Positions 1-35,582 of a stretch of 35,582 nucleotides of DNA are shown piece after piece; the stretch's first letter is position 1, and each line of letters opens with the position of its first letter. The notes beneath the pieces are model-generated. The model was not told the DNA's origin and ran no database searches. It saw only the letters and a program-made list of their open reading frames with translations. The DNA comes from Nitrospira sp. Lineage in GTDB: Bacteria; Nitrospirota; Nitrospiria; Nitrospirales; Nitrospiraceae. Both the position numbers and the translations under genes were made by a program. The DNA lies in NCBI GenBank assembly GCA_024281365.1, contig JAMXAU010000010.1:1-35582 (forward strand), read 5' to 3'.

Positions 1-501
1 ATTACCAGAGTCTATGAAGCGCTGGTCTGGGGGGTTCCCAAAAAGGGACGAGGAGTGATTGATCTGGCCATTGGTCGAGATAGTAAAGACCGAAAGAAGT
101 TCTCATCACGAACGACGAGTCCCAAGGAATCTGTAACAGAATATGTGGTGACCCGGCGGTATGGTAAGATGGCCGCACATGTCTTGCTCTACCCGCAAAC
201 CGGAAGGACGCACCAGTTGCGGGTGCATCTGACCTCACTGGGTCATCCCATTCTGGGCGATCGCACCTATGGCGGCAACAAAGTGATGGTCCTGGCGGAC
301 ATTGAGATCCCACGGGTGATGCTTCATGCCAGGACGCTGGGCTTTACCCATCCCACTTCAGCGGCCAGAGAGGAATTCACGAGACCCTTCCCTGCCGATA
401 TGGAGCGCGTGATTCATGCGCTCGAGCATCTGATTGCACCGGGGGCTCAAATGCCCGCTGGGCCAAGGACTGTAGGAACAGCCGACGAGGAGCTATGCTG
501 A
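1..501 (+). CDS. RluA-family 23S rRNA pseudouridine synthase, C-terminal part
   Basis: The reading frame is open from the first base, so the gene starts outside the window; about 166 codons are present. The visible part begins with a YEALVWG stretch, the strand typical of the middle of RluA/RluC/RluD enzymes, continues with GRD and DRKKF, and has the family motif around RTHQLRVHLTSLGHPILGD (residues about 76-94 of the visible part) followed by YGG. Enzymes of this family isomerise uridine to pseudouridine in large-subunit rRNA or tRNA. The catalytic HRLD segment lies upstream of the window, so the exact subfamily (RluD-like is most likely) cannot be fixed. Its stop codon lies inside the start of the next gene, which suggests translational coupling. 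Confidence 0.9.
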   Translation: MTRVYEALVWGVPKKGRGVIDLAIGRDSKDRKKFSSRTTSPKESVTEYVVTRRYGKMAAHVLLYPQTGRTHQLRVHLTSLGHPILGDRTYGGNKVMVLADIEIPRVMLHARTLGFTHPTSAAREEFTRPFPADMERVIHALEHLIAPGAQMPAGPRTVGTADEELC

Positions 502-917
502 CCGCAGAGGTGTTGGATGCCATAGGTGGTCTCACCGCCCATGTTAAAGCCTATGCCGCGATCCTTCCCTCGTTCGTGCATTTGAAGGCCGTGCCGTCCG
601 GCGTGAAACCTTCCGCGGAGGCGATGGACAGCTATGAGGTGATTGTCACACGAACACAACGTCAAAGTGCAGGCACTCCATACAAGGGCCTCAATGAATC
701 ATTTGTCTGTTCTTTGGAAGCCTTCGAGCAGGGGAATCTGATCGGCACCGTCCAAGCGCTCCTGACCGTAATCGACCAGCTTGAACGCATGCAACGGGAT
801 GAAGAGATTGAAGTCAGACGAGCGGACGAGAAGCGACTCACGGAATACCGCGTGGCCCTCCGGAAAGTGCTTCCCGGCAACCAGCCGGAATTAGCAGAAA
901 CGGGTAGAGGCTTGTAG
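495..917 (+). CDS. Conserved hypothetical protein coupled to the pseudouridine synthase gene
   Basis: A 140-codon gene whose ATG overlaps the stop of the upstream gene by 7 nt (ATGCTGA), with a GAGGAG ribosome-binding site at about 486-491 that supports this start. The protein is soluble and looks helical; a charged segment near residues 95-118 (QLERMQRDEEIEVRRADEKR) could form a short coiled coil. No signal peptide, membrane segment or catalytic motif is visible. I do not recognise the family. The overlap implies co-expression with the pseudouridine synthase, but not a shared function. Confidence 0.7.
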   Translation: MLTAEVLDAIGGLTAHVKAYAAILPSFVHLKAVPSGVKPSAEAMDSYEVIVTRTQRQSAGTPYKGLNESFVCSLEAFEQGNLIGTVQALLTVIDQLERMQRDEEIEVRRADEKRLTEYRVALRKVLPGNQPELAETGRGL

Positions 918-926
918 GGGGCAATG

Positions 927-989
927 GTGAGTTATGGGTGCTGAGTTCTTAGTTTTTCTGAGAAGCTCAACTCATACCTCAACACTCAC
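927..989. repeat. Imperfect low-complexity inverted repeat
   Basis: Two GTGAGT-rich arms (about 927-945 and 966-989) are approximate reverse complements of each other. They lie between the end of the plus-strand gene at 917 and the end of the minus-strand zinc-ribbon gene at 1012. The convergent position suits a bidirectional terminator, although there is no clean GC stem followed by a T tract. Confidence 0.4.
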
Positions 990-1011
990 GACTGAAAACT
1001 CGTCAACGTGG

Positions 1012-1191
1012 CTAGTGCCCCATCTTTGGTCCTAACGCATTGGATCCGGTCGTGACCAGCTTGAATCGCGCAAGGGTCCCACAGTGGGGGCACTTCGCAC
1101 GAACCGTTTCAGCGTCGAGTATCTCGTACTCTTCCGCTCGTAACCACATGAGTTGGAAGCATTTGGAACAGGTACGGACTTGCGTTGACAT
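1012..1191 (-). CDS. Small zinc-ribbon protein
   Basis: A 59-residue protein with two CxxC pairs (C8/C11 in CSKC and C34/C37 in CPHC), spaced as in a rubredoxin-like or zinc-ribbon fold that binds one metal ion. The frame could extend upstream to 1269, but the ATG at 1191 follows a GAGGA site at good spacing and is the better start. Between the cysteine pairs is a segment with ILDAETVRAK. Such small ribbon proteins usually act through protein or nucleic-acid contacts; no specific function can be read here. It is divergent from the GNAT gene that begins at 1241. Confidence 0.7.
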   Translation of the reverse strand: MSTQVRTCSKCFQLMWLRAEEYEILDAETVRAKCPHCGTLARFKLVTTGSNALGPKMGH

Positions 1192-1240
1192 TGGTTTCCT
1201 CGTACACTCCAGATCAATCCGAGGGATACTGTAGTATAAG

Positions 1241-1672
1241 ATGCCTCCAACCCTCAAGCCTGCTGTCACCTATTCTCATCATGAACTTCCCGAAGCGGCA
1301 CAGCTTCTTGGACTCTTTCAACAGGCTCCATGGGCGAAGGATCGAACCCTGGCTGACGCAAAGGAAATGCTTGAGCATACGGATCTCGCCATTTGTGCCC
1401 GGGATAGCGAGCGACTGATTGGATTTGGACGCGTCCTCACGGATTTTGTCTATCGGGCGACGATTTGGGATGTGATTGTCGATCGGGCCTATCAAGGGCA
1501 GGGGATTGGCACAGAGATCGTCAAACGAATTCTTCATCACCCTCAACTGCAACGGGTCGAACTGTTTTGGCTTTGTACCAGACGCCCAGGTTTCTATGAG
1601 CGACTCGGCTTCAGTTCCAAAGAACAGACTGGTATGGTCTGGAGCCGAAGCAAGAACAGTCGATCCGAATAA
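1241..1672 (+). CDS. GNAT-family N-acetyltransferase
   Basis: A 143-residue single-domain protein. The acetyl-CoA pyrophosphate-binding loop is visible as DRAYQGQGIGTEIVKRIL (residues about 82-99), matching the family's Q/RxxGxG/A motif, and the C-terminal PGFYERLGF is the usual motif B region. It should transfer an acyl group from acetyl-CoA to an amine, but the substrate cannot be read from sequence. The length is normal for a small GNAT. The ATG at 1241 has no strong ribosome-binding site. It is convergent with the outer-membrane protein gene at 1753. Confidence 0.85.
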   Translation: MPPTLKPAVTYSHHELPEAAQLLGLFQQAPWAKDRTLADAKEMLEHTDLAICARDSERLIGFGRVLTDFVYRATIWDVIVDRAYQGQGIGTEIVKRILHHPQLQRVELFWLCTRRPGFYERLGFSSKEQTGMVWSRSKNSRSE

Positions 1673-1752
1673 GAACGACCGATAAGAATGCTGCAGTCTT
1701 TTACTCGGTGATGAGAGCAGATCCTGCCGTCAGCTCCGGTCTAGTTTCGCGC

Positions 1753-2385
1753 TTAGAAGAACATCTTCCCACCAAATAAGAACCCAAAGGAAGAGGCGTT
1801 CCAATCGTTGTTCCGGCCACCGGTGCCGGTCGTATGCCCATCGTTCCGCTTATAGGCCCACTCCACGTTAAGGGCGAACCGTTCGTTGAGTTTGTAATCA
1901 GTGCCCCACCCCAATCGCCAGGCGAAGGTATTACTCGGGCTAATCCGAACTGCGGTCTCCTCGCCAAAGCTGTTCACGTTGACGCCGAAGCTCATATTCA
2001 CATAGGGGCTGAGCGGACCTGACCTGGCTGGGCGTATTTCGATGGTCGGTAGAACCGAAACGGTATCCTGGTGCCCAAGGTCCACGTCCGGCTGTTCCAC
2101 GCTCACTCCATGGCGCTCCCACTCGAGCATCATGCCCACCAAGAACCAGGTATTGAGGCTGTACATCGCTTGGAAGTTCACCAGCGGACCAATTGAAGTA
2201 GACCTGCCTTCCGACAGCTGTTGGGTCAGTGGTGCGAATCCGGCACGAAAGCCAAGTACCACCCTGCCGGCCTCAATTCCTCCAAACTCTTGCGCGGAAG
2301 CGGTCGTGGAAAAGGGAAACAGTGAGAACAATACAATGAACAGCATGGCGGCCACCATTGATGATGGCAGTACTTCATGGAGCAT
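1753..2385 (-). CDS. Outer-membrane beta-barrel protein downstream of the metal ABC transporter
   Basis: A 210-residue protein with a signal peptide (hydrophobic core at about residues 10-24, cleavage near TTASA-QE). The mature part has alternating polar/hydrophobic strands and aromatic girdle residues, and ends in a terminal Phe (GGKMFF), as expected for a BAM-inserted barrel. The length suits an 8-stranded OmpW/OmpA-transmembrane-type barrel. The start is uncertain: ATG at 2385 or the in-frame ATG at 2358. The likely permease stop lies only about 10 nt upstream, so it is probably the last gene of the metal-uptake operon, where a metal-related outer-membrane role is plausible but unproven. 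Its first codons are included in the duplicated segment described at 2354-3130. Confidence 0.75.
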   Translation of the reverse strand: MLHEVLPSSMVAAMLFIVLFSLFPFSTTASAQEFGGIEAGRVVLGFRAGFAPLTQQLSEGRSTSIGPLVNFQAMYSLNTWFLVGMMLEWERHGVSVEQPDVDLGHQDTVSVLPTIEIRPARSGPLSPYVNMSFGVNVNSFGEETAVRISPSNTFAWRLGWGTDYKLNERFALNVEWAYKRNDGHTTGTGGRNNDWNASSFGFLFGGKMFF

Positions 2386-2666
2386 AACACGGTGGCTAAT
2401 GAGAGTGAACGACTCCTGTGCGTCTTACTCGCTTAGGTGAGAAGAGAACCGCCGCAAAGAATATGGCGGTCGCCAACAGCACAATCGCCGGCCCTGAGGG
2501 AACGTCCCAGATGGCGGAAATCAAGACTCCTACGACCGAGGTTGTGATTCCGAAGAATGCAGAATACAGCGTCAAGGTCCTCAGGCTATGTGTGAGTTGA
2601 TAGGCCGTCGAAGCCGGAATCAGAATCATGGCGAAGACGAGAATGGCCCCCACTGTCTTGAGCGAG
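2354..2666. repeat. Junction duplication, copy 1 (permease 3' end plus barrel-protein 5' end)
   Basis: About 310 bp nearly identical to 2822-3130, in direct orientation. This copy is contiguous with the intact barrel-protein gene and carries the undamaged frame for the last 89 codons of the ABC permease. Differences from copy 2 are a few substitutions plus several 1-3 nt indels. Confidence 0.9.
2396..2665 (-). pseudogene. Detached C-terminal fragment of the metal ABC permease
   Basis: This frame encodes the normal C-terminus of a ZnuB/TroC-type permease, from SLKTVGAILVFAMILIP to a basic tail ending VVHSH. It has the two final hydrophobic helices and stops 10 nt before the barrel-protein ATG. 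The upstream 33 nt of the open frame (to 2698) are unrelated spacer. Joined to the permease at 3130-3690 it would give an ordinary protein of about 285 residues, so this is either a duplicated remnant or the true 3' end displaced by an assembly error. Confidence 0.75.
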
Positions 2667-2821
2667 TTCCTTGATCCATTGCCCACGCATCCCCACACCT
2701 CCGTTCCCCTCGTGAAAGAAAATCCCTTGAGCTGTTAAGCCGGGAAGACCCGTGCAGTACTGGCGTTTGATGACACTGTCGATACGACAACTACCCAATC
2801 CTTGGACAACTCAGCATACAT

Positions 2822-3130
2822 CCATTGATTATGGCAGTACTTCATGGAGTTACAGGTGGCTAATGAGAGTGAACGACTCCTGTGCGTCTTTACTCGCTTA
2901 GGTGGAGAGAACCGCCGCAAAGAATATGGCGGTCGCCGACAGCGCAATCGCCGGCCCTGAGGGAACGTCCCAGATGGCGGAAATCAGAGACTCCTACGAC
3001 CGAGGTTGTGATTCCGAAGAATGCAGAATACAGCGTCAAGGTCCTCAGGCTATGTGTGAGTTGATAGGCCGTCGAAGCCGGAATCAGAATCATGGCGAAG
3101 ACGAGAATGGCCCCCACTGTCTTGAGCGAG
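2822..3130. repeat. Junction duplication, copy 2
   Basis: Direct repeat of 2354-2666. This copy is contiguous with the rest of the permease gene, but its coding frame is shifted by one extra base near 2986-2990, and the start codon of the barrel-protein gene is lost (GTAACTCC instead of ATGCTCC on the minus strand). The 155 bp between the copies (2667-2821) match neither gene and hold no convincing ORF. Confidence 0.9.
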
Positions 3131-3690
3131 ACAACGACGGTGAGTGCAACGAGAGTCAGCAACAGAAAAAACATTTGCCGAGCCGGAACGCCGGAAGCTT
3201 CGGCCATTTCCTGATCGAACGCAATGAAATAGAGTTCTTTGGCAAACAGGAGCAGCAAGCTCAACACCAGCACGCTCAACGCACCGATGATACGCAGCTC
3301 TTCAGGCGTGACGGAGAGCACGCTGCCGAAGAGATAGCCGTAGACCTCTGCATTATAGCTCTTCATCAGTCCGATAAAGAGGATGCCCAGTGCCATGGTC
3401 GTCGTGTACAGAATGCCGATGGAGACATCCAGCTTCATCCTGCCGCGCTCTTCAACCCAGCCGGTGATCCAAACTGTCGCTAAGCCAAAGACAATCGCCA
3501 GTAGCAGTGGTGGCCAGCCCATCAGGTAGCCAAGCGCTACACCTGCAAATGCGGCATGGGACGTTCCCGCACCGACGAAGGCCAGTCCCCGTAGGACCAC
3601 AAACACACCGATGATCGAACAGAGCCCACCGACCATCGCTGCAGCGAGGAGGGAGCGTTGCATGAAATCGTAGGCGAGAAGATCGAGCAT
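2890..3690 (-). CDS. Zn/Mn-type ABC transporter permease (ZnuB/TroC family), frameshifted at the C-terminus
   Basis: Polytopic membrane protein of the ABC-3 permease family: the N-terminus (MLDLLAYDFMQRSLLAAAM), the GLAFVGAGTSHAAFAGVALGY region and repeated hydrophobic helices match ZnuB, MntB and TroC proteins. It should form the membrane channel for divalent metal imported with the ATPase and binding protein encoded just upstream (15 nt after the ATPase stop). Residues up to TTSVVGV align with the undamaged fragment at 2396-2665. After that, a one-base insertion sends the frame into an unrelated, non-hydrophobic tail, so the last two helices would be lost as written. Whether this damage is real is unclear. 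Confidence 0.85.
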   Translation of the reverse strand: MLDLLAYDFMQRSLLAAAMVGGLCSIIGVFVVLRGLAFVGAGTSHAAFAGVALGYLMGWPPLLLAIVFGLATVWITGWVEERGRMKLDVSIGILYTTTMALGILFIGLMKSYNAEVYGYLFGSVLSVTPEELRIIGALSVLVLSLLLLFAKELYFIAFDQEMAEASGVPARQMFFLLLTLVALTVVVSLKTVGAILVFAMILIPASTAYQLTHSLRTLTLYSAFFGITTSVVGVSDFRHLGRSLRAGDCAVGDRHILCGGSLHLSE

Positions 3691-3705
3691 GATGAGTCGT
3701 TGTTC

Positions 3706-4524
3706 TTAGTGGTGATGATGGTAGTCTTCGACGATGACGAGGTCTTTCTCGGTAATCACAAGCTCTTTCCCGTAGACTTGGTGAAGGATCTCCGGCTTGA
3801 GAACTTCGGCTGGAGGGCCGGCGGCGTAGAGCCTGGTTTTGAGGAGCACGAGTCGATCCACTCTCGACCGGATCATATTAATATCATGCGTGATGAGCAA
3901 CACCGTCAGCTTGAGTTCGTCATGAAGATGCTGGACGAGCTCAATGACGTTGTGCTGCATGGTGATATCCAATCCGGTTGTGGGCTCATCAAGGATGAGC
4001 ACTTTGGGTTGCTGTGCCAATGCCCTCGCGATAAAGACTCGCTGCTGCTGCCCGCCCGATAGATGGCCGAGCGCCGTATCTTTGTGCGACTCCATGCCGA
4101 CCTGGGTGAGGGCTTCCATGGCGATGTGACGATCCTTCATCCCTGGCCGCTTCAGAAGCCCTAGTGCTCCATAACGGCCCATCATGACTGTCTCGAGAAC
4201 TGTGACGGGAAAATTTCGATCAACCACTCCCTTTTGCGGAAGGTATCCGATCTGGGCCCGGTGGTGGCAGCGGAGTTCACTGCAGGCACAATCAAAGATA
4301 TGAAGATGCCCTTCCATTGGAGGAAGCAATCCCAACACGGCGCGGCAAAGTGTTGTTTTGCCTGATCCGTTTGGACCGATCACGCCAACGAACTCGCCGT
4401 CGTAAATGGGCAGGGAAATATCCTTGAGCGCAATCAGCCCTGGAAAACCGAAGGACGCATGATCGAAACGGATGATCGGACTACGACCGGTAGACACGGA
4501 TCCCTCTGTTCCCTCCGGAGGCAT
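3706..4524 (-). CDS. Zn/Mn-type ABC transporter ATP-binding protein (ZnuC/MntA-like)
   Basis: A 272-residue ATPase with all core motifs: Walker A GPNGSGKT (50-57), Q-loop Q97 in YLPQ, signature LSGGQQQR (155-162), Walker B VLILDE (175-180) and H-loop H213 in ITHD. It powers import of a divalent metal through the permease encoded 15 nt downstream; the binding protein gene ends 22 nt upstream. The protein ends in four consecutive histidines (DYHHHH), which could bind the transported metal, although a short His tail can also be neutral. No strong ribosome-binding site precedes the ATG at 4524. Confidence 0.93.
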   Translation of the reverse strand: MPPEGTEGSVSTGRSPIIRFDHASFGFPGLIALKDISLPIYDGEFVGVIGPNGSGKTTLCRAVLGLLPPMEGHLHIFDCACSELRCHHRAQIGYLPQKGVVDRNFPVTVLETVMMGRYGALGLLKRPGMKDRHIAMEALTQVGMESHKDTALGHLSGGQQQRVFIARALAQQPKVLILDEPTTGLDITMQHNVIELVQHLHDELKLTVLLITHDINMIRSRVDRLVLLKTRLYAAGPPAEVLKPEILHQVYGKELVITEKDLVIVEDYHHHH

Positions 4525-4546
4525 GAATGGATTTCATGAGCGGTTG

Positions 4547-5506
4547 CTAGGTGGATTCCAACGCGCCAACTAATTGGAGCACATTGTAACGAAGCATGTC
4601 GAGGTAACTGTCAGTTCCCGGAATTCCACCCGGCATCGTGGTCAGCACAACTACACGTGCTTTGGTGTCTCGTGACAGCAGTTCTGGAAGCCGTTGGCTC
4701 AGCTGAATCTCTGAGGCGATGACCCGAATATGATGGCTGTTAATCTTCGCAATCAACTGCTGAAGGTGAAGGGCGGAGGGTTCTATGCCTGACTGGGTGT
4801 GGATCGTGTCGACGATCTGAAGGCTAAATCGCTTGGCGAGGTAGGGCCAAGCCGGATGATGTGCGATGAAACGCCGGTCCGAGAGGCGTTGAGTACGCTT
4901 CATCAGCTCCTGTTGTACTTGCGCGAGTCGTTGCAGATAGGCGTCCTGATTCGCTTGAAAATCGGCTGCATGAACCGGATCAACGTCGATGAGGGCTCGG
5001 GTGATGTGGCGCAGCATGATGCTGACATTCACGGGATCCAACCAAATATGTGGATTTCCTCCAGATTCGGCGCCATGCGTGCCCGGATGGCTTTCTTCGT
5101 GGATCTCCCCATCGTCAGGAAGAAGCTCGACGTCCTGGGATGTTGTGATGACGCGCAACCTGGCACTTCCGGCATTTTTCACCAACGACGTGACCCAGAC
5201 TTCAAGCCCAAGGCCGACTTCGAACAGGAGCTGAGCCTTGCGGACTGCGACCAAATCACTGGGTTTTGGTGAGTAGGTATGTTCGTTTTCATAACCGCTC
5301 AGCAAAGACTTCACCTGTACAAACGGACCACCGACCTGTTCGGTCAGGTCTTTTAAGACGGGAATGGTGACGACGATAGGAATTGGCTCACGAGCGTCGG
5401 TTGCGGAGATGGAGACGGCAGAACATAGAGCGAGCATCAGGAGAGAAAACCGAATACCCAACCTGCATGTATAGGTGGTAGGAAACATCGGCGGCGACCG
5501 TATCAT
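4547..5506 (-). CDS. Zinc/manganese ABC transporter substrate-binding protein (ZnuA-like)
   Basis: Periplasmic metal-binding protein of cluster A-I. A signal peptide is followed by IPVLKDLTEQVGG. Expected metal ligands are visible: His in HTYSPKPSD, His in NPHIWLDP, His in HHPAWPYLAKRF, and an Asp near the C-terminus in PGTDSYLDM. A short His/Glu-rich loop (EIHEESHPGTHG) just before PHIW is typical of zinc-specific members. The frame is open to 5710, but residues before the signal peptide do not look like protein; ATG at 5506 or 5488 is likely, neither with a strong ribosome-binding site. First gene of the metal-uptake operon, divergent from anmK. Confidence 0.9.
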   Translation of the reverse strand: MIRSPPMFPTTYTCRLGIRFSLLMLALCSAVSISATDAREPIPIVVTIPVLKDLTEQVGGPFVQVKSLLSGYENEHTYSPKPSDLVAVRKAQLLFEVGLGLEVWVTSLVKNAGSARLRVITTSQDVELLPDDGEIHEESHPGTHGAESGGNPHIWLDPVNVSIMLRHITRALIDVDPVHAADFQANQDAYLQRLAQVQQELMKRTQRLSDRRFIAHHPAWPYLAKRFSLQIVDTIHTQSGIEPSALHLQQLIAKINSHHIRVIASEIQLSQRLPELLSRDTKARVVVLTTMPGGIPGTDSYLDMLRYNVLQLVGALEST

Positions 5507-5750
5507 CCAGGTTTTCGCTCTGTCAACGCTATCTTGAGCGTGCCCATCAAGAACGGCACAGTCCGTGTCGGGATGAGGCGGCAACTTGATCATATGGTCG
5601 AGAACCGAGCAAATCCAGAACCACACTCGCAGGTTTTTGCAATCTCTTGATTGGCCCTGGCCATTCGTCTCCTTGACCATCTTCGTGAGTTCGATTAGCG
5701 TAGCGCACACAGCCCATGAGACGTGGTATGGTCAGGAAAGGATATCGCTC

Positions 5751-6941
5751 ATGAAGGTCGTTGGGCTCATGTCGGGAACGTCTGCCGATGGCGTTGATGC
5801 TGCATTAGTGTCAATTGTTCGGAAAGCAACTCGACTTGAGGTGGAGATGGGAGCATTTTATTCGCTTCCCTATCCGCGCTCGCTCCAACAGCGACTTCTC
5901 TCCGCATCGGTATCAGGGACGGTCGCCGATCTGTGCCATCTGAATGCGCTTCTGGGGGAATGGTTCGCTGATGCCGCGCTGGGAGCGATTCGAGCCGCTC
6001 AGTTAACAACAGAAGAGGTTGATCTTATTGGGTCTCATGGCCAGACTGTGCACCATTTGCCGAATGGAATTAAGGATACGCGGGTTGGGGCGATCCGGTC
6101 TACCCTCCAAATTGGCGAGCCCGCGGTGATTGCTGAGAGGACTGGAATTACAACGGTCGCCAATTTTCGCCCCCGCGATATTGCCGCTGGTGGACAGGGA
6201 GCGCCGCTGACGCCTGGTATCCATGCCTTGCTGTTTCAACATCACCGCCGAGGGCGACTCATTGTCAACCTTGGGGGGATCAGCAATGTCACCTACCTGC
6301 CGCGTGGAGCCGGAGGGGACGGGTTGATGGCATTTGACACGGGTCCGGCCAATATGGTCCTGGATGGCATTATGTTCCGGAGCACGAATGGCCGTTTTAC
6401 CATGGACCGCGATGGACGCCTCGCGGCCAAGGGTCGGGTCGATTCAAGATTGTTGGCCAAACTGTTGGCCTATCCATATCTCTCTCAGGCGCCTCCCAAA
6501 TCGACCGGTCGGGAAATGTTTGGGGAGGCCATGCAGACGGAGTTACTTAGCTGGCCGCAGGCGCGCAAACTATCGGTCGAGGATCTGTTGGCCACCTGTA
6601 CACGATGGACTGCTGAGGCCGTCGGCACGGCACGGCGCTGGGTTAAAGGTGGAATCGACGAAGTGATCGTCGGCGGAGGCGGAGTGAAAAACCGGGCAAT
6701 TATGGAACATCTGAAGGCTGTGTTTGCTCCGGTTCCGGTCACCACCTTTGAGGCGCACGGCTGGGATAGTAAAGCGCTGGAGTCGGTGGCCTTCGCGATA
6801 TTGGCCTATCAAACGGTGATGGAGCAGTGCGGGAACGTTCCGGCGGTGACAGGCGCAGCGTCTCCCAGGCTGTTGGGGTGTATTGTTCCAAGTGGGCCGG
6901 GATGGTATGAGCGATTACATCCAGGTCGACGGAGAAAGTAA
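5751..6941 (+). CDS. anmK: Anhydro-N-acetylmuramic acid kinase
   Basis: A 396-residue sugar kinase. It opens with MKVVGLMSGTSADGVDAAL, the diagnostic N-terminal motif of AnmK, and later shows GSHGQTVHH, FDTGPANMVLDG and VGGGGVKN, which form the substrate and ATP sites. The enzyme cleaves and phosphorylates 1,6-anhydro-MurNAc to MurNAc-6-phosphate in cytoplasmic recycling of peptidoglycan. The ATG at 5751 follows an AGGAAAGGA site; an in-frame TTG extension to 5586 is rejected because the family starts at this motif. No murQ or nagZ lies nearby. The next gene begins 6 nt after the stop. Confidence 0.96.
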   Translation: MKVVGLMSGTSADGVDAALVSIVRKATRLEVEMGAFYSLPYPRSLQQRLLSASVSGTVADLCHLNALLGEWFADAALGAIRAAQLTTEEVDLIGSHGQTVHHLPNGIKDTRVGAIRSTLQIGEPAVIAERTGITTVANFRPRDIAAGGQGAPLTPGIHALLFQHHRRGRLIVNLGGISNVTYLPRGAGGDGLMAFDTGPANMVLDGIMFRSTNGRFTMDRDGRLAAKGRVDSRLLAKLLAYPYLSQAPPKSTGREMFGEAMQTELLSWPQARKLSVEDLLATCTRWTAEAVGTARRWVKGGIDEVIVGGGGVKNRAIMEHLKAVFAPVPVTTFEAHGWDSKALESVAFAILAYQTVMEQCGNVPAVTGAASPRLLGCIVPSGPGWYERLHPGRRRK

Positions 6942-6947
6942 ACGACG

Positions 6948-7457
6948 ATGAAGCTTCTACTGCTTGTGACGGTCCTCACCTTGATCATCTTCGGTATCTG
7001 GTGGTATCGAAGGCGAGCGCGCCGAAGCAAGAAAGAGGTGTCGCGCAGTATGATGCCTTCTGATGTCACCCTCAGCCCGACTCCGCTCTTGGCCGAAGAC
7101 GAAGTGGCGCTCTATAACCTCCTGCGAATGGTCGTCCAAGAACGCTATCTTGTCTTTGCCAAGGTGCCGCTCGGCTCATTTCTCACGGTCGATGCGGGGG
7201 GGAAGGAACGGGTCCAGGTCCTCCGTCATCTTGCCCTGAAGCGGGTTGACTTTGCGTTGGTGCACCCAGGATCACGTCAAGTTGAACAGGTGGTGCAGAT
7301 TGAACCTCAATCCCCTGAACTCCACCAGGTGGAATCACAACAAATCATCGAGTCCTTGCTTGATACGGCAGGGATCAAACTGAGGAAGCTTCAGGCCAAG
7401 AAGACGTACCCTCTCGCACATCTAGCCACTCGACTGGAAATCACTGCAGACGATTAA
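6948..7457 (+). CDS. Membrane-anchored DUF2726-type protein
   Basis: A 169-residue protein with one N-terminal membrane helix (residues about 2-19) followed by a basic stretch (RRRARRSKK), so the body should be cytoplasmic. The domain at about residues 50-165 has EVALYNLLRMVV, YLVFAKVPLG and LKRVDFALVHP, which resembles DUF2726, a fold related to restriction-endonuclease-like domains. Nothing here proves nuclease activity. It starts 6 nt after anmK and is probably co-transcribed with it. Confidence 0.75.
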   Translation: MKLLLLVTVLTLIIFGIWWYRRRARRSKKEVSRSMMPSDVTLSPTPLLAEDEVALYNLLRMVVQERYLVFAKVPLGSFLTVDAGGKERVQVLRHLALKRVDFALVHPGSRQVEQVVQIEPQSPELHQVESQQIIESLLDTAGIKLRKLQAKKTYPLAHLATRLEITADD

Positions 7458-7599
7458 GCTCTGTACCAATCGAGCTGCCCAACGAGGCGGGTGTTGTAAT
7501 AATGGTGGGGAGGTATCTTCACCGGGATTTCTTGCCTTGATCGCTCTGCGGGTACCTCTTCCTTCCGAGCCAGCAAACTTTTGATTGATCAGGTTGGAG

Positions 7600-8094
7600 C
7601 TACGGCGACGATGTGGAGGGCTCTTCGCTGGGGGACAGCGCTTCAACCGCCTTGCGCGCAACTTCTGCTTCGGGACTTTCCGGATATTGATCGATAACAC
7701 GATCGAACATCAGACGGGCCTTCTCTTGATCTCTCAGTTTGATATAGGTCTGGCCCAGCTTGAGAGTCGAGGCGGCCAACTTTGGGCTGAGCGGGTAATT
7801 GGACACGACGTCGTAGAAGGACTGTAAGGCGTCCTGATATCGCCGAGTACGAAACTGGCATTCTCCAATCCAGTATTGCGCGTTGGCTGCCAGTGCGGAT
7901 TGACCGTGGAGCTCAATGAAAAGGCGAAAACCGGCCATTGCCGCTTCGTAGTCGCGGTGTTTGAATTCCTCCATGATGCGATCATAGAGATGACGAGGTG
8001 CATCCTGACGCTGCGCAGGGGCGGCAAATGGCTGACCTGCAGAGAAAACAATAACGAGCATGAGGAGGATTCCAACACCTTGTCTAGCTGCCAT
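7600..8094 (-). CDS. CpoB/YbgF-like periplasmic TPR protein
   Basis: A 164-residue protein. The signal peptide (MAARQGVGILLMLVIVFSAG, cleavage near PFAAPA) is followed by about three tetratricopeptide repeats in the YbgF arrangement, with YWIGECQF and FYDVVSNYPLSPKLA segments typical of the C-terminal domain of the Tol-Pal co-ordinator. The ATG at 8094 follows GGAGG at 6-nt spacing, which rules out the longer frame to 8205. Unlike E. coli CpoB it lacks the N-terminal trimerising coiled coil. No tol or pal genes are in the window, so it may serve another envelope complex. Confidence 0.8.
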   Translation of the reverse strand: MAARQGVGILLMLVIVFSAGQPFAAPAQRQDAPRHLYDRIMEEFKHRDYEAAMAGFRLFIELHGQSALAANAQYWIGECQFRTRRYQDALQSFYDVVSNYPLSPKLAASTLKLGQTYIKLRDQEKARLMFDRVIDQYPESPEAEVARKAVEALSPSEEPSTSSP

Positions 8095-8283
8095 ATCAGG
8101 CCTCCATCGGTTCAACCGAAGTCGAGTGGGTTGTAACGCAATCGGTATGCCAAGCATATGGAGAAGCGGGAGAGGGAAGCGCTGAAAAAACAGGGTCTTG
8201 CGCAAGCCCCTGTATGAGAAAATGAGTACATTGTCGGCAACGGATTATGCAGGACACAGAATTGTACAAGATGGTCTGCCTAC

Positions 8284-8550
8284 TCAAATCACCACAATGT
8301 AATCACCAGCGCAAAGACCGGAGAGGGTCTTCTCCCGGGAGTGCAGTATGCCGAACGATATTCTGTCGCTTGCTGGTCCAAATACATTGGTCCTGATGTT
8401 ATCCAATAGACAAACCGCCTCATTAAGACCCCGCAACGCCTCACTCGCCCTCCATCGGCCGCTCAGCTCCTCGCGTCTTTTCCAAGAGAGCACTAGCGAA
8501 CCTGCACGGCTGAGCGCCAGTGACAGACGACGACCCATCAATTTTGACAT
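8284..8550 (-). CDS. Doubtful 88-residue ORF downstream of the diguanylate cyclase
   Basis: An ATG-started frame whose first codons overlap the last 13 nt of the diguanylate cyclase gene in another frame. The protein has no signal peptide, membrane segment or recognisable motif, and an opposite-strand frame (8348-8572) is about equally open. It may be a coupled small gene, a fragment of an older gene, or chance. Apart from it, 8095-8537 holds nothing I can identify. Confidence 0.25.
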   Translation of the reverse strand: MSKLMGRRLSLALSRAGSLVLSWKRREELSGRWRASEALRGLNEAVCLLDNIRTNVFGPASDRISFGILHSREKTLSGLCAGDYIVVI

Positions 8551-9461
8551 GTCGAGGATTGTGAATCGTTAGGAATGTGAAACTGAAACGAGTTACCGCC
8601 TTGCTGTTTCGCGCGGTACATTGCGGCATCGGCATGTGTTAATAGTTCATCGATATCATGGTCGTCGGTCGGATAAATGGTGATGCCGATACTGACGCTG
8701 ATCACGGCCTGGTGTTCTCCAAGTATGAACGGTTCGGAGAGGGATGTGGTGATTCGTTGGGCCACCAATGAGATATCCTCCTCGCACATCAAGCCTTCTA
8801 GGATGATGGTAAACTCATCTCCCCCCATGCGCGCGACGGTGTCCACTTCACGAACACATTCATGGAGTCGTTCAGCCACAACTTTCAACAGTTGATCACC
8901 GACACTGTGGCCGAGCGTATCGTTCACCGGCTTGAATCGATCCAGGTCAAGCAGCATCAGTCCGAGCGGCTGCTGGAGGCGCTTACTTCTTGCCATGGCT
9001 TGCACGAGTCGGTCGCGGAACAAGCTGCGGTTCACGAGTCCGGTCAGCTGATCGTACTGGGCAAGGTACGTGAGTCGTGCTTCCGCACGTTTTCGTTCGA
9101 TTGCGTAATGGATTGAGCGGGCCAAGAGTTCCGACGGACCTTCTCCCTTCACGAGATAATCCTGTGCTCCATTTTGGACCGCTTGCAAGGCCAGCGTTTG
9201 ATCGTTGAGCCCGCTGAGTACAATCAGTGCAATGGTCGGATTCGCTGCGTGAATCTGTCGAACCGTTGAGAGCCCGGACCCATCCGGGAGCGAAAGGTCC
9301 AAGAGCACAGCATCAAATCGAGCTCGAGCGAGATAGCGGAAGGCCTCACTCAGGCGTGTCACATGGGTGATATTGAATTCTTCCAGGTGCCACTCTGCAA
9401 GGATATCCTGCGTCAGACGAGCATCGACATCATTGTCTTCAACTAAGAGAATCTTGATCAT
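8538..9461 (-). CDS. Response regulator with REC and GGDEF domains (diguanylate cyclase)
   Basis: A 307-residue protein. The receiver domain (residues 1-120) has acidic residues in VEDND, the phospho-acceptor D55 in LLDLSLPDG and K105 in DYLVKGE. The GGDEF domain (about 135-295) has an intact GGDEF active site at 213-217, preceded five residues earlier by RxxD (REVD), the inhibitory c-di-GMP-binding I-site. It should make c-di-GMP from two GTP molecules when phosphorylated and be product-inhibited. No partner histidine kinase is adjacent, so the signal is unknown. The ATG at 9461 fits the family N-terminus. Confidence 0.95.
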   Translation of the reverse strand: MIKILLVEDNDVDARLTQDILAEWHLEEFNITHVTRLSEAFRYLARARFDAVLLDLSLPDGSGLSTVRQIHAANPTIALIVLSGLNDQTLALQAVQNGAQDYLVKGEGPSELLARSIHYAIERKRAEARLTYLAQYDQLTGLVNRSLFRDRLVQAMARSKRLQQPLGLMLLDLDRFKPVNDTLGHSVGDQLLKVVAERLHECVREVDTVARMGGDEFTIILEGLMCEEDISLVAQRITTSLSEPFILGEHQAVISVSIGITIYPTDDHDIDELLTHADAAMYRAKQQGGNSFQFHIPNDSQSSTCQN

Positions 9462-9520
9462 GCCCAGTCCGGGTAGCCCCGCCGCTTACTGCCTACAACC
9501 TATTCTTCGGATATGTATCA

Positions 9521-9548
9521 AGTATAGCGTAAGGCTCTGATACAACAA
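9521..9548 (-). promoter_or_regulatory. Possible sigma-70 promoter for the REC-GGDEF gene
   Basis: On the minus strand TTGTTG (9548-9543) is followed after 16 nt by TATACT (9526-9521), five of six matches to the -10 consensus, about 60 nt before the start codon. The -35 match is weak. Confidence 0.3.
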
Positions 9549-9898
9549 GCAAATGGTTGAAGTGGTGACAGCCAACACGGTATTGGGGGAGGACGTAATC
9601 TCAGGCCGACATGATTCTTAAAATAGGAGACCCGCCTCTAACGCGGGGCTGGAATAAGAGAGGGCGTATAGAAACAAGCACTCGCCATGATGATCAGGAG
9701 GTCAGGCCGCCGCAACATCAAGATAGTGAGCCAACGGCTGATGAGAGGTCGGGAGCTGATGGATTCCAGATGACTGTGGGGGAGGGGAGAGATTGAGGTT
9801 AAGAGGTGCGTAGTGCCGAGAGCTGTACATCAACGTGAGCAGCGGTGGTAGGGACTGTGGATTATAGAGAGAGAGGGGAGCAAGGCTTAGTTGCGTGA
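9549..9898. other. Intergenic region without a recognised gene
   Basis: Only short, biased-composition frames are present (for example a 66-codon minus-strand frame rich in Leu, Pro and Ser). A small CCCGC/GCGGG stem lies near 9632-9649. The stretch from about 9770 to 9890 is purine-rich on the plus strand. I see no gene or RNA signature. Confidence 0.4.
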
Positions 9899-10240
9899 TC
9901 ACGATCCACGAGAACCGGTAGGCAGAGCGCCTGGGTATGTTCCGATTGGGGGTTGCTCAGGACCAAACGCCGCTTCACAAGCATACCCTGGTTGAAAGGG
10001 CCAGAGAAGTGAACGGCCCACGTCATTCCCTCGGATGTGAATATATCGCAATGTCATACCCATGCGAGCTGCTTCGTCCTTCACCTTTTCAGTACAATCC
10101 TGCGCAGAGTAGCCACGGCGTGAAATCAGCAAGGGAGCACCGGAACCACTGAGCACAGAATATTCGTTGATACACCCATTGAGGCTAAAGAAGAGGCAGA
10201 GAAGACCGGTGAGGCAAATGAGCCCTTTTCTTGAAGCCAT
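9899..10240 (-). CDS. Small lipoprotein of unknown function
   Basis: A 113-residue protein beginning MASRKGLICLTGLLCLFFSL and continuing NGC: a type II signal peptide with lipobox LNGC and the lipidated cysteine at residue 23. The mature part is small, with two further cysteines (in DCTEK and YACEA) that could pair, and a Pro/Gly-rich C-terminus. In-frame starts at 10297 (ATG) and 10312 (GTG) are possible, but the lipobox position favours 10240. I do not recognise the family. Likely anchored to the inner leaflet of the outer membrane. Confidence 0.65.
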   Translation of the reverse strand: MASRKGLICLTGLLCLFFSLNGCINEYSVLSGSGAPLLISRRGYSAQDCTEKVKDEAARMGMTLRYIHIRGNDVGRSLLWPFQPGYACEAAFGPEQPPIGTYPGALPTGSRGS

Positions 10241-10559
10241 CGGGAGACGAAATCTGCTGTCTCTGAACGCCCTGCAAGAGGTCGACTCACTGCTCATACC
10301 TAACCATACCACGAAAGCATTGTCCCAAGCGACCGGATAGATCTATCACGTGTAAGCCAGTGGAATCGTCATCCTGGTGAATGTGGAGCTGTGAATCAGC
10401 TCGATATGAGCCGCGATCGGTCTCCTTCCCAAAGATGAAGAATCCTCCTATTGTGGGCAATTCCTCATCAACGACAATGAAAGAGATGGGAAAACGCCTT
10501 CTGTATGATCGCTGATGGTAGGAAAAGAAAGGGAGTAACGACCCGAACGGTACGATAGG
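10241..10559. other. Intergenic region, nothing recognised
   Basis: No ORF with coding character, no tRNA cloverleaf and no strong terminator was seen. It separates two minus-strand small genes. Confidence 0.4.
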
Positions 10560-10757
10560 TTAGACCGGCTTTTCCGCGACGTACTCCATGTACTTCCAGA
10601 ACAGCTTCGCTTCCTCTTCGTTCAGCACCACCGGGGTATTATTCGCAGTTCCAGTCATAAACACCTTGACCGACACCGTATCGTGCCAGGCCTGAACTTC
10701 ACAATGAGAAACCAAGTCCAGGTTGATGGCCCGGTTTCCGATACGGACAAAATGCAT
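10560..10757 (-). CDS. Small conserved-looking protein, 65 residues
   Basis: A 65-residue cytoplasmic protein preceded by a GGGAG ribosome-binding site at 8-nt spacing. It begins MHFVRIGNRAINLDLVSHCE, then has a short strand-rich centre (VSVKVFMTG) and ends with LNEEEAKLFWKYMEYV. This pattern (beta strands, then a helix beginning near NEEEA) is typical of small stand-alone bacterial domains that read like a two-strand sheet plus helix, often found as uncharacterised proteins. Function unknown. It is divergent from the MotA/TolQ-like gene 266 nt away, so the two could share a control region. Confidence 0.65.
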   Translation of the reverse strand: MHFVRIGNRAINLDLVSHCEVQAWHDTVSVKVFMTGTANNTPVVLNEEEAKLFWKYMEYVAEKPV

Positions 10758-11023
10758 GGCTGATCTCCCATCACCTCACAGGCGACGGGATAATCATACA
10801 CGAAGGTCTCTCTGTCTGGAAGTAACGGACTCTTCTCCTTCCCGATGTTCAACCCGATGCCTAAGCCTGGAAGAACGTGCCGATCTGCTCGGCAGGAAGT
10901 GCCGACTGTGTTGTCAGGTCATGACGAGAATCCCCAATAAACAGTGGTTCTGCGCTGGCACGAAAGTTGAGCTGAGTGGTCTGGTTATCCCTGTGTTCCG
11001 TGTCTGAATAAGGGTGCAGCAAA

Positions 11024-12241
11024 ATGGATACGACAAGTGGGTGGAAGACGGCAAACGGCTTATGGGAATTCGTCACTCAGGATGTAGCCATCATCAGCGG
11101 GTTGTCCAGTCCAGTACTGAGCTGGATCGGCATGGTGGGGATTCTTGCCATGTGCGGCTGGCATGGAGCCGTCCTTCTTCGTGGAGCCTGGCGGATTCGA
11201 CAGGCGTTGTGTCGGGTGCAATCACAGGTGTCGAGCCTTCTCGTCGCTCGCCGGCAATGGTCAAAGGAGTGGATTGTCACACTGACGTTGGGGAGAACAA
11301 GGCCCCGTTCAGATGAGTCGCAACAGTCACAACGCGATCTCGATGATCTCCACGTGTTGGATCGGGCCATGCGTGCGGAACCGGCATTTGCCGCAGAGTG
11401 GCTTTCCTACCGAAAGACCTTTGCCATCGAACAGTCGGCCTGGTTTCTTGAGCCGACGGTCTCTGCGCAAAAACCGGCTGCAGAATTCTTCTCCTTTGAA
11501 GCCTCCATGGCGGAATACCTCAATGTCGGGTTCTATCGGCAACTCCCGTCATTTCTGACCGGTATGGGACTGACGTTCACGTTTCTGGCGATTCTTATCG
11601 GCCTGAGCAAACTTCATGCAAACGGCTCGCAGGTTGAAGGCATCGCGGGTCTCATTAACGGGCTCTCGGGAAAGTTTGTCACATCCATTGCCGGTTTGGC
11701 TTGTGCGAATGCGTTCACTCTTTTGGAAAACTCCGTTTGGTATCGCCTGAGTAACCGACATCGACGGTGTCTCTCGCTGCTCGATGAAGTCTTTCCTCAA
11801 CGGATCGTGGATCAACATGCCCAGTCTTTAGCCGTGCAGACCGAGCAGGTGTCAACCATCGTCGGTCCTACCAGGAGCGACGGTGACAAACAATTGGCTG
11901 AAGTCGTGCACCATCGACTCGGTACGGCAGTAGCCGCCTTAACGAAGGTGTCAGAGTCTCTCACCGCGATGAGTGCGACTCAACGTAGTTCAACGGTGGA
12001 CGATCTTCCCGGAGAGATTGGTCATGAGGTTCAAAAAGCATTGAAGCGGGTGACTCAGCCTCTGGTAGATGCGATCCAGGATCTCAACCGAACCATGAAA
12101 GGGCAGGCGCCTCCGGTACAGCTCTCAAAATCAGAAATGGAAACCATATTTCAGGAGCTGAAGACCCATGGAGTGGCTGTGCACGATACTTCCTCTGTCA
12201 AGACGGGGAGCAGTGGGAACAGCACGCCTCATCAGGAGTAA
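11024..12241 (+). CDS. MotA/TolQ/ExbB-like proton-channel subunit, ZorA-like
   Basis: A 405-residue inner-membrane protein with three predicted helices: about 31-53, 175-196 (FLTGMGLTFTFLAILIGL) and 206-234 (GLSGKFVTSIAGLACANAF). The last two carry the small-residue/Thr pattern of the MotA/TolQ/ExbB fold that lines the ion path. The 120-residue cytoplasmic loop between helices 1 and 2 and a tail of about 165 residues with heptad-like stretches (VQKALKRVTQPLVDAIQDL) recall ZorA of Zorya, but the tail is much shorter than the several-hundred-residue ZorA tail. The partner gene starts 15 nt downstream. Start supported by AAGGG at about 9-nt spacing. It should couple ion flow to movement or force on the partner complex; the process is unknown. 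Confidence 0.8.
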   Translation: MDTTSGWKTANGLWEFVTQDVAIISGLSSPVLSWIGMVGILAMCGWHGAVLLRGAWRIRQALCRVQSQVSSLLVARRQWSKEWIVTLTLGRTRPRSDESQQSQRDLDDLHVLDRAMRAEPAFAAEWLSYRKTFAIEQSAWFLEPTVSAQKPAAEFFSFEASMAEYLNVGFYRQLPSFLTGMGLTFTFLAILIGLSKLHANGSQVEGIAGLINGLSGKFVTSIAGLACANAFTLLENSVWYRLSNRHRRCLSLLDEVFPQRIVDQHAQSLAVQTEQVSTIVGPTRSDGDKQLAEVVHHRLGTAVAALTKVSESLTAMSATQRSSTVDDLPGEIGHEVQKALKRVTQPLVDAIQDLNRTMKGQAPPVQLSKSEMETIFQELKTHGVAVHDTSSVKTGSSGNSTPHQE

Positions 12242-12256
12242 AGCGAGAGTGGACAG

Positions 12257-12898
12257 ATGAGATATCGCAAATGGTCAATGGCACGGGAATCTTCCGTCTC
12301 GCCGTCGGTTGTATTTAGTGGGGTGACTGATCTCATGACCTCGCTCGCCGTGATCTTCATCCTTCTATTTGCCGCCTATGTGAGCCGGGTTCACGAGAGC
12401 CAGGAAAGTCATGCAGAGGGTCCTTCATCTCCAAGAGAAGAACGACCGAACCTTGATCGTCCGCTTCTCCAGCACGAAGCCCACAAGCCAGATGTTTTGT
12501 CTGTCAGTATGCCGGACGTTGCGCTCAGCTTTGACTTTGGAAAGAGTAGGTTACTGCCGCCTGCGGAGGCCTTTTTGTCGGAGATGATGCCACACTATGC
12601 TGCTATGGTATGTGCCCAAGGGGGCAAAGAGGTGGAAGCCTTTGTCATAGAGGGATACACCGATGATCTCGGAGACGACCTCCTCAATTTGCGCTTGAGC
12701 CAGGAGCGATCGTTTGCTGTGTTGGCCAAGAGCGTAGAGATCGTCCGTGAGAAGCTTCCCTGGGCCTACGAATGTTTTCTTCAAAAGGCGACGGCGAATG
12801 GTCGCGGGAGGCAGAATCTTCTACGGGACGATGCAGGAGACCTGGATCGGGAGCGGAGCCGCCGGGTGATGTTCAAAATACACTTGCGCCCTCAGTAA
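12257..12898 (+). CDS. MotB/OmpA-like stator subunit, ZorB-like
   Basis: A 213-residue protein with a single N-terminal membrane helix (about 18-42) containing Asp25 in TDLMTSLAVIFILLF, placed like the proton-carrying Asp of MotB/TolR/ExbD/ZorB. A 45-residue Pro/Glu-rich linker leads to an OmpA-type peptidoglycan-binding domain (about 85-211) with GYTDDLGDDLLNLRLSQERS and DRERSRRVMFKI, including the Asp and Arg residues that bind diaminopimelate. It should pair with the MotA/TolQ-like protein encoded 15 nt upstream and tether the channel to the cell wall. No flagellar, Tol or ton genes and no zorC/D/E are adjacent. Confidence 0.85.
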   Translation: MRYRKWSMARESSVSPSVVFSGVTDLMTSLAVIFILLFAAYVSRVHESQESHAEGPSSPREERPNLDRPLLQHEAHKPDVLSVSMPDVALSFDFGKSRLLPPAEAFLSEMMPHYAAMVCAQGGKEVEAFVIEGYTDDLGDDLLNLRLSQERSFAVLAKSVEIVREKLPWAYECFLQKATANGRGRQNLLRDDAGDLDRERSRRVMFKIHLRPQ

Positions 12899-13081
12899 AC
12901 GCCGCGAACCAATTGAACGTCGCTCATGGCTGCCACGTGGTGGAGATGGGTCGCGCACTGGAATGGGCTTCGACAGCCTGCCATACTTTCAGGATATTCC
13001 TTTTGCGGGCGAGTGAGTTTGTACGGTGCTTGGGAATGATGCCGTCATCGGTATCGTCTCACTTGAGGTACAGGATTCCAG

Positions 13082-13885
13082 TCACGTCCCATTCTCCATG
13101 CAACGGGCTAACTCGAGAAACTGTTCCAAGGGAAGGGTCTCAGCGCGAAGCGAGGGTGAGAGGTGAAGTGTTGCCAAGGCTGTTTCGACAAGCCTCGAAT
13201 CATACCCTTCGTTCCGAAGTGAGTTCACGAGTGTCTTCCGTCGGTGAGCGAACGCGGCTCGTACAAGTGCGGTGAACCGCCGCTCCGCTTCAGGATGGAG
13301 CGCTCGCGGTTCGAGTGCATGCAGCAGCACAACAGCTGAATCAACTTCGGGTCGAGGGCGGAAGCACTGTGGGGAAACTTTGAATGCCTTTGAAATATTT
13401 GCAGAGTATTGGGCCATCACAGAGAGGACACCGTAATCTGAACTCCCAGGTTTTGCGATAAGACGGTCTGCGACTTCGTTTTGAAGCATCAGGACCATGC
13501 GGGCGAAACGATTGCCTTGAGACAGGAGCCGAAATAAGAGCGGAGTGGAAATATAGTAGGGGAGATTGGCGACGACGATGGTCCCGATCGGTAAGTGTTC
13601 GATCGAACAGGTCAGGGCATCGCCGAGCATGAGGGTTAAATTCGCAAGATGCGCGATTCGTTCAGATAAAAACGTGTGGAGACGAGGATCAACCTCAATG
13701 GCGGTGATGTGGCCGGCGGCTCGGCACAGGGCTTCCGTCAGGAAGCCTCGGCCCGGGCCGATCTCGAGGACGATATCAGCGGATGAAAGTTCCGCGAGTG
13801 CGACGATCTTGCGAACGATGTTCGGGTCCACAAGAAAATTTTGTCCAAGCCGTCTGATCGCCGGGGGAGGAGATGTTGAGTCCAC
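13082..13885 (-). CDS. rsmA: 16S rRNA (adenine1518/1519-N6) dimethyltransferase
   Basis: SAM-dependent methyltransferase that dimethylates two adjacent adenines in helix 45 of 16S rRNA late in 30S assembly. Motifs: RLGQNFL, the SAM-binding EIGPGRGFLT, acidic AIEVD, the catalytic NLPYYIST and QNEVADRL, then the C-terminal helical domain with RRKTLVNSL. The frame is open to a GTG at 13954, but the GTG at 13885 has GGGAG at 6-nt spacing, lies 2 nt after the upstream stop and gives 267 residues, the normal RsmA length. It is the last gene of the overlapping larC operon. Confidence 0.95.
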   Translation of the reverse strand: MDSTSPPPAIRRLGQNFLVDPNIVRKIVALAELSSADIVLEIGPGRGFLTEALCRAAGHITAIEVDPRLHTFLSERIAHLANLTLMLGDALTCSIEHLPIGTIVVANLPYYISTPLLFRLLSQGNRFARMVLMLQNEVADRLIAKPGSSDYGVLSVMAQYSANISKAFKVSPQCFRPRPEVDSAVVLLHALEPRALHPEAERRFTALVRAAFAHRRKTLVNSLRNEGYDSRLVETALATLHLSPSLRAETLPLEQFLELARCMENGT

Positions 13886-13887
13886 CT

Positions 13888-14205
13888 TCAACTCCCGGGC
13901 GGAGATGAACGAGCGAGTTTGTCGAGGAGGCGAACCAGCGGCGTACGGTAACACTCCACGAGATCAGTAAACTCTTCGAGCAAGTCGTTGGTGAAGGATG
14001 GTCCTGGTTGGATACGGGCGAACGTGTGCCCGTCTTCGTCGCCGACCGTGGCGGTGAGCAGTGCGATGGTGCGTGATTTCCACTTTGCGACTCGTTCTGT
14101 TCCCGCCACGGTATTCAGGTCCTGACAGGTTTGTTGCGCAAGTGCATCCAGTTCCGCAATCTGTTGTCGGATGGTGGTCAACTGCGTCGCGCTATCAAGC
14201 GGCAT
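13888..14205 (-). CDS. Hypothetical protein between pdxA and rsmA
   Basis: A 105-residue soluble protein with an N-terminal helical segment (about residues 5-35, TTIRQQIAELDALAQQ) that could form a coiled coil, and no signal peptide or catalytic motif. The ATG at 14205 lies 11 nt inside the end of pdxA; an upstream GTG at 14229 is also in frame. Its stop overlaps the ribosome-binding region of rsmA. I do not recognise the family. Tight packing suggests it is translated with its neighbours. Confidence 0.65.
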   Translation of the reverse strand: MPLDSATQLTTIRQQIAELDALAQQTCQDLNTVAGTERVAKWKSRTIALLTATVGDEDGHTFARIQPGPSFTNDLLEEFTDLVECYRTPLVRLLDKLARSSPPGS

Positions 14206-15262
14206 GGTGAGCACGCCCTTTCTTGACACGTCGCTGAGCGATTCGTGCCGCCAAGGTGACCGCTTCGATCAGACTTCCCGGGTCGGCCACTCTTTTCCCC
14301 ACAATGTCGAAGGCTGTTCCATGGTCGACGGAAGTGCGAATGATGGGCAAGCCGACGGTGAGGTTCACGCAGGTGCCGAACGCCACGAGCTTCAGCGGAA
14401 TCAAGCCCTGGTCATGGTACAAGGCAACAATCCCGTCATACTGCCCCTTTGCGGCCTTTCCAAACAGCGTGTCGGCGGGCAATGGATCACTGGCGAGAAT
14501 GCCCTGCGCTTGGGCTGTCCGGGCTGCCGGAAGAATGACGCGAGCTTCCTCATTTCCGAATAGGCCATGTTCGCCCGCATGCGGATTCAGTGCGGCCACT
14601 CCGATCTTCGGTCGTTTGACTCCAAATAACGTGGTGAGTGCCATGTGAGCCAACCGGATCGTTTTTTCGATCCTCGCTTGAGTAAGCAGCGTCGGAAGCT
14701 CTTTAATTGCGACATGTGTCGTGACAAACATGATCCGCAATGGGCCGCCCACGATCATCATGCCGGATTCCTTCGCCTGGGTCAGGTCGGCCAATAATTC
14801 GGTGTGTCCAGGGTATCGGCAGCCCGCCATGTTGATGGCTTCTTTATTGATCGGAGCGGTCACGATCCCATCGAGGCAGCCCAATTGGGCGAGTTCTACG
14901 GCTTTCTCAATGAAGTTGACTGACGCCGCTCCGGTTTCGGCCGCTGCAAGGCCCGGTGTAAATCGGCCCAATGGGGTGCTCAGTGGGTCCAGTAGGGCTA
15001 CGGTGCCTGGGCGGGGTGCTGGCGTTTCATGGCCATCGATGGGGAGTACAGTCAGTTTGAGTCGCAGAGTCTTAACGGTACGAATCATGACAGAAAGCGA
15101 CCCGATCACCAGGGGTCGGCAAATGTTGTGCAGCCGTCCTCCGGACAGAGCTTTGGCGATCACTTCCGGGCCAATGCCTGCCGGGTCTCCCATCGTGATT
15201 CCAAGCAATGGGAGTGATGAGGAGGTCGAGGCTCTTCGAATTGGGCTGGTTCTAGCTGGCAT
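14195..15262 (-). CDS. pdxA: 4-hydroxythreonine-4-phosphate dehydrogenase
   Basis: A 355-residue enzyme that oxidises 4-phosphohydroxy-L-threonine, with NAD, in the DXP-dependent route to pyridoxal 5'-phosphate. Visible family motifs: GITMGDPAGIGPEV at about residue 21, the metal-binding His in CRYPGHTELLA, GVAALNPHAGEHG, and ALYHDQGLIPLK. The start at 15262 overlaps the end of the antiporter gene by 11 nt; a longer frame to 15334 is rejected because its extra residues are read from the antiporter gene. The length is slightly above the usual 330 owing to an N-terminal Ser/Arg-rich extension. Confidence 0.95.
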   Translation of the reverse strand: MPARTSPIRRASTSSSLPLLGITMGDPAGIGPEVIAKALSGGRLHNICRPLVIGSLSVMIRTVKTLRLKLTVLPIDGHETPAPRPGTVALLDPLSTPLGRFTPGLAAAETGAASVNFIEKAVELAQLGCLDGIVTAPINKEAINMAGCRYPGHTELLADLTQAKESGMMIVGGPLRIMFVTTHVAIKELPTLLTQARIEKTIRLAHMALTTLFGVKRPKIGVAALNPHAGEHGLFGNEEARVILPAARTAQAQGILASDPLPADTLFGKAAKGQYDGIVALYHDQGLIPLKLVAFGTCVNLTVGLPIIRTSVDHGTAFDIVGKRVADPGSLIEAVTLAARIAQRRVKKGRAHHAA

Positions 15263-16253
15263 AGAGGTAGATGGTATAGCCGATATAGAAGAGAGCGCCA
15301 GCCCCCAGTAACCACGGTCGCCAGCGCCCTCCAAGCAGAATCTGAAGGAGACAGAGCCCTACTGCCTGTACCGCCAAGACCATGGTCGTCAACGCCGAGG
15401 GAGCGATGACCCATTCAGTTCCGATCAGCCCGAGTGAGACGGGGAGCGTGCCTTGAAACACCATGGCACCCGTCACGTTGGCCACGGCGAGCTTGTCTTT
15501 CTTCCGATACAGCCACAGAAAGCTATTGGACATCTCCGGGAGTTCGGTGGCCAACGGCGCGATGAGGAGCGTCAAAATCAACGGCGACATAGAGAACAAT
15601 CCTGCCATCGATTCCGCTGCCATCACGAACAAATGAGCGCCCAAGATCAAGCCCCCCAACCCTAACAAGGCTTGAAATGCGATCATCGGATGCGAAGGGG
15701 TTGTCGCGGTTTTATCGAAGATGAGAGGGTCCAGCTCGCCACCTTCGCCCGCTTCGGCCGGTGCAAACTTCAGTTTCATGTAGTAAATGTACAAACAGAT
15801 CAATCCCCCGGCGGCGATCAGATGGATCAGTCTCGATCGTTCAAAGGCGCACCCCAGTGCCACCAGGTAGCCGATCATAAAGAAGGTCAGGTCCGTGAGG
15901 ACATCGCGGTAGTTAAGATGAAATTGCCCGGTCCGTTTGCCTGCGCGTGCGTACAGCACCACTAACAGAGCCAAGATCGGCAGCACCAGCGTGCTGAGCA
16001 TAAACGGTGCACCGAGGATGGCGCCTAATCCGACATCGATCTCCTCGGGGCTTTCGCCGAAGAAAATGGCAATGATCGGAATCGAGGTTTCAGGCAGGGT
16101 GGTGCCGATGGCTGCGAAGATACTGCCAACCGCCCCTTCGGAAATGCCGAGGCGTTTACCCAGCCATTCGATTGCGTTTGTGAACAGTGCACATCCACCC
16201 AGTGTCACGACAACAGAGACCAAGAACAGGAGAATGTAGTACAAGGTGCTCAT
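15252..16253 (-). CDS. CaCA-family sodium/calcium-type cation antiporter
   Basis: A 333-residue polytopic membrane protein with two inverted alpha-repeats: SIFAAIGTTLPETSIPI near residues 44-60 and LIAPLATELPEMSNSF near 230-245, each with the acidic residue that co-ordinates the cation in the CaCA superfamily. An acidic cytoplasmic loop (EAGEGGELDPL) separates the halves. It should exchange a divalent cation (usually Ca2+) for Na+ or H+. Its ATG overlaps the larC stop by 4 nt (ATGA), which is unusual company and hints at a link between cation transport and nickel-pincer cofactor assembly, although simple operon packing is equally possible. Confidence 0.9.
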   Translation of the reverse strand: MSTLYYILLFLVSVVVTLGGCALFTNAIEWLGKRLGISEGAVGSIFAAIGTTLPETSIPIIAIFFGESPEEIDVGLGAILGAPFMLSTLVLPILALLVVLYARAGKRTGQFHLNYRDVLTDLTFFMIGYLVALGCAFERSRLIHLIAAGGLICLYIYYMKLKFAPAEAGEGGELDPLIFDKTATTPSHPMIAFQALLGLGGLILGAHLFVMAAESMAGLFSMSPLILTLLIAPLATELPEMSNSFLWLYRKKDKLAVANVTGAMVFQGTLPVSLGLIGTEWVIAPSALTTMVLAVQAVGLCLLQILLGGRWRPWLLGAGALFYIGYTIYLYAS

Positions 16254-17467
16254 GCGCGGCCCCGCAATTTCTTCTGGGTCGCTTGTCGATAGGCGTGCAA
16301 AGCTTCCTCCATGACGGTCTTGAGCGGACGACCGGATCGTCTCGCGATAGATTGACAGTCGACATATTCCGGTGCCGCCTTGTCCCAGCCCGCACCCAGA
16401 TCGGCTACCTTCATGCGAACGGTTCCTCCCCGTATTGAGACTGGAACAATACGGCGCGGGAGGATCTGCCGAGTGATTTCCTGTAGTCGCACACCGAGCG
16501 TGGGTGTTTCCTGGAAGAGAATCTCAAGGACCGCGTTCATCCGTTCCTTCGGAGTGAGGCAGGTCAGTAACACTCCAGGGCGACTTTTTTTCATGACAAC
16601 GGGAACCAGGGCCACGTCAACGGCTCCGAGTTCAAAAAGTTGCTCCATGACGTGCTCGTAGATCTGCGGATTCAGGTCGTCGAGATTCGTCTCAATTTGC
16701 ATGATGCGCTCAGTGTGATAGGTTTCAGGTGCCGAGTCATCTTGCAGAAATACGCGCAGCACATTTGGCCAGTCTTCCGGATCACGGTCTCCGGCCCCAT
16801 ATCCAACTGCGACACTGCGCATGACCGGCAGGGGGCCGAACTCTGACGCCAACGTCCGCACCAATGCCACGCCGGTGGGTGTGGCAAGTTCGTGCGGTGG
16901 GCCATCAGAATAGACGGGAATGCCTTCAGCCAATGCTGTTACAGCCGGCCCTGGCACAGGTAGTCGACCATGGGACGTTTGAATCGAACCAGCTCCCACA
17001 TTGATCGGGGAGGAGGTCGCACGGGTCACATTCAGGAGGTAGCAGCCGAGTACGCCTCCCACCACGTCGATGAATGAATCGACGACTCCCACTTCATGAA
17101 AGTGCACGTCTTTTGCCGGGACCTTATGGGCCAGTCCTTCTGCGTCAGCCAACCGGTCGAAGACGGAGAGGCTACGTGCTTTGACTGGACTTGGGAGTGT
17201 GCTGCCCGAAATAAGCTTTCGAATGCGGGAGAGCGTCAGCGGTCGATGAAACCCCTGTTGGATCAATACGTCGACCTTCACGGCATGGAGCGCGCCACGA
17301 TGGACCGCCCGTTTCCGCAATGTGTAGCCGGATAGCTTCAGTCGATTGAGGCCCTTCACGAGGTCTGCCCATGGCAGACCTGCGCTGATCAATGCACCCA
17401 AGATCATGTCCCCGCTCACACCAGAAAAACAATCGAAATGCAGATGTCGGCCCACGGCTCTCCTCAT
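16250..17467 (-). CDS. larC: Nickel-pincer cofactor nickel-insertion protein LarC
   Basis: A 405-residue DUF111-family protein. Visible features: HLHFDCFSGVSGDMILGAL at the N-terminus, the His/Asp-rich DVHFHEVGVVDSFIDVVG (about 125-142), SHGRLPVPGPAV, and METNLDDLNPQIYEHVMEQLF-type residues near 265. LarC uses CTP to insert nickel into the pyridinium-3,5-bisthiocarboxylic acid mononucleotide, the last step of cofactor synthesis for LarA-type racemases and epimerases. Here it is one frame; in Lactobacillus plantarum a programmed frameshift joins two parts. larB lies 0.9 kb away on the same strand; larE and larA are not in the window. No good ribosome-binding site precedes the ATG. Confidence 0.93.
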   Translation of the reverse strand: MRRAVGRHLHFDCFSGVSGDMILGALISAGLPWADLVKGLNRLKLSGYTLRKRAVHRGALHAVKVDVLIQQGFHRPLTLSRIRKLISGSTLPSPVKARSLSVFDRLADAEGLAHKVPAKDVHFHEVGVVDSFIDVVGGVLGCYLLNVTRATSSPINVGAGSIQTSHGRLPVPGPAVTALAEGIPVYSDGPPHELATPTGVALVRTLASEFGPLPVMRSVAVGYGAGDRDPEDWPNVLRVFLQDDSAPETYHTERIMQIETNLDDLNPQIYEHVMEQLFELGAVDVALVPVVMKKSRPGVLLTCLTPKERMNAVLEILFQETPTLGVRLQEITRQILPRRIVPVSIRGGTVRMKVADLGAGWDKAAPEYVDCQSIARRSGRPLKTVMEEALHAYRQATQKKLRGRA

Positions 17468-17481
17468 TCAGCAGTGACGAC

Positions 17482-17639
17482 CCATGGCTTGATCCATCCT
17501 CCGTAGTAGACTACTGCGGAGGATGGATCAAGCCGTGGTCCCGCTTATGTCTTCGGCGGAACCCGCCGAAGCGTGTCCTCCTTCGCCAAGGCTTCGGAGG
17601 ACACCCACTGCGCATTCCTCCACAGCTTGACGGCTGTGG
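17482..17639. repeat. Array of four consecutive hairpins
   Basis: H1: 17482-17509/17511-17538, 28-bp arms around one base, with two mismatches that would both be G-U pairs in RNA. H2: 17551-17559/17563-17571, a perfect 9-bp stem with a 3-nt loop (CTTCGGCGG/CCGCCGAAG). H3: 17573-17581/17596-17604, a perfect 9-bp stem (GTGTCCTCC/GGAGGACAC) with a 14-nt loop. H4: 17620-17626/17633-17639, a perfect 7-bp stem (CCACAGC/GCTGTGG). They sit between the divergent larC and the secreted-protein gene. An open plus-strand frame crosses them (17392-17718), but its sequence is dictated by the palindromes and is not a convincing protein. Confidence 0.9.
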
Positions 17640-17834
17640 CTTCATACGTAGGTGGGTGAAAAAGACCGCACATCTTACCGAAGGTCCGGCCGAACGGCAA
17701 TCACTGGTTCATTGTTGATGCTTCGTTGACAGCTCCTGGAGGCTATGTTATCCCCCAGTAAAAGATGAGTGGCTTGTGGTGACCGTGAGTCACTATGGAT
17801 CCATCACATATTTTTGCCGAAGGCAGGTGTTCTG

Positions 17835-18365
17835 TTGTTCACAAGATCGCACCGACAACGATGTAGAGGACTGACGCTCGGGCTGCTCTGTTTGTACAGT
17901 GTTGTGGTCGGTTTTCCTTTGACTGAGAGTTTCGCAAAGGACAAGCCATCCCGTGCTCCAAGGCCCGAACCGGAGCTCAAGATCATCGATCTCAATATTG
18001 CCCCGATGCCGTATACGCAGGGCAATGGGCCGGTTCAGTTCTCAGTGACGGTTCAGCTTCCGAGGGAAATCGATCGAGCCCTGATACTGGAAGTCACCTC
18101 CCTCATCAGTTCTCCATCCAAAACCTCACTTCGGTTTCTGACGCATCGACAGCCTATTCCAATCACGTCGACGAGGAATGGGGAGCAAGAGCGTCCTAAG
18201 GTAGTGGTCGAACTTCAGTGGGATGGCCAGGATCATCGTAAGCAGGTTGCCGGGGCGGGGACCTATGCGTATGAAGTGCGGACAAAACTACTAGCCAACA
18301 GTGAAAAGGGGCTTCGGACGCTGACGGTCGCTTGGCCGAAACGGGGCACCCTCGAAGTCAACTGA
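17835..18365 (+). CDS. Secreted protein of unknown function
   Basis: About 176 residues. A basic start (TRSHRQRCR) and hydrophobic core (LTLGLLCLYSVVVGFPL) form a signal peptide with likely cleavage after ESFA. The mature part is strand-rich, with LNIAPMPYTQGNGPVQFSV and VVVELQWDGQDH followed by AGAGTYAYEVRTKLL. This last pattern resembles Ig-like or FlgD-type beta-sandwich domains (WDGxDxxGxxVxxGxYxY), so an extracytoplasmic beta-sandwich is likely. Start uncertain: the TTG at 17835 has AAGGCAGG upstream; the frame is open to a GTG at 17769. The gene interrupts the larB-larC neighbourhood on the opposite strand. Confidence 0.65.
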   Translation: MFTRSHRQRCRGLTLGLLCLYSVVVGFPLTESFAKDKPSRAPRPEPELKIIDLNIAPMPYTQGNGPVQFSVTVQLPREIDRALILEVTSLISSPSKTSLRFLTHRQPIPITSTRNGEQERPKVVVELQWDGQDHRKQVAGAGTYAYEVRTKLLANSEKGLRTLTVAWPKRGTLEVN

Positions 18366-18379
18366 TCTCTCCGATGAGC

Positions 18380-19150
18380 TCATGGCCGACTGCTCTTCAC
18401 TCCGAGCATGTTGATCCGATGTGCGAGACAGGCGGCGCCGAAGCCGTTGTCGATATTCATGACCCCCACACCTGCCGCGCAGGAGTTGAGCATCGTCAAC
18501 AATGCAGCCACTCCACCGAAACTAGCTCCATACCCTCGGCTCGTCGGGACGGCGATAACCGGACAATGAACGAGCCCCCCCACGACGCTAGGTAAGACGC
18601 CGTCCATTCCGGCAACCACGACAATGACCTGGGCATCAAACAAGCGGTCTTTCTTCCCAAGGAGACGATGGATGCCCGCAACTCCAACGTCGTATAGGCG
18701 TTCAACACGACTCCCCATCACTTCAGCCGTGATGCGGGCCTCTTCGGCGACCGGGACATCGGCTGTGCCGGCGGTTACCACCAGAATGTGGCCTTGGGCC
18801 TTCTGCCGTGCCGGATGGATCGCAACAAGACGTGCGTCCGGATAGTACCGCGCCCGACGATCGAGGCGGCGAATCGCCCGGGCGATCGTGGGCTCCGCGC
18901 GGGTGGCGAGAAACGGACCTCCCTTTTTGATCAAGGCACGAGCGATCGCCACGACCTGTTCCGTGGTTTTCCCCTCGCAGAGCACGACTTCGGGAAATCC
19001 TTGCCGCAGCGACCGATGGTGGTCGAGCGAGGCAAAACCGAGATCTTCAAACGGGAGAGATCGCAGGCGCTGGAGCCCCTGTTCTACGGTCAGTTGCCCC
19101 ATGTGAACCTGTTGAAGTAACTGTTCAAGCCCTTCTGCAATCATGTTCAT
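18380..19150 (-). CDS. larB: Pyridinium-3,5-biscarboxylic acid mononucleotide synthase LarB
   Basis: A 256-residue protein whose C-terminal half (about 120-250) is PurE-like: GVLPSVVGGLVHCPVIAVPT and GYGASFGGVAALLTMLNSC. Cys224 in LNSCAAGV fits the catalytic cysteine that forms a covalent adduct with nicotinic acid adenine dinucleotide in LarB. The enzyme carboxylates and hydrolyses that substrate, the first step of nickel-pincer cofactor synthesis. The ATG at 19150 overlaps the gpsA stop by 4 nt; the in-frame ATG at 19144 has better spacing from AAAGGG and may be the true start. Confidence 0.94.
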   Translation of the reverse strand: MNMIAEGLEQLLQQVHMGQLTVEQGLQRLRSLPFEDLGFASLDHHRSLRQGFPEVVLCEGKTTEQVVAIARALIKKGGPFLATRAEPTIARAIRRLDRRARYYPDARLVAIHPARQKAQGHILVVTAGTADVPVAEEARITAEVMGSRVERLYDVGVAGIHRLLGKKDRLFDAQVIVVVAGMDGVLPSVVGGLVHCPVIAVPTSRGYGASFGGVAALLTMLNSCAAGVGVMNIDNGFGAACLAHRINMLGVKSSRP

Positions 19151-20163
19151 CCCTTTTCCAATTTGGCATCCCGCTCCATCAGATCACTGACCGCCTGGCG
19201 ACAGGACTTATTCTCATAGAGGACGGCGTTGATCTCTCGAATGATGGGCATCTCAATCTGGTGACGCAAGGCCAGGGTGAGCGCGGCGCGAGCGGTTCTG
19301 ACGCCCTCGGCGACGGCCTGCATCCCGTTGATGATGGTCTCGAGTCGTTCACCTTTGGCGAGGCGTACACCCACCGAATGATTGCGACTGAGTGTTCCGG
19401 TGCAGGTCAAGACCAAATCACCAACGCCGGAGAGTCCATAGAATGTACGAGGATCCGCTCCCATCGCGACACCGAGCCGGATGGTTTCTGCCAACCCACG
19501 GGTGATGAGGGCGGCACGGGCATTCAGTCCGAGTTCCAGGCCATCGATGACACCGGCGGCCAGCGCCATCACATTCTTCAATGCCCCTCCCAACTGCACG
19601 CCCAGGAGATCGCCGTCGGCATAGACGCGCAACACCGGGGTCATCAACGCGTTCTGAAACCGCCGAACGAGCTGCGAGTCCCGGCCTGCGAGGCACACGG
19701 CGGTAGGCAGACCCGCGCTCAGCTCAGCGGCAAAGCTGGGTCCTGAGAGCACCATCAGGGTGTCGTGCATGGAGGGTGGTAATTCGTCCTCCATCACCTG
19801 GGTCATCAACTTGGCCGTGTCTTCTTCGATGCCCTTGGTCGCACAGATCAAGGGAATGGGACTGGATAGGAAAAGTCTTAGCTTTTGAAGCACGGATCGC
19901 GTGGCATGGGAAGGCACGGCAAACACCAGTCCGTCACACGAACTCGTCGCTTCTTCCAAAGATGAGGTGGCGATCAACGCGCGCGGGAGAGCGACACCCT
20001 TGAGAAAAATCGGGTTTTCCTGAGAGGTGTTGATGGCGTGAACGACGTCCCGTTCATAGGCCCAGAGACGTATCTCCATTCCCTTCTCGGCCAGATGTTT
20101 GGCCAGGGCCGTACCCCAAGCCCCTGCACCGATCACACACATCTTGCTGATAGAACCAGGCAT
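19147..20163 (-). CDS. gpsA: Glycerol-3-phosphate dehydrogenase [NAD(P)+]
   Basis: A 338-residue enzyme that reduces dihydroxyacetone phosphate to sn-glycerol 3-phosphate for phospholipid synthesis. The Rossmann motif GAGAWGTALAKHLA lies near residue 12; ICATKGIEEDT, the substrate lysine in GGALKNVMALAAG, and LNARAALITRGLAE with GLSGVGDLVLTCTG follow in the usual order and spacing. Full length. It is followed directly by larB with a 4-nt overlap. A second in-frame ATG at 20142 is possible. Confidence 0.96.
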   Translation of the reverse strand: MPGSISKMCVIGAGAWGTALAKHLAEKGMEIRLWAYERDVVHAINTSQENPIFLKGVALPRALIATSSLEEATSSCDGLVFAVPSHATRSVLQKLRLFLSSPIPLICATKGIEEDTAKLMTQVMEDELPPSMHDTLMVLSGPSFAAELSAGLPTAVCLAGRDSQLVRRFQNALMTPVLRVYADGDLLGVQLGGALKNVMALAAGVIDGLELGLNARAALITRGLAETIRLGVAMGADPRTFYGLSGVGDLVLTCTGTLSRNHSVGVRLAKGERLETIINGMQAVAEGVRTARAALTLALRHQIEMPIIREINAVLYENKSCRQAVSDLMERDAKLEKG

Positions 20164-20425
20164 AAGAACTCAGTCTGATCTCCACATGATCACCAAGAAC
20201 ACTTGTGGGGGCCGATTATAGGAACGGCCTCAAGAACCTGTCAACGAATGGGATAGGGGTTTCCATTCTCAAAATTCGCTAGGGAGGCAGTGGAATCAAT
20301 CTCTTGTGACGTGGCATGAAATCTGCCGGGCTGTTTCGTGAGGATTTGGCGCATGGGTTGACGCGACCGAATCAAACCAGCGGATCGGGCATTGCGACGA
20401 ACGCGGTGATCAGGAGGAAGTGGTG

Positions 20426-21193
20426 ATGAAACCAGGGATTGTGAGGGAAATTGGATCAGGAATCGGGAGGCGAGCGCTGTGGCTTACGGTTCTTCTGATG
20501 TCTTTGAACGTCTCCAGCGCCTATTCAGAAATGTACATTGGTGGACAAGTTGGAACGACGTTCTTTGGCGACAACAACAAGCTCACGAGAGTTGAGATCA
20601 CCGATCTCAGTGCGCCCCCCGGATCCTTTCTCACTCCACGGGGGTCAATGTCAGGGCGTGATCTGGCTAGTTCTCCCGTGTGGGGTGGGAAGATTGGGTA
20701 CTACTTTCCAAAGGTGAACTGGTTTGGGCTGGAACTGGAAGCCTACTACAGCACCCCCCACATTGAGCAGGGACCAACGAGAGTCAGTATTCTTCCCGGA
20801 ACCGTCGTCGTCGGAGGTTCAGTCACGAGTGGGAGTGTGACGAACGTCTTTCCGGGCGACTATTTTCGAGTGATCACCATAGCACCGTTTAATCTCATGT
20901 TTCGTTATAACAAGGCACGATTTCAGCCGTATGTCGGCGTGGGGCCAGCGATATTCTTGTCTCGAATCGAGACGACAGAGGTTGGGTTTCAGGGGACACA
21001 GAGTTCAACGAAAGTTGGTCTCAACGTAAAACTGGGTGGCGAATACTTCTTTACGGAGCATATCTCGGGATATGGAGAGGTACGGTACAATTACACGCGG
21101 TTCGACTTTGACGCAACTGAAGCCGGAGGCTTTGGCTTTACGGCAACGTATAATCCGATCATCTTTTCCTTTGGGGTGGGCTATCACTTCTAA
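20426..21193 (+). CDS. Outer-membrane beta-barrel protein, OmpA/OmpW-like fold
   Basis: A 255-residue protein. The signal peptide has a core WLTVLLMSLNV, with cleavage near SSAYS. The mature protein has alternating strands such as EMYIGGQVGTTFFG, GGKIGYYF, FQPYVGVGPAIFLS and FSFGVGYHF, and ends in Phe, as do BAM substrates. This pattern fits the 8-stranded OMP_b-brl family. AGGAGG lies 8 nt before the ATG at 20426; an upstream GTG at 20420 is less likely. Its role may be structural or in passage of small molecules. It appears to be transcribed alone. Confidence 0.85.
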   Translation: MKPGIVREIGSGIGRRALWLTVLLMSLNVSSAYSEMYIGGQVGTTFFGDNNKLTRVEITDLSAPPGSFLTPRGSMSGRDLASSPVWGGKIGYYFPKVNWFGLELEAYYSTPHIEQGPTRVSILPGTVVVGGSVTSGSVTNVFPGDYFRVITIAPFNLMFRYNKARFQPYVGVGPAIFLSRIETTEVGFQGTQSSTKVGLNVKLGGEYFFTEHISGYGEVRYNYTRFDFDATEAGGFGFTATYNPIIFSFGVGYHF

Positions 21194-21261
21194 CTACTCA
21201 GCGGGCTAGCATCTCGGGGGCATTCCCATGTATGTAGGTGACCTACTGGGAATGCCTATCC

Positions 21262-21618
21262 ATGCAACTCTGTCCCACTTGTAGTCGATCGCAACCAGAA
21301 ATTAACCGGTTTTGTGTTCAGTGCGGTCGGCGGCTTGATGGGACTGCGGAGCGTACATCGAGCGCTGAACCTCGTGCGATCCCTCCCGATCAGCTCAACC
21401 TTTCCATCCTCTACGGCATGGTCGTGGTGCTGATTCTGGCGCTGCTGTTCCCGCCATGGGAAACGCCACCGAATCAGACCCCGGAATTTCTCGGCATGCA
21501 TTTCATCCTCTCTCCTCCTGCCGCGGAGGCCGTGGTGAGCCGGATGCTTCTGACCATTGAGCTCGTGACCATTGCGATTGCCGGGATGTATGGGGCGTTT
21601 CTGTTCAGGACAAAGTGA
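21262..21618 (+). CDS. Zinc-ribbon membrane protein
   Basis: A 118-residue protein that begins with a zinc-ribbon (MQLCPTCSRSQPEINRFCVQ, then CGRRL: Cys 4, 7, 18 and 21), followed by a disordered Ser/Pro/Glu linker and two hydrophobic helices (about 54-70 and 96-114). The frame opens at a GTG (21238), but the ATG at 21262 sits directly before the ribbon. The topology suggests a cytoplasmic ribbon on a membrane hairpin. Function unknown. Convergent with the amidinotransferase gene. Confidence 0.7.
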   Translation: MQLCPTCSRSQPEINRFCVQCGRRLDGTAERTSSAEPRAIPPDQLNLSILYGMVVVLILALLFPPWETPPNQTPEFLGMHFILSPPAAEAVVSRMLLTIELVTIAIAGMYGAFLFRTK

Positions 21619-21620
21619 GT

Positions 21621-21684
21621 GGTCATTCGTCATTGGTCAGAATAGATTCGTGTCTGTTCATCAATTGGGCAATGACCGATGACC
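21621..21684. terminator. Possible bidirectional terminator between convergent genes
   Basis: Arms at 21621-21638 and 21668-21684, built from the word GTCATTGGTCAT, pair at about 14 of 18 positions. The position between two converging genes suits a terminator; there is no long T tract. Confidence 0.4.
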
Positions 21685-21688
21685 TTGC

Positions 21689-22489
21689 TCAATCCAGCGC
21701 CAACGTCAGGCATTTGGCTGACCCTCCCGATTTCATGAACTCATCGAGCTGAACCGCATGGGTGTCATATCCCCGTTCCTGCAGCAAGCCTTCCGTCGTG
21801 GGACATCCGGCAGGAAGAACCACATGCTTCTCCACACAGACTGCGTTACAGGCAAACTTCAGTGCTTCGTCTTCAGGGACGACCAGATGACGCTCGGTTG
21901 GGATGCGCGCGGCAAGCACTTCCCGTCCGTAGTGATCGAATGCGGCTGGAAAATACAGCAGCTCGCCGCCGCTTAATGGGCAGAGACAGGTGTCCAAATG
22001 GTAGAAGCGACGGTCGATGAGTTCGAGCGGAATAATTTCCCGATGAAAACGCTCGCCGAGGATTGGGTACACGCCGATATCCGATCGCTGCCGATAGCCA
22101 CCAAACCAGGTGTCGGGCCATCCAAGGAGATCGCCTGCGCCCTCAAAGTGAAGCCCTGCATCCACCGTCATGACCTCATACCCCTGCGCGTAAAACCACT
22201 GCTCGAAATGAGTCTCCTCTCGCTGGCGTTCTGGATAGCGGAAGCGGCTCACCACGGCTGTTTGCCCGACCACGACACCGGCATTGGCTGTAAACACGAG
22301 ATCCGGCAATCCAGGAATAGGGGGCATGCGTTCGAGTACGACGCCTAACTCCTGTTCAAAAATCCTCATCAAGGTATGCCACTGTGACACAGCCCGCTCG
22401 TGGTCGACTCGGTTGCTGAGCCGCATCCAGGGATTAATCTCATACTCAATGCCGAAAAAGTCTGGCGGGCAGACGAGGAGACGGCTCAT
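21689..22489 (-). CDS. Amidinotransferase-superfamily enzyme, arginine-dihydrolase (ArgZ/AgrE N-domain) type
   Basis: A 266-residue member of the pentein guanidino-group-modifying family. Expected catalytic residues are in place: Asn69 in FTANAG, Glu116/Asp120 in HFEGAGD, His164 in FYHLDTCL and the nucleophile Cys260 in GGSAKCLTL. This layout matches the N-terminal domain of cyanobacterial AgrE/ArgZ, which converts arginine to ornithine, CO2 and two ammonia. Dimethylarginine hydrolases and arginine deiminases share the fold, so the assignment leans on the neighbour: its ATG overlaps by 4 nt the stop of a LOR/SDH-family gene, the other half of AgrE. Confidence 0.85.
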   Translation of the reverse strand: MSRLLVCPPDFFGIEYEINPWMRLSNRVDHERAVSQWHTLMRIFEQELGVVLERMPPIPGLPDLVFTANAGVVVGQTAVVSRFRYPERQREETHFEQWFYAQGYEVMTVDAGLHFEGAGDLLGWPDTWFGGYRQRSDIGVYPILGERFHREIIPLELIDRRFYHLDTCLCPLSGGELLYFPAAFDHYGREVLAARIPTERHLVVPEDEALKFACNAVCVEKHVVLPAGCPTTEGLLQERGYDTHAVQLDEFMKSGGSAKCLTLALD

Positions 22490-23839
22490 ACTGGCCTTCC
22501 TAATGTTCTGCCCACCTCGGTCAGAAATGACCCCGCATCCATGACGAGACCGACTGCTTGAAAGCTGCCGCGATCAGCCAGCTTGGTCGGGACGGAAGGA
22601 TTGATATCCACACAGACCGTCGGGATGGTGGCTGGCAGCAGATTGCCTGTTGCGATGGAGTGCAAGGTGGAAGCGACCAGGAGCGCCAAGCCGACGCCAG
22701 GAATCAACGCGCGCATGGCTTGCTGGGCATGAACCGAAAAAATCCGTGATCACGCCGGGGAGGGGGCCGTCGTTGAATGACCCCGGCCATAACTTACCGG
22801 CACAGCCAGCTTGGTCGGGAGCGAAGGACACAGCTGCCATAATTCCCTGTTTGACTACTCCTGAATGCACCGCAGCCTCAATGCTGCCGCTGGGTGAACC
22901 GAATCCGATCACGCGCCGGGGTTCGCCAAATATGTTCATGCCCATGCGGAAGGGGCTGTTTTCCCTGTTTGACTACTCCTGAATGCACCGCAGAGAAGTG
23001 CCGTACCGATGATTCATGTTCATGCGGATGGGGCTGTTGCCCGGTCAGTTTGTAACCGAGAGAAGTGCCGTACAGATCTGCTCTTCCATATCGTGGGCCG
23101 CGAGGGCATTGCCGCAAAAAAGGGATGTGAATAAACCCCTGTTCGATCAGCCAGGTGAGTGCATCGCGCCCACCGGCGTGAATGATGGCCGGTCCACCGG
23201 CCAATAAAACCTTGGCGTCTGTCTGTCCCTGCCGATGCCGTTCTCGCAATTGACGCATTCGTGTTGCGATGTCGGCGATGATATGGCCATGGGGCCGCTC
23301 AGCGGACACCTGAGAAACTCCATGAAGCCAAAGACATCACGTTCCTGTGGGCGTTGCAGCGGGATGACCCGAATCCCCTCTCGCCCGACAATGACGCGAT
23401 CTCCGCGACGAACGTCTCCCATCGGAATGGCGTGGGCCGCGGAGCCTTCCTCATTGACCACGATCGCAAGATCCATCTCGATTGGATCGACGTCAAGCCG
23501 GCGACCAGCTATTCGGATCTGAGTGGGCAGATGGGTGGTGGCATAGAAGGTATCGGGAAGGATCCCATCGTCAGGCACTGGTTCAGTCCGACAGTCTGTC
23601 CCAGGCTCGATCGAGGCGCCATGGGGTTGAATCGCGTTGAGGATCTCGTCTAAGAGCCCTTTGGAGGCGGCTCTGATCACAATGCGGGCGCTGGATGATT
23701 GTTCCCGCGTCTTTCCGATGTTGACGTCCTGAAGGTCGAAGGTACCACCCATCATCACGATACGGTCCAGGACCTTCGCCAGTATGAGCGAGTCGATGAT
23801 GTGTCCCTGCAGGACGACAGTTTCGTGGTAAGTGCTCAT
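22486..23839 (-). pseudogene. TIGR00300-family protein (LOR/SDH, ornithine cyclodeaminase half of AgrE), scrambled
   Basis: Pieces of one gene lie in several frames. N-terminus 23315-23839: GHIIDSLILAKVLDRI and DVNIGKTREQSSSARI lead up to DVFGFMEF. After a shift near 23312 comes QVSAERPHGHIIADIATRM with GGPAIIHAGGRDALTWLIEQG. The C-terminus 22486-22716 is clean (TLHSIATGNLLPATIPTVC, GLVMDAGSFLTEVGR). Between about 22720 and 23120 there are several shifts, one at a run of six A, and short duplications. Family members act on NAD-dependent lysine/ornithine chemistry; in AgrE this domain makes proline from ornithine. The stop overlaps the next start by 4 nt, so the pair is an operon. As written no functional protein results. 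Confidence 0.8.
22853..23075. repeat. Interleaved short direct duplications inside the LOR/SDH gene
   Basis: TTCCCTGTTTGACTACTCCT followed by GAATGCACCGCAG occurs near 22853 and again near 22961. GAGAAGTGCCGTAC occurs near 22992 and 23059. CATGCGGA-GGGGCTGTT occurs near 22944 and 23020. A fourth word, AGCCAGCTTGGTCGGGA, occurs at about 22575 and 22806. The copies are fragments of the same gene pasted in slightly wrong order. Confidence 0.8.
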
Positions 23840-23904
23840 CGCTTTACTCACCGCCTCTGTTGGTATTCTATCACTCGGTGAAGCAGGGAGAAGAAAATGA
23901 CGGT

Positions 23905-24957
23905 TCAGGACGAGGAGTGTGTCGAAGGGGTTTTCATCAATTCACGAAGCACACTCGTGGCATAGGCTCCGGGAGGCAGACTGAATGAGAGCGTGAGGAT
24001 ATCACCGTTTAGTGAGCAATCCAGCTCAGTGAGGGGAACACGAAGTGCGCGTCGCTCGCCACGGAAGCCACAGGCCTTGGCGGCGGTAATGAGGGTATCT
24101 TTGGTGGTGCCCACTTCGGTGATGACGGCTTCTTCGATGGTACCGGGCTCACCGCCGGCCCAAGACACTCGCGAACCGAAGAGAATCCCGGTCGGACTGA
24201 TCTCAAAGCGATCGGCACGTGGTTGTTCCTTCTCGGCATTGTCGACTTGGAAGCAGGCGCCGTTATCCTGCTTCATCGCCCAGTCGCCGATGAACAGACG
24301 ATCGATCTGATCAATCCGGCGGGCGAGAATCCGATTGAACAGAAACGACTGATAGGTATTGAGATACCAGATGCGCTGGTTCCGATTCATCTTGCCACGT
24401 CGACGGGCATCATGAAGTAAGGCCGCGCCGGTTTGGTAGTTGGCCCCATCCTTCCCTTGCCGTTGGGGCCCGAAGTAGTTGGGGATTCCGCGTCTGGTGA
24501 GCTGCTCAAGAACTGCCGGGACGGTTTCCTTGGCGTGGCTGGCACTCTCACGAATGGTCAGACGGAAACGATTGCCGGCATGGTGACCGGTACGGAGCCG
24601 ATTGCGATGTCGCCCTAGGATGGTCACATTCAGGATGGTGTCATCGACGGAGAGGCCAGCGACCTGTTCGGGCGACACGCCTTGCAGGGAAATCATCTGT
24701 GTCGTAACGGCTCGTGCGTCTTTCAGTCCTGCGACACCGATAGCTTGTGCCTTGATTCCTAATGTTGAGGAGAGCCGTCGGACGAGGTCGGGTGTGGACA
24801 GTCCGCGTTTCGTGATGGTGACGTAGAGGTGTTCCCCTTCGCCGCAGGGCAGGTAGAGTGGCCGCTCTTCAACCTGAAAGTCCTCCGGTACAGAGCGAAT
24901 TCGTCCGCCGATTCCAGGAAGGTCGCTCGTGAGATAGGGCTCGCTCAGTCGTTCCAT
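23905..24957 (-). CDS. truD: tRNA pseudouridine(13) synthase
   Basis: A 350-residue enzyme that makes pseudouridine at position 13 of tRNAs. The catalytic Asp80 is in the family motif GLKDARA; GIPNYFGPQRQG (about residue 158) and LNTYQSFLFNRIL are further TruD signatures, and the TRUD insertion domain is present. The ATG at 24957 has AAGGA at about 4-nt spacing; the frame upstream begins with TTG at 24990 and is not needed. Divergent from the phosphoesterase gene at 25040, with 82 nt between them. Confidence 0.96.
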   Translation of the reverse strand: MERLSEPYLTSDLPGIGGRIRSVPEDFQVEERPLYLPCGEGEHLYVTITKRGLSTPDLVRRLSSTLGIKAQAIGVAGLKDARAVTTQMISLQGVSPEQVAGLSVDDTILNVTILGRHRNRLRTGHHAGNRFRLTIRESASHAKETVPAVLEQLTRRGIPNYFGPQRQGKDGANYQTGAALLHDARRRGKMNRNQRIWYLNTYQSFLFNRILARRIDQIDRLFIGDWAMKQDNGACFQVDNAEKEQPRADRFEISPTGILFGSRVSWAGGEPGTIEEAVITEVGTTKDTLITAAKACGFRGERRALRVPLTELDCSLNGDILTLSFSLPPGAYATSVLRELMKTPSTHSSS

Positions 24958-24972
24958 TGGTCCTTCGTACGA

Positions 24973-25000
24973 TTTAGGCTCAACGACCAAATGCTATACT
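24973..25000 (+). promoter_or_regulatory. Possible sigma-70 promoter for the phosphoesterase gene
   Basis: TATACT at 24995-25000 matches five of six -10 positions; a weak -35 (TTTAGG, 24973-24978) lies 16 nt upstream. The start codon is 40 nt downstream. Confidence 0.3.
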
Positions 25001-25039
25001 TTTTCCTATCCAGGTGAAGAAAGGATCTAGGGGTATAGG

Positions 25040-25873
25040 ATGAGCACGCGGTGCACGTCATCATGGCCTGATCGCGTGCGAGCCTCTATCGGCCATGCTC
25101 TGGGGCATCCCCTCTACCAGCTCTTCAGCCTTGCTCCAGACTGGGAATATGGTCTTTCCGACTATGAAGTGACTCAACATACCCTTATGCACAGGTTGCT
25201 TGCCGGCCGCCGTGCGGTCCATCTCACCGACCTGCATATCGATCGATATGGTTCGCGGCATGATCGTATGGTCCAGATCGTCGGCGACCTCCAGCCGGAC
25301 TGGATCGTGATCACCGGCGACCTGCTCAATGTACCAGAAGGGCTGCCGCATCTGTTCCGGTTTCTTGGCCGTCTTCGCGCTATCGCGCCAATCTACATGA
25401 CCCTGGGCAATCACGATCATTACAGCGGTGTCTCGGTGGCAGAGTATGCCGAACTGGCCGATCGGCACAAGATCTCCTTGTTGGTGAACCAGGGTGCTGT
25501 CGTCTCAGTGACAGGGGGAGAGCTGTTGATCGTCGGCGTCGATGATCCATCCCTTCACCGGGCCAGTCTTCGATGTCTCCCACCTCGCGTGGATCATCGC
25601 TTTACGCTGCTGCTGGCACACGCGCCCAATATCCTTGACCAGGTCGAGCCGCACCACGCCATCGATTTGATTCTGTGCGGGCACAGTCATGGGGGACAAT
25701 GGCGTGTGCCGGGGATTCCGACCTTCTGGCTTCCACCCGGATGTAGTGGCCGGATAGCAGGTTGGCATCGGTCAGGTGTGCACCGACTGTACGTCAACCG
25801 TGGAGTGGGTTGGTCCTTTCTTCCCTTTCGATGGAACTGCCGACCAGAAATCGCGGTGATCGAATGGGTATAG
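25040..25873 (+). CDS. Calcineurin-like metallophosphoesterase (YkuE/YaeI-like)
   Basis: A 277-residue enzyme with the complete two-metal motif set: DLH in HLTDLHID (Asp64, His66), GD in VITGDLLN (93-94), GNHDH (123-127), His in LLLAHAP and GHSHGG near residue 214. Members of this YkuE-like group are often membrane-associated and hydrolyse phosphodiester or pyrophosphate bonds such as those of UDP-diacylglucosamine; the substrate here is not readable. The N-terminus has no clear signal peptide. The start has a purine-rich AGGGG site about 6 nt upstream. Confidence 0.9.
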   Translation: MSTRCTSSWPDRVRASIGHALGHPLYQLFSLAPDWEYGLSDYEVTQHTLMHRLLAGRRAVHLTDLHIDRYGSRHDRMVQIVGDLQPDWIVITGDLLNVPEGLPHLFRFLGRLRAIAPIYMTLGNHDHYSGVSVAEYAELADRHKISLLVNQGAVVSVTGGELLIVGVDDPSLHRASLRCLPPRVDHRFTLLLAHAPNILDQVEPHHAIDLILCGHSHGGQWRVPGIPTFWLPPGCSGRIAGWHRSGVHRLYVNRGVGWSFLPFRWNCRPEIAVIEWV

Positions 25874-25942
25874 GAATAGACAGATCTCCGAGCAACATTG
25901 CCGACCCAGTGTCGTGAATGTCTAATGTCTATTGGTGTGATG

Positions 25943-26446
25943 TTAGGACCGCATCCGTTCCAATGCTTCCCTCGCTCGGCTTCTGACAGTTTGATCCCAA
26001 TCATGCTCCATCGCTGCTTTTAAACGCTCACGCGCTTCCGTTGCCCGGAGTCGCCCGAGTCCCAAAGCAGCGCAGGCACGGACGTAGGCATGGTCATCGT
26101 CCAGAGCCTTCACTAGCAGCGGGACCGCTGACAAATCTTGTAACGCACCGAGATGGCTGGCTGCCATGCCACGGATGCGATGCTGTTTGTCGCCTAATGC
26201 CCGTTGGAGGGTTGTTGCCAACAGCTCTTTCAAGGCTGGGACCACGGATTCAAGTCCATCGATGTGGTACTCGTTGTTTTCCAGCAGAGCAAAAACCAGT
26301 TCGAGCTGTTCCCCCCCAACCGTTTCTCGGTGAAACAACGTCAACAGCCTGGTTCGTTCTCGTGATCGCACCTGGCGGCGCCGAAGCATTCTGATTGGGA
26401 TGAACAAGAGAAGGGCACAGACCAGCCCAATGGCGGTCATCGGCAC
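25943..26446 (-). CDS. HEAT-repeat membrane protein, probably N-terminally truncated by a frameshift
   Basis: The readable frame gives 167 residues: one hydrophobic helix (TAIGLVCALLLFIPIRML), a basic RRRQVRSRERTR segment and two to three HEAT/PBS-lyase-like repeats (about 85-165, with ALGDKQHRIRGMAASHLGAL and HAYVRACAALGLGRLRA). Upstream of the GTG at 26446 the same frame stays open with protein-like sequence (VSFITGVWVWKRLSLETQDY) back to about 26530 but finds no start. Another frame supplies an ATG at 26613 (MHPYDPSPVDHD). A one-base shift near 26525 would join them into a protein of about 220 residues with two membrane helices. Likely a scaffold facing the cytoplasm. Confidence 0.6.
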   Translation of the reverse strand: MPMTAIGLVCALLLFIPIRMLRRRQVRSRERTRLLTLFHRETVGGEQLELVFALLENNEYHIDGLESVVPALKELLATTLQRALGDKQHRIRGMAASHLGALQDLSAVPLLVKALDDDHAYVRACAALGLGRLRATEARERLKAAMEHDWDQTVRSRAREALERMRS

Positions 26447-26840
26447 GGCCTGATCGACCAGGTAATCTTGTGTCTCGAGCGAAAGCCGTTTCCAGACCCA
26501 GACGCCTGTAATAAATGAGACAGATGATGAAGAATGATGAGGAGCGCGGGATTCACCTGCCCCCGCCGCGACGCCGCATCGTGATCCACTGGTGAGGGAT
26601 CATACGGGTGCATCAACTGATCGTCAACGAATCGATCGGGGCTCTCACTTCATGCCCTTCCTATTCTGAGCAACGCCGAGTCATGCAGGAGCGCCGTAAT
26701 TGACAGGCTTTGCGGCAATGGTCACATGCTGGCCATCAATCGTTGCCGGTCAGACTCATCACGTTGAAGAGCAACTCCTTCCACAGGACCGTTTGATGGA
26801 GGCCGATTTTCCATCGGCTCTCGTCTGCGGGATAATGCCC

Positions 26841-29800
26841 ATGAATGATCGCACTCAGCCTGGCTCGAAAGCCTCGGTTTGATCTGTTATCAGGATGCGT
26901 TCCGGCAGAATGCCATCACGTGGGACGTGTTGCCTGAGCTGACCGACGAGGACTTGACGTCCTTGGGTGTGCTCCTGGGCCATTGGAAAAGCTCCTGCGT
27001 GCGATCGCAGAGTTGTCGCAACGCAGCGGGCTTGAGCACGCGCAGTCTCCAGCCATTCCCGCGTCTTCGGTACTCACGCCGCCGACTTCCGGTCGCGATC
27101 ACGCAGAGCGACGACAGTTGACCGTGATGTTTTGTGACTTGTCGGATCTACCGCACTGGCTCGCCGGTTAGACCCCGAAGACGTGCAAGAAATTATCCGA
27201 CGGTTTTTGGACGCCTGTAGTCAAGCGGTTGGGCGGTTCAACGGGTATGTCGCAAAATATATGGGTGATGGACTGTTGGTGTATTTCGGATATCCGCATG
27301 CGCACGAGCATGATGCGGAACGAGCGATCCATGCCGGTCTGGCAATACGAGATTTGGTGAGGAACCTTCCTCGAGAGCATGTTTTGTCTCAGGAATCTGC
27401 AGTTGCCGTACCAGTCGGAATAGCAACGGGGAAAGTGATTGTTGGGGAACTTATTGGGCAAGAAACGGCCAAGGAACGGTCGGTGTTCGGTGAAACGCCG
27501 AATCTGGCCTCCCGGCTTCAGAGTCTGGCCGCACCCAATCAATTAGTCGTGGATTCGGCGAGCGAAGCGGCTCGTCGGCAATGAGTTCGAGTTCGTGGAT
27601 GCGGAGAGCGTGTCCCTCAAAGGGTTCGATACGCCGATCCAAGTCTGGGAGTCTCGGTACGAGGCGTTGAGCAGTCGGTTTGATTTCGTACCGATCCGGG
27701 CGATTGGCCGGTTTTATCGGCAGAGAACACGAATCCGCGCTTCTCTTAGGACGCTGGCAAGAAGCCGGTGGCGGCGAAGGACAGGTGGTGCTCCTAGGCG
27801 GGGAGGCCGGCATCTCGGGAAAACTTCGTGTCTTACCGTTCATCTGCGCGACCAACTGGTCAGGGAGGATAGCCAGACGGTTCAACTGCAATGTTCGCCC
27901 TATCATACGAATACGGCGTTGTATCCTGTGATCCATTGTCTTCAACAGGCAGTGGCACTGACGAGTGAGGACGATGCCCATACGCCGACGGGAGAAACTC
28001 ACACCTTCGCCAGCAGCATCGGCCTCGATAACCAGACCGCAGTGTCTTTACGAGCTGAAATCTCCTCTCGATTCCTGGAGATGCGCAGCATCCGCTCCTG
28101 ACGATGTCATCGGACAAACGGAAGGATATGACGCTTGAAGCGCTCGTGCAGCAAATCCAAAGGCTGGCCGATCGTTGCCGACACTCTTCATTGTGGAAGA
28201 TGCCCATTGGCTGGATCCGACAACGATGGACCTTCTGACGCGAGTCATCGACCGCGTTCAGCGTATGCGCGTGTTATTGCTGATCACCTTTCGGCCCGAC
28301 TTCAAGCCAGTGTGGGGTGAATATGGCCATGTCACGTTTCTGACGCTAAACCGGCTTCCCCGCAGGCAAAGTGCCGAGCTGCTCGCATCGATGACCGGCG
28401 GAAGAGCGCTTCCGCCGGAAGTGCAGCAGGCCATCCTGGCGAAGGCCGATGGGGTACCGCTCTATATCGAAGCCTTGACGGAGAACTTGCTTGAAAGGGG
28501 ATCGCTAGGTTGAAGGGGCAGACTCCTTTGCGTTGGGGGCTCCATTAAAGGAACTGAACATTCCGGACAGCCTCCAAGCGTTGCTCATGGAGAGGATCGA
28601 TCGATTGGGACCGGCCAAGGAGATCATCCAAATCGGATCCGCAATCGGGCGGGAGTTTAGCTACGAACTATTACAAGAAGCCGGTGATGCCACTGAGAGT
28701 GAATTAAAAGAACGCGCTTCATCTGCTGATCGCATCAGGGCTCATTTTTCAGGAGGGTGAGATCTCGAACGCCAAATTCTTTTTCAAACATGCGCTTATT
28801 CAAGATGCGGCGTATAACACGTTGCCCAAAAAAATCTCGTCGTCGAGTCCTCCATACTCGGATTGCAAAGACGCTGGAGAGTAAGTTCGTAGATCGGGTG
28901 AAAACGGAACCTGAGTTACTGGCGCATCATTTTGAGCAGGCAGGATTGGTAGAGAGAGCCGTTGCCTATTGGCACCTTGCGGCACAACGAGATGTTGCCC
29001 GATCTGCCAATATCGAAGCACTCAGTCACTTTCGATCGTGCCCTCTATATGCTCAAGGATCTTCCTGGTGGACCTGAGCGTGACCACTTAGAATTGGATC
29101 TCCTGATTGCACGTGGAGCCCCATTGCAATCGCTAAAAGGGTATGCCTCCGACGACATTGAACACAATTATTCACGAGCCAGAACGCTCTCACAAGAGAA
29201 TCCAAGTTCCGAGCAATATTTCCTCTCGCTGTGGGGGGTATGGGTGTTTCATCTTGTGAGAGGACCTCTTGCCAAGGCCTGCGATCTGGCCGCAGGTCTT
29301 CTCTCATGGGCCACACACCAGGGTAACCCCGATTTATTGATTCGAGCTCATGAAAGTGTGGGGTCGACGTATTTGTTCCTTGGTCGGTTTCAGGAGGCCA
29401 AGACGCATTTGCTTTCGGCCAAGTCTCTCTGCGATCCACAAAGACATCACTCCCAGGCCTTGCCCTATACCCAAGACCCCGGCATCACTGCGCGAATCAT
29501 GTTGGCACGAGTCTTCTGGCTGTTGGGCGAGCTTGATCAGGTTGAAGTGCTGGTAGCAGAGGCCATCGCAATGGCAAGAGAGCTAGAGCATCCATTCACA
29601 ATGGCCTTTACGTTAGCGACTGCTTCATGGATCTATTCAACTCTCCGCAACGTTCAAAGAACACTCCTTCTTACCGAAGAAGCCATTGAGTTATCGACAA
29701 AATATTCGTTTGAGGTGCCGTTGGCATGGGCGACGTCCTTTCAAGGCTGGGCTCTGGCCGAACAGGGAAGAGAAAACGGAATCGAACGCTTAGTGGAAGG

Positions 29801-30251
29801 ACTCTCCGCAGCGCAGAGAGCCAAAGCGAGTCTCAACCATACGTATACCCTGGCCCTATTGGCCGAGAACCATTTACGGAATCGGCAGCTTACCGACGGT
29901 TTGCTTGCCATCCAGCAGGCGCAGGACCTTGCCGCCACTCAGGGAGAGCTGTGCTGGCAGGCGGAACTGTTTCGGTTGAAAGGCGAATTGTTGTTGGCGC
30001 AATCTGACCAGTCAATTGGTGCGGCGGAACAGTGCTTTTCCGAAGCTCTGACGATTGCTCAAAACCAGCATGCAAAGATGTTAGAACTTCGAGCCGCTGT
30101 CAGTATGGCGAAGCTCTTGCGGAAGCAGGGCAAATCGGATACTGCTAGAGACATCTTAGCATCCGTCCACTGCAAGATTAGTGGACAAGGACCCAACCCT
30201 GATTTGATTGAAGCACAACATGTCCTTGAGCAGCTGAATGTGGCCTCTTAA
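26841..30251 (+). pseudogene. SAM - class III cyclase - AAA/STAND ATPase - TPR regulator, broken by about ten frameshifts
   Basis: Successive frames read as one protein of about 1,130 codons. SAM domain 26858-26980 (WLESLGLICYQDAFRQNAI). Class III nucleotide cyclase about 27100-27700, with RRQLTVMFCDLSD, metal-binding Asp in YMGDGLLVYFG, and NLASRLQSLA. NTPase about 27700-28830, with Walker A GEAGI+GKTS across a shift at about 27813, and Walker B LFIVEDAHWLD at 28178. The TPR region is intact from about 28962 to the end. Shifts fall near 26853, 26980, 27160, 27567, 27813, 28080, 28172, 28512, 28715, 28840 and 29035. All visible lesions are indels; catalytic residues are kept, so either very recent decay or sequence error is likely. 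Confidence 0.85.
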
Positions 30252-30275
30252 CCGTACGGTTCACAGGTTAGACCG

Positions 30276-31031
30276 ATGCGCCTGACGATTCTTGGTTCTG
30301 GAACCAACGTGCATCCTACGCGTGCCGCAGCCGGGTATCTAGTACGCACGGATCAATCAATCATTCTGGATTTCGGCCCACGCACGTTGATGAATCTGAT
30401 CAAAACCGGAGTGAACCGGCACAAGATCACGCACATTTTGTTCTCTCATTTTCACGCCGATCACTTTTCCGACTTCATCACCTTTTTTTTCGATGCAGTG
30501 ATCTATGCCAAATATGGAGGTGGTCATCGTCCAGGGATGACGCTGATCGGTCCGAAAGGCACGATCCGACTGTTGCAATCGATTATGCAGAGCTTTCCCA
30601 GCTTTTCCCCGGCGCCATTCAAGGTTACATTCAAGGAAGTAACGAACAAACCGTTCAGGATCGGGGACACTCGTATCGTTCCGAAACCCGTCGTCCATGT
30701 CCCGGATCTCTCCAGCGTCGGCTATCGAATTGAATACCGAGGCAAGACGGTCGTGTACTCAGGCGACGCGCAATACTGCGAGGCGATCGTTTCCCTATGC
30801 CGGGATGCGGATGTGGCTGTGCTCGATTGCTCCTTCCCCGCCAATCGTCCAGGCCCCGCCCATCTGCATGCGGGCCAATGCGGGCAGATTGCGAAGGAGG
30901 CCGGGGTGGGCCAACTCGTCCTCTCGCATTTCTACCCGATTGCGGATCGCTATGACGTCAAAGCTCAGGCTGGTGAGGAGTACCACGGCAAGATCTGGAA
31001 GGGGAAGGATCTGCTCACGATTCAAGTCTAG
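30276..31031 (+). CDS. Metallo-beta-lactamase-fold hydrolase, RNase Z-like
   Basis: A 251-residue protein with the MBL metal site HFHADH (58-63), a His in PVVHVPD near 140, Asp in VYSGDAQY near 165 and a His in VLSHFYP near 219. Its opening, MRLTILGSGTNVHPTRAAAG, matches the ribonuclease Z / ElaC-like branch, whose members process tRNA 3' ends or hydrolyse small phosphodiesters. It lacks a clear long RNase Z exosite arm, so tRNA processing is not assured. A run of seven or more T at about 30483 lies in the ORF without breaking the frame. Confidence 0.88.
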   Translation: MRLTILGSGTNVHPTRAAAGYLVRTDQSIILDFGPRTLMNLIKTGVNRHKITHILFSHFHADHFSDFITFFFDAVIYAKYGGGHRPGMTLIGPKGTIRLLQSIMQSFPSFSPAPFKVTFKEVTNKPFRIGDTRIVPKPVVHVPDLSSVGYRIEYRGKTVVYSGDAQYCEAIVSLCRDADVAVLDCSFPANRPGPAHLHAGQCGQIAKEAGVGQLVLSHFYPIADRYDVKAQAGEEYHGKIWKGKDLLTIQV

Positions 31032-31141
31032 CTGAGCAGGTTATTGAAAAGTCAGCCAGATCTATGAAGGTGAAGGTTCAGGTTATGGTCTAGGGAATCC
31101 AATTCCCACTCATCCTTAACCTCGTTCGCTGCGGTGGGCTA

Positions 31142-32002
31142 TTACAAGCCTTCCTCGCGGGGAGCTCCACCAAGAATCTCAATGAACTTGGTCACACGAG
31201 CAATCTTCACGGAGTCGTCGGCCTTGGCGTAGATGGCCAAGAGGTTTTTGAGCATGCGTGACAAAATAGCCCGAACCTGACTTTTTTCGAGATATTTCTC
31301 TTCAAACCCGTACCCCGCCTCAGTGAGGAACCGAGCGCAGTTTTTTTCCGTCAGCAGGGCTCCGCCGTTGAAGCAGTCGATGAAGATATTGTACCGGTCG
31401 GACTCGTACTTCACCAAGAAATGTCCCGGCATACCGATGCCGAAGAGCGGAAAGGCGAGCCGTTTCCCGATGAGCAGGTATACAACCGACAGACTGATCG
31501 GGATCCCGACTCGTCGGTCTATGACGCAGTTGAGATAGCTGTTTTCAACCTCGTAATAGTTCTTGGTGTTGCCTTTAAATCCTTGCTCTGTGAACAGATA
31601 GCGGTTAAGGGCGTTGACGGCCTCTTCCCCGGAGGCCCGCTGGCCGATACGGGCTCGAACTTCGGCAGCCATGGTATCCAATTGGTCATGATAGCGGGCC
31701 ACATCCAGTGCCGGATAGGCGTAGCGCGCGATCAGAAACGCCCCGGTTTCAAGGCTCATCGCATCATCCGAGAGCGCAGCCAGCTCCGTCAGCTCGTCCT
31801 CCAGCTTGCCTCCTCGGATCTCTTCGAGCACGGAGGCAATGCGGTCGGCCATTTCGGGCTGTTCAATTTCCGCTTCTTGGAGCAGTGGGACGGCTGAAGG
31901 GCCGATATCAATCAGTCTTCCGCTGATGGTGCGGACGATGCGGTCGTCTTCATCGGAGAGGAGGCGGATCAGGGCACGTATCTGACTTTCCGGGATCATC
32001 AT
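31142..32002 (-). CDS. SirB1-family transglutaminase-like protein
   Basis: About 286 residues. The N-terminal 90 residues look like HEAT-type helices (IRALIRLLSDEDDRIVRTIS). The central domain has the SirB1/Transglut_core2 pattern: NRYLFTEQGFKGN, NSYLNCVIDRRVGIPISLSV, and GIGMPGHFLVKY with FIDCFNGG. The Cys, His and Asp in these motifs match a transglutaminase-type triad, although activity is unproven in the family. The paired ATG codons at 32002 and 31999 are the probable starts; a GTG at 32041 is also in frame. The usual C-terminal TPR part is short here. Confidence 0.85.
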   Translation of the reverse strand: MMIPESQIRALIRLLSDEDDRIVRTISGRLIDIGPSAVPLLQEAEIEQPEMADRIASVLEEIRGGKLEDELTELAALSDDAMSLETGAFLIARYAYPALDVARYHDQLDTMAAEVRARIGQRASGEEAVNALNRYLFTEQGFKGNTKNYYEVENSYLNCVIDRRVGIPISLSVVYLLIGKRLAFPLFGIGMPGHFLVKYESDRYNIFIDCFNGGALLTEKNCARFLTEAGYGFEEKYLEKSQVRAILSRMLKNLLAIYAKADDSVKIARVTKFIEILGGAPREEGL

Positions 32003-32104
32003 GTCACGCTTGTCGTCGGTCACAGACCTGCCGAATGACACTCATACCGATATCATCCGACGGATTACAGTGTCAGTCAAGGGATCAGGGCATCATGGAT
32101 GGGA

Positions 32105-32884
32105 TTATCCCATGGCTCGCCGGAACGCCTTGGCTCCGCCATAGAGACAGAGGGCATCGAACACGAGCATGACCAGGATCACCATGCCGACATGCGGCAA
32201 GGCTTCGGTCCAGCCTGACAAGATCAATGGGCGTACGGCATCGATCGCCCAGGTCATCGGGTTGAATTGCGCAAGAAAGCTCATCCAGCCCGGCATTGCG
32301 GTGAGCGGCACTAACGCGGAGCTCAGGAAAATCATGGGCAGGGATAGAAATCCCAGGACGGAAAAGAAATCGCCGTGACTCTTCACGGAGAAGGCCATGG
32401 CCATGGAAATGGCCGTCAAGCCGACGCCGAACATCATGCCGATCAAGAGAATGGTTGCGACGCCAAGGATCCCGGTTGCCGGATGGACGCCGAAGAGGTA
32501 CGACACACCGAGAATCACGAGGACTTGCATGGATGTGATCGCCATGACGAAGATGAAGCGGCTGAGAATGACGGAGGTGCGGTGGATCGGCGTGGACATC
32601 AACCGTTCCAGGAATCCGTTTTCCTTATCGAACAGCAGATCAACCCCACCGGCCAAGCCGTTGTTCAGGACCGTCATGATGACGACCCCGGCCGCGAGGA
32701 AGCTGATGTAGTTGGGCGCCTGCATGACCTGGGTGTCCGCGGCCCGTTGAAACAGATTGCCGAAGAAGATGAGCCAAAACAACATCGGCTGCACCAGGGT
32801 GAACAGCATGCTGAATTTTTCCCGGCTGAGCCGACGGACCCATCGCATGGTCAATGCGCTGATTTCTTGCCAATAGTGCTCCAC
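32105..32884 (-). CDS. ABC-2 type exporter permease (DrrB-like)
   Basis: A 259-residue membrane protein with six predicted helices. The cytoplasmic segment DLLFDKENGFLERLMSTPIHR between helices 2 and 3 is the coupling region of ABC-2 permeases, and PMIFLSSALVPLTAMPGWM precedes the last helices, as in DrrB/NodJ proteins. A GTG start at 32884 follows AAGGAG at 4-nt spacing. It should pair with the ATPase encoded upstream at 33097-34068; the palindromic element at 32900-33020 lies between them. The substrate is unknown (lipid, polyketide or drug in relatives). Confidence 0.9.
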   Translation of the reverse strand: MEHYWQEISALTMRWVRRLSREKFSMLFTLVQPMLFWLIFFGNLFQRAADTQVMQAPNYISFLAAGVVIMTVLNNGLAGGVDLLFDKENGFLERLMSTPIHRTSVILSRFIFVMAITSMQVLVILGVSYLFGVHPATGILGVATILLIGMMFGVGLTAISMAMAFSVKSHGDFFSVLGFLSLPMIFLSSALVPLTAMPGWMSFLAQFNPMTWAIDAVRPLILSGWTEALPHVGMVILVMLVFDALCLYGGAKAFRRAMG

Positions 32885-32899
32885 GTGACTCCTTACTAG

Positions 32900-33020
32900 C
32901 AGGATGCTGAAAAAGGCCGCCAGCTATGTTCTCGCGTCGCTCAGAAGCTCAACGTACCGAAGCGTACGCCTCGCCCTTCGCTCGCTGCGGCCCTGCCGGA
33001 CAGCCTTTTTGAGCATCCTG
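32900..33020. repeat. Palindromic repeat element with 18-bp terminal inverted repeats
   Basis: CAGGATGCTGAAAAAGGC at 32900-32917 pairs with GCCTTTTTGAGCATCCTG at 33003-33020 with one mismatch. The interior holds further nested complementarity (GTACC-GAAG-CGTAC near 32954-32967; GCCGCCAGC against GCTGCGGCC). No ORF or transposase. It lies between the ATPase and permease genes of an exporter, probably read through as a large RNA hairpin. I recall very similar elements scattered in Nitrospira genomes, but could not check. Confidence 0.85.
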
Positions 33021-33096
33021 ACGTTATGTTACCATTCAAACCGTACAGAACAGTTCAGTCATCTTGTTGGCATTAAAGTTTTCCCGCAGCCTGCTA

Positions 33097-34068
33097 TCAC
33101 GCCGACTCGGTCTCGGGGATCGATTCGGTAATGGCCCGGCCTGTATGGGCGATGAACACATCGTCCAAGCGTGGTCGGTTGTATTGAATGAATTCGATAC
33201 TGCAGCCCAATCGATTGGCTGCGTCGAGAATTGCGGGCAGCGCCTTCTCGGGCGACTCTACCCTGATGTCTAGACCCTTAGTCGTCGTCCGGACGGACTT
33301 GATCGCCGGGCGGCCCTTCAACTCAGTCTCAAGCGAAGGGATCCGATCCAGTTCCTTGAGAGTCAGGGACACGATGTCCCCTCCAAGCGCGATCTTGAGC
33401 TCGACCGGAGACCCGAGCGTTTTGATCTTGCCGCCGTCGATAATCGCGAGCCGATCACACAGTTGATCGGCTTCATCCAGATAGTTCGTCGTCATGACGA
33501 CCGTCATGCCGCGGGCTTTGAGCATCCGGACATATTCCCAAATGCGGAGACGGCTCTGGACGTCGAGGCCCAAGGTCGGTTCGTCGAGAAACAAAATCTT
33601 TGGATTAGGCAACAGGCCACAGGCGATGTCGAGCTTGCGCTTCATGCCGCCGGAATAGGTTTTGGCCGGTCTGTCGGCGTGGTCTTCCAAGTCCACTAAT
33701 TTTAGGAGTTCGTTGATCCGTTTCGTGGCCTCGTCTGTTGTCAAATGATAGAGCGCACCCAGGAGCTGCAGGTGTTCACGCCCGGTCAGAAACCGATCGA
33801 TCGCCCGTTCTTGCGGGACATATCCAATGAGGGTCCGGACAGTGTCTGCATCACGCACCGTGTCGTGTCCCATCACGGTGGCCGTTCCCGAAGTGGGGTG
33901 CAACAGCGTAATCAGGGTGCGTAGAGTTGTGCTCTTGCCCGCACCGTTCGGTCCCAGCAAGCCGAAAATCTCTCCGGCGTAGACCGAGAACGAGAGGTCA
34001 TCGACAGCTTTATGGCTGTCATAGGTTTTACAGAGACGGTTGACGTTGATAGCGATCGTACGATCCAT
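33097..34068 (-). CDS. ABC-2 type exporter ATP-binding protein (DrrA-like)
   Basis: A 323-residue ATPase: Walker A GPNGAGKS (39-46), Q-loop Q86 in YVPQ, signature YSGGMKRK (138-145), Walker B ILFLDE (158-163). The H-loop position is Asn195 in TTNYLDEADQL instead of His; DrrA-type ATPases often carry Gln here. A C-terminal DrrA-type domain follows (about 225-323). The true start is the ATG at 34068, which overlaps the stop of the chimeric ORF by one base (TAATG). The frame continues to 34254, but that stretch is antisense-like readthrough of duplicated DNA. It pairs with the permease at 32105-32884. Confidence 0.93.
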   Translation of the reverse strand: MDRTIAINVNRLCKTYDSHKAVDDLSFSVYAGEIFGLLGPNGAGKSTTLRTLITLLHPTSGTATVMGHDTVRDADTVRTLIGYVPQERAIDRFLTGREHLQLLGALYHLTTDEATKRINELLKLVDLEDHADRPAKTYSGGMKRKLDIACGLLPNPKILFLDEPTLGLDVQSRLRIWEYVRMLKARGMTVVMTTNYLDEADQLCDRLAIIDGGKIKTLGSPVELKIALGGDIVSLTLKELDRIPSLETELKGRPAIKSVRTTTKGLDIRVESPEKALPAILDAANRLGCSIEFIQYNRPRLDDVFIAHTGRAITESIPETESA

Positions 34069-34386
34069 TAGTCCCAACCTTTTATGCCTTGATGTTCGTG
34101 CAACATGAATTGAACGAGATCGTTCAAGCGATGAGCACGCTGGTGCAGCCCTTCGGCCTCCAGCAGGAATTGTTTTTCCAACGTGGTGGAGGCTAAATAG
34201 GATTGACGGAGATGGTTGCCGTTGAGAGCCATCGTACGATCCATTTAGTCCCAACCCGTTAGCCCTTGATGCTCGTGCAACATGAATTGAACGAGATCGT
34301 TCAAGCGACGAGCGCGTTGGTGCAGCCCCTCGGCTTCCAGCAGGAATTGTTTTTCCAACGGTGTGCAGTCCAAATAGGTTGATAGA
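34033..34386. repeat. Tandem duplication (period 177 bp) of the LON/ABC-ATPase gene junction
   Basis: 34033-34200 and 34209-34377 are direct repeats about 10% diverged. Each copy holds the last 40-odd codons of the LON-domain gene and the first 12 codons of the ATPase gene. In the LON part most differences are at third codon positions. The period, 177 bp, is exactly 59 codons. Confidence 0.9.
34068..34244 (-). CDS. 58-codon chimeric ORF made by the junction duplication
   Basis: The frame starts at ATG 34244, directly after the LON-gene stop (TAA-ATG), and ends TAA at 34068-34070, overlapping the ATPase ATG. Residues 1-12 (MDRTMALNGNHL) mirror the ATPase N-terminus; residues about 14-58 (from SYLAS, then TTLEKQFLLEAEGLHQRAHR and so on, ending KGWD) mirror the LON protein C-terminus. 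It has no stop or indel relative to either parent. It could be translated by coupling, be a harmless scar, or be an assembly product. Confidence 0.5.
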   Translation of the reverse strand: MDRTMALNGNHLRQSYLASTTLEKQFLLEAEGLHQRAHRLNDLVQFMLHEHQGIKGWD

Positions 34387-34934
34387 GTGTTCACCAAGAC
34401 TTCATCACTCACTTCTTCGCGGAAGAATCCTTGCCACGCCGCACTATCCTCTCGCTGCTGCAGGTATCGTCCGAGCAGGTCGATCAGCGCTTTCCGCACA
34501 TCCCTGGTCAGGCCTTCTTCGGTGCGCATGGGCGTCACTCGTATCGTGGCTTCGCGATAGGGTTTGTCGAAGTGCTCTTTGGTCAGCTCGCACCGTTCGA
34601 GTCCTTGCAGCAAGATGTTGGAGCGACCATCCGGCAATGGCTGTACGCTGACAATTCTTCCGATACAGAGCGCGGGGAAGATGGCCGGATTTCCATAGTA
34701 GTCCGGTTCCCATCCTTCCTTCAGGAGCGCCATGGCGATACATTGGCCGCCTACCGTGACATCGGCCACCATCTGGCGATACCGAGGCTCAAAAATGTGG
34801 AGCGGGAGATAGGTTTTCGGGAAGAAGACCACATTCGGTAACGGAAACACGGGAAGCCGGTCAGGAATCGGAAATGGTTCAATCGTTTTGGACGAACTCC
34901 GACCCGACGGCCCTCGCTCATGATCAGTCTGCAT
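34245..34934 (-). CDS. LON substrate-binding domain protein
   Basis: A 229-residue stand-alone LON N-terminal domain protein with no AAA or protease domain. LPVFPLPNVVFFPKTYLPLH (about 27-46) and IFEPRYRQMVADV are the classic opening of the domain; IALALL-type MALLKEGWEPDYYG and PALCIGRIV follow, then a helical C-terminal half. Such proteins are thought to bind peptides or unfolded protein; their roles are mostly unknown. First gene of a probable operon with the ABC exporter. The C-terminal codons are the ones duplicated downstream. Confidence 0.88.
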   Translation of the reverse strand: MQTDHERGPSGRSSSKTIEPFPIPDRLPVFPLPNVVFFPKTYLPLHIFEPRYRQMVADVTVGGQCIAMALLKEGWEPDYYGNPAIFPALCIGRIVSVQPLPDGRSNILLQGLERCELTKEHFDKPYREATIRVTPMRTEEGLTRDVRKALIDLLGRYLQQREDSAAWQGFFREEVSDEVLVNTLSTYLDCTPLEKQFLLEAEGLHQRARRLNDLVQFMLHEHQGLTGWD

Positions 34935-35099
34935 GGGCCACGATAGCTGACGCTTGTGAAAATTGTCAACGCCGGTTGTCGGCCACTGACGCAGAATGAA
35001 ATGCGAAACGCCGCTCTCAGACTGCCGATTGGTTCATGGGAGAGGCGCGTGGTATAAACCAAGCGGCTGGGGTGCGCTCATCATGGGGGGCTTGTCATT

Positions 35100-35582
35100 G
35101 TGGATCATAAGGCGAGGCAGGGTGTGATCGACTATTGGCGGATCGTGGTGATCAGTGTCTGGCTGAGCGCGGGTGTTTCGCTTGCACTCGCTGCAAGTCC
35201 TGCATCTGTCCCATTCCAACCAGCGACGGCGGGCTACCAGTACATCTTCCCGAGAGACCACGGCTCGCATCCGACCTATCGGACTGAGTGGTGGTACTAC
35301 ACGGGGCATCTGCATGCCAAGGACGGCCGATCTTTCGGTTTTGAATTGACGTTCTTTCGACGGGGTATCCCTCCCGAGGACGTGACCACACTTCCGTCCA
35401 AATGGTCGGTGAAGGATTTGTACCTGGCCCATTTTGCGGTGACCGACATCAATGGTAAGCGATTTCATTTCTCAGAGAAGCTCAGCCGTGAGGGCCTTGG
35501 GAAAGCGGGAGCCGATGAGTCACAACTCCGTGTCTGGATCGATGATTGGCGAGCCGAGGCGGCGACCGATGTGCCCGGTGTA
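35100..35582 (+). CDS. AttH/carotenoid 1,2-hydratase-like secreted protein, N-terminal part
   Basis: The gene runs off the window. A GTG start at 35100 (another GTG is in frame at 35124) leads to a signal peptide (IVVISVWLSAGVSLALA, cleavage near SPA) and then YQYIFPRDHGSHPTYRTEWW with YYTGHL and FGFELTFFRR. The EWWYYTGHL and FELTFFR motifs are the hallmark of the AttH/CrtC lipocalin-like fold, usually found as lipoproteins or exported proteins linked to ABC transporters. A carotenoid substrate is not implied. It is divergent from the LON/exporter operon. Confidence 0.85.
   Translation, partial: MDHKARQGVIDYWRIVVISVWLSAGVSLALAASPASVPFQPATAGYQYIFPRDHGSHPTYRTEWWYYTGHLHAKDGRSFGFELTFFRRGIPPEDVTTLPSKWSVKDLYLAHFAVTDINGKRFHFSEKLSREGLGKAGADESQLRVWIDDWRAEAATDVPGV

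What the first reader, a model, noticed from the sequence alone, without database searches (positions are those of the whole stretch)
11024..12898. Orphan ZorAB-like ion-channel pair without known partner genes
Seen: a three-helix MotA/TolQ-fold protein with a cytoplasmic tail, followed 15 nt later by a one-helix protein with an intramembrane Asp25 and an OmpA peptidoglycan-binding domain. Known: this pairing occurs in flagellar stators, Tol/Ton/Agl motors and ZorAB of Zorya phage defence. None of the usual partners (fli/flg, tol-pal, zorC/D/E) is adjacent; the flanking genes are a divergent 65-residue protein and rsmA. The tail is far shorter than in ZorA. Inference: a minimal proton- or sodium-driven envelope motor whose effector is elsewhere or is a new one.
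Basis: partly seen in the sequence, partly recalled or inferred. Interest (0 to 1): 0.7.

Follow-up and report, generated by a model that had tools for sequence, protein, structure and literature searches.

The report
Stand-alone Zorya-type motor in Nitrospira
Most nitrite-oxidising Nitrospira and their relatives carry, as a fixed part of the chromosome, a two-gene membrane motor that looks like the engine of the Zorya anti-virus system but without its long tail and its weapons, and it is found almost only in species that also have a flagellar motor gene, so this engine type seems to have a job other than the known defence.

Summary
A (11024-12241, 405 aa) and B (12257-12898, 213 aa) match ZorA and ZorB best in PADLOC, NCBIfam and PDB searches; MotA/TolQ/ExbB Pfam models do not hit A. 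Channel residues are invariant (A T186 and S221; B D25), as is the peptidoglycan-binding motif of B. The pair is not canonical Zorya: the tail after TM3 is 151-228 aa (403-498 in long ZorA relatives), with no zorC, zorD or zorE beside it. In a 45-row tree the short-tail pairs form one clade (100/99) nested beside long-tailed Zorya I. The pair occurs in 102 of 163 near-complete Nitrospirales genomes, under purifying selection. No third gene stays beside it across genera, so the 65-aa gene and rsmA are not partners.

Two new findings: (1) presence tracks flagellar MotA (94 both, 45 neither, 8 and 16 discordant), also after correcting for phylogeny (6-7 concordant, 0 discordant independent pairs) and genome size; (2) a conserved 14-base box (GGCAYRRAANTTGA) lies just upstream of A across families, and its strict pattern was found nowhere else in 2 million strand-bases scanned.

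Best reading: a stand-alone ZorAB-class ion motor of flagellated Nitrospirales, partner unknown. Defence with an unlinked effector is not excluded.

The parts
11024..12241 (+). ZorA-class motor subunit (A), 405 aa, three TM helices, Zorya-type beta insertion in the TM1-TM2 cytoplasmic loop, short C-terminal tail (about 170 aa after TM3)
   Evidence: PADLOC ZorA1 1.1e-17; PDB sequence best hits ZorA; AF2 model best matches ZorA 8qyh/8qyk/8qyd/8qyy about 1e-8, ExbB/TolQ about 0.02, MotA 0.35; T186 and S221 invariant, aligned with ZorA T147/S184
12257..12898 (+). ZorB-class subunit (B), 213 aa, one TM with Asp25 (TDLMTSL), periplasmic OmpA/peptidoglycan-binding domain
   Evidence: PADLOC ZorB1 6.4e-33; Pfam OmpA; PDB ZorB; Foldseek ZorB 8vvi 2.9e-8; D25, T135, D136, L147, R151, S201-R203 invariant
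10957..10970 (+). conserved upstream box GGCACGAAAGTTGA (family pattern GGCAYRRAANTTGA), probable promoter or operator of the pair; spacing GG-N10-GA resembles a sigma-54 -24/-12 element, but with GA where sigma-54 sites have GC
   Evidence: strict pattern: 30 hits in 2.0 million bases of both strands, all at or just upstream of an A gene; matrix score >= 10 at A in 39 of 40 short-pair loci and 0 of 6 long-ZorA operons
12242..12256 (+). 15-nt spacer between A and B (co-transcription inferred)
   Evidence: A-B adjacency kept in 46 of 46 loci
12005..12187 (+). codons for predicted tail helices, about residues 328-388, low confidence
   Evidence: AF2 secondary structure H328-361 and H369-388, block pLDDT about 47-67

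Best explanation
A and B form a stand-alone ion-driven motor of the ZorAB class, presumably A5B2. Shown: homology, retained channel and peptidoglycan-binding residues, co-inheritance, short tail, absence of Zorya effector genes nearby, a single clade placed beside long-tailed Zorya I, purifying selection, a dedicated conserved upstream box, and co-occurrence with flagellar MotA. Inferred from the ZorAB and MotAB structures: B anchors to peptidoglycan, ions cross at B Asp25 against the Thr/Ser ring of A, and A turns around B, moving a short helical rod of about 170 residues in the cytoplasm. Proposed function: an envelope motor or sensor that serves the motile, flagellated state of these bacteria (for example sensing load or wall strain, or acting on a flagellar or chemotaxis partner encoded elsewhere), not a self-contained phage-defence system. 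The partner is unknown.
For: Family identity. One clade 100/99 beside long-tailed ZorC/ZorD operons. Nearly fixed in its clades: 48 of 54 genus-g1, 25 of 25 g2, 14 of 15 g19/g20 genomes. Largely vertical: 13 of 19 splits shared with rpoB, at most 3 in 1000 label shuffles. Purifying selection on core and tail. No ZorC in the family except in the 3 genomes that have long ZorA; no ZorE in 78 of 79 relatives. The ZorA tail is required for Zorya I/II defence (PMC11890865) and ZorAB alone are not sufficient (PMC8565338). Link to flagella: 94 both, 8 pair only, 16 MotA only, 45 neither, odds ratio 33, Fisher 1.6e-18; independent pairs 6-7 versus 0, median p 0.016-0.031; MotA effect after size p 3.7e-8, seen in all three size classes. 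The G167 locus lost A, has a decayed B, and has no MotA.
Against: No physical linkage to flagellar genes (hundreds of kb to Mb apart in closed genomes). 8 genomes keep the pair without a detectable MotA, two of them with few contigs (G043, G077), and 16 have MotA without the pair. Co-occurrence may reflect a shared free-living lifestyle. The upstream box was not found at comparable score in 20 fetched regions around motA. Deep nodes of the AB tree disagree with rpoB and branch lengths do not correlate (r = 0.12), so some transfer or rate shifts occurred. No expression or functional data.
Confidence: 0.5

Rival explanations
1. A diverged Zorya defence system: the short motor senses wall damage by phage and recruits an effector encoded elsewhere in the genome.
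For: Closest relatives are complete Zorya I operons; peptidoglycan and ion sites intact. Partners in trans cannot be ruled out.
Against: Near-fixed, single-copy, mostly vertical, in changing housekeeping neighbourhoods rather than defence islands; no ZorC, no ZorE; tail much shorter than in systems where the tail is required; tracks flagella.
Confidence: 0.22
2. A general peptidoglycan-gated envelope motor or mechanosensor unrelated to flagella; the MotA link is a shared-lifestyle effect.
For: 8 genomes keep the pair without MotA; no gene linkage to flagella; upstream box not seen near motA.
Against: Association survives phylogeny and genome-size control.
Confidence: 0.22
3. An additional flagellar stator that engages the rotor directly.
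For: Co-occurrence with MotA; same motor superfamily.
Against: No MotA_N or MotA_ExbB domain; fold matches ZorA, not MotA; the genome already has MotC/MotD; no published ZorA-rotor contact known to me.
Confidence: 0.05
4. A decaying leftover of Zorya I after loss of zorC/zorD.
For: Tree position; one decayed copy, G167.
Against: Intact reading frames in about 100 genomes, dN/dS about 0.1-0.28, invariant channel residues, conserved upstream box.
Confidence: 0.01

Closest known systems
Zorya type I ZorAB, long-tailed Nitrospirota/environmental subgroup (L062, L074-L077, L102)
   Same: Same motor clade (100/97); shared motifs such as GLLxTFLAI, GLINGLxGKFxTS and TDLMTSLAVIFILLL
   Different: 612-703 aa ZorA with 403-498 aa tails; operon with ZorD and, where readable, an EH_Signature ZorC; those tested lack the upstream box
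Classical Zorya I (E. coli/Klebsiella, PDB 8QYD; Shewanella 8VVN)
   Same: ZorA core fold, T147/S184-D26 ion site, peptidoglycan-binding ZorB
   Different: Separate clade (100/100); long tail; ZorC and ZorD in operon; E86/E89 calcium-site residues absent in the short clade
Zorya II (S. kujiense 8VVI, E. coli)
   Same: Compact ZorAB, TM Asp, OmpA domain
   Different: ZorE HNH effector in operon; separate clade (98/99); tail still about 280 aa in S. kujiense
MotAB / TolQR / ExbBD / AglRS
   Same: Ion-driven motor superfamily
   Different: A is not hit by PF01618, and no such family scores near ZorA in fold search; true MotCD, TolQ and ExbB are encoded elsewhere

Membership tests
Zorya defence system (any type) | ZorA/ZorB homology with Thr/Ser ring and TM Asp | tested here: met
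Zorya defence system (any type) | ZorB peptidoglycan-binding residues | tested here: met
   T135, D136, L147, R151, R202/R203 invariant, compared with mutational data in PMC11890865
Zorya defence system (any type) | long cytoplasmic ZorA tail (about 280 aa or more in the solved systems) | tested here: not met
   151-228 aa, median 170; S. kujiense residues 100-378, Shewanella 236-696
Zorya type I | ZorC (EH_Signature) and ZorD in operon | tested here: not met
   none adjacent; PF15611 in 3 of 147 family genomes, all with long ZorA. ZorD in trans was not searched
Zorya type II | ZorE HNH nuclease | tested here: not met
   not adjacent; absent in own genome and in 78 of 79 relatives at 1e-5 with E. 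coli ZorE as query
Zorya type III | ZorF (DUF3348) / ZorG | tested here: inconclusive
   0 of 79 genomes, but the control genomes did not ring either; not adjacent in the window
Zorya defence system (any type) | protection against phage | not testable with these tools
   needs experiment
Flagellar stator MotAB/PomAB | MotA_N / MotA_ExbB domains, flagellar locus | tested here: not met
TolQR / ExbBD | TolQ/ExbB family match, tolA/tonB beside it | tested here: not met
   real ones elsewhere
5:2 ion-driven motor class | A5B2 stoichiometry and ion-driven rotation | not testable with these tools
   inferred from the homologues' structures

The most novel reading that the evidence does not exclude
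A ZorAB-class motor has been turned into (or always was) a non-defence machine that works with the flagellated state of Nitrospirales, under its own conserved upstream box. That would be a ZorAB role outside Zorya, and a possible evolutionary link between Zorya and motility motors.
Probability: 0.4. Interest if true: 0.75.

Novelty: new variant of a known kind. Interest (0 to 1): 0.58.

Why it matters
I found no description of ZorAB as anything but the engine of Zorya defence in the papers held. A conserved ZorAB lineage without long tail or effectors is a natural test of what the motor does by itself, what the tail adds, and whether defence or housekeeping came first. Nitrospira are key nitrifiers, and this is an unnamed component present in most of them. 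Homology-based defence finders may flag it as a partial Zorya system.

Tried and rejected
65-aa gene as partner: missing beside the pair in many relatives. rsmA or other neighbours: differ by clade and are unrelated housekeeping genes. Viral or plasmid spread: no short-pair relative in viral contigs, and in plasmids only a weak ZorA hit; the one viral-contig hit, L102, is a full long-tailed Zorya I. Rfam element at the locus: none. Consensus sigma-70 promoter scan: uninformative. Canonical sigma-54 promoter for the box: geometry fits, but position -12 is GA in every site, so not claimed. Genome-size artefact for the MotA link: rejected. The Nature 2025 Zorya paper is not held. Relatives outside Nitrospirota could not be surveyed in depth: only a short-pattern scan and PADLOC/NCBIfam profiles, so restriction to Nitrospirales is not claimed.

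Full report
Observation. A (11024-12241) and B (12257-12898) are as described. Pfam has no MotA_ExbB hit for A, while B has an OmpA domain. PADLOC gives ZorA1 1.1e-17 and ZorB1 6.4e-33. NCBIfam's best hits are ZorA and ZorB models, below their cut-offs. PDB sequence searches return ZorA/ZorB above everything else. AlphaFold2 models (A pLDDT 70, B 73) match ZorA (about 1e-8; ExbB/TolQ about 0.02; MotA 0.35) and ZorB (3e-8). The A model shows strands in the TM1-TM2 loop (133-136, 145-148), consistent with the beta insertion described as Zorya-specific (PMC12505986).

Ion and wall sites. In 70 aligned homologues A T186 and S221 (aligned with ZorA T147 and S184) and B D25 within DLMTSL are invariant, as are the OmpA-domain residues T135, D136, L147, R151 and S201-R203. 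Mutating the ZorB Asp or wall-binding residues abolishes Zorya defence (PMC11890865). The E86/E89 positions, named as a calcium site in PDB entry 8QYH, are not acidic in this clade.

Distribution. In Nitrospirota 95 of 396 genomes hit, nearly all Nitrospirales; the pair is single copy, and extra hits (G319, G333) are long ZorA. In 163 Nitrospirales genomes (at least 90% complete, plus the window's own) 102 have the short pair: 48 of 54 in the window's genus, 25 of 25 in g2, 14 of 15 in g19/g20. It is absent from many other genera. A and B are adjacent in 46 of 46 loci and no third gene is conserved beyond a subclade; neighbours elsewhere include BipA, a PAS kinase, a PilB-type ATPase, a transglycosylase and a tRNA synthetase. 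The 65-aa gene is beside the pair only in part of the genus. In G167 the flanks remain, A is gone and B carries stops.

Evolution. In a 45-row tree the 26 short-tail rows form one clade (100/99) inside a group (100/97) with long-tailed Zorya I relatives; classical Zorya I (100/100) and Zorya II (98/99) are separate. The exact sister is weakly supported (81/66), so the direction of change (tail loss or tail gain) is not proven. The long relatives carry ZorD and, where readable, EH_Signature ZorC. ZorC in the family occurs only in three genomes, all with long ZorA, a positive control for the negative result in the short-pair genomes. ZorE is absent from 78 of 79 relatives. The AB tree shares 13 of 19 splits with rpoB (at most 3 in 1000 shuffles), but deep nodes differ and branch lengths do not correlate. 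dN/dS is 0.10-0.28 overall, and below 0.4 for the tail alone.

Link to flagella. PF20560 (MotA_N) search against pair presence: 94 both, 8 pair only, 16 MotA only, 45 neither (Fisher 1.6e-18). On a 150-genome rpoB tree, independent contrasts go the same way 6-7 times and the opposite way 0 times (median p 0.016-0.031). MotA still explains presence after genome size (p 3.7e-8), and size alone gives no significant contrasts. In genus g7 one genome has both and four have neither. The window's genome has MotC/MotD with cheZ, TolQ with a TolA-like gene and two ExbB/TonB sets elsewhere. The cause of the association is not shown; flagella are patchy in Nitrospira (PMC5767232). MotA was the only flagellar marker tested.

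Upstream box. While testing for a sigma-54 promoter I found GGC-A-Y-R-R-A-A-N-TTGA about 30-100 nt upstream of most A genes across g1, g2, g4, g7, g19 and g20. The strict pattern gave 30 hits in 2.0 million strand-bases; 25 are upstream of A and the other 5 lie at the over-extended ORF start of A. With a matrix, 39 of 40 short-pair loci have it and 0 of 6 long-ZorA operons do. Geometry GG-N10-GA resembles sigma-54 -24/-12, but every site has GA and not GC. It was not found at comparable score in 20 regions around motA. Its factor is unknown. The matrix was trained on these same sites, so the cross-family conservation and the near-absence elsewhere are the evidence, not the scores; close relatives are not independent.

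Mechanism. Known Zorya needs the ZorA tail and effectors (PMC11890865; PMC8565338). A 170-aa tail with no effector nearby, near-fixed in a lineage with a flagellar association, argues against self-contained defence and for a stand-alone motor with another partner. The ion used, the stoichiometry, rotation and the partner are inferred or unknown.

Noticed in passing
window 10957-10970: 14-base box upstream of A, conserved across families; sigma-54-like spacing but GA at -12; factor unknown.
   Followed up: partly
L078 (G167) about 9740-10260: In-place decay of the pair: A missing, B with stop codons, flanking p137, p65 and rsmA kept.
   Followed up: yes
L079, L080 (G319); L081 (G333): Full long-tailed Zorya I operons in Nitrospira genomes that also keep the short pair, two of them in one genome.
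   Followed up: partly
L102 (viral contig) 738-11381: Complete Zorya I operon a little downstream of cas1/cas2-like genes on a contig listed as viral; probably a host defence island.
   Followed up: no
L133 (G245, f2 g16): ZorB-like gene with a ZorE-like nuclease in a genome without the short pair; a patchy Zorya II.
   Followed up: no
window 10560-10757 (-): 65-aa protein, 78-100% identical within part of the genus, no Pfam, NCBIfam or PADLOC hit; strongly conserved and unknown.
   Followed up: partly
window 12257-12898, B residues C119 and C173: Two invariant cysteines in the periplasmic domain of B in the short clade, possible disulfide, not kept in all long relatives.
   Followed up: no
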